From Capnocytophaga catalasegens (lineage in GTDB: Bacteria > Bacteroidota > Bacteroidia > Flavobacteriales > Flavobacteriaceae), in NCBI RefSeq assembly GCF_026005215.1, contig NZ_BPMA01000007.1:1-64000 (forward strand): 64,000 bases of DNA. Reading direction: 5' to 3'. The translations under genes and the position numbers were made by a program. The notes beneath the pieces are model-generated. The model saw nothing but the letters and a program-made list of their open reading frames with translations. It was not told the DNA's origin and did no database searches. Numbering within the stretch: the first letter of the stretch is position 1; each line of letters begins with the position of its first letter. This document shows, piece after piece, positions 1 through 64,000 of the stretch.

Positions 1-322
1 GTTATTTGACAGATTGGTTTTAGCCAATATTACAGCTTATGAGTGATTACGGATATACAAATTTTGTTTAAATTTCAATCGAAAAAACAATTATTGTATT
101 ATAATATATTTCACAAATATACATTTTATTAATTACTCGAAAATATTTTTAGCTAATTAAGACATGTCAATTAATCTATTAAACGATTTTATAATAATTC
201 ACACGTGACTTAATTATTTGTGCCAAAAATATAACCTCACTTCTTGGGAATAAACTTGTTTAATTTTTTTCATCATTTTTAAAATCGTTTTCTATATTAT
301 ACAATAAAATTGTTTAACTATT
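1..322. other. gene-free stretch at window edge
   Basis: No complete gene is seen. A short open frame from base 2 to a TGA at 44-46 reads LFDRLVLANITAYE and could be the tail of a plus-strand gene that begins before the window, but this cannot be tested here. The rest is very AT-rich, with no clear promoter or hairpin. Confidence 0.4.
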
Positions 323-1179
323 CTAATTTTTCCTTTTAGCTTCATTCTTTAAAAATGAAATCATATTCAGCCCATACTGAACATTTTTTTGTTCTATTTT
401 TTGTTGTTGGTTTGAAAAAAATATTTCTTGTTGTGTAGTTGTATTTCTTTTGGCTGTATTTTCTTCAATTTCAAAGATTATTTTTTCAAAATCAATATAT
501 TTTCTCGTTTTGATGTATAAGAATTCATCGTTAATTCCCTTTTTTTGAATTTCTAAAATTCCTTTTTCATCGTATAAAAAAGAAACTTCCCAACTATCAA
601 ATCCATCAGAATCTGCCTTTATCGTTTTTATCGTAGCATTTTTAATTCTAAATTTTTTCTTGTATTTACTTTTTGAACTTATCAAAAATAGTTCATCTGA
701 CAGAAAATAATCTCCCAAATTATCATCTAAAAAATCTGCTATTTCGCAAATGTTTTTTCCTTTTAAAATCTTTTTTGTTAGTAATTTATAATATTTATTA
801 GTCAAAAAATAGAAATCATCATTTACCTGAACCATTCTTTTTTTTGGGTGGAATTGCAGTGAAATGGTGTCAGTATCCTTTTTATTCCAAATCAATAAAT
901 ATGCTTTGTTGTCCAAAACTTTTACAATGAGTCGATTTGTAAATTGTTTTTCGGGGTTTATTTCTGATTTTTGTTCATAAAAACCGTATCTTTTCGATTA
1001 TTCAAAAGAAAATTAGTGTAAAAAATATATTTTTCCGTTCTGTCCGAAATTAAAGAGTCTGTTTGGTTGTCTATTGAGAAACAATTTGATAAAATTTCAA
1101 ACGAAATAACGTTTTTTCTCTGACAAAATACCGAATTCTGACAGAAAATAAGAATTAGAATAAAATAGATTTTTTTCAT
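323..1179 (-). pseudogene. secreted protein broken by a frameshift
   Basis: Two adjacent minus-strand reading frames look like one gene. The first starts at ATG 1179 and gives a clear signal peptide (MKKIYFILILIFCQNSVFCQ), then runs to a stop at 958 after 73 residues. The second continues for about 200 residues to 323. Its only listed start is a TTG at 916, yet the frame stays open upstream to about 1000 and reads SEINPEKQFTNRLIVKVLDN, so it overlaps the first frame. Adding one A to the A5 run at 968-972 would join them into a secreted protein of about 285 residues. I do not recognise the family. It lies four bases downstream of a 50-codon lipoprotein-like gene, so the two probably share a transcript. 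A sequencing error in the A run is the main alternative. Confidence 0.55.
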
Positions 1180-1183
1180 TGCT

Positions 1184-1336
1184 TCATTGCGTGATTGATT
1201 TTGTTTTTGTACGAGCTTTTAATTCAATATCTTTCGAAATAGAATAGGTTATTTTAGCCATAAGTTCATTTCTATTTTCTTTTTTTACTTGCGAACAAGG
1301 CGCTAAAATTCCCAGTAGAATTAAAACTTTTTTCAT
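1184..1336 (-). CDS. small lipoprotein-like protein, 50 aa
   Basis: A short frame from ATG 1336 to TGA 1184 encodes 50 residues. It starts MKKVLILLGILAPCSQVKKE, with a basic N-terminus, a hydrophobic core and a cysteine at residue 14 in a lipobox-like setting (ILAPC), followed by Lys/Glu-rich sequence. The stop codon is four bases from the start of the next secreted gene, so co-transcription is likely. The function is unknown. The atypical Pro before the Cys lowers confidence that it is a true lipoprotein, and it may itself be a remnant of a longer gene. Confidence 0.45.
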   Translation of the reverse strand: MKKVLILLGILAPCSQVKKENRNELMAKITYSISKDIELKARTKTKSITQ

Positions 1337-1521
1337 AATATACGTTTTGTGTTTTCTTCAACAACTCAAAAAATAATCTTTGTTTATATTTTTGACAAAA
1401 ATACAAATTTCTTTTATCTTCAATGGTTCTGATTGTAAGTTTTTCGACAGAAATCAAATAGTATTTGTTATTTTATACAAAAAGCATATTTGTGTTATTA
1501 GAAAAAAATATTTTATTCTTT

Positions 1522-1668
1522 ATTTTATAAATTATGACTAAGAACAAATAAATTTTTATCAATAGAAAATAGATTCTTACCGATAAGAAATAAATTTTGA
1601 CTAATATAAAATGAATGATTACTAGTAATTATTCATTTTAAACTAACAAAAATAAAATTTCACACAAA
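1522..1668. repeat. 21-bp degenerate tandem repeat, about 7 units
   Basis: The segment can be cut into consecutive 21-base units starting at 1522, 1543, 1564, 1585, 1606, 1627 and 1648. They share the loose pattern AnnAAATAAATTTTnACTAAT; the central units (1543-1605) agree best and the outer ones are more diverged. The period equals two helical turns, so the A and T tracts are phased on one face of the DNA. The fourth and fifth units together form a palindrome at 1608-1639. Confidence 0.55.
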
Positions 1669-1821
1669 ATAGTTTGAGGTATTTAATTTATCTTTTGTAA
1701 AAAATAAAACGGCTTATATTTATTGATTACCTTTTGTTCATAATTAAAAAAATAAGAAGTGAATAGTGTAAAAAATCACGAGATTTGTGCAACGAGATTA
1801 AAAAAATTATACTCTTTTATC

Positions 1822-1852
1822 TTGTATTTTTAGTTTGAAAGTATTACCTTTG
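1822..1852 (+). promoter_or_regulatory. Bacteroidetes-type promoter, plus strand
   Basis: TTG at 1822-1824 is followed after 20 bases by TACCTTTG at 1845-1852, matching the -33/-7 pattern of the Bacteroidetes primary sigma factor. It points toward the DASS transporter gene, which begins about 190 bases after the expected start of transcription, leaving a long untranslated leader. Confidence 0.5.
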
Positions 1853-2050
1853 TAACATTTAACTATTAAAAATAAGAATGTTTAAAATAACTTTATTTGG
1901 TATTGTTAAATATGTATATGTTTTAGAAATATGAAAAATTATAATTGTTGATAATCAGTGTTTTGGTATTAAATTATATTGTATCTTTACTATTAACAAT
2001 ATCTTAATTATTTTAAATGACAAAATTTTATTAACCAAAATGATAATGTT

Positions 2051-3424
2051 ATGGACAAATCATTTCTTTTGAAAAAATCAGCAATCGTATTATTTGCTGT
2101 CGTATTAGCTTTTTTATTCGTATTCTTTTTGCCTTTCGAAGAAAAAACCAACAAAGGATTAGCCTTGTTAGTATTAGTTGCTATTTTGTGGCTTACCGAG
2201 GCAGTTCATATTACAATTACAGCGTTGCTTGTTCCTGTGGGAGCTATTTTGTTAGGCTTGGAAAAAACGAAACCTGCGTTAGAGGCTTTTGCGAATCCTA
2301 CTATCTTTTTATTCTTTGGTGGATTTGCTATAGCAACCGCTTTGAGTGTTCAGAAATTAGATAAGTACATTGCTGCCAAAGTCCTTTCGATGGCAAAAGG
2401 AAATTTTTTTGTTGCCATTTTACTACTTTTTTCGGTAACCGCATTGCTCTCAATGGGAATTAGCAATACGGCAACTGCTGCAATGATGATTCCACTTGCA
2501 ATAGGAATGTTAAAACAACTTGATTATCAGAATAATAAAAATACATATGCATTTGTTATTCTTGGTATTGCCTATAGTGCAAGTATTGGTGGAATGGGAA
2601 CAATTGTTGGTAGCCCGCCTAATGCAATTGTTGCCTCGCACCTGCATCTTACTTTTTCAGATTGGCTCAAATATGGAACTCCTGTAATGATTGTTCTTAT
2701 GCCATTGCTGATTTTAGTTTTATTTCTTATTTTTCGTCCGAAAATGAATATAAAGATAGAAACTCAATTGCATACCGAAAAACTTAACTCAAAGCAATAT
2801 TTGACAATACTAATTTTTGCTGTTACTGCATTGTGTTGGATAACGGGTAGTTGGCTTAATCCAACTTTTTCAAATTTACTAGGAATAGACAAAATAGGCG
2901 ATTATGATAGTATTGTAGCTCTTATGGCAACAATTCTTATTTGCGGATTGGGAGTAGCCCATTGGAAACAAATACAAGACAATACAGATTGGGGGGTTCT
3001 AATGCTCTTCGGAGGAGGGCTTACCCTAAGTGCAGTTTTGACAAGTTCTGGTGCAAGTAAAGCAATGGTCGATTCAGTAGTGTTTTTGATAGAAGGAAAA
3101 CATTTTTATCTTATAGGTTTGTTAGTTGCTATGTTTATCATTTTTCTAACAGAATTTACTTCAAATACAGCCAGTGCTGCATTACTTGTACCTATATTTA
3201 TTTCAATAGCGAAAGAATTAAATATGTTGCCTTTGGGACTAACAATGATTATTGGGCTTGGCGCATCGTGTGCTTTTATGCTTCCTGTGGCAACACCTCC
3301 CAATGCCATTGCTTATGGAACAGGTATGATTGAACAACGAAGTATGATTAGAGCTGGATTCGTTTTGAATATTGTGTGTATTTTGTTTATCGCAACTATC
3401 GCATATTATTTTTGGTTTGAATAA
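2051..3424 (+). CDS. DASS/SLC13-family anion:sodium symporter
   Basis: A polytopic inner-membrane protein of 457 aa, close to the usual size of bacterial divalent-anion:Na+ symporters (SLC13 family). The N-terminal half holds the LWLTEAVHITITALLVP segment and the first substrate/Na+ hairpin motif (SNTATAAMMIP, about residues 138-148). The second inverted repeat has the matching TSNTASAALLVP motif, followed by an MLPVATPPNAIAYGTG stretch near the C-terminus. Such transporters import C4-dicarboxylates, citrate or sulfate; the sequence does not decide which. The ATG at 2051 fits the start of the first hydrophobic helix. It stands alone between a long intergenic region and pta, so no partner gene helps define the substrate. 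Confidence 0.88.
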   Translation: MDKSFLLKKSAIVLFAVVLAFLFVFFLPFEEKTNKGLALLVLVAILWLTEAVHITITALLVPVGAILLGLEKTKPALEAFANPTIFLFFGGFAIATALSVQKLDKYIAAKVLSMAKGNFFVAILLLFSVTALLSMGISNTATAAMMIPLAIGMLKQLDYQNNKNTYAFVILGIAYSASIGGMGTIVGSPPNAIVASHLHLTFSDWLKYGTPVMIVLMPLLILVLFLIFRPKMNIKIETQLHTEKLNSKQYLTILIFAVTALCWITGSWLNPTFSNLLGIDKIGDYDSIVALMATILICGLGVAHWKQIQDNTDWGVLMLFGGGLTLSAVLTSSGASKAMVDSVVFLIEGKHFYLIGLLVAMFIIFLTEFTSNTASAALLVPIFISIAKELNMLPLGLTMIIGLGASCAFMLPVATPPNAIAYGTGMIEQRSMIRAGFVLNIVCILFIATIAYYFWFE

Positions 3425-3485
3425 CAAAATTCATTAAAAAAATAAAAAAACGTATTTAAAAATTACTTTTTTCACAATCTTTTTT

Positions 3486-3493
3486 TACTTTTG
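3486..3493 (+). promoter_or_regulatory. -7 element upstream of pta
   Basis: TACTTTTG matches the TAnnTTTG element and ends 26 bases before the pta start codon. No good TTG is seen at the expected distance upstream, so only the -7 half is supported. Confidence 0.45.
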
Positions 3494-3519
3494 CGTCTCG
3501 TAATAAATTTTGGTATACA

Positions 3520-5601
3520 ATGAATAAATCTGTTTATGTAATTACTCCCGATGCTTATAGTGGTAAATCAATGATAAGTTTGGGCGTAATGCAAATGATT
3601 ATGCGTAATACAGCTAATGTAGGGTATTTTAAACCAATATTAGATAGGAAAGATGATGATTTTATTAAAACAATAATTTCACATTTCAAACTCAATATGA
3701 CCGAACAAGAGGCCTTTGCTTTTTCACAAAATCAATTAAATCAACTTCAAAATGACGGAAATATTGATGAGGTTTATGATATTATTATTAAAAAATACAA
3801 AGCACTCGAACAAAAATTCGATTTTGTTTTGGTTGATGGAATAGGTTTTGCTGAAGAAACCAATACGTTTGGAATAAATTTTAATATTTCTTTGGCGCAA
3901 AGTCTTAATATTCCAGCTTTGGTAGTCTTGAAAGATAATTTTTCTTCGGAAGAAGAGCTAGTTAATCATATTCAGATAGAAATAAATACAATTCTGGAAA
4001 AAGAAGTTCGTATTTTGAGTGTTTTTGTTAATAAAGTTGTCAATTTTTCTGAGAAAACAATTGATAAATTAAATAAAAAATATCCAAATATTCGCTTTTA
4101 TTTTATTCCCGAAGAACCTATGTTAAGTCGCCCAACTATCAAGGAAATAGCCGAAGCGCTCAATGCGAAATTTTTGTTTGAAGGGGCAGATATTCACCAA
4201 ATACCTAAAAAAACAATTGTAGGAGGAATGGAGGTTCATAATTTCCTAAACCATGTTTCTGATGACTGTTTGGCGCTAATTTCAGCAGACCGCTCCGATA
4301 TTATTTTAGGAACTGTAATGGCTCATGCTTCGGCAGAATATCCACGAGTAGGAGGAATTTTATTGTATGGTGGATTCAATTTACAACCTTCGGTGCTTAA
4401 ACTTTTGCAAGGAACGCAAAATATTATGCCCATAATGCTCTCTGAAAAAGGAACTTATGAAACAGTCTTGGGAGTTAATAAAATCCATTCACGAATTTAC
4501 CCCGAGGCTGAACAAAAAATAAAAATGAGTATTGAACTTTTTGAAAAAAGAGTTGATTTTGAAAGTTTGAATAGCCAGATTTCTTCTTTCAAATCTGATA
4601 CAATAACTCCTCGTATGTTTCAATACAATATGGTACAAAGTGCTAAAAATTTGCAAAAACACATCGTTTTACCTGAGGGAACAGATGATAGAATTCTCAC
4701 AGCAGCTTCTGAGCTTGCCGAAGATGAATTGGTTTATCTGACCATACTTGGTGACGAGCAAAAAATTATGGTTCGTGTGAATGAGTTAGGACTAAAATGG
4801 AATGAAAATCGTATCAAAATACTTCGCCCCAAAGATAGTCCAAAATATCAATCATATGTAGATAAATTATACGAATTACGTAAAGATAAAGGTTTGGAAC
4901 GTCCTCAGGCACAAGACCTTATGCTTGATTATTCATACTTTGGTACCATGATGGTTTTCTTGGGCGATGCAGACGGAATGGTTTCAGGTGCGGTACATAC
5001 CACAGCCCATACCATACGTCCGTCATTACAATTCGTAAAAACCAAACCAGGAGTTAAGACGGTTTCTTCTGTATTTTTTATGCTTTTGCAAGATAGAGTC
5101 CTTGTATATGGCGATTGTGCGATAGTTCCTAATCCGACTGCAGAACAATTAGCAGAAATAGCTATTACCTCGGCAGATTCAGCTAAGGCTTTCGGTATTG
5201 AACCTAAGGTAGCTCTTCTTTCGTATTCTTCGGGTACTTCGGGAAGTGGTCAAGATGTAGATAAAGTACGTGCAGCAACCGAAATAGTAAAAGAGCAACG
5301 TCCCGATATTTTGGTAGAAGGTCCTATCCAGTACGATGCGGCTGTTGACCCTAAGGTAGGAAAACAAAAAATGCCTGATTCTCAAGTAGCAGGGCAAGCA
5401 AATGTGCTTATTTTCCCAGATTTAAATACTGGAAACAATACGTACAAAGCTGTACAACGAGAAACAGGTGCACTTGCCATAGGTCCTATGCTTCAAGGGC
5501 TTCGCAAACCAGTTAATGACCTGAGTCGTGGAGCAACGATTCCTGATATTTATAACACGGTACTTATTACCGCTATTCAATCGGCAATGCCTGAAAAATA
5601 A
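3520..5601 (+). CDS. pta: phosphate acetyltransferase
   Basis: Converts acetyl-CoA and phosphate to acetyl phosphate, the first step of acetate production with ATP gain. The 693-aa length fits the long three-domain form: an N-terminal P-loop-like domain (YVITPDAYSGKSMISLG at the start), a central DRTGG-type domain (about residues 215-330) and a C-terminal catalytic phosphotransacetylase domain (about 370-690) with motifs such as VSGAVHTTAHTIRPSLQ and YGDCAIVPNPTAEQLAEIA. It begins at ATG 3520 and ends just before a strong terminator. Acetate kinase, often adjacent in other bacteria, is not in this window. Confidence 0.96.
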   Translation: MNKSVYVITPDAYSGKSMISLGVMQMIMRNTANVGYFKPILDRKDDDFIKTIISHFKLNMTEQEAFAFSQNQLNQLQNDGNIDEVYDIIIKKYKALEQKFDFVLVDGIGFAEETNTFGINFNISLAQSLNIPALVVLKDNFSSEEELVNHIQIEINTILEKEVRILSVFVNKVVNFSEKTIDKLNKKYPNIRFYFIPEEPMLSRPTIKEIAEALNAKFLFEGADIHQIPKKTIVGGMEVHNFLNHVSDDCLALISADRSDIILGTVMAHASAEYPRVGGILLYGGFNLQPSVLKLLQGTQNIMPIMLSEKGTYETVLGVNKIHSRIYPEAEQKIKMSIELFEKRVDFESLNSQISSFKSDTITPRMFQYNMVQSAKNLQKHIVLPEGTDDRILTAASELAEDELVYLTILGDEQKIMVRVNELGLKWNENRIKILRPKDSPKYQSYVDKLYELRKDKGLERPQAQDLMLDYSYFGTMMVFLGDADGMVSGAVHTTAHTIRPSLQFVKTKPGVKTVSSVFFMLLQDRVLVYGDCAIVPNPTAEQLAEIAITSADSAKAFGIEPKVALLSYSSGTSGSGQDVDKVRAATEIVKEQRPDILVEGPIQYDAAVDPKVGKQKMPDSQVAGQANVLIFPDLNTGNNTYKAVQRETGALAIGPMLQGLRKPVNDLSRGATIPDIYNTVLITAIQSAMPEK

Positions 5602-5607
5602 AAGAAT

Positions 5608-5645
5608 AAAGCTGTCCCAAACACTTGGACAGCTTTACATTTTTT
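5608..5645 (+). terminator. intrinsic terminator after pta
   Basis: A perfect 10-base stem (AAAGCTGTCC at 5608-5617 with GGACAGCTTT at 5627-5636) encloses a 9-base loop and is followed by a T-rich tract at 5640-5646. It ends pta transcription only a few bases before the next gene. Confidence 0.85.
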
Positions 5646-5650
5646 TGATT

Positions 5651-6805
5651 ATGAACACGATTTTTACCATTGGCATTTTTATGTCGCTTTTTTTGGCTGT
5701 TTTGCTGTTTGTAAAACAAAAAAAGACTTTGTCAGACACTATTTTAGGTGTTTGGTTATTATTTATTAGTATCCATTTACTAAGTTATTATCTGCATTAT
5801 TTAGGTTATTGTAACAAATATCCTCATTTGTTGGGTGTTACACATCCTTTTCCGCTGTTGTATGCACCCTTTTTATATCTATATATACATTTTTCTTTAC
5901 AAAGTGAACAATGTTTTAAACTAAAACATTTATTACATTTTGCACCTTTTGTATTGGTTTATCTGTATTTGTTCCCGTTTTATTTTGGTTATACAGCTGA
6001 GGAAAAATTAATTTTTGATAGTCAAGATTTTGATAGTGCGTATCAGTTTTTTTTCACTATATCTTTTCTAATGTTTATAGCTTCGTGGGCTATTTATTCT
6101 ATTATTTCATACAGAAAATTACGTAATTATCAACAACTTATCAATGCTAATTTTGCTTATGAAGAAGGCATTAGTTTGCGATGGCTGCAATTTTTTATTA
6201 TCGGAATAGGAATTGTTTTTGGTACAGGAATTATTGTTTCGGTCTTGCGGTATCAGTTCTATTTTAATTTTGGTTTTAATACCGATTTAGTTTTCTTTAC
6301 GTTAATTGTCCTTTTGGTAGCATCTATTGGTTTTGAGGGGATTCGTCAGCAAGGGATTTTCACAGGGAAAATGATCCTTCAAAGTGATATTGTCCGTAAC
6401 AAATCTTCCGAATACAAAAAATCAGGATTAAAACCTTCCGAAATACAAGCCTTTCACGAACGATTACTTCTAACAATGGCTCAAGAGAAGCCTTACCTTG
6501 AACCGAAGCTAACACTGAGTCAATTGGCTGAGAAATTGGAAATCTCGCCAAATAATTTGTCACAAATAATCAACCAATGCGAGGGGAAGAATTTTTATGA
6601 CTTTGTGAATAGCTACCGCATCAGCGAGTTTATCAACAGAGCTAATGACCAAACAAATAAGAATTTGAACATTTTGGGCATAGCACTTGACTCGGGGTTT
6701 AATTCCAAATCTTCTTTTAATGAAGTTTTTAAGAAGCAAATGGGAAAAACTCCTTCCAATTATTTGAAATTGCAGAAAAATAATGATTTAACCAAAGCTA
6801 AATAG
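5651..6805 (+). CDS. membrane-bound AraC-family regulator
   Basis: A 384-aa regulator with an N-terminal membrane domain of about six or seven hydrophobic segments (residues 1-235) and a C-terminal AraC-type double helix-turn-helix (about 285-380: LTLSQLAEKLEISPNNLSQ and ILGIALDSGFNSKSSFNEVF). This layout is common in Flavobacteriia and suggests a signal sensed in the membrane. The ATG at 5651 is chosen because it opens the first transmembrane helix; the open frame extends upstream into pta but that part is not membrane-like. The start lies only 14 bases after the 3' arm of the pta terminator, so there is no room for a promoter between them. Targets are unknown. Confidence 0.85.
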   Translation: MNTIFTIGIFMSLFLAVLLFVKQKKTLSDTILGVWLLFISIHLLSYYLHYLGYCNKYPHLLGVTHPFPLLYAPFLYLYIHFSLQSEQCFKLKHLLHFAPFVLVYLYLFPFYFGYTAEEKLIFDSQDFDSAYQFFFTISFLMFIASWAIYSIISYRKLRNYQQLINANFAYEEGISLRWLQFFIIGIGIVFGTGIIVSVLRYQFYFNFGFNTDLVFFTLIVLLVASIGFEGIRQQGIFTGKMILQSDIVRNKSSEYKKSGLKPSEIQAFHERLLLTMAQEKPYLEPKLTLSQLAEKLEISPNNLSQIINQCEGKNFYDFVNSYRISEFINRANDQTNKNLNILGIALDSGFNSKSSFNEVFKKQMGKTPSNYLKLQKNNDLTKAK

Positions 6806-7498
6806 AGAATGTATTACAAAATATTTTTATAAAAAAGTACTTATTTACGAGGTTTATCATCAATATAATATTATCAACAAATGCTATTGTCTTTTTTAAA
6901 ATCATTGATATAGTGTTTTTTATTCAAAAATAGAAGATGAGTTACGAAAAAGATCATTTAATACAAAATTTGATTTATCTCTAATTTTTATACTGATAAT
7001 CAATCAATTAAAAATAAGTTGTCAGTAGAATGAGCCTCAGTAGAGATGTGTTTTGAAGAGAAAAAATATGTAAGTATTGCTTGTATGAATGGAAGAAATT
7101 TTACTTTTTCCCAAAGAAGTAGAAATTAATCACAAAAGTTTGTTTTTCAATGTAATGCAGGTTTTGATTGTCAGAAATTTAGAAAAATCTTGGTAGAAAA
7201 AAATCATTACCAATATGAAATAAAATCCGAGAAATCGTCAAAATGAAGATGTTTATTTTGATGGAAATTTATATGGAAATCGTTTGAAAATAGTTGGTTT
7301 AATGGAGTTAAAGATTTGATTATCAGATATAAAACCCTAAATACAACTTAGAACGCAATGCTGTATTTAGGGAGTATAATGAGGTTTTTTGTAAAAATTT
7401 AAACAAATCTAATATCGTAAGGTATTTTTCATTCAGACACTATAAAATACTGATTGTCAATAATATTTTTAAAATCTATAGAAATTTCAAAACATCTT
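6806..7498. other. gene-free stretch, possibly decayed coding DNA
   Basis: Nearly 700 bases without an intact gene. In the plus strand around 7049-7215 a frame reads like protein (CFEEKKYVSIACMNGRNF, later FDCQKFRKILVEKNHYQYEI) but is broken by stops, which suggests a decayed gene that I cannot identify. The only clear structure is the hairpin at 7335-7372. Confidence 0.35.
7335..7372. terminator. inverted repeat between regulator and recA
   Basis: CCCTAAATAC (7335-7344) and GTATTTAGGG (7363-7372) form a perfect 10-base stem with an 18-base loop. It lies between two convergent genes. No clean T run follows on either strand, so the terminator role is uncertain. Confidence 0.4.
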
Positions 7499-8656
7499 TT
7501 ATTCTTCGTATGATTGTTCTTCTTGTTCGAAGTCATCTTCGTTTTCTTCCATTTCTTCTTGAATTTGCTGTTTCAATGTTTTAGAACTCTTCGTAGATGA
7601 TGCTTTCTTTTTACCAGAAGGAGGCACACCTCCTGTTTCTTTGATAGCTTCTTTTATTTTGTTTTCAAGCTCTTCCATTAGTTCAGGATTATCCATAAGA
7701 ACTTTGCGCATTGCATCGCGTCCGTTAGCCAATTTCATCGTACCATAATTATACCAAGCACCACTCTTAGACAGAATATTATAATCGGTACCAAGATCTA
7801 TTATTTCGCCAGTTCTAGAAATCCCTTCTCCATAAAGTACATCAAATTCAACCGTTTGAAAAGGAGGAGCAACTTTGTTTTTAACCACTTTTACTTTGGT
7901 TTTATTACCCAGTGCATTTCCGTCTTTATCTTTAATAGGTGTTAATTGTCGACGAATATCCAAACGTATTGAAGCATAAAATTTCAGTGCATTTCCTCCT
8001 GTTGTTGTTTCTGGACTTCCAAACATTACTCCAATTTTCTCACGCAACTGATTGATAAAAATTACTACACAATTTGCTTTATTGATGCTTCCAGTTATTT
8101 TACGCAGAGCCTGCGACATTAGTCGAGCATGAAGTCCCATTTTAGAGTCGCCCATTACGCCTTCTATCTCACTTTTGGGAGTAAGAGCAGCAACTGAGTC
8201 AATTATTATCAGTTCAACAGCTCCTGAGCGTACTAAGTTATCAGCAATTTCTAAGGCTTGTTCTCCGTTATCAGGTTGTGAAATAATCAGGTCTTTCGTA
8301 TTCACGCCCAATTTGGCTGCATAAACAGGGTCAAAAGCGTGTTCAGCATCTATAAAAGCTGCTGTTCCGCCTTGTTTTTGAGCTTCTGCAATAGCATGAA
8401 GTGTCAATGTTGTCTTCCCTGACGATTCAGGACCAAATATTTCAATTATACGCCCTTTGGGATACCCTCCTACTCCAAGAGCTACATCTAAACCGATAGA
8501 CCCCGTGGGAATTACTTCTACTTTTTCAACGGTTCTCTCTCCTAAGCGCATAACCGTTCCTTTTCCGAAGGCTTTATCCAATTTTTCCAAAGCGAGTTTC
8601 AGCGCTTCTGCTTTGGCTTCTTTTTCAGTTAATTCTTTTTTTTCTTTTTTAGCCAT
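7499..8656 (-). CDS. recA: recombinase A
   Basis: The strand-exchange ATPase of homologous recombination and trigger of the SOS response. At 385 aa it is slightly longer than E. coli RecA because of an extended Lys-rich then Glu/Asp-rich tail (residues about 345-385). The Walker A motif GPESSGKT is at residues 75-82, and the Walker B region [12 protein letters not shown] is near 150. The MAKKEKK start at 8656 is preceded by non-coding AT-rich DNA. It stands alone, with no recX next to it and no clear LexA-like palindrome in the upstream region. Confidence 0.98.
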
Positions 8657-8829
8657 TTTGAAAAATGATTATGGGTGCTAAAATACGAATAAATATTATA
8701 TTTAATCATTTTTTTATAAAAAAATTTTATCTATCAATCGTATTTCTGCATTTTTTATAAAAATTTTTTTATTCTTGTAATTCAATTGTCTAAAAATCAA
8801 TACATTGTAGCAGAATAAAATCTATAACA

Positions 8830-8858
8830 AAAAGACACTCTACGCATAGAGTGCCTTT
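8830..8858 (-). terminator. terminator after eno
   Basis: GACACTCTA (8834-8842) and TAGAGTGCC (8847-8855) pair with one mismatch around a CGCA loop. The stem is flanked by A/T runs that extend it, giving a T run on the minus strand. It begins about 25 bases beyond the eno stop codon. Confidence 0.75.
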
Positions 8859-8881
8859 TCAAATAACTATAACTAAAAACT

Positions 8882-10186
<1,305 letters not shown>

Positions 10187-10663
10187 TTAATTATTTAATA
10201 TTTTTCTGGTTTCGCTTGTTTTGGCTAATAAAAATCCTAATGTTATACCAATAATCAATTGAACGATAAACATAGGTAGTTGCTCCATTATCTTTTCACT
10301 TAGTGGCATTATCTTTCTAAAATATCCTTCTGCCCCCGAGTAATGTCTCCATATTGTATCAAGTATCTGTAAAAAAGTACCTGCTGGATACAGCAGACAC
10401 AAAATCATAGTTACAGGTTTAGGAAACTTGTGAAAAGGTATAAATTGCCCTAAAACATAACTCATCACAGCATATTTCCCCGTCATTTTTAAGAACGAAA
10501 ACTTCATTACAAAATCAAAGAATCCTCTATCTCCAAACAGGTAAAACCTTGTTATTCCGTATACTTCTATAATCAAATAAAGTAGCGCATGCACCATATT
10601 GGCACAGAATATATATAGAGTTGCTTTCTTTATTTTAAAGAATAAGGAAACTATTTGATTCAA
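10187..10663 (-). CDS. conserved-looking membrane protein of unknown function
   Basis: A 158-aa protein with about four hydrophobic segments (residues 15-40, 58-75, 80-100 and 130-148) separated by short polar loops; the first ends in an aromatic-rich stretch (YGITRFYLFGDRGFFDF). I do not recognise the family. It precedes eno by 12 bases on the same strand, and a TATATTTG -7 element at 10693-10700 (minus) lies 29 bases upstream, so this promoter probably drives both genes. Confidence 0.7.
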   Translation of the reverse strand: MNQIVSLFFKIKKATLYIFCANMVHALLYLIIEVYGITRFYLFGDRGFFDFVMKFSFLKMTGKYAVMSYVLGQFIPFHKFPKPVTMILCLLYPAGTFLQILDTIWRHYSGAEGYFRKIMPLSEKIMEQLPMFIVQLIIGITLGFLLAKTSETRKILNN

Positions 10664-10794
10664 AGTTCAAAAATTCTTCATCTTCTATCGCACAAATATA
10701 CATCTTTTCTTTGTAAAAGAATTTTTTTCTGAATTTTTTTTGAAAAAAAATTCCTTTAATGTTTTCGATACCTTATATTTCTGCTGGCAAATAC

Positions 10795-11313
10795 TTATTT
10801 TCGTTCGGCATATATCGCATAATACCGATTGGTAAAATAGCGCAATAGCGGTCGAATACCTATTTTACGTATAGGGTGTGTCCATTTTTCTCGAAACTTT
10901 ATTTCCCAACCTGCTTTTTCCAAAAGCATATCAAGTTGCCAATCTTCAAACTCGTGATAATGACAATCGCGCGAGTCAGATACGTTACGATACGCTTTGG
11001 CAAACCACAATCGCAAAGGAACCGTAACGAGCAATCTCTTGGCTGGAAGATTTTGCAACACACCTAGCGGATTTACCAAATGTTCCAAAATCTCCAGTGC
11101 AGTAACGAAATCTGCTTTATATTTCCTCAGTTCCAAAGCTTCAAAATCTAAATCTTCGCCTTGAGTATTGATTACTTTATATCCTTTTGTTTCCATCAGT
11201 TCAGAAAAAGGATTACACACGCCTATATCTAATATAACAGATCGCTCAGGAGCAAATTTCTGCAAAAGAGAAAGTGTTTTTTCGTAACGTTTTTTTGGAT
11301 ATATCTTATACAT
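10795..11313 (-). CDS. class I SAM-dependent methyltransferase
   Basis: A 172-aa Rossmann-type methyltransferase. Motif I is degenerate (VILDIGVCNPFSELM, residues about 26-40), followed by the acidic GEDLDFEAL and the motif IV/post-I region FVTALEILEHLVNPLGVL, which resembles class I small-molecule methyltransferases. The substrate is unknown. The protein is shorter than most free-standing enzymes of this fold, with a basic C-terminal region (RKIGIRPLLRYFTNRYYAIYAERK). It follows a small membrane gene by 22 bases and is probably co-transcribed with carA. Confidence 0.72.
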   Translation of the reverse strand: MYKIYPKKRYEKTLSLLQKFAPERSVILDIGVCNPFSELMETKGYKVINTQGEDLDFEALELRKYKADFVTALEILEHLVNPLGVLQNLPAKRLLVTVPLRLWFAKAYRNVSDSRDCHYHEFEDWQLDMLLEKAGWEIKFREKWTHPIRKIGIRPLLRYFTNRYYAIYAERK

Positions 11314-11335
11314 TTTTTATTCTTTTGAACTTTTT

Positions 11336-11659
11336 TTATGAAATGACCCACAATATGCTCAAAATAATAAGATTAGGAATGAAAAATAACAATGCTTCTG
11401 TCAAAAGTTTTATTTCTCTTTCCAAAAATAATTGCACCAACAATATAGTATGCAAAATAACGACGATTATTGACAATAATATATAGGTTGATAAATAGGT
11501 TTTGTCGGAAAAATTGGGCATAGACCACACAACTAATAAAAAAATAACCAATAATACTTGTATGATATTCATCAACCGAACCATTCCTTTGTTTCCCCAA
11601 AGACGTTGCGCAAAAAACAATGCAAAAGAAATACTTACCAAGCTAAACACTACCCACAT
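11336..11659 (-). CDS. small membrane protein, unknown
   Basis: A 107-aa protein with three or four hydrophobic segments (MWVVFSLVSISFALFFAQ, VLLVIFLLVVWSM, YILLSIIVVILHTILLVQLF and a C-terminal LLFFIPNLIILSILWV). No family is recognised. It starts 13 bases after carA and is followed by a methyltransferase gene, so the three form a probable operon. A second overlapping frame in this stretch is only a shadow, since this one keeps clean helix boundaries throughout. Confidence 0.65.
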   Translation of the reverse strand: MWVVFSLVSISFALFFAQRLWGNKGMVRLMNIIQVLLVIFLLVVWSMPNFSDKTYLSTYILLSIIVVILHTILLVQLFLEREIKLLTEALLFFIPNLIILSILWVIS

Positions 11660-11672
11660 AATCGCTTATTTA

Positions 11673-12788
11673 TTATTGAGTTGATTTATTCTTTTTCAAC
11701 AAATCAATAAATTGGTCAAACAAATAATGTGCATCGTGAGGACCTGGTCCTGCCTCAGGGTGATATTGAACACTGAAACAAGGTTTGTTTTTCATACGAA
11801 TACCCGCTACACTTCCGTCATTCAGGTGCAGATGTGTTATTTCGACCTCTGCACTTTGCGCAGCTTGTTCCTTATCTACGGCAAATCCATGGTTCTGTGA
11901 GGTTATTTCACCTTTTCCTGTCAAAAGATTTTTCACTGGGTGATTTATCCCACGATGTCCGTTATGCATTTTGTAAGTAGATATTCCATTTGCCAGTGCA
12001 ATAATTTGATGTCCTAAACAAATACCAAACAGCGGATAATTATGTGCAATAATTTGTTTAGCAACCTTAATAACTCCTTTGAGTGGTTCTGGGTCACCTG
12101 GTCCATTCGATAGAAAATACCCATTGGGTTTCCATGCTTGCATTTGTTCAAAAGAAGTATTGTACGGAAATACCTGTACATATACATCGCGAGCGGTTAG
12201 ATTTTTTAATATATGTCTTTTAATACCCAAATCAAGAGCCGCAACCTTGTATGTAGCATCTGGGTTTCCGACAAAGTATGGGGTTTTGGTTGAAACCTTT
12301 GAAGCCAATTCCAACCCTTTCATTGAAGGAATTTGTTTTAGTTGTTCTTTAAGATATTCTAAATCCGTGATTTCGGTTGAAATAACAGCATTCATCGAAC
12401 CATAGTCACGTATATGCGCTACCAATGCTCGCGTATCGACTTCGCAGAGAATCAATAAATTATTTCTTTCCGAAAAATGGTATAATGATTCACTTGCCGA
12501 TGTACGCGAGTACGTTTGACTAAAATTACGGCAAACCAACCCAGCTATTTTTACACTTTCAGATTCGTTTTCATCTGAATGAACACCATAATTACCTATA
12601 TGAGCTGTAGCCGTTACCAATATCTGTCCTAAGTACGATGGATCTGTGAAGATTTCCTGATAGCCAGTCATTCCGGTATTGAAACAAACCTCGCCAAATG
12701 CTGTACCTTCTTTGCCAACAGCCTTCCCATAGAAAATTGTTCCGTCTCCAAGTAAAAGAACGGCTGGTTTTTTGGTTGTATATTTCAT
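11673..12788 (-). CDS. carA: carbamoyl phosphate synthase small subunit
   Basis: Provides ammonia from glutamine to CarB for carbamoyl phosphate, used in pyrimidine and arginine synthesis. The 371-aa protein has the N-terminal CPSase domain (FGEVCFNTGMTGYQEIFTDPSYLGQI) and a C-terminal class I glutamine amidotransferase with the nucleophile Cys in LFGICLGHQI and the His-Glu pair in FSVQYHPEAGPGPHD. carB is not in the window. A strong promoter lies about 225 bases upstream, leaving a structured leader. Confidence 0.97.
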   Translation of the reverse strand: MKYTTKKPAVLLLGDGTIFYGKAVGKEGTAFGEVCFNTGMTGYQEIFTDPSYLGQILVTATAHIGNYGVHSDENESESVKIAGLVCRNFSQTYSRTSASESLYHFSERNNLLILCEVDTRALVAHIRDYGSMNAVISTEITDLEYLKEQLKQIPSMKGLELASKVSTKTPYFVGNPDATYKVAALDLGIKRHILKNLTARDVYVQVFPYNTSFEQMQAWKPNGYFLSNGPGDPEPLKGVIKVAKQIIAHNYPLFGICLGHQIIALANGISTYKMHNGHRGINHPVKNLLTGKGEITSQNHGFAVDKEQAAQSAEVEITHLHLNDGSVAGIRMKNKPCFSVQYHPEAGPGPHDAHYLFDQFIDLLKKNKSTQ

Positions 12789-12890
12789 CTGAATAGTAGG
12801 ATTTTTTTAATATTTTTTTATTTTTAATGTATATAATATTTTGTATGTTTTCATTTCTTCTTTCTTGTATTTTCAAAACGCTCTTATGTG

Positions 12891-12962
12891 AAAAAGAAAA
12901 TTCAGGTAACCAATTTTCTTTTTTGTAACAAAGGTGCCATAGGTGGGGTGTTGTTTTCCCAC
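12891..12962 (-). promoter_or_regulatory. possible leader ORF and hairpins in the carA 5' region
   Basis: On the minus strand, a short hairpin (CCCAC 12958-12962 with GTGGG 12943-12947 on the plus strand) is followed by a 12-codon frame at 12940-12902 (MAPLLQKRKLVT). The TGA of this frame lies at the edge of a second hairpin. That hairpin pairs AAAAAGAAAATT (12891-12902) with AATTTTCTTTTT (12912-12923), a perfect 12-base stem ending in a T run on the minus strand. The stem has a single G-C pair, so it would be a weak terminator. The peptide is not enriched for Arg. Confidence 0.3.
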
Positions 12963-13011
12963 GCTACGTTTTCTCTTCCAACGTGAAGTTGAAACAAGAT
13001 TAGAAGTCGCA

Positions 13012-13041
13012 CAAAGGTATAAACTATTTACTTATCTTCAA
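13012..13041 (-). promoter_or_regulatory. carA promoter
   Basis: On the minus strand TTG (13039-13041) is followed after 19 bases by TACCTTTG (13012-13019), an ideal match to the Bacteroidetes -33/-7 promoter. Transcription should start near 13005. Confidence 0.7.
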
Positions 13042-13213
13042 AATTTTTTTTCTCAACAAATTACCTCTTATCTATTTATATGTTAATTATTCGTTAAATA
13101 TAGAATAAAAAAATACTTGATTATATTTTTTTTGTACTTTTGTCCCAGAATTAAGATTTTTTTAAACCCCAAACAGAAAAAGTATATAAAAATTAACTAA
13201 ACACATTGCATTT

Positions 13214-14509
13214 ATGAAGCAGTATATTTTATCAAGTATTGCAGTACTCGCTCTGATAGTGAGTTGTAATACAAAAGCAGACGATGGTGTGGGCGAAATA
13301 CCCAAAGAGAATACCGAGAAAATTCTCTATTTTCAATTTACAAAAGATAGAGGTACGCACAGCATTAGCGTTGAAGAAAGACAAGAAAAAACGCTAACGA
13401 TTGAAGGACTTAAAGATGGTGCTTTTGAGGCGACAGAAAACTCTGGTGGAGCTATCAGTCTTTCAAAAACTACTAACCCTGCCAAACTGACTATTCGAGC
13501 TTACAAAGTAGGCGAATATCCCGTTAGTATCAAAGGAACAGATACCGACGGAGTAAAGAAAACTATCACGCTCTATGTGAAGGTTACTGAGCGAGATACC
13601 GGTTGGAAAAACGGCGTTTATACCGTTGAAAATATTGACGGTGATATGACCGAAAAAGACTCCAAAGGCTATGTAGAGTTCGAGTCGTTGGGGTATAACC
13701 TATTCCAAAATGATATACAACCTGCCTCTGCACGAGACAAAATACAAGTAAGTGCTAATGGAGGTATTATACGTGTAACCGCTCAAAAACACTATGACGA
13801 AAGTATACCTATTACTTTTTCTGTTAAAAATGCTGCCGGTGATACGCATACCGTTCACGTAAGAAGAGTTACTAAATTCTGGGAGCTTAGATCTTCCACA
13901 GAGGTGATAGGTATTGACCCTAATACAACTAAAAATAGTTTTGACAAATTGTCTGTGCCACCTAAAACACCTTATAGCGTAACTCATATAAATGGGTTGC
14001 ATTATTATGAACTTCATAAAAATAATCCTTATTATGGATTTGATAAAAAATCAATAGCTGTAAATACTAATATTACAAAGATTGACCTTAATCGAATAAA
14101 ATATATATATGGAGTTTCTTTTTCGGGTTGTACAAATTTAACAGAGGTAATAGCTAATAATGTGGAAACTATTAGTAGTGACTATGCCTTTGCAAATACC
14201 AAGCTAACAAAGATAGATTTGCCTGCGATTAAAAGTATTGGAGCATATGCTTTTAACGGTACTCCTATTACAACTGTAAAATTAGGGAAAAACTTAACTA
14301 CTCTTTATGCAAATGCGCTTAAAGGTATTGAAGGTACGCTTTTGGAGCTTCGTATCGAATCAAGTACGCCAAGTGGGGTAACACTTGTCACAGACTTTAT
14401 TGGAGAAACACAAGCAAGGCTTTTAGTACCAAATGCCTCACTTGCAGACTGGAACTCGCGTTATCCTTGGCTTAAAGACAAATTTAAAGGTGGCGTACAA
14501 GGTTACTAA
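13214..14509 (+). CDS. BspA-type leucine-rich-repeat surface lipoprotein
   Basis: A 431-aa lipoprotein. The signal peptide ends in a lipobox (LIVSC, Cys about residue 18) followed by NTKADDG, similar to the Lys-Asp/Glu surface-export signal of Capnocytophaga lipoproteins. The middle (about 40-230) contains two or three beta-rich, bacterial-Ig-like stretches. The C-terminal third holds BspA-type LRR_5 repeats (NLTEVIANNVETISSDYAFANTKLT, then IKSIGAYAFNGTPITTVKLGKNLTTL). BspA-like proteins often bind host matrix or other bacteria, so an adhesin role is inferred. It is followed by an OmpA-family gene 100 bases downstream. Confidence 0.82.
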   Translation: MKQYILSSIAVLALIVSCNTKADDGVGEIPKENTEKILYFQFTKDRGTHSISVEERQEKTLTIEGLKDGAFEATENSGGAISLSKTTNPAKLTIRAYKVGEYPVSIKGTDTDGVKKTITLYVKVTERDTGWKNGVYTVENIDGDMTEKDSKGYVEFESLGYNLFQNDIQPASARDKIQVSANGGIIRVTAQKHYDESIPITFSVKNAAGDTHTVHVRRVTKFWELRSSTEVIGIDPNTTKNSFDKLSVPPKTPYSVTHINGLHYYELHKNNPYYGFDKKSIAVNTNITKIDLNRIKYIYGVSFSGCTNLTEVIANNVETISSDYAFANTKLTKIDLPAIKSIGAYAFNGTPITTVKLGKNLTTLYANALKGIEGTLLELRIESSTPSGVTLVTDFIGETQARLLVPNASLADWNSRYPWLKDKFKGGVQGY

Positions 14510-14552
14510 TTATCAAAATAAAAAATTTAAAAAGTTAATAAATAATAAAACT

Positions 14553-14595
14553 CTTGCTACTTACTCCCTTATCTGATAAAGAGTAACTCGGCAAG
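14553..14595 (+). repeat. stem-loop between the LRR lipoprotein and OmpA genes
   Basis: Nested inverted repeats (CTTGC 14553-14557 with GCAAG 14591-14595, and TTACTC 14561-14566 with GAGTAA 14581-14586) form a bulged hairpin. No T run follows, so it is more likely a processing or stability element than a full terminator. Confidence 0.4.
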
Positions 14596-14609
14596 TAAAA
14601 ATTAAGATT

Positions 14610-15749
14610 ATGAACAAGATAAAAATACTCATCATAGCTCTTGCAGCAATGCTAAGTGATAATATTTCAGCACAAGATAATTATCGACCTTGGCTTGTTG
14701 GTGCGGGTATCAATACAGTTGATATGCGTGTACCCTCTGATTTTAGTGGTATTGCCAAAGACTGGTTTGGCTACCCTGATATGAATGTATCGTTTCGTGT
14801 TTCAGCAGCACGTTACATTAAAAAAGGGATTACAGCCGAGGTGGCTTTTGCTTTAAATAGCATCACCAAAGATGAAACCTATTTCCCCGAGGCAAAAAAT
14901 ACTATCAGTGGAAAAACCTTTTGGGATGCCGATGTAAGAGCTCGTTATCACCTGAATCGCTTATGGAGTGTTATTCCGTGGTTTGATCCATATCCACAAC
15001 TGGGTATTGGTATTTCTTCCATTGAAGGTGAAAGCAAAGCAAATCTTGTAGCGGGGTTGGGAGCCAATTTTTGGTTTACCGATATAGTCGGAGCTAATTT
15101 ACAAACTACTTACAATCCAGCTTTCGGAGGAGGTATAGGCAAAGATTATTTCCAATGGGGGGCAGGTGTGGTTATAAAATTGCCATTCAAAGCACGTGAA
15201 AATCCTATTGTAGATCATGTAGAGCGTGAGAAATTGCCAAAAGAGCCTAAAAAACGAAAAAAAGTATCGCAAAACAAATCTATTACTCGCCAAGAAACCG
15301 ATGAAGAGCGTCAAGCACGCTTGGCACGCTTAGAAGCTGAACGTCAGGAACGTGTAGCTCGTGTAGAACGTGTAACCAAAGAGATCAACTTGTATGCCAA
15401 AACTATTTTGTTTGATACAGACAAATCGGTTGTCAAAACACAAGCCGAGTTTATTTTGGATAACATTGCCAAAATTATGAATGAAAATAAAGATTTTCAC
15501 TTTGTGATAGAGGGACATACAGACAATGTGGGTTCTGCCGAACATAATTTAAAGCTTTCGCAAGATAGAGCCGATTCCATCAAAAAATATTTGATACAGA
15601 AAGGCATTGATAAAAAACGCTTAGAAGCAAAAGGTTATGGTTTAACTCGTCCATTAGAAAACAATAATACCGAACGCGGACGCGAAATCAACCGCCGTGT
15701 TGAAATCAATGTTATACCTCTGGAAGTAGAAGTTGAAATACAAGAATAA
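14610..15749 (+). CDS. OmpA-family outer-membrane protein
   Basis: A 379-aa protein with a signal peptide (MNKIKILIIALAAMLSDNISA), an N-terminal beta-barrel-like region (about 25-200), a charged, Arg/Glu-rich linker (about 205-260) that may be helical, and a C-terminal OmpA peptidoglycan-binding domain (about 265-370). The OmpA domain shows ILFDTDKSVVKTQAEFILDNIA, VIEGHTDNVGSAEHN and GREINRRVEI, including the Asp and Arg that grip diaminopimelate. It probably anchors the outer membrane to the wall. The gene follows the LRR lipoprotein and ends before a strong terminator. Confidence 0.9.
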   Translation: MNKIKILIIALAAMLSDNISAQDNYRPWLVGAGINTVDMRVPSDFSGIAKDWFGYPDMNVSFRVSAARYIKKGITAEVAFALNSITKDETYFPEAKNTISGKTFWDADVRARYHLNRLWSVIPWFDPYPQLGIGISSIEGESKANLVAGLGANFWFTDIVGANLQTTYNPAFGGGIGKDYFQWGAGVVIKLPFKARENPIVDHVEREKLPKEPKKRKKVSQNKSITRQETDEERQARLARLEAERQERVARVERVTKEINLYAKTILFDTDKSVVKTQAEFILDNIAKIMNENKDFHFVIEGHTDNVGSAEHNLKLSQDRADSIKKYLIQKGIDKKRLEAKGYGLTRPLENNNTERGREINRRVEINVIPLEVEVEIQE

Positions 15750-15820
15750 CAAAGTAATGTTGTTTTTTCATTAAAATGGGTTTTTCCCTGTAAGTTAAAA
15801 ATTTATTTAAACGTTAGTCA

Positions 15821-15860
15821 AAAAGGCTTTTATGGTGTGATCATCTTAAAAGCCTTTTTT
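15821..15860 (+). terminator. terminator after the OmpA gene
   Basis: AAAAGGCTTTTA (15821-15832) pairs with TAAAAGCCTTTT (15847-15858) around a 14-base loop and is followed directly by T residues. It separates the OmpA unit from the aromatic operon. Confidence 0.88.
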
Positions 15861-15909
15861 TGCAGAAAATAAATTTTGAAAAATTTTTATTTTTAAAGAA
15901 AAAAATTCA

Positions 15910-15917
15910 TATCTTTG
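15910..15917 (+). promoter_or_regulatory. -7 promoter element of the aromatic operon
   Basis: TATCTTTG is a full match to TAnnTTTG. It places the transcript start near 15924, about 20 bases ahead of the leader-peptide ATG. No clear TTG is present at the -33 distance, where the DNA is A/T only. Confidence 0.6.
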
Positions 15918-15942
15918 CACTCGGTTATACTCATAATTATTT

Positions 15943-15993
15943 ATGCTTCAAATCAACTATTATTTCGGATTTTACTACTTTTTTCAGATTTGA
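15943..15993 (+). CDS. Phe/Tyr leader peptide of the pheA operon
   Basis: A 16-codon frame, MLQINYYFGFYYFFQI, ending at TGA 15991-15993. Four Tyr (TAT, TAT, TAC, TAC) and four Phe (TTC and three TTT) codons fill eight of the nine positions 6-14. It lies just downstream of a -7 element and just upstream of three competing stem-loops that end in a terminator ahead of pheA. This is the classic layout of a ribosome-mediated attenuator. The downstream operon makes both Phe and Tyr, so the codon content matches the products. Expression of the peptide itself is inferred. Confidence 0.88.
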   Translation: MLQINYYFGFYYFFQI

Positions 15994-16064
15994 AAAAAGC
16001 AGGAATTCTTTTTGATTTTAAAGTAAATAATTTCTCATTCCTGCCTCTTTTGGCAGGTTTTTTT
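15975..16064 (+). promoter_or_regulatory. Phe/Tyr transcription attenuator
   Basis: Three alternative pairings are visible. Stem 1:2 pairs CTACTTTTTTC (15975-15985, covering the last Tyr and Phe codons) with GAAAAAAGCAG (15992-16002), with one mismatch. Stem 2:3, the antiterminator, pairs GCAGGAAT (15999-16006) with ATTCCTGC (16037-16044). Stem 3:4, the terminator, pairs CCTGCC (16040-16045) with GGCAGG (16052-16057), followed by seven T (16058-16064). 1:2 excludes 2:3, and 2:3 excludes 3:4. A ribosome stalled on Tyr or Phe codons would block 1:2, favour 2:3 and allow read-through into pheA at 16070; a ribosome at the stop codon would permit termination. Confidence 0.88.
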
Positions 16065-16069
16065 ATTTT

Positions 16070-16897
16070 ATGAAAGAAATCGTAGCAATACAAGGAATTG
16101 AAGGATCGTACCATCATCAGACAGCACAAGAGTATTTTGATAGAGATATACAAATAATTCCATGTGATTCATTTGACAAAGTAGCACAAAAACTACTTAA
16201 TCAAGAAGCGTCTATGGGTATTATGGCTATTGAAAATACCATAGCAGGCGCTATTTTGCCCAATTATAATCTGATTGACAAACATCAGTTATATATTGTA
16301 GGCGAACATTATATTGATATTCAACATCAGCTTATGGCAATTCAGGGGCAACATCTTGAAGACCTTACCGAAGTACATTCGCATTATATGGCTTTGTTAC
16401 AATGCAAAGATTTTTTTGTACAATACCCACATATAAAACTTGTAGAGGATAGCGATACGGCTTCCACAGCACGACGTATCAAACAAGGCAATTTACGCGG
16501 TATAGGTGCTATTGCTTCGGTTACAGCAGCCCACTTGTTTGGTTTAGAAATTCTTGCAACGAATATCCAAACAATGAAGAACAATGCTACCCGATTTGTT
16601 ATTCTGCAAAAAGAAAAACCTCTGTTGTATCAAAAAACAATCAATAAGGCCTCTATCAAATTTCAGCTTGACCACAAACGAGGTAGTTTGGCTACGGTAC
16701 TCAATGTGATAAGCGATTGTGATTTGAATATGACCAAAATACAATCGCTCCCTGTGGTTCATCAGCCTTGGAAATATGCCTTTTTTGTTGATGTAACTTT
16801 CGATAAATATACAAATTTTCAGAAAGTAATTCAACTATTAGACATTATGGCAGAAGATATTAAAATATTGGGTGAATATCAAAATCAATTAGACTAA
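16070..16897 (+). CDS. pheA: prephenate dehydratase
   Basis: Converts prephenate to phenylpyruvate, the precursor of Phe. The 275-aa protein has an N-terminal dehydratase domain (IQGIEGSYHHQTAQEYF, and the active-site TRF motif in NNATRFVILQ near residue 180) and a C-terminal ACT domain (RGSLATVLNVISDCDLNMTKIQSLP). In enteric PheA the equivalent of IQSLP is the Phe-binding ESRP motif; here it differs, so the way Phe acts on the enzyme may differ too. There is no fused chorismate mutase. It opens the operon 5 bases after the attenuator T run. Confidence 0.95.
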   Translation: MKEIVAIQGIEGSYHHQTAQEYFDRDIQIIPCDSFDKVAQKLLNQEASMGIMAIENTIAGAILPNYNLIDKHQLYIVGEHYIDIQHQLMAIQGQHLEDLTEVHSHYMALLQCKDFFVQYPHIKLVEDSDTASTARRIKQGNLRGIGAIASVTAAHLFGLEILATNIQTMKNNATRFVILQKEKPLLYQKTINKASIKFQLDHKRGSLATVLNVISDCDLNMTKIQSLPVVHQPWKYAFFVDVTFDKYTNFQKVIQLLDIMAEDIKILGEYQNQLD

Positions 16898-16912
16898 CAA
16901 AATACAATCTGA

Positions 16913-17776
16913 ATGAAAAAAATAGCTTTTGTAGGAGTAGGACTCATAGGTGGGTCTTTCGCTTTGGAAATCAAATTGTTATATCCGCAAGCTCAACTAA
17001 TCGGAATAGACAAAAACAAAGAAAATATACAAGAAGCACTAGATTTGAAAATCATTGACAAAAAAGGTACGATAGACGATGTTGCCTGTGCCGATATGGT
17101 TCTTATTTCAATTCCGGTAGATAATATTCCGGAGGTACTTTCTGATATTTTAGCTCGCGTAAAGGAACAAACACTTGTTATTGATATGGGTTCGACCAAA
17201 GCTGAAATTTGTCAAAGTGTTGAAAACCACCCTAAAAGAAATCAATTTCTGGCAGCACATCCCATAGCTGGTACCGAATATTCGGGAGCTAAATCGGCTT
17301 TCAGAGGGCTTTTTGCTGGCAAAACAATGATTGTCTGTGAGGTGGAAAAAACTTCATTCGCTTTGCAAGAGAAAGCCCTTGACCTTTTCCAAAAAATCGG
17401 AATGCGTATTCGGTACATGAATCCTGTAATGCACGACAAACATATAGCATATGTGTCTCATTTGTCGCACGTTATATCATATATGTTAGGTAAAACCGTT
17501 ATGGAAAAAGAAGCAAGTGAAAAAGATATTTTCGATATGGCAGGTTCAGGATTTGCCTCGACTGTGCGTTTGGCAAAAAGTTCAGCAAGTATGTGGGTAC
17601 CTATTTTCAAACAAAATAGAAATTATCTATTAGAATGTTTGAAAGAATATATTGAGAATTTACATCAGTTTGAACAATTATTAGCTGCTGAAAATTATTC
17701 AAGAATTTTTGACCAAATTGACCAAATAAATCAAATAAAAGACATTTTGAATGGAAAAAACATTCAAATAAAATAA
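16913..17776 (+). CDS. tyrA: prephenate dehydrogenase
   Basis: Oxidatively decarboxylates prephenate to 4-hydroxyphenylpyruvate on the way to Tyr. The 287-aa protein opens with the NAD(P)-binding fold (KIAFVGVGLIGGSFALEI), has VIDMGSTKAEI, the catalytic HPIAGTEYSGAKSAF segment (His about residue 115) and a helical C-terminal dimerisation region. It carries no ACT or mutase domain. The gap to pheA is 15 bases and to the next gene 16, so the three genes form one operon. Confidence 0.95.
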   Translation: MKKIAFVGVGLIGGSFALEIKLLYPQAQLIGIDKNKENIQEALDLKIIDKKGTIDDVACADMVLISIPVDNIPEVLSDILARVKEQTLVIDMGSTKAEICQSVENHPKRNQFLAAHPIAGTEYSGAKSAFRGLFAGKTMIVCEVEKTSFALQEKALDLFQKIGMRIRYMNPVMHDKHIAYVSHLSHVISYMLGKTVMEKEASEKDIFDMAGSGFASTVRLAKSSASMWVPIFKQNRNYLLECLKEYIENLHQFEQLLAAENYSRIFDQIDQINQIKDILNGKNIQIK

Positions 17777-17792
17777 AAATAGAATTTTAGTT

Positions 17793-18872
17793 ATGGAAAA
17801 TACACCTTTATTACGTAAATGGCTTGATGCGCTGGGTCTAAACCATCCGCTTGTTATCGCAGGTCCTTGTTCTGCCGAAACCGAAGAGCAAGTATTGCAA
17901 GTAGCTCACCAGCTGAAAGATAAACGGATTTCGTTCTTTCGAGCAGGAATTTGGAAACCACGTACACGCCCTGGGGGCTTTGAAGGTATTGGCGAAATAG
18001 GGCTCAAATGGCTCAAACGTGTCAAAGAAGAAACGGGCTTAAAAACTGCCACAGAGGTTGCTAATCGAGACCACGTACGCCTTGCTTTAGCGTATGATAT
18101 TGACCTATTGTGGATTGGTGCGCGCTCTACGGTAAGTCCGTTTATTATTCAAGAAATCGCAGACGAACTCAAAGGTACAGACAAAATTATTTTGGTCAAA
18201 AACCCCGTTAATCCTGATTTACCCTTATGGATTGGTGCATTGGAACGCCTTCAACGAGCCGATATATCCAACTTAGGAGTTATCCATCGAGGTTTTTCAA
18301 CGTATGAGAAAACCAAATATCGAAATATTCCTGAGTGGCAACTTGTTATTGACCTTCAAAATCGCTTCCCCGAACTACCAATTATTTGTGACCCGTCGCA
18401 TATTGCAGGCAATCGTGAGCTTATCTTTGACTTATCGCAAACAGCATTGGACTTGAACCTTGACGGACTAATGATAGAAACCCATTGCAATCCTGATAAA
18501 GCGTGGAGTGATGCTCCCCAGCAAGTAACTCCCCATGCACTTGTTGAGATATTGAAAAACTTACAGATACGTAAAGAAACTACACCCGAAGCCGATTTTC
18601 AGATGCGGCTTCAAAACTTGCGATCGCAAATAGATATTCTTGATGAGCAACTTTTGGATTTGCTCAAAAAAAGAATGGAAATATCAGACCATATCGGAAG
18701 TTTGAAAAAAGAGAAAAACGTTGCTATCTTGCAAAACAGACGGTGGAACGAGATTCTGGGCAAGATGATTTTGCAAGGAGAAGAAAAAGGACTTTCGGAA
18801 GAATTTATCTTAAAACTTTTCAAAGCCATTCACCAAGAGTCTATCGCTCGGCAAGAGAAAATAGTAAGATAA
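17793..18872 (+). CDS. bifunctional DAHP synthase / chorismate mutase
   Basis: A 359-aa fusion enzyme. The N-terminal part (about 1-265) is a DAHP synthase of the KDO8P-like type (PLVIAGPCSAETEEQ, FFRAGIWKPRTRPGGFEGIG, CDPSHIAGNRE) that condenses erythrose 4-phosphate and PEP as the first step of the shikimate pathway. The C-terminal part (about 275-355) is an AroQ-class chorismate mutase (LRSQIDILDEQLLDLLKKRMEI and LHS helices following). It thus supplies both the entry step and the branch to prephenate for PheA and TyrA upstream. In this family fusion the mutase domain often also acts as the allosteric sensor. Confidence 0.94.
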   Translation: MENTPLLRKWLDALGLNHPLVIAGPCSAETEEQVLQVAHQLKDKRISFFRAGIWKPRTRPGGFEGIGEIGLKWLKRVKEETGLKTATEVANRDHVRLALAYDIDLLWIGARSTVSPFIIQEIADELKGTDKIILVKNPVNPDLPLWIGALERLQRADISNLGVIHRGFSTYEKTKYRNIPEWQLVIDLQNRFPELPIICDPSHIAGNRELIFDLSQTALDLNLDGLMIETHCNPDKAWSDAPQQVTPHALVEILKNLQIRKETTPEADFQMRLQNLRSQIDILDEQLLDLLKKRMEISDHIGSLKKEKNVAILQNRRWNEILGKMILQGEEKGLSEEFILKLFKAIHQESIARQEKIVR

Positions 18873-19055
18873 CAAACCACATTCCAAGAGTAGGAGATAT
18901 GGAAGTCTTTTCATAGATTTGTTAGAGGCTTCTTGTAGTGTTTGTTCTACATTATTTGTTATTTTTTCGCTAAGTCGTTTCAAAATTTGTGATTGCGCAG
19001 GAACAATGATACCAAATGACAATACAAATACTAATGTGTAAATACATTTTTTCAT
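18810..19055 (-). pseudogene. truncated secreted protein, N-terminal fragment
   Basis: From ATG 19055 the frame encodes a good signal peptide (MKKCIYTLVFVLSFGIIVPAQSQ) and a charged helix (ILKRLSEKITNNVEQTLQEASNK) of the sort that opens some flavobacterial outer-membrane proteins. After about residue 48 the frame becomes hydrophobic and runs antisense into the end of the DAHP synthase gene. The natural C-terminus therefore appears to be missing, probably by deletion, with a junction near 18890. Function unknown. Confidence 0.45.
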
Positions 19056-19378
19056 CTTTTTTATTTTTTAAGTTCTATATTTGTTATAATTTTCAGATGC
19101 TAAATAACTTAATAAGTACTAATTTATTTACTATAAATATACCTAATGTATAATGAATATATTATATATGACTACTTATTTTTTATCTTTTTAATCAAAA
19201 GCTTCACTCTTTCTTGTTTGGTTTCCTTTGCGTATAATTATAAGCAAGGGAAAACACAAACAATACTAATCCAAATTAAAAATAAAAGCAAAATATTACA
19301 TTTTCTAAAATATAAACTATTTGATAATTATAATTCATATATGCAAATAGGTGCTATTTATATTATTTGTACTACTAA

Positions 19379-19749
19379 ATTCTATTTTCTTAATACTTTT
19401 TTATTTTAAAGTTATAATCAAATGCATTTTCTGTAGTCTTTTTTACTTTTTATCTATTAGAAAATGTATTTTCTTGATGCTTTTTTATTTTAAAGTTATA
19501 ATCAAATGCATTTTCTGTAATATTTTTTATTTTTTATCTATTAGAAAATATATTTTCTTAATGCTTTTTTATTTTAAAGTTATAATCAAATGCATTTTCT
19601 GTAGTCTTTTTTATTTTTTTATCTATTAGAAAATGTATTTTCTTAATGCTTTTTTATTTTAAAGTTATAATCAAATGCATTTTCTGTAGTCTTTTTTACT
19701 TTTTATCTATTAGAAAATGTATTTTCTTGATGCTTTTTTATTTTTTAGC
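19379..19749. repeat. 84-bp tandem repeat, about 4.4 copies
   Basis: The marker GTTATAATCA recurs at 19411, 19495, 19579 and 19664, giving periods of 84, 84 and 85 bases. Each unit carries GTTATAATCAAATGCATTTT, a run of T and A, then TTAGAAAATGTATTTTCTT with its internal inverted repeat (AGAAAAT and ATTTTCT around GT or AT). Copies differ by only a few bases, mainly in the TTTTTACTTTTT part. As 84 is divisible by three, a hydrophobic 28-residue frame stays open through the first copies, but it lacks any start signal and I treat the array as non-coding. Confidence 0.8.
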
Positions 19750-19750
19750 C

Positions 19751-19779
19751 TCCCTTGTACTTATTTGTAGTACAAGGGA
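19751..19779. terminator. 11-bp perfect hairpin after the repeat array
   Basis: TCCCTTGTACT (19751-19761) pairs perfectly with AGTACAAGGGA (19769-19779) around a 7-base loop. On the minus strand it would be followed by an A/T-rich tract (TTAAAAAA complement side), and on the plus strand by TAGCATAAAAAA. A terminator role is possible on either strand but not certain. Confidence 0.5.
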
Positions 19780-19858
19780 TAGCATAAAAAATATAAACAA
19801 CTTTTAAATAAATATAAATAAGTATGAAAAAAAATCATATCAATCCTGCTGTTTAGTA

Positions 19859-19885
19859 TTTCCTACACTTATTAAGTGTAGGAAA
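19859..19885. repeat. 12-bp perfect hairpin
   Basis: TTTCCTACACTT (19859-19870) and AAGTGTAGGAAA (19874-19885) are exact complements separated by three bases. No T run follows. About 35 bases later an 11-codon frame starts (ATG 19923, MKQTILLAIRI), resembling the beginning of a signal peptide. Confidence 0.5.
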
Positions 19886-20211
19886 ATACATAAATAGATT
19901 AACTAAAAATAATTATATATATATGAAACAAACAATTTTATTAGCCATTAGGATTTAAAAGGTCATTATAAATTCTATTTTTTATTAGCTTTCTTTATTC
20001 GTATGATGTGTTGTTTGTAACTTAGAACTTATTCGTTGTATAATTTCTTTTTTTATTTCGATTGGAATTGAGATATTTTCTAAGGAGAACTCCATAAGGT
20101 CTATACCATAAACTGCCATATCAGCTCTAATACACCTTGGTATTAACTGAAATTTTTACAAAAAATAACCTTATGAATATATTTTTAGTAGTAAAAGTTT
20201 ATTTTTTTTTA

Positions 20212-20219
20212 TAACTTTG
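20212..20219 (+). promoter_or_regulatory. -7 element of the MORN gene
   Basis: TAACTTTG matches TAnnTTTG and ends 24 bases before ATG 20244. It overlaps the TTG that would give the longest reading frame (20217), which shows that the upstream start cannot be used from this promoter. Confidence 0.6.
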
Positions 20220-20243
20220 TCCAAACTAATTAAAAAAAGAAGA

Positions 20244-21839
20244 ATGATGAAAAGAATAGCTTTTGTGCTTGGTTTTTTATTTGTCCACGTGGCTTTTAGT
20301 CAAATATTACTTTTAGAAAGTGAAGTAAAACTCCAAAAATTCGGAAAAGAAGAATTTTACAAAGATTTAGACGGAAAAATGCTCAATGGGTATTACAAAA
20401 TAGCCGATGAAAAAGGAGCTTACATAGACACACATTTCAAAAATGGAAAATTAGACGGCGAAGTCAAACGATATGATCGTGACGGATTACTCGTTTCGGT
20501 TGTGTTTATGAAAGAAGGAATTAAAGACGGAAAATACACCAGTTATAATCGCAAAGGAGAAATCATTACCGAAGGTGCTTACTCAAATGGTGAATTGGAC
20601 GGAAAATGGTCGTATTTTCATTCTGGAGATGTCATCAAAGAAATTGCATATTACAAAAATGGAAAACCCGATAAGAAATGGGAGTTCTACAACCTCAAAG
20701 GAGAACTCTACGAAGTGCAAAATTATGTAAACGGAAAAGCAGAAGGCAAATGGTGGAGTGTATATAACTTACGAGGACAAAAAATAACCCGAATAAAATA
20801 TTATAAAAATGGCGAACCTGTCGGCAAATGGCAAGAAAAATATGATGATGGAAGAATAAAAGAAGAAAAAGAATACACCTCGTCTGATAGTTACATCGAA
20901 AGGGAATATTACGATAACGGAAAACTCGAAAGTGCAATCGCTTACAAAGACGAAAAAGTAGTTTCGAGAGAAACATTTTACAAAAATGGGAATAAAAAGT
21001 ATATTGCAACATATGTAAATGGAAAAATAAACGGAAAAGTTCAAAGTTTTCACGAAAATGGTAAAAAAGAAAGAATTTCAAACTACAAAGAGGGAGAATA
21101 CGATGGAAAACAAGAGTATTTTGATGAAAATGGAGAAATAATTCGCTCTGAAAATTATACAAACGGAAAGAGAAATGGCGTTTTCTGGGAAAAAGAATAC
21201 AACGGCAATGTGATTACCCGTACTTACAAAAACGAAGAATTATCAGGAAAAACTGAATGCAAAAATGCAGATGGAAAACTCCTTTGGGAAATAATGTATG
21301 ACGGATATGACACTTACATTCGCAAAGATTATTTCCCCAACGGAAAACTCGAAAGAGTGGAACAACGCAAAAAAAGAAACTATGAAGGGGAACAATTACG
21401 CTACAATTCCAACGGAATTCTCACTTCCAAAGAAATTTACAAAAACGGAACTTTAGAATTCAAAGAAAGTTATTATGACAATGGAAACAAACGTGATACC
21501 TATTCATTCAGACTTGGTGAACAAGAGGGACTTTTTCAAAAATACACCGATTTGGGTATAAAAATAGAAGAGGGAAGCTATAAAAATGACTATAAAGATG
21601 GAGTTTGGAAGAAATATAACAACAAAACGGGCGATTTAGAAACTGAAACTACCTATCAAAACAGCGTAAAAAATGGATTGTTCAGAGAATATAACAAAGC
21701 AAACCGGGTAGGAGTGGAAGGCAACTATAAAAATAACGAAAAAGATGGCACTTGGAAAATATATGATTTAGCTGGTAAACTTTCCAAAGAAATTCAATAT
21801 AATTTAGGACGGGAAATCTCTTCGAAAGAATATAAATAA
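20244..21839 (+). CDS. secreted MORN-repeat protein
   Basis: A 531-aa exported protein. After a signal peptide (MMKRIAFVLGFLFVHVAFSQ) almost the whole chain is built from MORN-like repeats of about 20-25 residues with the pattern YYKNGKPDGKWEFYNxKGE, of the type found in the YwqK family. In that family the label antitoxin is only a database name; no toxin gene lies next to it here. The repeats form a long beta-sheet ribbon and probably serve binding. The ATG at 20244 (or the next codon at 20247) is chosen because the longer frame begins inside the -7 element. Its neighbours give no functional hint. Confidence 0.8.
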   Translation: MMKRIAFVLGFLFVHVAFSQILLLESEVKLQKFGKEEFYKDLDGKMLNGYYKIADEKGAYIDTHFKNGKLDGEVKRYDRDGLLVSVVFMKEGIKDGKYTSYNRKGEIITEGAYSNGELDGKWSYFHSGDVIKEIAYYKNGKPDKKWEFYNLKGELYEVQNYVNGKAEGKWWSVYNLRGQKITRIKYYKNGEPVGKWQEKYDDGRIKEEKEYTSSDSYIEREYYDNGKLESAIAYKDEKVVSRETFYKNGNKKYIATYVNGKINGKVQSFHENGKKERISNYKEGEYDGKQEYFDENGEIIRSENYTNGKRNGVFWEKEYNGNVITRTYKNEELSGKTECKNADGKLLWEIMYDGYDTYIRKDYFPNGKLERVEQRKKRNYEGEQLRYNSNGILTSKEIYKNGTLEFKESYYDNGNKRDTYSFRLGEQEGLFQKYTDLGIKIEEGSYKNDYKDGVWKKYNNKTGDLETETTYQNSVKNGLFREYNKANRVGVEGNYKNNEKDGTWKIYDLAGKLSKEIQYNLGREISSKEYK

Positions 21840-22147
21840 AAGAAAATTATATATAACAACTCAATAGAAAATAGTATAATGAAATTTATATCTTTTAAAT
21901 CAGGTGTAGAATTCGGTTTTTAATATGTTCCTTAATTTCAAGTGTTTTAGAAGTAGCAAAAATATCAACAAAAGTCGTATTTGTAGGTTTTGATGATCAA
22001 ATTTCACATAAAATCATTTGTAGCTAAACATTTGTACAAACAAAAGAAATTATACCTATTGTATCTGCTTACAAAATTTTGTAAATATTTCATTATTCTG
22101 AAAATAGAATTTGAAAAGGCTTAAAATTTGTTATCAGAATAAAAAAT
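21840..22147. other. intergenic stretch between convergent genes
   Basis: About 300 bases between the MORN gene and mfd. A fragment in the plus strand near 21937-22028 reads SVLEVAKISTKVVFVGFDDQ without a start and then stops, which may be a leftover of a lost gene. No convincing terminator is seen for either gene. Confidence 0.3.
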
Positions 22148-25100
22148 TTATTCTTTGAAAAGTTGTAATATTCGTAGGGCTTTATCAATCGAAGTAATTT
22201 CATCAAAAGTTAGTAATAATCGCAGTCCGTTACGAGTTTGCTTTTCGGTCATTCGGCACTTGTCAGCATTGCGTTGTACGAAAGTTAATACCTTCTGAAA
22301 AGCTACACTTTGATAAAATTTGCTTTGTTGGTCAGAGATGAAATATCCAACCATTTTCTCTGATTTTAGGATAATTCGTTCTATTCCCATTTCGGTAGCA
22401 ATCCATTTTAATCGAACGGAATTTAGCAAATCTTTGCCCGAAGTAGGTAAGTTCCCAAATCGGTCAATAAGATTGAGTTCGTATTGATGTAAATCAGCTT
22501 CGTTCGTGATATTACTCAACTGGCTGTATAGATTGAGTCGCTCAGCGATATTATTGATATAATCATCGGGGAATAAAAGTTCGAAATCACTATCTAATTG
22601 AGTATCATTAAGATACGATTTTACTTCATTTTCCGTATGATAAAGCGCAGCGAATTCGTTATCTTTGAGTTCAAATATAGCTTCTTGTAATATTTTTTGA
22701 TAGGTATCAAAGCCGATATCGTTAATAAAACCGCTTTGTTCTCCACCCAATAGGTCGCCAGCTCCTCTGATTTCCAAATCTTTCATAGCAATATTAAATC
22801 CGCTTCCGAGGTCTGTGAATTGAGCAATTGCCTCAATACGCTTCCGAGCATCATCGGTCATTGTAGCGTAAGGGGGCGTTATAAAATAACAAAAAGCTTT
22901 TTTGTTGCTTCGTCCAACACGGCCACGCATTTGGTGCAAGTCTGAAAGTCCAAAATTTTGCGCATTGTGTATGAAAATTGTATTAGCATTGGGCACATCT
23001 AAACCACTTTCGATAATAGTTGTTGATACTAGAACGTCAAAATCTCCATTCATAAACGAAAGCATAATTTCTTCTAACTTCTTACCTTCAAGCTGTCCGT
23101 GTCCTACACCAATTTTCACATTTGGGACAAGACGTTGTATCATTCCTGCTACTTCGCGGATATTCTCAACTCGATTGTGTATAAAAAATACCTGCCCACC
23201 TCGTTGTATTTCGTATGAAATAGCATCACGGATTACTTCTTCGTTAAATGGAATTACCTGACTTTCAATCGGGTAACGATTAGCTGGAGGCGTAGTTATT
23301 ACTGACAAATCACGTGCTGCCATTAGACTAAATTGGAGTGTGCGTGGAATAGGAGTAGCGGTAAGAGTTAGTACGTCTAAGTTTTCTTTAAGCGTTTTGA
23401 GTTTGTCTTTTACTCCTACACCAAATTTTTGTTCTTCATCGACAATTAAAAGACCTAAATCTTTGTAAATTACATTTTCATTTACAATTTGATGTGTTCC
23501 AATCAGAATATCAACCAAGCCACTCGCTACAGCGTTTAATATTTCTTTTTTCTCTTTGGCTGTTCGGAATCGATTTAAGTATTCGATACGAACAGGAAAA
23601 CCTTTCATTCGCTCTGAAAAAGTTTTGTAATGTTGGAAAGCCAAAATAGTTGTAGGAACAAGTACAGCCACTTGTTTGCTATTATCTACAGCCTTGAACG
23701 CAGCTCGCACAGCCACTTCTGTTTTACCAAATCCTACATCACCACATACTAATCTATCCATTGGGCGATTGCTTTCCATATCCATTTTTACTTCGATAGT
23801 TGCCTTGTTTTGATCGGGTGTATCTTCATATAAGAAAGATGCTTCCAATTCTTTTTGCATATACGAGTCGGGAGCAAAGGCGTATCCTTGGGCTTCTTTT
23901 CTTTTTGCATAAAGTTTGATAAGGTTAAAAGCTATTTCCTTAACTCGTGCCTTGGTTTTTTGTTTGAGAGCTTTCCAAGCATTGCTTCCGAGTTTGTATA
24001 TTTTGGGAGGTTTTCCGTCTTTTCCGTTGTATTTGGTTATTTTGTGCAATGAATGAATACTTACGTAGAGAATATCTCTATCTCCGTAAATAAGTTTGAT
24101 AGCTTCTTGTTTTTTGCCTTCTATATCAATTTTTTGCAAGCCTGCAAATTTGCCAATGCCGTGGTCTATATGAGTTACGTAGTCGCCTATTTCGAGCTGA
24201 TTAAGCTCTTTCAGAGTAATGGATTGTTTTTTGGCATACCCATTGCGAATAGAAAACTTGTGATAGCGCTCCAATATCTGATGGTCTGTATAGCAGTTTA
24301 TTTTGGTAAGTGTGTCGGAAAAACCAAGATAAAAAGGCATTACCCGCATTTGACAAGGAACATCTTGGTGCAATTCTGCGAAAATATCTTCAAATCGCTT
24401 AGCTTGTTGTTCGCTTACACATAGAATATAGTTTGTATATCCTTCTGCAAATTTTTCTTTCAGGTGAGAAATCAGCAGTTCAAATCTTTTATTGAACGAA
24501 GGCTGCGGTCGCATACCAAAGTCGATATACTCTTGGGTTGTTTGTCTAGCAAGCGAACTGATTTTCACAACATATAAACCATTTAGCTGACGAAAAATTT
24601 CTTGACTATCGCAGAATAATTCTTGCGGAGGAATATGCTTAATCGTTCCTGACAAAGAGGCGTAATATTCGGACGCTTTCTCAAACAATCGGTCTATTTT
24701 ACTGGCAAAAAGGTCAAAATCTTTGGCAAAAACAAGCGTATTTTCTGGTAAAGAGTTTATAAAAGATTCCCGCTGTTCTTGCAGGGTTTTGTTTTCAACA
24801 TTTGGGATAATATTTATTTGTTTTATTTTGGAAATGGATAATTGATTTTCAACATCAAATGTACGAATACTATCAACTTCTTCTCCGAAAAATTCAATCC
24901 GATAGGGCATATCATTGGAAAAAGAAAAAACATCGACAATACCGCCTCGTACTGAAAATTCGCCCGGTTCTGTAACGAAATCAACTCGGTTGAATTGATA
25001 TTCAAACAAAGTTTCATTCAAAAAATCAAGTGATAGTGTATCGCCTACTTTAACAGAAAGTGTGTTTTTCTCCAATTCTTTTTTTGTAATTACTTTCTCA

Positions 25101-25477
25101 AAAAGAGCTTCGGTATAGGTAACGATAATTGGCGTTTTTTCAGAGCTGGTAAGTCGGCTAAGAACCTCGGCTCGCAACAATACATTTGCATTGTCTGTTT
25201 CTTCTATCTGATAAGGTCTTCGATAACTACTGGGGAAGAAAAGAACAGCTTCTTGGTCTATGATTTGCTCCAAATCATTCAAAAAATAGGCAGCTTCTTC
25301 CTTATCGTTACAAACAAAAAATATAGGTCGCAAATGCTTTTTATAAACATCTGCCAGCAGTATAGAAATACCCGAACCGATTATTCCCGTAATGGAACAC
25401 TCTTTACCACGAGTAATATTTTCTTGTAATTGTTTTGTAGAATGACTTTCTGATAACGACTTAAAAAGAATTTCCAA
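22148..25477 (-). CDS. mfd: transcription-repair coupling factor
   Basis: Removes RNA polymerase stalled at DNA lesions and recruits the UvrAB excision machinery. At 1109 aa it has the usual order: an N-terminal UvrB-like module (about 1-340), the RNA polymerase interaction domain (LNQLEIGDYVTHIDHGIGKF, about residues 440-460), a RecG-like helicase core with Walker A DVGFGKTEVAVRAAF (about 590) and DEEQKFGV, and a C-terminal TRCF domain. The ATG at 25477 is 10 bases after the HMG-CoA reductase stop. It is the last gene of a five-gene unit starting at tamL. Confidence 0.97.
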   Translation of the reverse strand: MEILFKSLSESHSTKQLQENITRGKECSITGIIGSGISILLADVYKKHLRPIFFVCNDKEEAAYFLNDLEQIIDQEAVLFFPSSYRRPYQIEETDNANVLLRAEVLSRLTSSEKTPIIVTYTEALFEKVITKKELEKNTLSVKVGDTLSLDFLNETLFEYQFNRVDFVTEPGEFSVRGGIVDVFSFSNDMPYRIEFFGEEVDSIRTFDVENQLSISKIKQINIIPNVENKTLQEQRESFINSLPENTLVFAKDFDLFASKIDRLFEKASEYYASLSGTIKHIPPQELFCDSQEIFRQLNGLYVVKISSLARQTTQEYIDFGMRPQPSFNKRFELLISHLKEKFAEGYTNYILCVSEQQAKRFEDIFAELHQDVPCQMRVMPFYLGFSDTLTKINCYTDHQILERYHKFSIRNGYAKKQSITLKELNQLEIGDYVTHIDHGIGKFAGLQKIDIEGKKQEAIKLIYGDRDILYVSIHSLHKITKYNGKDGKPPKIYKLGSNAWKALKQKTKARVKEIAFNLIKLYAKRKEAQGYAFAPDSYMQKELEASFLYEDTPDQNKATIEVKMDMESNRPMDRLVCGDVGFGKTEVAVRAAFKAVDNSKQVAVLVPTTILAFQHYKTFSERMKGFPVRIEYLNRFRTAKEKKEILNAVASGLVDILIGTHQIVNENVIYKDLGLLIVDEEQKFGVGVKDKLKTLKENLDVLTLTATPIPRTLQFSLMAARDLSVITTPPANRYPIESQVIPFNEEVIRDAISYEIQRGGQVFFIHNRVENIREVAGMIQRLVPNVKIGVGHGQLEGKKLEEIMLSFMNGDFDVLVSTTIIESGLDVPNANTIFIHNAQNFGLSDLHQMRGRVGRSNKKAFCYFITPPYATMTDDARKRIEAIAQFTDLGSGFNIAMKDLEIRGAGDLLGGEQSGFINDIGFDTYQKILQEAIFELKDNEFAALYHTENEVKSYLNDTQLDSDFELLFPDDYINNIAERLNLYSQLSNITNEADLHQYELNLIDRFGNLPTSGKDLLNSVRLKWIATEMGIERIILKSEKMVGYFISDQQSKFYQSVAFQKVLTFVQRNADKCRMTEKQTRNGLRLLLTFDEITSIDKALRILQLFKE

Positions 25478-25487
25478 AATAAAAAAA

Positions 25488-26780
25488 TTATGAATTGTTT
25501 ATTGTTAAAAATTGTTCATATACTTCACGATAACTAACGATTCGGTCTTTGAAGTACTCGATAAGTTTGGTTTTTTGTTCTGGGGAAGCTCCCAATTGAT
25601 TGATAATATTGACCAAGTGCATTTTCATATGACCTTGTTGTATTCCCGAAGTAACAAGAGCGCTGAGAGCAGCAAAATTCTGGGCTAAACCTACCGAAGC
25701 AACTATTTGCATCAGTTGTTTAGCATTGGGATTGTTCAATATTCGAAGGGCTGTTTTTACCATTGGGTGCAGTTGGGTAAGTCCGCCGATAGTTCCCAAA
25801 GCAAGAGGCACTTCAATACCGAAGTGAAACAAATCGTTTTCTATATAAGCATACGTAAGACTTTTGTATTGTCCGCTTCGGCAGGCATAGGCATGCAAAG
25901 CAGCCTCTACAGCTCGAAAATCATTGCCTGTGGCAATAATAACAGCATCTATTCCGTTCATTACTCCTTTGTTATGCGTAACGGCTCGATACGTGTCAAT
26001 ATTGGCAATATCAACAGCTTTTATAAGTTTTTGAGTAAAAACTTTACCACTGATATTTCCGTAATTCATCTTATCAATAGAACAAACCACTTGGGAGCGA
26101 ACCAAGCAATTTGGAACATAATTAGACAAAATACACATTAGTATTTCAATATTTCCGCTGAGTTTCCAGTGTGTGGCTTCTCGTTCTATAGTTTTTGCCA
26201 TTTGTTCCAAGCACGAATTGATAAAATTTGCCCCCATTGCATCAAGAGTTTCAAAAGTAGCAAAAACTTGGTAATATCCTGTTAATTGATGTGTTTTGTC
26301 TTGAAGTTCAATGGAGCAAATACCACCTCCTCTTTTCTGCATGTTAGAGGTAATATGTTGTGTGTCAGGGAGTAAAATTGGTTTTATTTGATTGAAAAAA
26401 TTTTGAAAATCATCAGAATTCCCATCAAAAAACAAATGTATTTGCCCTATCTTCTCAGTAGAAACAACTTCACTACGAAAACCTCCTCGCTCTGCCCAAT
26501 ATTTAGCTGCTTTACTCACTCCTGCTACAACCGAACTCTCTTCTACAACCATAGGAATTGTGTAGAATTGGTCATTGATACAAAAATTAGGAGCAACTCC
26601 CAAAGGTAAATAATAATTAGCTACTGTATTTTCGATAAATTCGTCATGAAGTTGTTGCAAAGTAGCGTCTGCATTATCATATTTGCCAAAAATATCTTCG
26701 TACTGAAAATCATTTAGATAGTTTTTTTCAAGCCATCTGCGTTTTTGTTCTTTGCTGAATTTTGAAAATCCGTTAATCAT
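25488..26780 (-). CDS. mvaA: hydroxymethylglutaryl-CoA reductase, class II
   Basis: Interconverts HMG-CoA and mevalonate. The 430-aa length and motifs (ENTVANYYLPLGVAPNFCIN near residue 50, MGANFINSCLEQM, GIDAVIIATGNDFRAVEAALHAYA, LGTIGGLTQLHP) fit the bacterial class II enzymes, often called degradative. Flavobacteriia are known to make isoprenoids by the mevalonate pathway, so a biosynthetic role is likely here. No other mevalonate gene is in the window. It sits between rsmA (16-base gap) and mfd (10-base gap) in one operon. Confidence 0.93.
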   Translation of the reverse strand: MINGFSKFSKEQKRRWLEKNYLNDFQYEDIFGKYDNADATLQQLHDEFIENTVANYYLPLGVAPNFCINDQFYTIPMVVEESSVVAGVSKAAKYWAERGGFRSEVVSTEKIGQIHLFFDGNSDDFQNFFNQIKPILLPDTQHITSNMQKRGGGICSIELQDKTHQLTGYYQVFATFETLDAMGANFINSCLEQMAKTIEREATHWKLSGNIEILMCILSNYVPNCLVRSQVVCSIDKMNYGNISGKVFTQKLIKAVDIANIDTYRAVTHNKGVMNGIDAVIIATGNDFRAVEAALHAYACRSGQYKSLTYAYIENDLFHFGIEVPLALGTIGGLTQLHPMVKTALRILNNPNAKQLMQIVASVGLAQNFAALSALVTSGIQQGHMKMHLVNIINQLGASPEQKTKLIEYFKDRIVSYREVYEQFLTINNS

Positions 26781-26796
26781 TTTGTTAGAATTTTAA

Positions 26797-27603
26797 TTAT
26801 ATTTCTGTAAAAGAAAAATCAGAATTGTATGAATCTATCAGTTGGGTTAATGAAATAAAATCTTGTACCGAAAGTTGCTCGGGGCGTTTGTCGAAAACAG
26901 ATTCAAGTTTTAGTGTTTCTTTGTCCGTAAGGAATGATTTTAAGCTATTGCGAAGCGTTTTTCTCCGTTGATTAAAAGCAGTTTTCACTACTGAAAAAAA
27001 TAATTTTTCACAACAAGGGAGTTTATAATTGGCTTTACGTACAAGTTTTATAACACCACTTTTTACTTTGGGAGGTGGAGAAAATACGTGTTCTGAGACA
27101 GAAAAAAGATACGAAGCATCGTAAAATGCTTGAACTAAAACTGATAGAATCCCATAGGTTTTTGAACCTTCTTTCTCACAAATACGTTCGGCTACTTCTT
27201 TTTGAAACATTCCTGCAAATTCTGGCACATAATCCCGCATTTCTAACAATCGAAACACAATTTGAGAAGAAATATTATACGGAAAATTACCAATAATAGC
27301 AAAGGGTTTCTGCTCAAAAAAGCGAACCAAATCGTATTTTAAAAAATCGCGTGGAATGATACGCTGCTGTAACTCAGGAAAATGTGTATTGAGGTACGAT
27401 ACAGACTCATCATCAATTTCAATCACAAAGATTTTTGTCTTTTTTTTGAGTAAAAATTGTGTCAAAACACCCATTCCAGCTCCAATTTCCAATACCTGTT
27501 CATACCCGTGTAGGCTCAACGTATCGGCTATATTTTGAGCAATATTCAGGTCGGTCAGAAAGTGTTGTCCTAAGTGTTTTTTGGCACGAACTTTATTATT
27601 CAT
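26797..27603 (-). CDS. rsmA: 16S rRNA dimethyladenosine transferase
   Basis: Dimethylates two adjacent adenines in the 3' hairpin of 16S rRNA (KsgA). The 268-aa protein begins [18 protein letters not shown], the standard opening, with the SAM-binding [16 protein letters not shown] and the catalytic NFPYNISS motif (about residue 105). The ATG at 27603 is preferred to the longer frame from 27639 because of this conserved opening. It overlaps the end of the DUF4286 gene by 8 bases (ATGAATAA), which suggests translational coupling. Confidence 0.96.
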
Positions 27604-27931
27604 TATCGTTGAGTTCTTTTTGCATAATTGTTTCAACAAGATGTAATTCAGTAGAAAAAGTCAAAACCTTTTCAGCAAATTGTATATAAAGCAGTCTGAG
27701 AAAGTTATTTTCGTCTTTTTCTTGGAATTCTTTTATTATTTCGGTATCAGGAGTTTCTAATTGCAAGCTGTATGTGTTGTATTCGGCATCATCTGTTTTT
27801 ACCCAAATAAGTCGGGCTTTGTCAAATTTTCCTTTTTTGACAACGTGTGGGATAAAATCATTGAAAATCCAGTTTTTCCAACGATTTTGTAAAGATTTTT
27901 CAATCGTATAAGTAATATTATAATAAAACAT
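27596..27931 (-). CDS. DUF4286-family protein
   Basis: A 111-aa protein starting [23 protein letters not shown], typical of DUF4286, a small alpha/beta (ferredoxin-like) family of unknown function found across Bacteroidetes. The ATG at 27931 is used; a TTG nine bases upstream is the other possibility. It lies 17 bases after tamL and overlaps rsmA by 8 bases, so it is firmly in the same operon. Confidence 0.82.
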
Positions 27932-27948
27932 AGGTATCAATTTTCAGA

Positions 27949-30507
27949 TTAAAAAGGATAGTTTATTCCGATATTTATTACATAGTCAGACAGATTAAAA
28001 TCACGTATCCAACGGCTTCCCATATTTTTACTTGGGTCATAAGTTTTTACACCTAAGTCTAACCGAAGTACAAAATAATTAAAATCATATCGAATACCTA
28101 ATCCTGTACTAATAGCAATATCTTGAATATCAGACAATTTGTCAAATTGCCACTCTGTATCTTTTGTTTGGTCAAATACGTTCCAAATATTGCCTGCATC
28201 AACAAAAAAAGCTCCTTTGAGCGCTCCCATTATTGGAAAACGATATTCTAAATTGGTTGTAAATTTGAAATTAGCTTCGTTATAATCTAAAAAAGATTTG
28301 CTACTTCCTGGTCCTAATGAATATGCACGCCAGCCTCTGTTATCGTTAGAACCTCCTGCAAAGTAACTTCGCGAGAAAGGAATATTTTTTCCGTTACCAT
28401 ATGGAATTGCTATCCCGGCAAAGGTTCTAAATGCCAGCATACTTTGTTCGCCAACAGGCCAATGTTTTATGTACTCCATTTCAGTTTTTATGTATTGAGC
28501 ATACGTTACCCCGAAAAATTGTCGTTGCCCCTCATTATCAGTTTCTGTATTGAGAACTTTGGAGAATAATTGAGGAAGGTTTCCAGCGGTTTCCAATTTT
28601 ACACGAAATTGCTTAAAGTTAGGATCGTAATAGCGAATAGAATTATTAAAAATATACGTAAAACTTGTTGCCATAATCAAATCATTGCGAGTAAGTCTGA
28701 CATAGCGTTCCGCTACATTAAAAATTTGTAAATATTCTTCGTTTGTAAGTGTTATTTTTCTATCAGACACATCTTTAAGAAAATTTACAACTCCTGTATC
28801 TATATCAAGATTATTATTGGCATCCATATATGGACTTCCTAAATTATAATTTTTAGCTATTTGATTTAGGTGTTCGTAGGAACTTCGGTAGGCTCGAAAA
28901 AAATTTTGTGGGTTTTTATTTTTAACAAATTCAATATCAAGAAGTTCTAAAATAGCGTGATTTTTTAAAGTAGGATTCCAAGAATAACGCAAAATACCTT
29001 GCAGTTTATTTCTGTCTAAACCAATGTTTTTTTGGTCAGTTAAGCTGAATTGTACTGTGGTTTGTGGAGTCATTGAATGTGGAATAATTTTGTCGGTATT
29101 CAAGAAAAACCAAGTTCTTGGAATGATAAGTCGCAAATCGCCTCCATACTCCAAAACATTGAAAAAGCGAGTATCATCTTGTATATTGGCTTGCGAACCA
29201 ATCGTTCCACGAAAACCTATTTCTAACATTTCTGCTCCACGAAATAAATTTCTGGCTTGTACAGAAGCACTTCCTCCGATACCAAATGTTTGAATATCGG
29301 AGTGTGTCAGTTCAGTATTAAGATTGGTTGAATATCGAGAAAGAGGAGTCAGATACACATTGGCATCAAGTGTGCGTTGTAGCGAATCGGTTGGACTATA
29401 TATGTACTGAATAGTTGGGTATTTGAACGTACGTAAGTTACTGATTTGCCGATATGTAGAAGCTCTATCTTCATCTCGATATACATTACCCGAGCGCAAA
29501 GCTATGGCGTTGTAGAGCATTTTGCGTCGAAAATGCAATTTGCCTTGATAATGAATTGTCAGGTCTTTATATTGAATTGTGTCATATTTTACATTTTCAT
29601 TAGAAAAACCAGAATCGGTAAATAAGTTTATCTTTCCTATTTTATGAATTGTATAGGGTTTTTGTTGTGGAGTTTCGCCACTTCGGTCTGTATATTGTCC
29701 TATTTCGGTACGAACATTTATTCCTTGGTCATCATTTTCAACAAGCGTATCGCGTTCTATTTCAAAATTGATAGCACTTTGTTGAAAATTATAAAAACCT
29801 TGATTGCGAAAAAGAGTATTTAAGCGTTCTCTCTCTTTGGCAAACTTCGTTAGCGAATATTGTTGCCCTTTTTTAATAATCTGTTTACCAATATGTGCTT
29901 GATATACAGAATCAAGTTCAGGAGAGGTAATTCTACTAAGTAGCGAATCAATAAAATAAGGCTTGCCCGTTTCTACCCGATACGTAACAAGGGCTTGCTG
30001 TTTTTTATTTGCAATAGCCGAAATTTCGTACTCAGAAGTTGCATTAAAATATCCATTACTTCGATAATAAGCCCTCAGTGTATTGGTTGTTTTGTTGGTT
30101 TGAGCTGTGTCTAAGATAACAGGTGCCTCACCAATATCTTTGAACATTCGGTCTTTTCCTGAAACCAAAAAAGATTTCCCCAAGCGATTTACTTGTTTTT
30201 CAGAAAGAATTTTCTTCAATGTATTATGAGTCTTTGGATGCTTTTCGAGCCACACCCAATAGTCTTGTTCTGGATTTTCTTTCGCCCAATTATAGATAAA
30301 TAATCCCAAAGGAATACCCAGCAAACGACCATTTGGTTTTTGCAATATATAATCAGAAGCATTGGTATCTTTGGGCTTTTTGTTGTTTTCTAACAATGTA
30401 TTTTTCCGTAAAAGATACTGATTTTCGGGTACTTTTTTTACAGAATTACATGAAAAAACACTAAAAAAAACAAATAGTATTCCTATTTTTGCACTAAATT
30501 TTTTCAC
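27949..30507 (-). CDS. tamL: TamL-type OMP85 lipoprotein
   Basis: An outer-membrane assembly protein of the BamA/TamA superfamily, with POTRA-like repeats in the first half and a C-terminal beta-barrel (about residues 470-852) carrying RSYFAGGSNDNRGWRAYSLGPG, the family's lid-loop motif. In Bacteroidetes this member is a lipoprotein, and here the start at GTG 30507 yields MKKFSAKIGILFVFFSVFSC with a lipobox Cys. The longer frame from TTG 30567 is rejected because it begins at the -33 box of a good promoter. The protein ends in a C-terminal aromatic (NYPF), as barrel proteins do. It heads a five-gene operon. Confidence 0.9.
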   Translation of the reverse strand: MKKFSAKIGILFVFFSVFSCNSVKKVPENQYLLRKNTLLENNKKPKDTNASDYILQKPNGRLLGIPLGLFIYNWAKENPEQDYWVWLEKHPKTHNTLKKILSEKQVNRLGKSFLVSGKDRMFKDIGEAPVILDTAQTNKTTNTLRAYYRSNGYFNATSEYEISAIANKKQQALVTYRVETGKPYFIDSLLSRITSPELDSVYQAHIGKQIIKKGQQYSLTKFAKERERLNTLFRNQGFYNFQQSAINFEIERDTLVENDDQGINVRTEIGQYTDRSGETPQQKPYTIHKIGKINLFTDSGFSNENVKYDTIQYKDLTIHYQGKLHFRRKMLYNAIALRSGNVYRDEDRASTYRQISNLRTFKYPTIQYIYSPTDSLQRTLDANVYLTPLSRYSTNLNTELTHSDIQTFGIGGSASVQARNLFRGAEMLEIGFRGTIGSQANIQDDTRFFNVLEYGGDLRLIIPRTWFFLNTDKIIPHSMTPQTTVQFSLTDQKNIGLDRNKLQGILRYSWNPTLKNHAILELLDIEFVKNKNPQNFFRAYRSSYEHLNQIAKNYNLGSPYMDANNNLDIDTGVVNFLKDVSDRKITLTNEEYLQIFNVAERYVRLTRNDLIMATSFTYIFNNSIRYYDPNFKQFRVKLETAGNLPQLFSKVLNTETDNEGQRQFFGVTYAQYIKTEMEYIKHWPVGEQSMLAFRTFAGIAIPYGNGKNIPFSRSYFAGGSNDNRGWRAYSLGPGSSKSFLDYNEANFKFTTNLEYRFPIMGALKGAFFVDAGNIWNVFDQTKDTEWQFDKLSDIQDIAISTGLGIRYDFNYFVLRLDLGVKTYDPSKNMGSRWIRDFNLSDYVINIGINYPF

Positions 30508-30537
30508 TTGAAATAAGTAAGCATAATTTTTTCGGTT

Positions 30538-30567
30538 CAAAATTACAAATTTTATTATGTTAAGCAA
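30538..30567 (-). promoter_or_regulatory. promoter of the tamL operon
   Basis: On the minus strand TTG (30565-30567) and TAATTTTG (30538-30545) are separated by 19 bases, a full consensus. Transcription would begin near 30531, 24 bases before the GTG start. The -33 half lies inside the first codons of the divergent RNA methyltransferase gene. Confidence 0.7.
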
Positions 30568-31282
30568 AAATCAGCGACAAATAATTCAAAAATTACAGCA
30601 AAAAAAATTCCGAATGCAACAGAAAAGTTTTGTTGTAGAAGGCAAAAAAAATATTTCAGAATTTTTACAATCGTCATTCGTATTAGAAAAACTTTTCTGC
30701 ACGCAATCTTTTTGGTCAGAAGTTCCCTCACACAAAATATGTTATATTACACCCAATGAACTACGTTCTATTAGTACTTTGACCAATCCAGATCAAGGTG
30801 TAGCTATCTTTCAAATACCGCCACAAAAAGCACCTATCTATACGGAATTTACATTGGTTTTAGACGATATACGCGACCCAGGCAATTTAGGAACAATTAT
30901 TCGCTTGTGCGATTGGTTCAATGTAACACAAATTGTATGTAGTGAGCAATCTGTGGATTGTTATAATCCAAAAGTAGTACAAGCAACTATGGGTTCATTG
31001 GCACGAGTATCAATTATTTATACTCAGTTAGAGCAATTTTTACAAAAATCGCCTCTACCTATCTACGCAAGTTTGCTTAATGGTACAAATGTCTATAAAG
31101 CTAAGCTTTCTGAAAAAGCCATTTTGGTTTTGGGCAATGAAGCTAATGGGATTTCTCCTACCATTCAGGCTCTTTGCCAACATCAAATAACCATACCTCA
31201 ATTTGGAAAACAAACTGCGGAAAGTCTTAATGTTGCTACGGCTTCGGCTATACTCCTTAGCGAATTTTGTCGTGGAATATAG
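30557..31282 (+). CDS. TrmH/SpoU-family RNA 2'-O-methyltransferase
   Basis: A 241-aa SPOUT enzyme that methylates ribose 2'-OH in rRNA or tRNA. The N-terminal substrate-binding part (FVVEGKKNISEFL) precedes the knotted SAM domain with motif 1 LDDIRDPGNLGTIIRLCDWF (about residue 100), motif 2 LVLGNEANGISP and motif 3 TAESLNVATASAILLSEF. The target nucleotide cannot be told from sequence. It starts at ATG 30557 and is transcribed away from tamL. Confidence 0.9.
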   Translation: MLSKNQRQIIQKLQQKKFRMQQKSFVVEGKKNISEFLQSSFVLEKLFCTQSFWSEVPSHKICYITPNELRSISTLTNPDQGVAIFQIPPQKAPIYTEFTLVLDDIRDPGNLGTIIRLCDWFNVTQIVCSEQSVDCYNPKVVQATMGSLARVSIIYTQLEQFLQKSPLPIYASLLNGTNVYKAKLSEKAILVLGNEANGISPTIQALCQHQITIPQFGKQTAESLNVATASAILLSEFCRGI

Positions 31283-31301
31283 TATCTTAGTAATCAAAAG
31301 A

Positions 31302-31328
31302 AAAAATCTACTTTTTGAGTAGATTTTT
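31302..31328. terminator. bidirectional terminator
   Basis: AAAAATCTAC (31302-31311) and GTAGATTTTT (31319-31328) form a 10-base stem around a 7-base loop, with T runs on both strands. It serves the convergent RNA methyltransferase and aspA genes. Confidence 0.85.
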
Positions 31329-31361
31329 CGCTTAAAAAAACTTAAGTAAATATAAACACAA

Positions 31362-32756
31362 CTATTGTGATGAAAGCATGTTTTTTGGATCAAGTATTTG
31401 GTCAAGTTTTTCTTTTGAAAGTAAATTATGTTCTAAAACCAAATCATATACTGATTTACCTGTTTCTAATGCTTCTTTGGCTATTTTGGTACTATTTTTG
31501 TATCCAATATGTGGATTTAAAGCTGTAACGATTCCAATGCTATTTTTTACCATATTCAGGCATACTTCTTTGTTGGCAGTTATACCTACAATACATTTTT
31601 CACGAAGTGTATCCAAAGCTCTTTCCATAAAAACAATAGATTCAATAATAGACTGACACAGAACAGGTTCCATAACATTGAGCTGTAACTGTCCTGCTTC
31701 GGCAGCAAAAGTAACAGTAAGGTCATTACCAATTACTTTATAACAGACTTGATTGACTACTTCTGGAATTACAGGGTTTACTTTACCTGGCATTATAGAA
31801 GAACCTGGTTGCATTGGTGGTAAATTAATTTCATTCAAGCCAGCACGAGGGCCAGATGAAAGTAAACGTAAATCATTACAAATCTTAGAAAGTTTTACTG
31901 CCATACGCTTCAATGCAGATGAGTAAATTACATATGAACCAGTATCAGGTGTTGCCTCGACTAAGTTTGTTGCTGGAACAAAATCTTCTCCTGTGATTTT
32001 TGCTAATTTTTCAGCACAAATTTTTGGAAAATTAGCAGGAGCATTGAGCCCTGTTCCGATAGCAGTACCTCCCATATTTATTTCTAAAAATAATTTGGAA
32101 AGATTATTCAATCGAGCAATTTCTTCTTCCAAAGTAGCAGCAAAGGCTTCAAATTCTTGTCCAAGTGTCATCGGAACAGCATCTTGAAGTTGAGTACGCC
32201 CCATTTTTATTACATCGGCAAACTCTTTTCCTTTGGCACGAAAAGCATCAATAAGAAGCTGCAAATGTGCTACCAAAGAGCTATTCATTCTAATAATAGC
32301 AAGTTTAATTGTCGTTGGATAAGCATCATTTGTTGATTGAGATTGATTAATGTGATCATTCGGTGAGCAATATTGGTAATCTCCACGTTCGTATCCCATA
32401 ATTTCCAATGCACGATTGGCAATAACTTCGTTAGCGTTCATATTAACCGAAGTTCCAGCACCTCCTTGTATCATATCAACAGGAAATTGGTCATGTAATT
32501 TTCCATCAATAATTTCTTGACAGACCTTAGAAATAGGTTCTAATAATTGTGAAGGAAGTAAACCAAACTCATAATTGGTTTGAGCGGCAGCAAGTTTTAC
32601 AAAAGCAATTGCTTTGACAAACTCAGGGAAATCTCCCATTTTACTTCCTGTTATATGGAAATTGTCAATAGCACGCTGTGTTTGTACTCCATAATACGCA
32701 TTTTTGGGAACTTGTAGGTCTCCCAAAAGATCTGATTCAATTCTATAATTACTCAT
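31362..32756 (-). CDS. aspA: aspartate ammonia-lyase
   Basis: Reversibly converts aspartate to fumarate and ammonia, useful for feeding amino acids into fumarate respiration. The 464-aa protein belongs to the aspartase/fumarase superfamily, with the signature GSSIMPGKVNPVIPE (about residue 320). Segments such as GRTQLQDAVPMTLGQEF, QGGAGTSVNMNANEVIANRALE and KICNDLRLLSSGPRAGLNEINLP match aspartases more closely than FumC. It has a single-gene setting, with a shared terminator downstream and 237 bases of AT-rich DNA upstream. Confidence 0.93.
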   Translation of the reverse strand: MSNYRIESDLLGDLQVPKNAYYGVQTQRAIDNFHITGSKMGDFPEFVKAIAFVKLAAAQTNYEFGLLPSQLLEPISKVCQEIIDGKLHDQFPVDMIQGGAGTSVNMNANEVIANRALEIMGYERGDYQYCSPNDHINQSQSTNDAYPTTIKLAIIRMNSSLVAHLQLLIDAFRAKGKEFADVIKMGRTQLQDAVPMTLGQEFEAFAATLEEEIARLNNLSKLFLEINMGGTAIGTGLNAPANFPKICAEKLAKITGEDFVPATNLVEATPDTGSYVIYSSALKRMAVKLSKICNDLRLLSSGPRAGLNEINLPPMQPGSSIMPGKVNPVIPEVVNQVCYKVIGNDLTVTFAAEAGQLQLNVMEPVLCQSIIESIVFMERALDTLREKCIVGITANKEVCLNMVKNSIGIVTALNPHIGYKNSTKIAKEALETGKSVYDLVLEHNLLSKEKLDQILDPKNMLSSQ

Positions 32757-32993
32757 AATTTCTCTTTTTTGTTAAAATTAAACATCGTATAAAAACAGAG
32801 CTAAGATACGTCATTTTTTCCGATAAAAAAACTATTTAACTTAAAAATTATTTCAATGTTAAAATGAAAAATTTTAAATAGTTAAATATCAGTGTTTTAA
32901 ATAATTTATTTAGAAAATGTATGATATATAGTAATTTTTGGAATGGTTTTTGCTGTTAAGAATAATAAGTAATATAGTTTCTTTTTAGCAAGC

Positions 32994-33971
32994 ATGAAAA
33001 ATTTTTTGAAAATTTCTCTTTTGGTTACTATTTTTTGGTCATGTAATGAAATGAAAGAAAAATATTTGCCTCAGTCTAATGGGCAAATAAATTCTTTAGC
33101 TATCGTTATTGATAATCAGTTGTGGAATGGAGCTATTGGAGATTCGCTTCGGTATTATTTTGCACAACCTTTAGAAGGAATTCCAGGTTCTTATGAACCT
33201 ATTTTTTCCTTGCATCAGATACCACCCAGCATATTCAAAGGAAATACCCGCAATAGTCGAAATATTCTGATTGTTGATACAGAATCTCAAAATCGGGTAG
33301 ATATTCGTGATACACTATATGCCAAACCTCAGAAAGTAGCTTTTATTATCGGACAAACTACCGATGATATTGTAGAACAAATACGAGTTTATTCATCAAA
33401 AATAATTAAAGCTTTCAAAGAGAATGAAGTACGTGAAAGCCAGTTAAGGTTTAAAAATTCACTCAATAAAACAGATGAAATAGTTAATAAATTGGGGATA
33501 AAACTAATGATTCCTTCGGTTTATTCAGTTGTTAAGCAAGAGAATAATTTTTTCTGGATAGAACGGCGTATAAAAGGAGGTACTTCAAATATTATTATTT
33601 ACGAAATGCCTTTGGGAAGTATTCCCTCAGAATATATTGCTCGTAGCGAATCTATTGTGAGAATGCGTGATTCGATAGGTCAAAAATATATTCCTGGACG
33701 TGAAGAAGGTATGTATATGATAACTGGAAAAGCTTTTGCTCCAAGCACTTACGAATTAAAAATAAAAAATCGTTTCGCTATTGAGAGTCGAGGTCTTTGG
33801 GAAATGAAAGATTTTCTACTCGGAGGTCCTTTTGTTAATTACATTATTGAAGATACTAAAAATCAGCGATATATAGTAGCAGAAGGATTTGTTTCTGCTC
33901 CTGGTTTTGCTAAGCGAGATTATCTTTTTGAACTAGAATCTATTATTAAATCAATAGAATTTGTCAAATAG
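32994..33971 (+). CDS. DUF4837-family lipoprotein
   Basis: A 325-aa lipoprotein. The signal peptide MKNFLKISLLVTIFWSC ends in a lipobox Cys followed by NEMKEKYLP. The body matches DUF4837: SNGQINSLAIVIDNQLWNGAIGDSLRYYF near the start, then alternating alpha/beta segments and a C-terminal GPFVNYIIEDTKNQRYIVAEGFVSAPG. The function of this Bacteroidetes family is unknown. The ATG at 32994 opens the signal peptide directly. It stands alone and ends before a hairpin terminator. Confidence 0.85.
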   Translation: MKNFLKISLLVTIFWSCNEMKEKYLPQSNGQINSLAIVIDNQLWNGAIGDSLRYYFAQPLEGIPGSYEPIFSLHQIPPSIFKGNTRNSRNILIVDTESQNRVDIRDTLYAKPQKVAFIIGQTTDDIVEQIRVYSSKIIKAFKENEVRESQLRFKNSLNKTDEIVNKLGIKLMIPSVYSVVKQENNFFWIERRIKGGTSNIIIYEMPLGSIPSEYIARSESIVRMRDSIGQKYIPGREEGMYMITGKAFAPSTYELKIKNRFAIESRGLWEMKDFLLGGPFVNYIIEDTKNQRYIVAEGFVSAPGFAKRDYLFELESIIKSIEFVK

Positions 33972-34043
33972 TTTTTATATTATCAGAAGATAAAGAAAAA
34001 AGAAAACTACACCTAAGCTCATATAAATTGTCGTTTTTATTTT

Positions 34044-34078
34044 ATTCCTGGATAGCTCATATATTCAGGAATTTTTTT
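34044..34078 (+). terminator. terminator after the DUF4837 gene
   Basis: ATTCCTG (34044-34050) pairs with CAGGAAT (34066-34072) around a 15-base loop and is followed by a seven-base T run. It separates this gene from the convergent hydrolase. Confidence 0.8.
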
Positions 34079-34088
34079 ATGCTTTATA

Positions 34089-35051
34089 TCAAATTATTTG
34101 GTGTTGTTTTAAAAATGCAATAGCTTGTTTTTCAGAATAATAGATTGATTTATCAACAAAAGCTACATGCCCACCAAATTTGGGTGTTTCTAGGTAAAGC
34201 ATCGGATTTTTTTGGGCTTGTTCATACGGATAACAGCTCTCGGAAAGAAAACTATCATTTTGTGCATTCAAAATATAGGTTGGAATTGATATATTGCCTA
34301 AGTGATTTATGGAACTACATTGTAAGTAATAATCATCAGCATTTGCAAAACCATGTGCTTTGGTAGTATAAACGGTGTCAAAATCATAAAGCGTTTTAAT
34401 TTTTTTGATTTCTTCCAAAGAAAGCAAATCGGGGTATTTTTCTAATTTTTGATACAATTTTTTGATTAAAGAATGTTTGAAATACGTTGAGTAAATTAGA
34501 TTTCGAGTAGAAATAAGTCTATCGCAACATCCTTTAAGGTCGCAAGGAGCAGAAATGGCAATAATAGCTCGTATTTGCTGGGGAATATTGGTTGTTCCAG
34601 CATAAAATAAAGAAAGATTAGCTCCTAGGCTAAATCCGTGAAGAATAATGTTTTTATATGATTTTTTCTCTAAAACAAAATCAATAACTGCTTGCAAATC
34701 GGCTGTAGCTCCTGAATGATATGTTTTAAAACTACTATTTGGCTCTCCACTACATCCTCTGTAATTTACACAACAAGCATCAATATTTTGTACTAAATAG
34801 GATTTTGCCGCTCCCAATATGTACGGACGCTTTGCAGAACCTTCCAATCCATGCAAAAGTATAACGACTGTGTCTGTTGATTTCATCCCATATATCCAAT
34901 CCAAATCTAAGAAATCACTATCGGGTAAGGTTAGGCGTTCTCGCTGCTGAACAAGCCCGTCTACTTTGCGAAATTTACTTGCATATATTGATGAAATATC
35001 CATTGATTTAAGCCATAAAGCAGGATTGTATGAAGAAGAAATATTAGGCAT
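34089..35051 (-). CDS. YheT-like alpha/beta hydrolase
   Basis: A 320-aa hydrolase of the YheT (UPF0017) group. It shows the oxyanion-hole region VVILLHGLEGSAKRPYI, the family's NYRGCSGEPN, and the nucleophile elbow GFSLGANLS (Ser near residue 145). The late ILNAQNDSFL and GGHVAFVD segments carry the probable Asp and His of the triad. The substrate, probably an ester or lipid, is unknown. The ATG at 35051 is preferred over a TTG at 35072, because that TTG lies in a TAACTTTG -7 element (35070-35077, minus). Confidence 0.88.
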   Translation of the reverse strand: MPNISSSYNPALWLKSMDISSIYASKFRKVDGLVQQRERLTLPDSDFLDLDWIYGMKSTDTVVILLHGLEGSAKRPYILGAAKSYLVQNIDACCVNYRGCSGEPNSSFKTYHSGATADLQAVIDFVLEKKSYKNIILHGFSLGANLSLFYAGTTNIPQQIRAIIAISAPCDLKGCCDRLISTRNLIYSTYFKHSLIKKLYQKLEKYPDLLSLEEIKKIKTLYDFDTVYTTKAHGFANADDYYLQCSSINHLGNISIPTYILNAQNDSFLSESCYPYEQAQKNPMLYLETPKFGGHVAFVDKSIYYSEKQAIAFLKQHQII

Positions 35052-35131
35052 TTTTACGAAATTAAAGTGCAAAGTTATAAAATTTATTAACTCTTTGCAG
35101 AAGATATAAACAGTATTTGAAATAGTTTTTG

Positions 35132-35139
35132 TAACTTTG
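35132..35139 (+). promoter_or_regulatory. -7 element upstream of tsaE
   Basis: TAACTTTG fits TAnnTTTG and ends 32 bases before the tsaE start codon. It faces away from the hydrolase promoter, so this intergenic region is divergent. The -33 element is not clear. Confidence 0.45.
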
Positions 35140-35171
35140 GCGAGCTTTGTTTATATTACTTTTTTGTAAAA

Positions 35172-35594
35172 ATGAGAAAAATAATTTATCAACTTGCGGA
35201 AATAGAACAAGTTGCACAACAAATATTGCCTTTGATACAAAGCAAAATTATTCTTTTGCAAGGCAGTATGGGTATGGGCAAAACAACACTTGTCAAGGCT
35301 TTGGTAAAGGCCTTAAAAATTGATGATGTGGTAAGTAGTCCAACATTTAGCCTTGTAAATGAATACCGAAACTCTACCAGTGTTATTTTTCATTTCGATT
35401 TTTACCGAATAAAAAACGAACAAGAGGCTTTGGATATGGGCATAGAAGAATATATATATTCAGGGAATTGGTGCTTTATAGAATGGTCTGAAAACATAGC
35501 ATCTCTTCTCCCCGAGAATGTTACTGAAATAATTATTACTCCGATTGACTCGTACACTCGAAGTTTGACCATAATCAATCCAGTAAATTCTTAG
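35172..35594 (+). CDS. tsaE: tRNA t6A modification ATPase
   Basis: The P-loop ATPase partner of TsaB, TsaC and TsaD in making N6-threonylcarbamoyladenosine at position 37 of ANN-decoding tRNAs. The 140-aa length is typical. The Walker A motif is GSMGMGKTT (residues about 31-39), SSPTFSLVNEY lies in the switch region, and HFDFYRI and WCFIEWSE are family signatures. It is monocistronic here. Confidence 0.95.
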   Translation: MRKIIYQLAEIEQVAQQILPLIQSKIILLQGSMGMGKTTLVKALVKALKIDDVVSSPTFSLVNEYRNSTSVIFHFDFYRIKNEQEALDMGIEEYIYSGNWCFIEWSENIASLLPENVTEIIITPIDSYTRSLTIINPVNS

Positions 35595-35666
35595 TAACAA
35601 TAATACTTTTTTATTTCTTCTGAAAAATACTACTATAAATTGAGCTATCAGGTATTTTTGATATCA

Positions 35667-36446
35667 TTATTTTAATTCTGATGGAATTTTACAAATAGGG
35701 ATAGGAATCATTTTGTGCCGATTTATTTTATTAAGTCGCTGATAAATAGTAAGTACCTCTTTTTTTCTACCTGAATAGTCTTCAGGATTATTGCCTTTTT
35801 CAGTTTCAAGCATAGCCCATTCGAATTCATCATACGTAGCTCCGAGTTGGTCTTCATCACTTCGGTCATCACCAAAAAGCCCATCAGTAGGTTTTGCCTT
35901 GCGAATATCTACTGAAATACCCAAAACTTCTGCAAGTTCATATACTTCACTTTTCATTAAATCAGCAATAGGGCTAATATCAACACCTCCATCGCCGTAT
36001 TTAGTGAAAAACCCTACACCAAAATCCTCAATTTTATTACCTGTTCCCACAACGATAAAGCCTTGTAAACCAGCAAAGTAGTATAAAGTTGTCATTCTAA
36101 GACGAGCTCGTGTATTGGCAAGTGCTAGTTGATTGTCATTGTGCGGAGGTATTTGTTTGGTAAATTGGTCAAAAACAGAAGTTAAATCAATACATAGAGA
36201 ACTTACATTTGTGTATTTTTTTTCTAAAAAAGCAATATGATTTTTTGCTCTATCTACTTGATTTTGAGCTTGGTGTATAGGAAGTTCAATACAAAGAGTA
36301 GGCAATGTGGTTTCTGCACAAAGTGTTGATACTACAGCCGAATCGACTCCTCCTGAAATTCCGATAACAAATCCTTTAACGTGGGTTATTTCTGCGTAAT
36401 TTTTCAGCCAAGCGACTATATGATTTTTTACTTTTTCAACCTTCAT
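35667..36446 (-). CDS. nadE: ammonia-dependent NAD+ synthetase
   Basis: Amidates nicotinic acid adenine dinucleotide to NAD+, the last step of NAD biosynthesis. The 259-aa protein lacks a glutaminase domain, so it uses free ammonia. The PP-loop motif SGGVDS is near residue 30, and GTGNKIEDFGVGFFTKYGDGGVDISPI and the RKAKPTDGLFGDDRSDEDQLG segment are family signatures. It is transcribed toward tsaE and has no obvious partner genes. Confidence 0.95.
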   Translation of the reverse strand: MKVEKVKNHIVAWLKNYAEITHVKGFVIGISGGVDSAVVSTLCAETTLPTLCIELPIHQAQNQVDRAKNHIAFLEKKYTNVSSLCIDLTSVFDQFTKQIPPHNDNQLALANTRARLRMTTLYYFAGLQGFIVVGTGNKIEDFGVGFFTKYGDGGVDISPIADLMKSEVYELAEVLGISVDIRKAKPTDGLFGDDRSDEDQLGATYDEFEWAMLETEKGNNPEDYSGRKKEVLTIYQRLNKINRHKMIPIPICKIPSELK

Positions 36447-36560
36447 ATTTTTGTTTTTATTATTTGTGAAGGCAAAAGTAATTATTTTTGTGGAAAATGT
36501 ATTTATTTTTTATCAAATTTTCTTTATAGAAGATAGATTAAAAATTTGTTGTAAAAGAAA

Positions 36561-36593
36561 AAGGCTAATAACTTTTGTCATTAGCCTTTTTTA
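36561..36593 (-). terminator. terminator after groL
   Basis: AAAGGCTAAT (36561-36570) and ATTAGCCTTT (36581-36590) form a perfect 10-base stem with a 10-base loop and A/T runs on both sides. It lies 25 bases beyond the groL stop. Confidence 0.88.
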
Positions 36594-36617
36594 TTAAAGA
36601 TGTTTTAAATTTGCTTA

Positions 36618-38249
<1,632 letters not shown>

Positions 38250-38315
38250 TTAAAATTATTTTGTGCAGAAATTACTGCGTTAATACATTTTTTAATATTT
38301 TATGATACTTATGGA

Positions 38316-38591
38316 TTACACGATAGCAAGTACATCACTCTCTCGCATAATCAAATATGTTTTTCCGTCTTCTTTGATTTCAGTTCCAGCATATTTTCCG
38401 TAAAGGACAACATTTCCAACTTTAAGAGTTATAGGATTTTCCTTAGTTCCAGGTCCCACAGCAACAACAGTTCCTTTTTGAGGTTTTTCTTGTGCTGTAT
38501 CGGGAATGATAATACCCGAAGCCGTAGTGGTTTCAGCGGGAGCAGGCTCTATAAGTACTCTATCCGCTAAGGGTTTTAATTGTACGCTCAT
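38316..38591 (-). CDS. groS: co-chaperonin GroES
   Basis: The 91-aa lid of the GroEL chamber. The mobile-loop region is [20 protein letters not shown] (about residues 20-40), followed by [29 protein letters not shown] with conserved positions. It heads the groSL operon. Upstream are no CIRCE elements (TTAGCACTC repeat) but two other inverted repeats. Confidence 0.97.
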
Positions 38592-38632
38592 ATTTCTTAT
38601 TTTTTTTAAATTAAATTATACGAATCTTCATT

Positions 38633-38674
38633 AGCATAAAGTATGCCATTAAGCAAAATATTGACAATTTGTCA
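38633..38674 (-). promoter_or_regulatory. inverted repeats upstream of groS
   Basis: TGACAATTTGTCA (38662-38674) is a perfect 13-base inverted repeat. Closer to groS lies GCATAAAGTATGC (38634-38646), also an inverted repeat. On the minus strand the second overlaps TGGCATACTTTATGCT, which keeps the GG and GC spacing of a sigma-54 promoter but not its full consensus. Either repeat could be a heat-shock operator; this is inference. Confidence 0.4.
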
Positions 38675-38700
38675 GTTTTGTTTTGTTTTTGTCATAAAAA

Positions 38701-39003
38701 GGAGCAAATCATAAGCCGGATTCTGTTCCTTATTTTTAATTATAAAGGTGCTTATCATTTATCTTGATTTGCAATTACTTGCAAACTCTAACCGCCTACC
38801 CTCCGACATTGAGCGAGCCACTCTTATGCGCCGGTTTACATAGCGTTGCACCACATAGAGTTTACCTGATTTCACTACAACCGTATTGTACTTGCTTTCT
38901 GTTGCACTTGTCCTCGTCTTGCGACGGACGGGAATTACCCGCTATGTTGCTCTTTGGTGTCCAGACTTTCCTCTATAAAATAGCGATAAGCTGATTTGCT
39001 CCG
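38701..39003 (-). ncRNA. rnpB: RNase P RNA, bacterial type A
   Basis: The catalytic RNA of RNase P, which trims tRNA 5' ends. On the minus strand it starts near 39003 with the GGAGCAAATCA arm, whose complement TGATTTGCTCC closes the 3' end at 38701-38711 (the P1 helix). The highly conserved GAGGAAAGTCTGGAC lies at 38959-38973 and the 3' ACAGAATCCGGCTTAT at 38711-38726. The length of about 300 bases is rather short but plausible for the group. A TATCTTTG -7 element at 39008-39015 (minus) fits a start near 39002. A 76-codon plus-strand frame across it is an artefact. Confidence 0.95.
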
Positions 39004-39120
39004 AGGGCAAAGATATAAAAAAATTATCTTTTAAAATGAAAAATTTTTATAAACTTATGTGTATATCAATAAAAATTTGTATTGTTGTAGACAAAATATG
39101 TTTTTCAAAACCAACTAGAT

Positions 39121-40287
39121 GTGTTAAAATTAGTTAAAAATTTACTTTTTCGTATTGCCGTAGCTATTATATTAGGAATTGTTATTGGGATATATTGTCC
39201 AGAATGGATAAATCGTATATTATTAACATTCAATAAGTTATTCGGTAGTTTCTTAGGGTTTTCAATTCCGCTTATTATTTTAGGACTTGTAATGCCTGCT
39301 ATTTCGGAATTAGGCAAAAGTGCAGGCAAGCTTCTCTTTATTACTATTGTTATTGCTTATGGTTCTATACTCTTTTCAGGATTTTCAACTTACTTCATTA
39401 CCAATGAAGTATTTCCTTCGCTTCTTTTAGGAGAAAATTTAGGTTCAGTAGGCAATATTTCAAAGGAATTGAAACCCTATTTCACGATTGAAATACAACC
39501 AATACTTGGAGTAATGAGTGCTTTGGTTTTGGCTTTTATGATTGGAATAGAACTTTCTTTTAAAAAAAAATTCTACTTTGGGCGAAGTTATTATAGATTT
39601 TCGAGAAATTATTGTTTTAGTTATTGAAAAAATTCTTATCCCACTTTTACCATTATACATTTTAAGTATTTTTGCTGAAATTGCTTTCAATGGGCAAGTG
39701 TCTTCGGTTCTTTCTGTTTTTATCAAAATAATAGGAATTATTTTTGTTTTGCACATTGCTTTACTGATTTTTCAATATCTGATAGCGGGGTTTATTTCCA
39801 GAAAAAATCCGTTTAAAGCTATGGCAACAATGTTTCCTGCGTATGTTACGGCATTGGGTACACAATCATCATCAGCTACTATTCCGATAACATTGCAACA
39901 AACCTTAAATAATGGAGTTTCGGTGCGTATTGCAGGGTTTGTAATTCCTTTATGTGCAACGATACATCTGTCTGGGAGTACGATGAAAATTACCGCTTGC
40001 GCTTTAGCTCTGATGATTCTTAATCAAACTCCGTATGATTTTGAACTTTTTGCAGGATTTATAATGATGCTTGGAGTGATAATGGTAGCACAGTGCCAGG
40101 GGTTCCAGGAGGAGCTATTATGGTAGCGCTTGGGCTTTTGCAAACGATGCTTGACTTCGATGCCCAACAACAAGGTCTGATGATTGCCCTTTATATAGCA
40201 ATGGATAGTTTCGGAACAGCTTGCAATGTGATGGGAGATGGAGCTATTGCGATGATTATTGACCGAATAGCAAAAGATGAAGGATAA
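39121..40287 (+). pseudogene. dicarboxylate/amino acid:cation symporter, two frameshifts
   Basis: Three consecutive frames together match one transporter of the DAACS family (glutamate/dicarboxylate:Na+ symporters). The first (GTG 39121) runs through GIVIGIYCPEWINRILLTFNKLFGSFLGF to an A9 run at 39562-39570, where one extra A shifts the frame. The second continues LGEVIIDFREIIVLVIEKIL through FPAYVTALGTQSSSATIPITLQ to about 40090. A second shift there joins VPGVPGGAIMVALGLLQTMLDF and MDSFGTACNVMGDGAIAMIIDRIA. All core motifs survive, so the decay is recent, or the two shifts are sequence errors. The joined protein would be about 390 aa, near family length. Confidence 0.85.
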
Positions 40288-40329
40288 AAGTTTTTCAGAA
40301 AACGTCTACTGATAGATGATTATAAAAAA

Positions 40330-41145
40330 TTATCCTAATACAACATCAAGCGTCATCATTATAAGGAAACCTCCTAAAAAACCAAGTGTGGAAATATCCG
40401 TATCTTTGTTTTGTTGAGACTCAGGGATTACTTCTTCAACAACAACATAAATCATTGCACCAGCAGCAAAAGCCAAGGCATAAGGTAATATAGGCGTAAA
40501 AAATACTACGGCGAAAGCACCTAAAACACCAGCTATGGGTTCTACTACGGCTGATAATTGTCCGTAAAAGAAGCTTTTGGAACGGCTAAGTCCCAATCGT
40601 CTTAAAGGCATAGAAACAGCGATTCCTTCTGGAAAATTTTGCAAACCTATTCCTATAGCAAGCGTTACAGCTCCTGCTATTGATGCCTCTGGAACACCCG
40701 CAGCAACACCTCCAAACAGAACTCCTACGGCTAATCCTTCTGGAATATTGTGCAATGTAATAGCCAAAATAAGCAAAGTTGTTTTTTGCCAACGGGAGCT
40801 AATTCCCTCAACTTGCTTAAAATTGGCATGAAAGTGAGGTAATACTTTATCTAAGAATAATAAAAATAAAGCACCTAATAAGAACCCCGTCACCGCAGGG
40901 ATAATTTTCACGAATCCTTCACCATCACTCATATTTATAGCAGGAATAAGTAAACTCCAAATACTTGCAGCAACCATCACACCTCCTGTAAAACCGAGCA
41001 TTCCGTCCATTATATTTTTGTTCGGATTTACAAAAAAGAATACAAGTGCTGCACCTAAAGCAGTTACTCCCCAAGTAAAAAGTGTGGCGTATAAAGCCGC
41101 CAAAATAGGGTTTGTTTGTTCTAAATAATTAATAATCAGTTCCAT
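40330..41145 (-). CDS. ZIP-family metal transporter
   Basis: A 271-aa inner-membrane transporter for Zn2+ or other divalent cations, like ZupT. About eight membrane segments are seen, with the two metal-site helices TLHNIPEGLAVGVLFGG (about residue 130) and GIGLQNFPEGIAVSMPLRR (about 165), the latter with Asn and Glu in place of His, as in ZupT-like members. The C-terminal helix region has GAMIYVVVEEVIPE. It lies between the broken symporter and gldA and appears monocistronic. Confidence 0.9.
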   Translation of the reverse strand: MELIINYLEQTNPILAALYATLFTWGVTALGAALVFFFVNPNKNIMDGMLGFTGGVMVAASIWSLLIPAINMSDGEGFVKIIPAVTGFLLGALFLLFLDKVLPHFHANFKQVEGISSRWQKTTLLILAITLHNIPEGLAVGVLFGGVAAGVPEASIAGAVTLAIGIGLQNFPEGIAVSMPLRRLGLSRSKSFFYGQLSAVVEPIAGVLGAFAVVFFTPILPYALAFAAGAMIYVVVEEVIPESQQNKDTDISTLGFLGGFLIMMTLDVVLG

Positions 41146-41213
41146 TTATTTTATTGTTTTTCAGAATAAAAAATAAGAAGTATTGTTTTAGACGAAGATT
41201 TTATGTTAAAAAA

Positions 41214-42110
41214 TTATTCTTGACGAGTGTATTGAGCAAAAATATCTTCCAAATCTTGATGTTTATGATTGATTTGCAATATTTTCAGGCTGTTTTGAGT
41301 AGCAAAATCGAAAACTACCGAACGCATATCGACATTTGTATCAAAAGTAAGTGTATAAAAAAACTCATAATTATTGACTACTGCTTTTATATTAGGAATT
41401 GTTCTCAAAATCTGTTCTTCTACTCGATAATCGAATAAAACTTCAATCGTTTGTTCTTTGTTTTGCAGTTCTGCCATAGGTTTATCTAATACGATATTTC
41501 CTTTGTGAAGTATAATTACTCTATCACACATTGCTTGAATTTCTTGCATAATGTGTGATGAGAGCAAAATAGTTTTTTCCTTACCTAAGTTCTTGATTAT
41601 CTGTCGTATTTCGAGTATTTGATTGGGATCAAGTCCTGTGGTAGGTTCATCTAAAATAAGAATATCAGGATTGTGTAATAGGGCAGAAGCTAATCCAACC
41701 CGTTGACGATAGCCTTTGGAGAGTTGGCTTATTTTTTTATGTGATTCTGCAACAAGTTTGGTCAGTTCGATTACCTGTTGTATGCGTTCTTTTTTTACTT
41801 TGTAAATATCAGCTGAAAATTGCAAATATTCGCGTACATACATCTCTAAATACAATGGATTGTGTTCAGGCAAATAACCAATATGTCTTTGAGCTTCAAT
41901 GAGTTGTTTTTCTATGTCAAAATCAAGAATTTGTATTGCCCCATCAGTTGGAAATAACGCACCAGTAAGCATTTTCATTGTGGTTGTTTTTCCTGCGCCA
42001 TTAGGTCCTAAAAAACCAGTTACTTCACCTTTTTTCAAAGAAAAAGAAATGGAATTAACAGCAGTTTGCTGCCCATATACTTTTGTTAGATTGGTTACCT
42101 TGATTGACAT
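41214..42110 (-). CDS. gldA: gliding-motility ABC transporter ATPase GldA
   Basis: The ATPase of the GldAFG ABC transporter, needed for gliding motility in Flavobacterium. The 298-aa length fits GldA. The Walker A GPNGAGKTTT is near residue 36, the signature loop is degenerate (QLSKGYRQRVG) and Walker B is ILILDEPTTGLDP. The C-terminal part matches gliding-type ATPases rather than drug exporters. gldF and gldG are not beside it, as is usual in this group. It follows gapN by 31 bases on the same strand. Confidence 0.88.
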   Translation of the reverse strand: MSIKVTNLTKVYGQQTAVNSISFSLKKGEVTGFLGPNGAGKTTTMKMLTGALFPTDGAIQILDFDIEKQLIEAQRHIGYLPEHNPLYLEMYVREYLQFSADIYKVKKERIQQVIELTKLVAESHKKISQLSKGYRQRVGLASALLHNPDILILDEPTTGLDPNQILEIRQIIKNLGKEKTILLSSHIMQEIQAMCDRVIILHKGNIVLDKPMAELQNKEQTIEVLFDYRVEEQILRTIPNIKAVVNNYEFFYTLTFDTNVDMRSVVFDFATQNSLKILQINHKHQDLEDIFAQYTRQE

Positions 42111-42141
42111 GTTATAAAATCAAAGAGTTAGTATCAATATA

Positions 42142-43713
42142 TTATAAAATAAAATCAGTACTGATAAAATTGGAAGCACCTCTTTGTAGCAAATCTTCTA
42201 AAATAGCATTGTTTGATGCATTATCTTTTGAAGCTACAAAAGTACGTATTGAGAATGAACGCAACGCATCATGCACACTAAGGGTTCCCACAGCAGAGTC
42301 TTTTCTTCCTGTAAAAGGGAATACATCAGGACCTCGTTGGCATTGGCTATTGAGGTTCACTCGACAAACAAGATTAACCAAATTGTCAATCAGAGGAGAT
42401 AATTCATATACATCTTTACCAAAAAGACTAACTTGTTGTCCGTAGTTAGAGCGCGCCATCTCGTCAATAATTTCGTCAATATTTGCAAAAGTTTTGACAG
42501 GTACCACAGGACCAAATTGTTCTTCTTTATACACCCGCATTTGCTCAGTAATAGGGCTTAGTACAGCGGGGAATATAAAGTTTTCAGTACGTTCACCTCC
42601 TTTTTGATTTTGTATTTTTGCTCCTTTTAATAGTGCGTCGTCTATCAATGCTTGTATATAATTGGGTTTTTCAACTTCGGGAAGAGGTGTTAGTTTTACA
42701 TCTTTTTCCCACGGATTGCCAAATTTTAATTCATCTACTTTTTGGGAGAATTTTTGTAGAAAAGTATCTTTGATAGATTCGTGTACGTAAATAATTTTCA
42801 GTGCTGTACATCGTTGTCCATTGAATGACAAACTTCCGCTGATACATTCGTTAATGGTTAGTTCCATATCGGCATTGGGCAAAATAATTGCTGGATTTTT
42901 GGCTTCTAAGCCCAGTACTAACCGTAAACGATTTTTGTTGGGGTGAGCATCTTGTAGAGCGATTGCTGATTTGCTATTTCCGATGAGTGCCAATACATCA
43001 ATACGACCTGTTGCCATGATAGGAGAGGCTATTTCGCGACCACGCCCAAAAATCACATTGATAACACCTTTTGGAAAACAATCTCGAAAGGCTTCCAAAA
43101 GAGGTGCCATTAACAATACTCCGTATTTGGCAGGTTTATAAATGGCTGTATTACCCATAATAAGAGCTGGAATAAGAAGCGCAAAAGCCTCATTCAGAGG
43201 GTAATTGTAAGGACCTAAACAAAGTACTACGCCCAAAGGTCCGCGACGTATATGGGCATATACACCATCACGCTTGATAAACTTAGCTGAATCGTGGTCA
43301 AGTTTTTTATATTCTTCTATCGTATCTTGTATGTATTCGATAGTTCGGTCAAATTCTTTGTAAGAATCGGGCAGACTTTTACCAATTTCCCACATCATCA
43401 GTTTTACGACTTCTTCACGCTTGGTTTGCATCTGTTTTAAGAATTTTTCCAAAGATAAAATGCGGTCTTTTACCTTCATAGTAGCCCATACTCCTTTTCC
43501 TTTATTATAGGCATTGCAAGCGGCTTCGAGAGCTTCGAGAGCTTCTTCTTTGCCCAAATGAGGAACCGTTCCAACTAAGGTAGGTTGATATTCTTTCGTT
43601 GATGAAATGGTTGAATATACATTGTCATATGCACCTTTCCACTCTCTGAGTTCGCCATTGACCAAATAGGTAGTTTGATGCAAAGGTTCTATTTGAAATT
43701 CTTTTGGAATCAT
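42142..43713 (-). CDS. gapN: non-phosphorylating glyceraldehyde-3-phosphate dehydrogenase
   Basis: An NADP-dependent aldehyde dehydrogenase that oxidises glyceraldehyde 3-phosphate directly to 3-phosphoglycerate, giving NADPH. The 523-aa protein has the ALDH fold: [35 protein letters not shown] (general-base Glu nearby) and the catalytic Cys in NGQRCTALK (about residue 290). GapN rather than another ALDH is supported by the RCTALK and [24 protein letters not shown] segments. Confidence 0.9.
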
Positions 43714-43779
43714 TGTTTTTCGGTTATTTATGTTTTAAATATTTATTCTAAAAATTGAATTTTTCTTTGAATATTATCA

Positions 43780-43962
43780 CTATACGCGTCCTTTAAGCGA
43801 ATCAAAAACCCAAGCAATAGCCCAGAATCCTAATCCAGTAACACCAAAACCCCAACCAGCAACGTCTTTATAACGAAACACACCCAAGGCAATAAGTGCC
43901 AAACCAAATACGATCATTATTAAAGTGGCATATCCTAATACGGTATTTTTATTCATACTCAT
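43780..43962 (-). CDS. small two-helix membrane protein (CAL67264-like)
   Basis: A 60-aa protein with two hydrophobic helices (TLIMIVFGLALIALGVF and GWGFGVTGLGFWAIAWVF) joined by RYKDVAG. It closely resembles a short flavobacterial membrane family named CAL67264; the function is unknown. An alternative start is Met3. It is alone, with AT-rich DNA on both sides. Confidence 0.75.
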   Translation of the reverse strand: MSMNKNTVLGYATLIMIVFGLALIALGVFRYKDVAGWGFGVTGLGFWAIAWVFDSLKGRV

Positions 43963-44037
43963 AATCTTTTTTGATTTATTTCACAGGACAAAGATACATA
44001 AGTTTTTTTAATTGATACATAATATACTGAATATATC

Positions 44038-46164
44038 TTATTTAAGCCATTGATATGTTATTAGTGCAAGTATATAAGCAAAACCAGTCATTGTTACCCA
44101 CTGAATAATAGGATATTTCCAACTGTTAGTTTCTTTTTTAACAATAGCAAGCGTACTAAGACATTGCATAGCAAAAGCATAAAAAATAAGTATTGAAATA
44201 CCCGTAGCAAGTGAATATACAGGAGTTCCGTTGGGGCGTAGTTCAGCTTTCATACGAGAGATTATTCCTCGTTGTGCTTGTTCATTATCCAAATTGACAT
44301 TTTCGCCAAGCGAATAAATAGTGGCCATTGTACTTACAAAGACCTCACGTGCTGCAAATGACCACAAAACTCCAATGCTGATTTTCCAATCGTATCCTAT
44401 GGGAGCAAAAATAGGCTCTACAATTTTTCCAATATTTCCTAAAAGAGAATTTTCAGTTTTATAAGCAACTAAGTAATTCTCTTTTTCTTGGTCTGACCAA
44501 TTATTTTTTTCAGCCATTTTTTCAGAATGAGTTTCGGCATTTTTGTAAGCATCACTATATCCGTGAGTTTCCAAAAACCAAATAATTACAGTCATTGCCA
44601 AGATTATTTTCCCTGCTCCGAAAACGAACGCTTTGGTTTTTTCATAAATCATTACAGCAACATTTCTGGCAAGAGGTACTTTATAATTGGGCATTTCAAC
44701 AATAAAATGATACTTAAAGGTGTTTTTTGATCGGAGGGTTTTGTTTAAAATCCAAGCAGAAAAAATTGCCATAGCAACCCCTGCTACGTATAACAAGAAT
44801 AGGGTCAAACCTTTGTATCCGAAAAATAAAAATTGCCCATCGGGGATAACAAGAGCTATAATAATAAGATATACAGGTAATCGCGCCGAACACGTAACAA
44901 AAGGTGTTACCAAAATAGCAATAAGGCGTTCTTTCCAATTCTCAATATTACGTGTTGCCATAACTGCTGGGATAGCACAAGCTACCCCTGAAATAAGTGG
45001 AATAACACTTTTGCCACTAAGCCCAAAAGGGCGCATGATTCTGTCCATAAGAAAAACCACTCGGCTCATATACCCACTTTCTTCCAAGATAGAAATAAAT
45101 AAGAATAAAAATGCAATTTGTGGAACAAAAACAACAATTCCGCCTATTCCTGCAACAACTCCATTGACAAGCAAATCGCTAACGGGTCCTTGTGGGAGAA
45201 TCGTATTGAGCCAATTACCCAAGTTAGCGAAGCCTTCTTCAATCCAGTCCATTGGGTATTGGCTGACATTGTAAATTACTTGAAAAATAGCCAATAATAT
45301 TAGTACAAAAATAACATATCCCCAAACCTTGTGTAGCAATATACGGTCAAGGCGCGCACGTAGCCCAGTAGCAGCATTTATGTCTATCACTTGTGTTTGT
45401 TTAAGAGCCGTATTGATTACTTGATAGCGGAGAATGGTTTCGCGTTGTTGTAGGCGTTTAAGTTCGCTTTCTGTTTTTACAAAACTTTCATCTTGGAGAA
45501 TTTTTTTTCGGATAGAACTTACTGGGTCATAATTTTGAGTAATAATGAGCCAGAGTTTGTATAAATTTTCTTGCGGGAATTTGGCTCTGAGTTGTTCAAA
45601 ATATTTTGTATCAATTTGTTTGATATCAATGCAGGGAGTCAGGGGTAAATTATGATAATCTATTAGTAATGATTTTAATTGGTCAATTCCTGTTTTTTGT
45701 CGTGTACTGAGTAAAACAATTTTTGTATGAAGTAATGATTCTAAAACAGGTACATTCATTGAAATGCCTTGTTTCTGCATTCGATCAGCCATATTTAATA
45801 CCAAGATTGTTGGTATTTGTAAATCTTTGATTTGTGTAAAAAGGAGTAAATTTTGTTTAAGATTTTCTACATCAGCAACCACTACCACTATGTCAGGGTA
45901 ATCTATATTTTCTTTGTCGAGCAAGTTTTCAACAGCAATTTTCTCATCAAGTGAACTCGGATTGAGACTATATGTGCCAGGAAGATCATAAATACGGGCT
46001 TTGTGAGTTTGTGAGAGTTTACAAAAACCTATTTTTTTATCAACAGTAATACCTGGATAATTTCCCACTCGCTGGTTAAGTCCTGTGAGTAGATTAAAAA
46101 TAGATGTTTTTCCTGTATTAGGATTGCCCAAAAGAGCGACTTTTATTTCGTTATGATGTTGCAT
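44038..46164 (-). CDS. feoB: ferrous iron transporter FeoB
   Basis: The main inner-membrane Fe2+ permease. At 708 aa it has an N-terminal G domain (G1 GNPNTGKTS, G3 DLPG, G4 NMAD) within residues 1-170, a short GDI domain, and two Gate regions with the conserved Cys-containing helix (IPLISGVACAIPAVMATR, ILVTPFVTCSARLPVYL). The start at 46164 overlaps feoA by 14 bases. Confidence 0.96.
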   Translation of the reverse strand: MQHHNEIKVALLGNPNTGKTSIFNLLTGLNQRVGNYPGITVDKKIGFCKLSQTHKARIYDLPGTYSLNPSSLDEKIAVENLLDKENIDYPDIVVVVADVENLKQNLLLFTQIKDLQIPTILVLNMADRMQKQGISMNVPVLESLLHTKIVLLSTRQKTGIDQLKSLLIDYHNLPLTPCIDIKQIDTKYFEQLRAKFPQENLYKLWLIITQNYDPVSSIRKKILQDESFVKTESELKRLQQRETILRYQVINTALKQTQVIDINAATGLRARLDRILLHKVWGYVIFVLILLAIFQVIYNVSQYPMDWIEEGFANLGNWLNTILPQGPVSDLLVNGVVAGIGGIVVFVPQIAFLFLFISILEESGYMSRVVFLMDRIMRPFGLSGKSVIPLISGVACAIPAVMATRNIENWKERLIAILVTPFVTCSARLPVYLIIIALVIPDGQFLFFGYKGLTLFLLYVAGVAMAIFSAWILNKTLRSKNTFKYHFIVEMPNYKVPLARNVAVMIYEKTKAFVFGAGKIILAMTVIIWFLETHGYSDAYKNAETHSEKMAEKNNWSDQEKENYLVAYKTENSLLGNIGKIVEPIFAPIGYDWKISIGVLWSFAAREVFVSTMATIYSLGENVNLDNEQAQRGIISRMKAELRPNGTPVYSLATGISILIFYAFAMQCLSTLAIVKKETNSWKYPIIQWVTMTGFAYILALITYQWLK

Positions 46165-46390
46165 TTGTGTCCAATTTTTCTACGTATATGTATCGTGCCA
46201 TTTCTTTTCTTATGGAAAGATAGCTAGTGTCTATTTTGATATAAATAGGGTCGCCCAAAGGAGCAATTTCAAGTACTTCAATCGTATTTTCAGGGACGCA
46301 CCCCAATTCGAAAAGTTTCATAGGGAGTAAACTCTCATCAACCTGAGTAATGATAGCTTTTTCTCCTTTTTTCAAATCAGTTAAAATCAT
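46151..46390 (-). CDS. feoA: ferrous iron transport protein FeoA
   Basis: A 79-aa SH3-like cytosolic partner of FeoB, with LTDLKKGEKAIITQVDE and LGCVPENTIEVLEIAPLGDPIYI typical of FeoA. It heads feoAB. A TATATTTG -7 element at 46416-46423 (minus) lies 26 bases before the ATG. No clear Fur-type palindrome is visible. Confidence 0.92.
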   Translation of the reverse strand: MILTDLKKGEKAIITQVDESLLPMKLFELGCVPENTIEVLEIAPLGDPIYIKIDTSYLSIRKEMARYIYVEKLDTNATS

Positions 46391-46450
46391 TTTTATTTAG
46401 ACTTTTTAAAACCTGCAAATATACTATTTTTTCATAATAAAATAAAAAAT

Positions 46451-46480
46451 TTGTTTTATTTAATTTTTTTTATATCTTTG
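46451..46480 (+). promoter_or_regulatory. promoter of the HYC_CC_PP-type gene
   Basis: TTG (46451-46453), 19 bases, then TATCTTTG (46473-46480): full consensus. The ATG begins only six bases after the -7 box, so the mRNA probably has little or no leader. Confidence 0.7.
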
Positions 46481-46486
46481 CCCTCA

Positions 46487-46948
46487 ATGAAACGCTTATC
46501 TATTATACATCAAGTTTCGGCAATTTTGTTGTCGTTATTGATACTGACCTCGTCAGTAGGTGTTTCTATTGATTTACATTTCTGTGAAAATCAGCTTAAT
46601 AGCATTTCGTTTTCTTCAAAAAGTGAAGTGGATAATTGCGAAATGAACCAAGCATCTTCGAAGAAATGTTGTCAAGCGAGTAATACTTCTACTCAAATTA
46701 CACTTACTAAACATTCTGATTGTTGTGCAACGACAACTATATCATCTCAAAGTATTCCCAATGCTTTGGTTGAGGTTTCGTATGATGTAAAAAAAGTAGA
46801 AAAATCTTACCAAACAATTATCAAAAAAACATCTTATTTTCAACAAAATAAGATTGTTATTACTCGAAAAGAAGTTTCATTCCTCAATTATTCTTCTATG
46901 TTGCTTACCAAGGATATTGTTATTCTTGCTGAGCAATTTCTTTGTTAA
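46487..46948 (+). CDS. HYC_CC_PP-type exported protein
   Basis: A 153-aa protein with a signal or anchor sequence (MKRLSIIHQVSAILLSLLILTSSVGVS) and a run of conserved cysteines: HFCENQL, VDNCEMN, KKCCQ and SDCC. This spacing resembles the HYC_CC_PP family, found in Bacteroidetes beside TonB receptors and heavy-metal proteins, here with HFC in place of HYC. Metal binding is inferred from the Cys and His. The ATG at 46487 is preferred to the longer frame from 46451, which lies in the promoter. It precedes a TonB receptor by 212 bases. Confidence 0.75.
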   Translation: MKRLSIIHQVSAILLSLLILTSSVGVSIDLHFCENQLNSISFSSKSEVDNCEMNQASSKKCCQASNTSTQITLTKHSDCCATTTISSQSIPNALVEVSYDVKKVEKSYQTIIKKTSYFQQNKIVITRKEVSFLNYSSMLLTKDIVILAEQFLC

Positions 46949-47022
46949 AGCAATATCGGACGATTATTTTTGTAATTGTCAATGATTTTATTGTTCAAAT
47001 GAATATTGTTTGTAATTAACAA

Positions 47023-47149
47023 GCAACTCAAAAATCATAATTTATAAAAAATGAGTTGCAAAAGTTACGTATATTTATTTTGATAAATCCTATTTATTTA
47101 AAAATCAAGTTATTAACAAAGAAATATTGCAAGAAAATGCTTCTTGCAA
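47023..47149 (+). promoter_or_regulatory. two hairpins in the 5' region of the TonB receptor gene
   Basis: GCAACTC (47023-47029) pairs with GAGTTGC (47053-47059), and TTGCAAGAA (47127-47135) pairs perfectly with TTCTTGCAA (47141-47149). The second ends 11 bases before the ATG at 47161 and could hide the ribosome site. Neither is followed by a T run. Confidence 0.4.
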
Positions 47150-47160
47150 CGCTATATCAT

Positions 47161-49425
47161 ATGAAAAAATATATTACATTTATTACCCTATTTTGTAGTG
47201 CTATTTTGTACGCACAGACCTTTGTACAAGGTAAAATTACTATTGACGAAAATGGACACGAAACGCCTGCTATTGGGGTTGAGGTATATTGGCAAGGAAC
47301 AGCTATCGGAACAACAACAGCCGAAAATGGACGTTTTATGATTCCATATAAACCAGAACAAAAAAAGCTGATAATTAGTTATTTAGGTTTCAAAACAGAG
47401 ACAATAATCATTAACGACCCTATGAAGTATATTACCATAACTTTAGTAGAAGATGCAAATCAGTTAGATGGTGTTGAGGTTGTTCAAAAACGAAAATCTA
47501 CTGAAAAATTATATCATAAAACAGCTAATGTTATCAATATAAATAGCAGCGAGCTCTTAAAAGCAGCGTGTTGTAACCTTTCTGATAGTTTTGAAACCAA
47601 TACTTCGGTTGATGTTAGTGTTTCCGATGCTTTGACAGGAACAAAACAAATTAAAATGTTAGGACTTTCAAGTCCGTATTTGCTTATGACACAAGAGAAT
47701 ATCCCCTCCATACGTGGAGCTTCGCAAGTATATGGAATGACTTTTGTTCCTGGAACTTGGGTGGAAGGAATTCAAATAATAAAAGGAGCTGGAAGCGTTA
47801 TTAACGGGTACGAAAGTATTGCAGGACAAATAAATACTGAATTGGTAAAACCACCTACGGATAAGCCTTTTTTCTTAAATTTGTATGGCTCTAACGAAGG
47901 TCGATTAGAATTGAATACACATCTGAATGGGCAAGTTGCAGAACATTGGCATTCAGGATTTTATCTGCACGGCAACCATCAAAATATGCGTTCGGATATG
48001 AATTATGATGGTTTTTTAGATATGCCTTTGGGACATCAATTCAATGTGATGAATAGATGGCAGTACACTAACAGTGAAACGGGTTGGGAATCGAAACTTT
48101 TGTTCCATTTTTTCACTGATGAGCGTACCACAGGAGAAAAAAATTTCCGTACAGAATTATATAGCCCAACGTATAATATTTGGGGGAGCAATATCAAAAC
48201 AAATCAATTCAATGTAGCTGCCAAAACGGGTTATGTATGGAAAGATTTGGGATTTCAAAGCATTGGTTTTCAGGGAGCTTATAAGTATTATGACCAAGTT
48301 TCATACTTTGGACGAAGTCAGTATGATATTCGCCAACATAGTGGATATTTCAACGTTATTTTTAGCTCAATTATCAGCAATACACTTAACAAATTTTCAA
48401 CAGGAATTACAACAACTTTTGACGGATATGATGAGTTTGTTAATGTAAATGCTACTCCAACAAACTATGACCGAAATGATTATGGAGTAGGAACATTCTT
48501 TGAATATGCGTATGATAATACGACCAATTTTAGCTTTACAGCAGGGCTTCGAGCTGATTACCACAACCGATTAGGATTTTTTGTTACACCTCGATTACAT
48601 ATGCGTTATATGCCTTGGAACAAAGGAGTATTGCGATTTTCCGTAGGACAAGGAAGACGTGTTGCTAATATTTTTGCTGAAAATCAGAAGTTTTTTTCAT
48701 CGGCTCGTAAGGTAAACTTGATGAATCAAAGTGGGAAAACCTACGGATTAAATCCTGAAAAAGCGTGGAATTACGGAGTTTCATTTTTACAAGGATTTAA
48801 ATTGGCAGAGCGCGAAGGTGATATTTCGGTCGATTTCTATCGAACAGATTTTCAAAATCAGGTAGTGGTCGATTGGGAAAATCCTCGTTTGGTTTCTTTT
48901 TACAATTTGGAAGGGAAAAGTTATGCCAATAGCCTACAAGCCGAAATAAATTACCAGATATTGAAAGGTTTGAACCTGAAAGTAGCTTACAAATATTACG
49001 ATGTTAAAACTGATTATACATCAGGCAAAAAGGCACAACCACTACAAGCAAAACACCGATTTTTTGCTAATTTAGCTTATGATACACCTATCAAACAAGG
49101 TCGCCAATGGCGTTTTGATTACACCTTTAATCGAGTAGGAGAACAGCGATTGCCTTCAACAGCAACCAATCCGCAAGCGTATCGTCTTTCGGATTATACT
49201 AAGCCTTATAACGTAATGAATGCGCAGATAACACGTGCTTTTTCAGACAATTTTGAAATTTACTTAGGAGGTGAAAATTTGACTAATTATAAACAAAAAA
49301 ATGCTATTTTGGCAAGTGATGACCCTTTTGGTGCATATTTTGATACTTCAATGGTTTATGCTCCTGTTTTTGGACGAATGATTTATGCAGGATTGCGTTT
49401 TCACTTGACATTTAATAAGAAATAA
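47161..49425 (+). CDS. TonB-dependent receptor, probably metal-related
   Basis: A 754-aa outer-membrane receptor. After a signal peptide (MKKYITFITLFCSAILYA) comes a carboxypeptidase-like beta-sandwich (residues about 20-115), a plug domain (about 120-250) and a barrel ending in GRMIYAGLRFHLTFNK. The plug has the sequence LKAACCNLSDSFETN with two adjacent cysteines and later SIAGQINTEL, as in Bacteroidetes receptors next to copper or heavy-metal genes. With the Cys-rich HYC_CC_PP-type protein upstream, metal uptake or sensing is a reasonable inference; the ligand is not proven. The ATG at 47161 starts the signal peptide. Confidence 0.88.
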   Translation: MKKYITFITLFCSAILYAQTFVQGKITIDENGHETPAIGVEVYWQGTAIGTTTAENGRFMIPYKPEQKKLIISYLGFKTETIIINDPMKYITITLVEDANQLDGVEVVQKRKSTEKLYHKTANVININSSELLKAACCNLSDSFETNTSVDVSVSDALTGTKQIKMLGLSSPYLLMTQENIPSIRGASQVYGMTFVPGTWVEGIQIIKGAGSVINGYESIAGQINTELVKPPTDKPFFLNLYGSNEGRLELNTHLNGQVAEHWHSGFYLHGNHQNMRSDMNYDGFLDMPLGHQFNVMNRWQYTNSETGWESKLLFHFFTDERTTGEKNFRTELYSPTYNIWGSNIKTNQFNVAAKTGYVWKDLGFQSIGFQGAYKYYDQVSYFGRSQYDIRQHSGYFNVIFSSIISNTLNKFSTGITTTFDGYDEFVNVNATPTNYDRNDYGVGTFFEYAYDNTTNFSFTAGLRADYHNRLGFFVTPRLHMRYMPWNKGVLRFSVGQGRRVANIFAENQKFFSSARKVNLMNQSGKTYGLNPEKAWNYGVSFLQGFKLAEREGDISVDFYRTDFQNQVVVDWENPRLVSFYNLEGKSYANSLQAEINYQILKGLNLKVAYKYYDVKTDYTSGKKAQPLQAKHRFFANLAYDTPIKQGRQWRFDYTFNRVGEQRLPSTATNPQAYRLSDYTKPYNVMNAQITRAFSDNFEIYLGGENLTNYKQKNAILASDDPFGAYFDTSMVYAPVFGRMIYAGLRFHLTFNKK

Positions 49426-49456
49426 AGGTACTATCATAATAATTTTTTGCTTTTAA

Positions 49457-49490
49457 AATCCCTGTGAATTTAATATCGCAGGGATTTTTT
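49457..49490 (+). terminator. terminator after the TonB receptor gene
   Basis: AAATCCCTG (49457-49464 approx.) pairs with CAGGGATTT (49479-49487) and is followed by a T run, 30 bases past the stop codon. Confidence 0.85.
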
Positions 49491-49507
49491 ATTTAAAATA
49501 AGGGCTT

Positions 49508-49722
49508 ATGCCCAATTTGAGTGGAATTATACAAATGTACAACACAGGTATGCCTCGACCCAAACCTACTGAAAAACAGAAAGATGACCCGCTTTTTCCT
49601 ACAACCGATTTTTACTTAAACCACTAAACCTTTCCAAAGAAGAAATAAAAGCCTTGGAAGCCTTTTTGCTAACACTCTCTTCACCTATGTATAGAGAGAG
49701 AATACCTAAGTTACCAGAATAA
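49508..49722 (+). pseudogene. C-terminal remnant of a cytochrome c peroxidase
   Basis: The plus strand reads PNLSGIIQMYNTGMPRPKPT and on to about 49615, then in a shifted frame LKPLNLSKEEIKALEAFLLT to a stop at 49722. The LKPLNLSKEEIKALEAFLLTLSS part is like the end of di-haem cytochrome c peroxidases. The haem-binding CxxCH motifs, which would be upstream, are absent, and the frame is broken. It is what remains after a deletion that ended next to the receptor terminator. Confidence 0.6.
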
Positions 49723-49751
49723 TTTAGTAAAATTCTATCAAAAAAACAAAA

Positions 49752-50423
49752 CTAATTTCTCCCCTCCACAACAAGTACAATTTCTCCTTTGGGCAGATTT
49801 TTCTCATAGTGCAAAAGTAGTTCGCTAAGTGTTCCTCGCCGTGTTTCTTCGTGTATTTTGGTAAGTTCTCGTGAGAGGCTTGCTCTGCGTTCTGCTCCAA
49901 AATTTGATATAAAATCTTGTAACGTTTTTACAAGTTTGTACGGCGATACGTAGAAAATCATAGTGCGACTTTCTTGACTGAGCATTTGTAGACGTGTTTG
50001 TCGTCCTTTTTTGTCAGGCAAAAATCCTTCAAAAACAAATCGGTCGTTAGGAAGACCACTATTTACAAGCGCTGGAACAAAAGCGGTTGCTCCAGGTAGG
50101 CACTCTATTTCAATTCCTTGTCCAATGCAAGCGCGGATCAGTAAAAACCCTGGGTCAGAAATGGCAGGCGTACCTGCATCAGTTATTAGTGCTATGTTTT
50201 CTCCATTTTTGATACGTTGAACAATCGCTTCCAGCGTTTTATGTTCGTTGTGCATATGATGCGATTGCATTGGTGTTTTTATATCAAAATGGCGTAATAG
50301 CTTGGCACTAGTTCGTGTATCTTCTGCCAAGATAATATCCACATTGGTCAGTATTTGTAAGGCTCGCAATGTTATATCGTTCAAGTTACCGATAGGTGTA
50401 GGTATCAGGTATAATTTTGCCAT
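49752..50423 (-). CDS. rsmI: 16S rRNA C1402 2'-O-methyltransferase
   Basis: Methylates the ribose of C1402 in the decoding site of 16S rRNA. The 223-aa protein belongs to the tetrapyrrole-methylase fold: [53 protein letters not shown] and FVFEGFLPDKKGRQTRL are all family signatures. The ATG shares one base with the preceding stop codon (TAATG), so the two genes are coupled. Confidence 0.95.
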   Translation of the reverse strand: MAKLYLIPTPIGNLNDITLRALQILTNVDIILAEDTRTSAKLLRHFDIKTPMQSHHMHNEHKTLEAIVQRIKNGENIALITDAGTPAISDPGFLLIRACIGQGIEIECLPGATAFVPALVNSGLPNDRFVFEGFLPDKKGRQTRLQMLSQESRTMIFYVSPYKLVKTLQDFISNFGAERRASLSRELTKIHEETRRGTLSELLLHYEKNLPKGEIVLVVEGRN

Positions 50424-51079
50424 TAGCTGAATCTTTTACTTACAACTTCTACAAATCGTTCTTCATACTCTTCTTTGCCAATCCAATTATTGAAAACAGG
50501 TTTTATTTTTTGTTGAATAAAACGAATAGCTTCTTGTTCTGAATTTAAGTTGTTGAGTGCGTTAATCGCTTCGGAAAAATCACGTTCATTGCCTTCAAAC
50601 AAATGACTAATGAAAGCGATTCTATCATTGAGTCCGAACTGAATTGCTTTGTTTGAAACAATATCATTCAATGTTTTTTGATTAACTTCTTTCGATGGAT
50701 TTTTCTGTTCAAAAACAGGTTCTTTTGGGACATTTGCCAGAATATCTTCCAATGTAGGTTGTTGAGTTTTTTGAACAATGTCATTCACAGAAGGAAATAT
50801 TGGCTGAGAGCTTTCGGTTTTCTGTATTGTTTTTGGTTCTTGTAAAAACGAATTAGGTTGTCGATTAACCGCACCAAAGCCTTTTACTTCATTGGTTTTA
50901 GGAGAAATTATATTTGCTTCTGTCTTCTTAGGATGATTGATTGTTAGGTATTCTAATATAACAGCTCGTTCATACAAAAGGCGAGCTTCTTGTTGTAAGG
51001 TGCTCACATTCAGTTGATTTGCATTTCGGATAATTTTTTCTGCCAAAGCAAGAAGTTCTTGTTGTACAATTTCTTTCAT
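50423..51079 (-). CDS. uncharacterised protein, probable cytosolic
   Basis: A 218-aa protein without signal peptide or membrane helix. An N-terminal helical region (about 1-55) is joined by a low-complexity, Gln/Pro/Lys-rich linker (about 60-135) to a C-terminal helical domain (about 140-218; [29 protein letters not shown]). I think this is a conserved flavobacterial family, but I cannot name it. It comes first in a two-gene unit with rsmI. Confidence 0.7.
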
Positions 51080-51102
51080 AAATGGTTTTATTTTAAATAG
51101 TA

Positions 51103-51133
51103 TTGAATATTCGTTTTATTTTAATTATCTTTG
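51103..51133 (+). promoter_or_regulatory. tdk promoter
   Basis: TTG (51103-51105), 20 bases, then TATCTTTG (51126-51133). The tdk ATG follows 20 bases after the -7 box. Confidence 0.65.
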
Positions 51134-51152
51134 TCCTCTCAAATTTTTGAAA

Positions 51153-51740
51153 ATGTTTCTTGAAAATCCCGTTAATCATAAAGAACAATTTGGCTGGATA
51201 GAAGTTATTTGTGGCTCTATGTTTTCAGGCAAAACCGAAGAACTTATTCGTCGTTTGCGTCGCGCTCAGTTTGCTAAACAGCGTATAGAAATTTTTAAAC
51301 CTTCGGTAGATACACGTTATCATGACCAAAACGTGGTTTCTCACAATGCCAATGAGATACGCTCTACGCCTGTCCCTGCCGCTGCAAATATACGAATTTT
51401 AGCAGATGGTTGTGATGTTGTAGGGATTGATGAAGCACAATTTTTTGATGATGAAATTGTTTCGGTATGTAACGACTTGGCTAACAATGGAATACGAGTT
51501 ATTGTTGCAGGATTAGATATGGATTTTCAAGGGAAACCTTTTGGACCGATGCCTGCTCTTATGGCTACTGCCGAATATGTAACCAAAGTACATGCCGTTT
51601 GTACGCGTACAGGCAATTTGGCACATTACAGCTATCGAAAAAACGATGATGAAAAACAACTTCTGGTAGGTGAACACGATGATTATGAGCCTCTTAGTCG
51701 TGCAGCTTATTTTAAAGCAATTCAAAAGAAAAAATTTTAA
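51153..51740 (+). CDS. tdk: thymidine kinase
   Basis: Phosphorylates thymidine to dTMP in the salvage pathway. The 195-aa type II enzyme has the P-loop [19 protein letters not shown] (residues about 20-38), the IDEAQFF motif with the catalytic Glu near 95, and the lasso region with [15 protein letters not shown]. The ATG at 51153 is chosen; the TTG six bases upstream is not needed. Confidence 0.95.
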
Positions 51741-51810
51741 TATATTTTTTAATTTCATAAAAAATGTTGTATGTTTGCAAAATAAAATCATTCTAAAATT
51801 TTAATATATT

Positions 51811-52131
51811 ATGGATACAAATTCTGTACAAAATTTCTCACATGAGCAATCTCGCAATGTAGGAGTGCCTCCTAAGTCTTGGTTGGTAGAGTCTATTTTA
51901 GCAACCATTTTTTGTTGCTTGCCTTTCGGTATTGTTGGAATTATTAACGCAACAAAAGTGGAAAAAGCGTTTTATGCAGGCGATATTGAAGGAGCAAACA
52001 ACGCTTCTAAAAATGCCAAAAAATGGACAATCATAGCAGCCATAAGTGGAGTTGTTTTTTATGTTATTACCATTGTATTATATGTCCTAATTATAGCAGC
52101 AGCTATTGCTAATGGGGTTTATGATTTTTAG
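51811..52131 (+). CDS. CD225/dispanin-family membrane protein
   Basis: A 106-aa protein with a polar N-terminus, a re-entrant-type hydrophobic segment (SWLVESILATIFCCLPFGIVGIINATKVEKAFYAGD, the CD225 signature) and a C-terminal transmembrane helix. The family includes eukaryotic IFITM proteins; the bacterial function is unknown. A TATGTTTG -7 element at 51770-51777 lies 33 bases upstream. The end overlaps the DUF2752 gene. Confidence 0.9.
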   Translation: MDTNSVQNFSHEQSRNVGVPPKSWLVESILATIFCCLPFGIVGIINATKVEKAFYAGDIEGANNASKNAKKWTIIAAISGVVFYVITIVLYVLIIAAAIANGVYDF

Positions 52132-52504
52132 AAAATTTTTTATCTGGGGGAGTGTTTTGATGTTGGCATCAATTATTATTTTCCTGTATAAGAATTATAA
52201 TCCCTTAGATAGTATTCTTTTTCCAAAATGTCCTTTCAAAACAGCAACAGGATTATTGTGTCCAGGGTGTGGTTCTCAAAGAGCTATCCACAATGTGCTG
52301 AATATGAATATTTTAGGAGCAATAAAAGAAAATCTTCTTTTAGTTTTGGCTGTGCCTTATATTATACTGAATTTAGTATTTACCTCTATAAAACAACCTT
52401 CTGAAACGCAATTGAAATGGAGAAGACGCCTTTTTGGAGAAAAAGCCATTAGGATTGTTTTTAGCATCATCATTATTTATTGGGTTGGTAGAAATCTCGT
52501 TTAA
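52112..52504 (+). CDS. DUF2752 membrane protein
   Basis: A membrane protein of about 130 aa with the DUF2752 core KCPFKTATGLLCPGCGSQRA (two cysteine motifs, then Arg) and two or three hydrophobic helices. The start is ATG 52112 or 52121; both overlap the end of the dispanin gene, so the pair is translationally linked. Such DUF2752 genes are often next to dispanin or TM2 genes in Bacteroidetes. Function unknown. Confidence 0.82.
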   Translation: MGFMIFRKFFIWGSVLMLASIIIFLYKNYNPLDSILFPKCPFKTATGLLCPGCGSQRAIHNVLNMNILGAIKENLLLVLAVPYIILNLVFTSIKQPSETQLKWRRRLFGEKAIRIVFSIIIIYWVGRNLV

Positions 52505-52527
52505 TTTTGTTGTACAAATAAAAGTAT

Positions 52528-52562
52528 TTCCCATTGATAAAGGTCAAACTTGTCAATGGGAA
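52528..52562 (+). terminator. hairpin after the DUF2752 gene
   Basis: TTCCCATTGA (52528-52537) pairs with TCAATGGGAA (52553-52562), followed by TTTTG. It closes the dispanin/DUF2752 unit. Confidence 0.75.
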
Positions 52563-52696
52563 TTTTGTTTCTTTATCTTTTATGTGAAAATTATGAATGG
52601 TTAATTGCATTTAGTAAAAAATCTATGGTTATTTTAGATAAAATTGTATATGTATTATATTTTTAATAAACTTAAAAAATTTTATTTAAATTTATT

Positions 52697-52725
52697 TTGT
52701 AGTTATATAAATTATTATAACTTTG
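52697..52725 (+). promoter_or_regulatory. promoter of the SusC/SusD operon
   Basis: TTG (52697-52699) and TAACTTTG (52718-52725) are 18 bases apart, a near-consensus spacing. The transcript would start near 52732. Confidence 0.6.
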
Positions 52726-52890
52726 CACTACATAAGACATAAAGAAATATAAAACCTTTTCTAAAAAATCAAGATACTTAAAGAAATAGCATCTTTATTA
52801 TTTTACTTTCAAAATTAAATATTTTTATTAGAAAACTATATTTACAAAAAATATAAAAACCAAATATTAACCAAATAAAACAGAAGTAAA

Positions 52891-55800
52891 ATGATTAAAA
52901 AGTCTTTTTTCGCTCCTTTTTGGTATCAATTGATACTATGGAGTATGTTTTTACATCCTTTTGGAGTAGTTTTTTCTAAAAATACGGAGGGGGGTAAAAT
53001 TTATTCCTACAATTATCCTAATCAACAAAAAACTATTGAAGTAAAAGGAATTGTTAGTGATGAACAAGGTATTCCTGTTGCAGGAGCAAATATTCTTGTT
53101 AAAGGAGTGGCAGGGAAAGGTACGGCTACCGACTTAGAAGGAAATTATAAAATCAGTGTAGAAGAAGGAGCTGTTTTGGTATTTTCTTCATTGGGTTATC
53201 AAACAACCGAAGTTTCTGTAAGAGGTAAGAAAATTATCAACGTAGTTTTAAAAGAAGAAGCAGAACAATTAACAGGAGTTGTTGTGACAGCCTTTGGAGG
53301 AGAGCAAAAGAAAACAAGTGTTGTAGGTTCGGTGCAGACAGTTGAAGTTTCTGATTTGAAAGTTCCTTCTTCAAATTTGTCAGCAAGTTTCGCTGGACGT
53401 ATGGCGGGAGTTATAGCATATCAGCGTACTGGGCAACCAGGAGCTGATGGAGCTGATTTTTACATTCGAGGGATTTCTACAATTAGTGGTGTAAGGTCTC
53501 CTCTTATTATTGTAGATGGTATAGAGGTATCACAAGGGGATTTAAATGCTATTGACCCCGAGGTAATTGAAAGTTTTTCTGTTTTGAAAGACGCAACAGC
53601 TACAGCTCTTTACGGAACACGTGGCGCTAATGGGGTCATGATCGTTACTACCAAATCGGGGCAAAATTTAGAAAAGCCAAAAATTAACATTCGTATCGAA
53701 ACGAATGTTTCTCAACCTACAAAAATTCCAAAATTTGTTGACGGCGCCAGATATATGCGTTTGTATAATGAAGCCGTTGATAACTTATCTTCAGGAATAA
53801 TTCCATATTCACAAGAGCAAATAATGGGTACAGAACAAGGACTAAATCCTTATGTTTATCCAAATGTAAATTGGTATAAAGAACTTTTTACCAATACTTC
53901 ATACGCGCGGAAAATAAATTTTAATGTACGGGGAGGAACTAAAAGAGTCGATTACTTTTTAAATGCTTCTATGAATAGTGAAAGTGGTATGATTCGTGGT
54001 TTAGCACGTAATTATGGTCGTTCTTATGATAACAACATCAATATAAATCGATATAATTTTCATAATAATATCAATGCCCGCTTAACAGATATCACACGTA
54101 TAACATTGCGATTGAATGCTCAACTCAATGACCGAAGACAACCTAATGTGAAAATGGATGAACTTTTTGGTTTTGCAATGAATACAAATCCAGTTGATTA
54201 TCCTATCATATATCCATCTGATGGTGTAACTTTACACGATAAATGGGGTGCTTATTATGGTCTGAATACATCGGCTTATAATCCTGTGGCACGTTTAGTT
54301 AGCGGATACAATGATGCTTTTGAAAGCACGGTTATTGCGAGTTTAGAATTTGACCAAAAATTAAATTTTTTGTTAGAAGGTTTAAAATTTAATGCTTTGG
54401 CATCTTTTAAAAATTATTCTTCGACAGAGAATCATCGTAACGCTCCTTACAATACATATTCATTGGAGAGATATAATAGAAATCCTGACGGAACCTATAC
54501 ACTTTATCCTAAACTAAATGGTACAGAAGTAGTTCCTACATTAGAAACTACAAGTTATAGCGGAGGCGACAGAAAAGTCTATATACAAACAGCATTACAC
54601 TACGATGCGACTTTTGCAGGAATACACGCTCTTAATGCGATGTTTGTATATAACCAAACTGATTATAACATAAATAACACACACCATAAAGAAGCGTACA
54701 ATCGTATGATTAACGCACTACCGAAACGTAAGCAAGGTATATCAGCTCGTTTATCATATGCATATGATAATCGCTATTTGTTTGAAGTAAATGCAGGATA
54801 TAATGGTTCTGAAAATTTTGCTAAAGGAAATCGATTTGGTTTCTTCCCTTCCATAGCGGTTGGATATTCTATTAGTAATGAGAAATTTTTTGAACCTTTG
54901 AAAAACATTGTTCAAGATTTGAAATTCAGAGCATCTTGGGGATTAGTAGGTAATGACCAAATAGGTAGTGAGCGCTTTATTTACTTACCAAGCATCAACT
55001 TGCAAGGAAGAGGTTATACTACTGGGTTAAACCAAAATTATAGCCTAAGTGGTCCTGTTTATAACCGATTTGCTAATTATGACCTTACTTGGGAAGTAGG
55101 TGAGAAAATTAATATCGGATTTAATGCCGATTTACTCAAAGGGCTGCATATTACTTTTGATGTATTCAAAGAACATAGAACAAATATCTTTCAACAAAGA
55201 TACACTATCCCTAATTACTTAGGAACTGGTAATAGTAAAGTGTTTGCCAATTCTGCAGCTGTAGAAAATAAAGGATTTGATTTTGATGTTTCTTATGAAA
55301 AACAAATGAACAAAGACTTTTGGTTCTCTGTCAAAGGAACATTTACATATGCTCGAAACAAAATTTTAAAATATGATGAACCCGAAGGGCAAGATTATCC
55401 TAATTTGATAAATGTTGGTAGCAGATTAGAGCTATGGCAAGGATATTTAGCAGAAGGATTTTTTATTGACCAAGCAGAAATTGATGCACGTTCTAAACAA
55501 AAAATTAGTGGTAATGTAGCTCCTGGAGACATTAAATACAAAGATATACCCAATAAAAATGGTATTACCGACGGACAAATTGATAAAAATGACCAAGTGT
55601 GGCTTGGAAATCCTAAAACACCCGAAATAGTTTACGGATTAGGATTTAATATTAAATATAAACGATGGGATTGTGGAGTACTTTTTCAAGGAGTTGCTAA
55701 TACATCTTTGATGATGCAAGACTTTCACCCATTTGGTACAAATACACGCAGAAATGTATTAGAATGGGTTGCTGACTCGCATTGGAGCAAAGAAAATCAA

Positions 55801-56073
55801 AATATTTATGCAGATTATCCGCGACTTACCAAAGATTCTCACCAAAATAACACCGTTAATTCTTCTTTTTGGTTACGCGATGCTTCTTTTTTAAAACTTA
55901 AAAATGCTGAAATTGGTTATACACTCAATAAATTGAGAATTTATATGAGTGGATACAATCTTCTTACGTTTTCTAAATTCAAACATTGGGATCCCGAAAT
56001 GGGTAGTGGTAGCGGATTGAAATATCCAACCCAACGTGTATTTAATTTAGGAGTTCAACTTAATATTAACTAA
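52891..56073 (+). CDS. SusC/RagA-family TonB-linked outer-membrane transporter
   Basis: A 1060-aa barrel that imports glycan or peptide fragments. An N-terminal signal region is followed by a carboxypeptidase-like domain (VKGIVSDEQGIPVAGANILVKG, about 50-125), a plug (about 130-250, with SGVRSPLIIVDGIEVSQGDLN and ALYGTRGANGVMIVTTKSG) and a barrel to the C-terminus (RVFNLGVQLNIN). It opens a four-gene locus with SusD (12-base gap), a discoidin lipoprotein and an M60-like peptidase, which suggests that its cargo derives from host glycoproteins. No sigma/anti-sigma or hybrid two-component regulator lies next to it. Confidence 0.96.
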   Translation: MIKKSFFAPFWYQLILWSMFLHPFGVVFSKNTEGGKIYSYNYPNQQKTIEVKGIVSDEQGIPVAGANILVKGVAGKGTATDLEGNYKISVEEGAVLVFSSLGYQTTEVSVRGKKIINVVLKEEAEQLTGVVVTAFGGEQKKTSVVGSVQTVEVSDLKVPSSNLSASFAGRMAGVIAYQRTGQPGADGADFYIRGISTISGVRSPLIIVDGIEVSQGDLNAIDPEVIESFSVLKDATATALYGTRGANGVMIVTTKSGQNLEKPKINIRIETNVSQPTKIPKFVDGARYMRLYNEAVDNLSSGIIPYSQEQIMGTEQGLNPYVYPNVNWYKELFTNTSYARKINFNVRGGTKRVDYFLNASMNSESGMIRGLARNYGRSYDNNININRYNFHNNINARLTDITRITLRLNAQLNDRRQPNVKMDELFGFAMNTNPVDYPIIYPSDGVTLHDKWGAYYGLNTSAYNPVARLVSGYNDAFESTVIASLEFDQKLNFLLEGLKFNALASFKNYSSTENHRNAPYNTYSLERYNRNPDGTYTLYPKLNGTEVVPTLETTSYSGGDRKVYIQTALHYDATFAGIHALNAMFVYNQTDYNINNTHHKEAYNRMINALPKRKQGISARLSYAYDNRYLFEVNAGYNGSENFAKGNRFGFFPSIAVGYSISNEKFFEPLKNIVQDLKFRASWGLVGNDQIGSERFIYLPSINLQGRGYTTGLNQNYSLSGPVYNRFANYDLTWEVGEKINIGFNADLLKGLHITFDVFKEHRTNIFQQRYTIPNYLGTGNSKVFANSAAVENKGFDFDVSYEKQMNKDFWFSVKGTFTYARNKILKYDEPEGQDYPNLINVGSRLELWQGYLAEGFFIDQAEIDARSKQKISGNVAPGDIKYKDIPNKNGITDGQIDKNDQVWLGNPKTPEIVYGLGFNIKYKRWDCGVLFQGVANTSLMMQDFHPFGTNTRRNVLEWVADSHWSKENQNIYADYPRLTKDSHQNNTVNSSFWLRDASFLKLKNAEIGYTLNKLRIYMSGYNLLTFSKFKHWDPEMGSGSGLKYPTQRVFNLGVQLNIN

Positions 56074-56085
56074 AATATATAGATT

Positions 56086-57972
56086 ATGAAAAAATATACA
56101 TTTATCATTGTTTCACTATTTTTATTATTGGTTACATCTTGCGATTTTTTAGATGTAGTACCCGATGAAATAAGTACCGAAGAAGATGCTTTTGCCAATC
56201 CGAAAGCAGCAGAGAGATACCTGTACTCCTGTTATGGATTTTTACCTAATCCACGAGAAGGAGCGGCTTCTCTTGACTTCTTTACAGGTGATGAAGTTGT
56301 AACAGCTTTTGAACACGAAACTTTCGCTAATTTTCCAAAAGGAAATTTTACAGCAAATGAGCCTATAATTTCATATTGGAATACGTTTTTCATTGGTCTT
56401 CGCCAGTGTTATATTTTAAAAAGAGAAATTAGCAAAGTACCTGGTATTGATCCTGAAACTGTGAAAGACTATACAGCACAAGCAGATTTTCTCATTGCAT
56501 ATTATCATTACTTGTTGCTACGTTGTTATGGTCCTATTATTTTGATAAAGGAAGAACCATCTGTAACTACTCCTGCATCCGATTTCTTGGGCAGAACACC
56601 TTATGATGAGTGTGTTTCGTGGATTGCAGCAAAGTTTGATGAAGCAGCGGCAAATCTTCCCGCAAGAAGAGAAGAACAAAAAATAGGATTGGCAACCAAA
56701 ACGGCAGCTATTGCTATTAAATCACGTATGTATTTGTTTGCAGCCTCACCTTTATTCAATGGAAATAGTGCTTTTTATGCGAATTTTAAAAATCCTGATG
56801 GAACAGCACTAATGCCTTTAATGTATGATGCCAATAAATGGGTTGTAGCTAAAAATACAGCCAAAGAAGCTATTGATGCAGCTACAGCCGCAGGGTATCG
56901 TTTATATCAAGCAACCGATGTTCAGCAACCTACAAATCCAGAACCTACAAATACTACTTTACGTACTTTACGTTTCGGATTAGTTGATAAAACTTCACAA
57001 GAACCTATTTGGGTAGATACTCGTGAGGAAACTGCGTATAGCCTTAACAGAAAATCATTGCCCTTTGGAACATCTGGTTACAATGGAATTTGTCCTACAC
57101 TTAATATGCTTGACCGATTTTATACTGACAAAGGGCTACCGCTTAAAGAAGACCCAAGTTTTGATTTTGATGGACGTTTTGATGTAGTGCAATTCCCACA
57201 GGGAGACCCAAATGGCGAAGGAGAAACCTCTAAAATGAATTTACAACGAGAGCCTCGTTATTATGCTTGGATAAGTTTTCATGGTGGGTACTATGAAGCT
57301 ATTGGAAATGTTTCACAAAATAGCCAATGGGAACCTTATAAAACAGCATATAAAAGAGGTGTTGAAAACAAAAAATTAGTTACATTCTTCAAGAAAGATG
57401 ATAATTGTGGAGTAAAAAATCGTTCTAACAATTACTCGCCTGGTGGATTCTTAAGCAAAAAAGGTGTACATCCCAATGCAACAATGGATGATTCTAATGT
57501 ATCTTATGAAAAATATCCTTGGACTCTGTTGGGTATGAGTGAATTATACTTAAATTACGCCGAAGCTTGCGTAGAAACTAATGATTTGGGAGAAGCCGCT
57601 ATCTATATCAATAAAATACGTGAAAGAGCAGGATTGCCTACCCTACAAACTTCGTGGGCTCAGTCAAGAACAGGAATTGCTGCTATATCAAGTCAAGAAA
57701 AAATGAGAGAAATCGTTCGGCAAGAACGTATGATTGAACTTTATTTACAAGGACACAACTTTTGGGATATGCGTCGATGGTTGTTAGCTGAACAATATTT
57801 TGGACAAAAACCAAAAGGGTTAAATATCAGAGCTACTACCATGTCCGAGTTTTCAAAACAAACGGAACTTAATATCACTCGTAATTTCGTTTCGCCTACA
57901 CATTATTTGTTACCAATTCCTTATAGTGAAGTTCAAAACAATAGAAAATTAGTACAAAATCCTGGTTATTAA
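56086..57972 (+). CDS. SusD/RagB-family surface lipoprotein
   Basis: The 628-aa substrate-binding lid of the SusC partner. The signal peptide ends in a lipobox (LLLVTSC) followed by DFLDVVPDE. The SusD fold is visible from the N-terminal tetratricopeptide-like helices (about 80-200) to the C-terminal YLNYAEACVETNDLGEAAIYINKIRERAGLP and REIVRQERMIELYLQGHNFWDMRRW motifs and the final PIPYSEVQNN. It follows SusC by 12 bases. Ligand unknown. Confidence 0.96.
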   Translation: MKKYTFIIVSLFLLLVTSCDFLDVVPDEISTEEDAFANPKAAERYLYSCYGFLPNPREGAASLDFFTGDEVVTAFEHETFANFPKGNFTANEPIISYWNTFFIGLRQCYILKREISKVPGIDPETVKDYTAQADFLIAYYHYLLLRCYGPIILIKEEPSVTTPASDFLGRTPYDECVSWIAAKFDEAAANLPARREEQKIGLATKTAAIAIKSRMYLFAASPLFNGNSAFYANFKNPDGTALMPLMYDANKWVVAKNTAKEAIDAATAAGYRLYQATDVQQPTNPEPTNTTLRTLRFGLVDKTSQEPIWVDTREETAYSLNRKSLPFGTSGYNGICPTLNMLDRFYTDKGLPLKEDPSFDFDGRFDVVQFPQGDPNGEGETSKMNLQREPRYYAWISFHGGYYEAIGNVSQNSQWEPYKTAYKRGVENKKLVTFFKKDDNCGVKNRSNNYSPGGFLSKKGVHPNATMDDSNVSYEKYPWTLLGMSELYLNYAEACVETNDLGEAAIYINKIRERAGLPTLQTSWAQSRTGIAAISSQEKMREIVRQERMIELYLQGHNFWDMRRWLLAEQYFGQKPKGLNIRATTMSEFSKQTELNITRNFVSPTHYLLPIPYSEVQNNRKLVQNPGY

Positions 57973-57990
57973 CCTTAAATTTTACTTAAA

Positions 57991-58917
57991 ATGAAAAAAA
58001 TTACATATATCACAATATCATTATTAACTTTTTCAACAATCTTTCAAGGTTGTAAAAAAGATGATAATGAAATAGCCCCGTCAGATATAAAAAATATTAC
58101 TTCAACAGAAGGTGAGGGACAAATTATCCTTTCGTGGGAAAAAGAAGAACCTGTAAATTTTGATTATGTAAAAGTAACATATTATGACAAACTTACAAAG
58201 AAAACAATGGTTCGTCTGGCCAGTTCGCACACAACAGAATTGCTAATACCCAATACCCGAAAAAAATATGGAGCATATGAATTCACATTGCAACCTTTCA
58301 GTATTACAAACACAGCAGGGAATATACATACTTTTAAGGCAACCTCGGGAGCAGCAGCTATCATAACCGATTTTACTCCTGAAAATGATTCAACTCCAAT
58401 AACTCTTACAGCAGATATGATTACTGCTAATAGCGATATGGGAACAGCTGATGGAGCAGGAATTCCTGGATTAGTTGATAATGATCCCAAGACATTCTTT
58501 CACTCTCGATGGAATGCTCCTGTTGCGCCAGACCCACATCATCTGCAAATAAAACTAAAAGAAGCTATTCAAGGAGTTCGAATTAAATTTACAACTCGGC
58601 ATAGTGGTGATGGCGGTGGAGATGTAAAAAAAATGAAAATTGAAGGAAGCAATGATGGTACAAATTGGACAGAAGTGATTGTTCAAACGTATTCGTTGCC
58701 TAATAAAGTAGCTAATACTTCAGCTGAGATTGAAGGAGCACCTATTTTGATGGACAAAGAATATACTTATCTTCGATTAACACCTGTTGCACGCAGAAAT
58801 GCAGATCCTATTCCTGTGGGAACAGCTGGTAATTCGTGGTTTAATATGAGTGGATTATATCTATTCAAAGAACCTATAAATATTACAAATCCAGAAGCTC
58901 CTTCTGCAGAGGATTAA
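57991..58917 (+). CDS. surface lipoprotein with DUF4959 and discoidin-like domains
   Basis: A 308-aa lipoprotein. Signal peptide MKKITYITISLLTFSTIFQGC, then KKDDNE, a very good match to the Lys-Asp-rich surface signal. The N-terminal domain (about 28-130) resembles DUF4959/fibronectin-like folds (SDIKNITSTEGEGQIILSWE). The C-terminal half (about 145-300) resembles an F5/8 type C carbohydrate-binding domain (GLVDNDPKTFFHSRW, IKFTTRHSG, MKIEGSNDGTNWTEV). It probably captures glycan for the SusCD pair. Gap to susD 18 bases. Confidence 0.82.
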   Translation: MKKITYITISLLTFSTIFQGCKKDDNEIAPSDIKNITSTEGEGQIILSWEKEEPVNFDYVKVTYYDKLTKKTMVRLASSHTTELLIPNTRKKYGAYEFTLQPFSITNTAGNIHTFKATSGAAAIITDFTPENDSTPITLTADMITANSDMGTADGAGIPGLVDNDPKTFFHSRWNAPVAPDPHHLQIKLKEAIQGVRIKFTTRHSGDGGGDVKKMKIEGSNDGTNWTEVIVQTYSLPNKVANTSAEIEGAPILMDKEYTYLRLTPVARRNADPIPVGTAGNSWFNMSGLYLFKEPINITNPEAPSAED

Positions 58918-58979
58918 AGCCTAATTTAAATACATAGAGATATATCTATGTATTTATTACAATTTAATAAATCATACAT

Positions 58980-61730
58980 ATGAAAAAATTATTTAATATA
59001 GCAGTTACAATTGTTATTGCGTTATTTTTTGCCTGTGATAAAGATAAACCACAAGAAGAACCTTTTTTGATAACAAAACCTGAGGCGTTAAACTTTCCTC
59101 CTGAGCTTTCTTCACAGAAAATGAATGTTGAAACTAATCAAACGTGGAGTTTTTCTATTTCTAATGACGCAAAACAATGGATTTCGGTTGAGCAAATCAA
59201 AAATGAACTTTTGGTAAAAGTAACCTCAAACTCTGAGACTTCATCGCGTAAGGGAGGTATTCTTATAAAAGCAGGTATTCTTAACAAAAATATTCCCGTA
59301 GAACAATTAGGAACAGGAGCTAATATCATAGCAAATCCTGATATTTTTACTATTCGAAAAGATGGTGAAGATATTATGATAAATGTGATGTCAAGTACTG
59401 ATTATGAGATTATTATTCCTGAAAACGTGAATTGGATAACTAAAAAATCAGAAACTATCAAACAAGATAAAAGTAAAGATATTATTTTCACAATTGCTCG
59501 TAATATTACAAATCAGGAGCGAACAGCACAAATTGTTTTTAAGGGAGGTTTGATTGAGAAAAAAGTTATTATTTCACAGAAAAAAGAAGTAGGTTATGAC
59601 GGAACGTCGTCAGGAGATATTAAAGACGATATAAAAGTACCCGTAGCAGGTGGAACAGACACTTCTCACGAAGGGACAGATGATATTTCAAAATCCTTTG
59701 ATGGAGATTTTACAACTATATATCATTCTAAGTGGGATAACCGTAACTCAAATTATTTCCCTATTACATTAGAGTATTTTTTTGATAATCAGCCACAAAT
59801 AGATTATTTAATCTATCATCCACGTCAGCAAGGATATAATGGTTTTTTTAAAGAAATTGAAATATGGTACAAAACAAAAGAAAATCCAACATACATAAAA
59901 GAAGGAGATTTTGATTTTAAAGGGGCATCAACAGCTTCTCGTGTAGTTTTTAAAAACCCTATTATCAATCCAACAGGAGTTAAAATTGTAGTAAAATCAG
60001 GATATGGAGATGGAAAAGGTTTTGCTTCGTGTGCTGAAATGGAGTTTTTTCAAAAAAATCTTGATAATTATGACCCATCGGCTATTTTTACAGATATAAC
60101 TTGCTCACAACTTAAAGCAGGCATTACCGAAGAACAAATCAATCAAATACCGAATGTATTGTACAAGAGTATCGCTTATTATTTATTCAAAAATCAATAT
60201 CCAAAAGAATTCCGAATAGCAGAATTTAAAGCGTACCCACACCCCGATGATTTTGCAAAAATCAATAAAATTTCAACATATTCGTTAGTAGATAATCCTA
60301 CTGGAATTAGTGTCTCTGAAGGAGAAGAATTCATTGTTTTTGTAGGAGAAACAAATCAAACATTAGGACTTAAAATTCAAAATTTAGATAAACCCGGAGG
60401 TGATGGTTATGGGGAAGCGTCTTATTATACTTTAACAAAGGGTGTTAATAAAATTAAAGCTCGTAATAAAGGATTAGCATACGTTTTGTATCATACAAAT
60501 AATTATCTTTCTGCTCCAAAAGTAAAAATTCACTTCGCCACAGGAAAAGTAAATGGATATTTTGATAGTCAAAAACACGATGCTTCGGAATGGACAACTC
60601 GCCTGAATGCTGCTGTTGATAAATATTTCGATGTAGTAGGAACGAAGGCTCATCTTACTTTTGAAACCGAAAACTTCAAAACTCATACAAGAAATAATGG
60701 TAAAGAACTCATTGATTTATATGATGATTTGGTTAAAAAAGAACAAGAATTTATGGGTTTTATGAAATACAATCGAATCACTACAAACAGAGCTTATTTC
60801 CACGTTGTGTATCACTCACATATGTACTCTACAAATAATCGAACAGCATATAATGTTACAACCGTTTCTGAAATCTTAAATCCAGAAAGATTGAAAAAAT
60901 CTCCTTGGGGACCTGCACACGAATTAGGACACACACACCAAACTCGTCCAACGATGAAATGGCACGGAACTACCGAAGTTACAACTAATATCCATTCGTT
61001 ATGGGTACAAACACAATGGGGAAATAAGTCACGATTAGAAACCGAAAATAGATATGCCTCTGCTTTTAATTTTTATATAGTAAATCAAAATGCTTTCCTT
61101 GGATTAGACCAAAATGCAGAAGATACGTATGATAATGCATTTGGTAGATTAGTCCCTTTCTGGCAATTACAGCTTTATATGGCAAATGTGAAAGGGCACC
61201 CCGATTTTTATGCTGATTTGTATGAAAAAGTACGCACAACAGATGATAAAAAAACGCCAGGTGAACAACAATTAGATTTTGTACGAAAAGTTTGTGAAGT
61301 AGCTCAACTTGATCTTACCGATTTCTTTGAAAAAATGGGCTTTTTACGTCCGATAAATCGACAAATTACGGATTATTCAAAAGCGCAAGTAACAATCACG
61401 CAAGGACAAATAGATGCTCTGAAAAATGAAATAAAAACAAGAGGTTATTCTACACCAGCTGAAAGTGTAGAATATATCACAGATAGTAGTTGGCAAGTAT
61501 ATAAAAATCAACAAACTATTATTTCGGGTGGAAAAGCAACTATCAGTGGAACAACGATTACTATTCCGACAAACTGGCAAAATGCAGTAGCTTTTGAAGT
61601 GTATGAAAATGACAAACTTATTTTTGTTTCTGATAAGCATACTTTACAATTGAATAAAAATGTAGATTCTTCTACAATGAAAATATATGCTATCGCCTAC
61701 AACGGAACAAAAGTGCAAGTTCAATTGTAA
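58980..61730 (+). CDS. M60-like metallopeptidase lipoprotein
   Basis: A 916-aa lipoprotein (FFACDKDKPQEE lipobox region) with two BACON-like Ig domains (about 28-110 and 115-205), an F5/8 type C domain (about 210-360; ISKSFDGDFTTIYHSKWD) and a C-terminal M60-like peptidase (about 430-810). The zinc site is AHELGHTHQ near residue 645 with a downstream Glu in HGTTEVTTN, a gluzincin pattern. M60-like enzymes cleave mucin-type glycoproteins at O-glycosylated sites. It is the last gene of the SusCD locus, 62 bases after the discoidin protein, and would act at the cell surface. Confidence 0.9.
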   Translation: MKKLFNIAVTIVIALFFACDKDKPQEEPFLITKPEALNFPPELSSQKMNVETNQTWSFSISNDAKQWISVEQIKNELLVKVTSNSETSSRKGGILIKAGILNKNIPVEQLGTGANIIANPDIFTIRKDGEDIMINVMSSTDYEIIIPENVNWITKKSETIKQDKSKDIIFTIARNITNQERTAQIVFKGGLIEKKVIISQKKEVGYDGTSSGDIKDDIKVPVAGGTDTSHEGTDDISKSFDGDFTTIYHSKWDNRNSNYFPITLEYFFDNQPQIDYLIYHPRQQGYNGFFKEIEIWYKTKENPTYIKEGDFDFKGASTASRVVFKNPIINPTGVKIVVKSGYGDGKGFASCAEMEFFQKNLDNYDPSAIFTDITCSQLKAGITEEQINQIPNVLYKSIAYYLFKNQYPKEFRIAEFKAYPHPDDFAKINKISTYSLVDNPTGISVSEGEEFIVFVGETNQTLGLKIQNLDKPGGDGYGEASYYTLTKGVNKIKARNKGLAYVLYHTNNYLSAPKVKIHFATGKVNGYFDSQKHDASEWTTRLNAAVDKYFDVVGTKAHLTFETENFKTHTRNNGKELIDLYDDLVKKEQEFMGFMKYNRITTNRAYFHVVYHSHMYSTNNRTAYNVTTVSEILNPERLKKSPWGPAHELGHTHQTRPTMKWHGTTEVTTNIHSLWVQTQWGNKSRLETENRYASAFNFYIVNQNAFLGLDQNAEDTYDNAFGRLVPFWQLQLYMANVKGHPDFYADLYEKVRTTDDKKTPGEQQLDFVRKVCEVAQLDLTDFFEKMGFLRPINRQITDYSKAQVTITQGQIDALKNEIKTRGYSTPAESVEYITDSSWQVYKNQQTIISGGKATISGTTITIPTNWQNAVAFEVYENDKLIFVSDKHTLQLNKNVDSSTMKIYAIAYNGTKVQVQL

Positions 61731-61770
61731 AAAAATAAATACTTTAAGTTATATTTTACTGCAAATTATC

Positions 61771-61828
61771 AAAGAAATCCAACAAAAATAAAAAAGATAT
61801 TTTCTTATAATTTTTGTTGGATTTCTTT
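61771..61828 (+). terminator. very long terminator after the M60 gene
   Basis: AAAGAAATCCAACAAAAAT (61771-61789) pairs perfectly over 19 bases with its complement at 61810-61828 around a 20-base loop, followed by T residues. The 3' arm also contains the -33 box of the sufS promoter. Confidence 0.88.
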
Positions 61829-61843
61829 TTTGCTGTATCTTTG
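61814..61843 (+). promoter_or_regulatory. sufS promoter
   Basis: TTG (61814-61816), 19 bases, TATCTTTG (61836-61843): full consensus. The -33 half lies in the 3' arm of the upstream terminator. The ATG is 20 bases after the -7 box. Confidence 0.7.
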
Positions 61844-61863
61844 TTTTTCAAAAAAAATGTTTA

Positions 61864-63084
61864 ATGAAAAATATACAAGATATTCGGCAAGATTTTCCTA
61901 TACTCTCTCGTATTATCAATGGAAAACCACTGGTTTATTTAGATAATGCGGCCACTTCTCAAAAACCTCAAATAGTGATAGATAGTATTGTCAATTACTA
62001 TACGTTGTACAATGCTAATATCCACAGGGGAGTGCATACACTTAGCCAAGAAGCCACCGATGCGTTCGAAAAAGCACGTCAAAAAGTACAAAAATTTATC
62101 AATGCACCTTCGTCAAAGCAAATTATTTTCACAAGTGGTACTACTGAAGGAATCAATCTAATTGCCACCGGATTTTCTTCCTTCTTACAAAAAAATGATG
62201 AAATATGGGTACTTACGACAGAGCATCATAGTAATATTGTCCCTTGGCAATTGATTTGTCAAAAAACAGGAGCCGTACTTCGTCCTATACCAGTTGATGA
62301 TAAAGGAATGATAGTATGGGATACTTTTGAAAAACAACTTTCAGAAAAGACAAAAATTATTAGTTGTCAGCACATTTCCAATGCGTTGGGCAATATACAT
62401 CAAATAGAAAAAATTATAAAAAAAGCACACAAAAACGGTGCAGTATCGGTAATTGATGGAGCGCAATCATCAGCTCATTTTTCAATTGATGTACAAGCCT
62501 TAGACGTTGATTTTTTTGTAACATCAGGACATAAAATGTATGCTCCAACAGGGATAGGTTTTATTTATGCTAAAAAAGAATGGTTAGACAAATTTCCTCC
62601 GTACAAAGGCGGTGGAGAAATGATAAAAAGTGTTTGTTTTGAGCAAAGTACATATGCTGAATTGCCTTACAAGTTTGAAGCTGGGACACCTAACATATGC
62701 GGAGGAATTGCTCTGGGATATGCTATAGATTATTTGAACGAATTAGGAATGGCAGAGATTGCTCAATACGAACACGAATTGCTCGTATATGCTACTGAGA
62801 AATTACTTTCTGTAGGCGATATTACCATATACGGAACAGATGATTTAGCTCAAAAAGCAAGTGTTATTTCGTTTAATATCAATAATATACACCCATATGA
62901 TGTAGGTGCTATTTTGGATAAAATGGGTATTGCTGTTCGTACAGGGCATCATTGTGCGCAACCCGTTATGGATTTCTACCATATACCAGGAACAGTTCGG
63001 GCAAGTTTTGCTTTGTACAATACGTTTGAAGAAATAGATATCTTCATAGAAGGAATCAAAAAAGCAAAACAGATGTTGGGATAA
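61864..63084 (+). CDS. sufS: cysteine desulfurase SufS
   Basis: A PLP enzyme that takes sulfur from cysteine for iron-sulfur cluster assembly. The 406-aa protein has the PLP Lys in TSGHKMYAPTGIG (about residue 223), the substrate-binding YLDNAATSQKPQ at the start and the active Cys in RTGHHCAQPVM (about 360), typical of group II (SufS/CsdA) desulfurases. No sufBCD or sufE lies next to it in the window; it may be the last member of a split suf cluster or stand alone. Confidence 0.93.
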   Translation: MKNIQDIRQDFPILSRIINGKPLVYLDNAATSQKPQIVIDSIVNYYTLYNANIHRGVHTLSQEATDAFEKARQKVQKFINAPSSKQIIFTSGTTEGINLIATGFSSFLQKNDEIWVLTTEHHSNIVPWQLICQKTGAVLRPIPVDDKGMIVWDTFEKQLSEKTKIISCQHISNALGNIHQIEKIIKKAHKNGAVSVIDGAQSSAHFSIDVQALDVDFFVTSGHKMYAPTGIGFIYAKKEWLDKFPPYKGGGEMIKSVCFEQSTYAELPYKFEAGTPNICGGIALGYAIDYLNELGMAEIAQYEHELLVYATEKLLSVGDITIYGTDDLAQKASVISFNINNIHPYDVGAILDKMGIAVRTGHHCAQPVMDFYHIPGTVRASFALYNTFEEIDIFIEGIKKAKQMLG

Positions 63085-63118
63085 CTAAGCGCTAACAATT
63101 CCTTTTCAAATATTTAAC

Positions 63119-63148
63119 TTGACAATTAAACATTATATTGTATTTTTG
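63119..63148 (+). promoter_or_regulatory. promoter of the penicillin-binding protein gene
   Basis: TTG (63119-63121), 19 bases, TATTTTTG (63141-63148): full consensus, with the ATG 35 bases further on. Confidence 0.65.
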
Positions 63149-63183
63149 CACCCGAACAACAAATCATTTTAAACCCAAATACA

Positions 63184-64000
63184 ATGACAAAGAAATCATT
63201 AAAGAAAATAACATTTTCTCGTAATAAAAAATTAAAAATATTTTGGGGAATTATCTTAGCAGGTATAGTTGGTGTGTTCTTTATATTTTTCTTAGCCTCA
63301 GTAGGAGCTTTTGGTACAATGCCCGATTTTAAACAATTAGAAAATCCTGAAACAAATCTTGCTACCGAGATTTTGGCTTCTGATGGGAAAACTCTTGGGA
63401 AATTCTATCTCAATGATAATCGGACTGCTGTAACTTATAATGAACTTCCTGAGAGTTTGGTCAATGCCTTGGTTGCTACCGAAGATGAGCGTTTTTATGA
63501 ACATTCTGGAATTGATGCACGAGGAACAATGCGTGCGTTGGCTTATTTGGGTAGCAAAGGAGGTGCTTCAACAATCACACAGCAGCTTGCCAAACAGCTT
63601 TTTCACGGAGAAAGAGCGCGAGGTTTTAAGCGATATTTTCAGAAAATAAAAGAATGGGTTATTGCTGTTGATTTGGAACGACAATATACCAAAAAAGAAA
63701 TCATTACGATGTATTTCAACGAATATGATTTTAATAATCAAGCCGATGGAATACGTTCAGCTTCACGTATTTACTTCGGTAAAGAACCCAAGGATTTGAA
63801 AATAGAAGAATCGGCAACACTTGTAGGAATGTTTAAAAATTCATCTCTTTACAATCCACGTCGTAATCCCGAAGGTGTGCGAAACAGACGTAATGTTGTA
63901 TTGGGGCAAATGGAAAAAAACAGATACATTACAACCAAGCAGAAAGATTCGTTACAACAACTTCCTCTTGAAATTGATTTTAATCCAGAAACACATAATG
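63184..64000 (+). CDS. class A penicillin-binding protein, N-terminal part
   Basis: The gene runs off the window end, so only 272 residues are visible. After a basic N-terminus and one transmembrane helix (IFWGIILAGIVGVFFIFFLA, about 22-42) comes the glycosyltransferase family 51 domain: the catalytic Glu in ALVATEDERFYEHSGID (about residue 100), GGASTITQQLAKQLF, ERQYTKKEIITMYFNEY and the GKEPKDLKIEESATLVGM segment. This resembles PBP1A-type enzymes that polymerise and crosslink peptidoglycan; the transpeptidase domain would lie beyond 64000. Confidence 0.93.
   Translation, partial: MTKKSLKKITFSRNKKLKIFWGIILAGIVGVFFIFFLASVGAFGTMPDFKQLENPETNLATEILASDGKTLGKFYLNDNRTAVTYNELPESLVNALVATEDERFYEHSGIDARGTMRALAYLGSKGGASTITQQLAKQLFHGERARGFKRYFQKIKEWVIAVDLERQYTKKEIITMYFNEYDFNNQADGIRSASRIYFGKEPKDLKIEESATLVGMFKNSSLYNPRRNPEGVRNRRNVVLGQMEKNRYITTKQKDSLQQLPLEIDFNPETHN

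Follow-up and report, generated by a model that had tools for sequence, protein, structure and literature searches.

Control of pheA by a leader peptide is familiar from E. coli, where the control codons of pheL specify Phe and never Tyr. A single leader can also carry codons for several amino acids, as those of ilvGMEDA, ilvBN and thr do. In the portions consulted here, PMC2965389 (2010) places the known leader-peptide systems in Proteobacteria and Actinobacteria and adds Firmicutes, and PMC11802643 states that E. coli pheA depends on charged Phe-tRNA. The same part of the latter source describes, after Neshat et al. (2014), the Corynebacterium glutamicum leader AroR, which stands before aroF, contains Phe-Tyr-Phe and shows an effect of Phe and reportedly none of Tyr. 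Leader-like sORFs, reminiscent of attenuation leaders, have been reported in long 5′ UTRs of Bacteroides thetaiotaomicron (PMC7366714, in part). Finally, the searched text of PMC9723704 (2021) offers hints that leader peptides attenuate amino-acid operons in Flavobacterium psychrophilum and reports a structured 5′ element of pheA, also present in other Flavobacteriaceae genera, without Rfam hits; this text contains no mention of tyrosine, tryptophan, phenylalanine or aromatic. Among open-licence papers we found nothing closer than PMC9723704, PMC7366714 and PMC11802643. A preliminary description of the locus studied here had suggested that it may be a little-known device, which needs correcting given the attenuation clues and the pheA 5′ element already in the searched text of PMC9723704.

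The window analysed here, a stretch of 64,000 nucleotides from Capnocytophaga catalasegens, carries a short aromatic-rich frame ahead of pheA, tyrA and a DAHP synthase gene (Table 1). In all likelihood this leader is a genuine attenuator of a familiar type, and its conservation extends well outside the window. We conclude with considerable confidence that it acts as a ribosome-mediated transcription attenuator, through which expression of pheA-tyrA-aroF would follow the amount of charged aromatic tRNA available. When the sequence was re-read, both the 16-residue frame with four Tyr and four Phe codons in positions 6–14 and the three mutually exclusive pairings 1:2, 2:3 and 3:4, as given in the preliminary description, agreed with the letters at every coordinate.

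Table 1. Features of the leader and the operon it precedes, in window coordinates.
Feature	Position	Strand	Basis
Terminator-like inverted repeat AAAAAGGCTTTTA...TAAAAGCCTTTTT after the upstream OmpA-family gene	15820–15859	+	sequence reading
TATCTTTG, matches TAnnTTTG	15910–15917	+	sequence reading
Leader peptide MLQINYYFGFYYFFQI, ATG 15943 to TGA 15991–15993, four Tyr and four Phe control codons	15943–15993	+	sequence reading, frame survey, shuffles
Region 1, 5′ arm of protector stem 1:2, core 15978–15985	15975–15985	+	sequence, folding
Region 2: 15992–16002 pairs with region 1; 15999–16006 (GCAGGAAT) pairs with region 3	15992–16006	+	sequence, folding, shuffles
Region 3: 16037–16044 (ATTCCTGC), antiterminator with region 2; 16040–16045 (CCTGCC), terminator with region 4	16037–16045	+	sequence, covariation
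Region 4: 16052–16057 (GGCAGG), then T7 tract 16058–16064; intrinsic terminator	16052–16064	+	sequence, terminator scan
pheA, prephenate dehydratase (PF00800)	16070–16897	+	domain matches
tyrA, prephenate dehydrogenase (PF02153, PF20463)	16913–17776	+	domain matches
aroF-type DAHP synthase fused to chorismate mutase type II (PF00793, PF01817)	17793–18872	+	domain matches

Tyr occupies leader codons 6, 7, 11 and 12, and Phe codons 8, 10, 13 and 14; as an attenuator calls for, the frame is short and dense in codons for what the operon makes. When both strands of the whole 64 kb are screened for sORFs no longer than 45 codons that have eight or more F or Y within nine residues, this leader is the only one found. 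Such a frame arises in none of 30 dinucleotide shuffles of the whole window and, when the 320-nt intergenic stretch is shuffled, in 6 of 3000 trials; it is not a product of chance. A scan of the window for amino-acid-rich frames before terminators gave a second candidate, an Ile/Leu/Val-rich short frame at 49301–49381 with a terminator-like hairpin at 49455–49488, which we rejected because it lies out of frame within a 789-codon ORF (47056–49425) and so looks like chance. At gathering, Rfam matches the window just once, with a bacterial RNase P RNA class A at 38697–39002 on the minus strand.

Stems 2:3 and 3:4 are perfect and 1:2 has one mismatch (15977:16000). The RNA from 15921 to 16064 has a folding energy of −29.5 kcal/mol (z −4.03), which none of 200 shuffles attains, and the score of the 2:3 helix, not remarkable taken alone, is reached by 1 of 40. 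Scanning 15700–19000 for terminators returned 2 against 2.2 expected, a count not above chance; the site at 16040–16064 is among those present and lies before the first structural gene, where an attenuator has its intrinsic terminator. In the ribosome-free fold, an outer helix (15935–15944 with 16023–16032) joins the surroundings of the start codon to the stretch after region 2, and computation without this helix shows 1:2 no longer winning in the window. The leader is probably a transcription unit of its own, at the start of its own transcript, given the sequence of the inverted repeat that follows the OmpA-family gene and of the box upstream of the frame. That box matches TAnnTTTG, which we take to be the Bacteroidota −7 box, and the putative transcription start lies near 15921. 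The inverted repeat is absent from the terminator scan, whose loops are limited to 3–8, and the two-box Bacteroidota promoter pattern has 21 matches across the window, none of them at the leader promoter.

In the mechanism we propose, RNA polymerase would start near 15921 and a ribosome would translate the 16-codon leader. A stall at the Tyr or Phe codons would cover region 1, allowing the 2:3 antiterminator to form and the operon to be read, whereas a ribosome reaching the stop codon would cover region 2, upon which 3:4 would form and transcription would end at the T tract. With no ribosome, 1:2 would form and the terminator would form too. We modelled these states by masking a ribosome footprint with the A site at each codon and computing the probability of the 2:3 pairing, P(2:3), in RNA up to region 3. 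For the window, P(2:3) is 0.95–0.98 at every Tyr and Phe codon and 0 at the stop codon, with a footprint of either +12 or +15; at +9 the value at the stop is 0.69, so that termination there needs the longer footprint. Across 118 leaders collected as described below, P(2:3) with a +12 footprint averages 0.87 for a stall at Phe, 0.82 at Tyr and 0.92 at Trp codons; at other codons the average is 0.44, and at the stop 0.007. The leader set behaves alike with footprints of +9 and +15, and none of 2000 permutations of codons within leaders reaches the observed sums for F, Y or W. The control codons are placed as an attenuator requires, a stall freeing region 2 and the stop masking it, the stop part holding in the window at +12 and +15 and not at +9.

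Without a ribosome, RNA of the window from 15921 has P(1:2) of 0.99–1.0 and P(3:4) of 1.0, and P(2:3) is 0.01–0.04 for RNA that begins from or near the inferred transcript start, against 0.815 if it begins at the ATG. Among the 118 leaders, ribosome-free P(2:3) falls below 0.5 in only 39–52 and is at least 0.5 in 66–79, depending on the start, so this state is not generally predicted to terminate. The protector stem 1:2, which overlaps the control codons, is strong in the window; across the 118 leaders its covariation and its predicted dominance are weak. The switch very probably works in the cell, and it may answer to Tyr as well as to Phe.

Relatives were collected from the genus (20 genomes, 15 matching PheA, of which L036, a fragment with stops, was dropped to leave 14), from a Flavobacteriaceae sample (120 genomes, 102 with PheA) and from 21 loci on named contigs, giving 136 loci. 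Leaders were called by a script that looked for a short Phe/Tyr/Trp-dense frame and a terminator before pheA, and the leader set is in this sense selected on aromatic density. The frame is present in 121 loci, or 120 after removal of L002 (same contig as L041), and all 120 satisfy the density rule even without counting Trp. A terminator follows it in 118 of these, the exceptions by the script's rule being L010 and L019. The expectation that the frame would be found upstream of pheA in relatives is largely borne out: an F/Y-rich frame with a terminator precedes pheA in 97 of the 102 pheA-bearing family-sample genomes, and the frame is present in 8 of the 9 genomes of the window's genus in which pheA and tyrA are adjacent. 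It is missing from the ninth (L030) and from all five genus genomes with no tyrA beside pheA in the fetched stretch (L026, L032–L035). All seven genus genomes with pheA, tyrA and DAHP synthase within ~4 kb carry the frame; as these genomes are related, the genus result is an association and not a count of independent events. The family-sample loci lacking it are L026, L083, L093, L120 and L073, the last on a contig that starts within an apparent leader. Named-contig loci have the frame in 17 of 21 cases, those without it being L011, L020 and L022, with at most 127 upstream bases, and L021, where no such frame was seen. The leaderless pheA genes of L033 and L034, which have no tyrA beside them, have a promoter-like TAnnTTTG box immediately ahead of the ATG, as though the transcript had almost no leader, and L093 has near-identical ~110-nt direct repeats and a CCCGCC..GGCGGG hairpin before pheA in place of the leader. 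Before the DAHP synthase genes of the genus (20 loci, 7 linked), only two weak and dissimilar frames were found (L145 and L154).

Covariation of the arms was evaluated in an alignment of 118 leaders by five measures against 500 shuffles, which overstate significance because the leader sequences are related. Stem 3:4 pairs in 93.9% of cells, compared with 88.1% when shuffled, and its observed covariation is reached by 0 of 500 shuffles on all five measures. Stem 2:3 pairs in 81.0% of cells (73.6% shuffled), with 111 double-changed cells against 40.9 expected; four of its measures are reached by 0 to 11 of 500 shuffles, and the fifth, pairs changed on both sides, does not stand out, as 43 of 500 reach it. 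In region 3, a single column pairs with both region 2 (AU 57, GC 54, GU 5, unpaired 2, of 118) and region 4 (CG 55, UG 32, UA 30, unpaired 1) while switching between U and C. The exclusive pairings 2:3 and 3:4 are thus conserved as in an attenuator, one 2:3 measure of the five excepted. Across relatives the sequences weakly support stem 1:2, whose outer helix pairs in 62.6% of cells (56.7% shuffled) and whose inner helix is barely above its controls. The arms put forward in the preliminary description therefore covary in relatives for 2:3 and 3:4, but only weakly for 1:2, clear though that stem is in the window. In single leaders, at most 2 of 40 shuffles match the 2:3 helix in 81 of 119 cases and 3 or more do so in 38; RNAalifold alone recovered only the terminator. 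The window's arms, GCAGG/CCTGC, differ from the CGAGAC/GTCTCG common among the leaders, and by its sequence the window leader is a divergent member of the set.

From the leaders we built a covariance model and searched 198 genomes of the phylum with it (E 0.001, strict filters), which gave 31 matches in 30 genomes; the remaining 168 gave none, which under such filters does not equate to absence. Of these matches 30 were fetched; every one has an aromatic-rich frame and a PheA homologue no more than 131 bases away, and three of them (L162, L164, L166) come from genomes already in the training set. The window's own leader was missed in the 198-genome search and scores 36.3 bits (E 0.2) in its own genome, below one other place. 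Up to E 1 the window genome has three other matches: L157, the end of a lipoprotein-like frame, which we judged to be chance, and L159 and L160, near which no pheA, tyrA or aroF was seen. No Rfam family matches the window leader at gathering and a search at E up to 1 gave nothing useful there. The leaders of 14 related loci likewise match no family at gathering, RF01859 included; the sole Rfam match of these loci, Acido-Lenti-1 in L023, was discarded as it lies at 268–313 and the leader at 2322–2462.

Within the frame, 57 pairs of similar leaders differ most often at codon position 3 (217, 256 and 344 differences at positions 1, 2 and 3), and the changes within aromatic codons spare position 1 (0, 50 and 62). 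Nonsynonymous codon differences nevertheless exceed synonymous ones (377 vs 153), so aromatic content is kept and the rest of the peptide is loose. Sensing of Phe by the leader is likely; sensing of Tyr is plausible from codon content and the ribosome model. It may instead be that an attenuator of this same design senses Phe only, its Tyr codons being kept for pairing or slow decoding or having too little effect, a reading to which we allow appreciable weight while thinking it somewhat doubtful. Phe codons do outnumber Tyr codons (means of 5.4 and 3.5 per leader, 120 leaders), and AroR with its Phe-Tyr-Phe reportedly answers Phe and not Tyr, according to the part of PMC11802643 consulted. Against this, each of the 120 leaders has at least 2 Tyr and at least 3 Phe codons, Tyr sits at permissive positions of the ribosome model in 116 of 118, and in the window the operon includes tyrA and Tyr codons 11–12 (15973–15978) extend into region 1.

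More surprising is Trp. An in-frame Trp codon is found in 71 of 120 leaders, against 22.8 predicted by base shuffling; TGG occurs 72 times in the frame, compared with 21 for the other two frames combined, and Trp is located at several places within the aromatic block. It is present in 68 of 97 family-sample leaders (e.g. L077, L064, L133), in none of 8 from the window's genus and in none of the 13 among L006–L019, and its presence is labile, with 16 or more changes across a PheA tree of the 120. We considered whether the codon is tied to Trp synthesis. Leader-bearing genomes without a trpA match have Trp in 0 of 6 leaders (G000, G002, G005, G016, G019, G110), but trpA is matched in the genomes of 27 of the 29 Trp-less family-sample leaders; the link is therefore weak and was set aside. 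Aromatic synthesis is patchy in the genus, with Trp synthase alpha matched in 9 of 20 genomes and none shown by the other 11, and with no PheA match in 5 of 20; the window genome (G000) gave no match for Trp synthase alpha. Comparison of match positions places DAHP synthase, the entry to all three aromatic pathways, near pheA in many family-sample genomes. The frequent in-frame Trp codon of relatives hints at one leader for all three aromatics. We tentatively suggest, at less than even confidence, that in Bacteroidota one leader reads Phe, Tyr and, in most sampled Flavobacteriaceae, Trp, setting the first step of the whole aromatic pathway, and that its codon mix is retuned by lineage, as in the absence of Trp from the window's genus.

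Leader-peptide attenuation ahead of pheA-tyrA-aro, the central proposal of the preliminary description, is well supported by conservation, by covariation of 2:3 and 3:4, by codon placement and by the lack of the frame in those genus members whose pheA has no tyrA beside it. Translational control, in which translation of the leader alters initiation at pheA or the ribosome reinitiates there, finds some encouragement in the window, where only 76 nt separate the leader stop from the pheA start, and in the part of PMC4833913 consulted, which proposes reinitiation at leader genes. We nonetheless think it improbable: the terminator follows the frame in 118 of 120 leader-bearing loci, the arms covary, and the distance from leader stop to pheA runs from 48 to 178 bases across loci (L074, with an uncertain pheA start, set aside), compared with a Bacteroidetes peak of 11–14 bp in the same part of that source. 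That the RNA is a riboswitch or protein-binding leader and the short frame a by-product would accord with the structured pheA 5′ element reported, in the text searched, without proven mechanism (PMC9723704). The lack of any Rfam family at gathering in the window leader or those of the 14 related loci, the retention of aromatic codons and the preponderance of third-position differences between similar leaders all speak against it, and we regard it as highly improbable. As for a constitutive terminator of the upstream gene next to an aromatic frame arisen by chance, T-rich DNA easily encodes Phe, six of the intergenic shuffles yield such a frame, and terminators are no more numerous in the region than chance predicts; yet the upstream gene has a separate terminator-like repeat, and the comparative data, with conservation in 97 of 102 family-sample genomes, argue so strongly against this reading that we give it almost no credence.

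How, then, does the probable attenuator compare with known systems? The sORFs of B. thetaiotaomicron belong to the same phylum, and no amino-acid operon is named for them in the part of PMC7366714 consulted. AroR resembles the window leader in its mixed Phe and Tyr codons and in ribosome-stalling attenuation of a DAHP synthase operon, but it belongs to Corynebacterium, in another phylum, and the likeness is drawn from the description in part of PMC11802643. The pheA 5′ element of F. psychrophilum shares both gene and family with the window leader, and our work offers a model at base resolution (arms, control codons, predicted states) of a conserved element noticed earlier and left unexplained in the searched text of PMC9723704. 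The natural variation in the aromatic codons of these leaders provides an easy test of how codon choice sets what an attenuator senses. E. coli pheL-pheA (RF01859, Phe_leader) likewise has a leader peptide with attenuation before pheA; the RF01859 model scores below gathering at 15989–16066 (20.1 bits vs 55, E 0.5), and the window leader differs in mixing Phe with Tyr and in an operon that adds tyrA and DAHP synthase. The multi-amino-acid leaders of ilvGMEDA, ilvBN and thr use branched-chain or Thr/Ile codons, in contrast to the aromatic codons here. Should the Tyr and Trp codons matter, one RNA would stand in for several of the devices that serve the aromatic pathway in E. coli, namely TyrR, TrpR, pheL and trpL.
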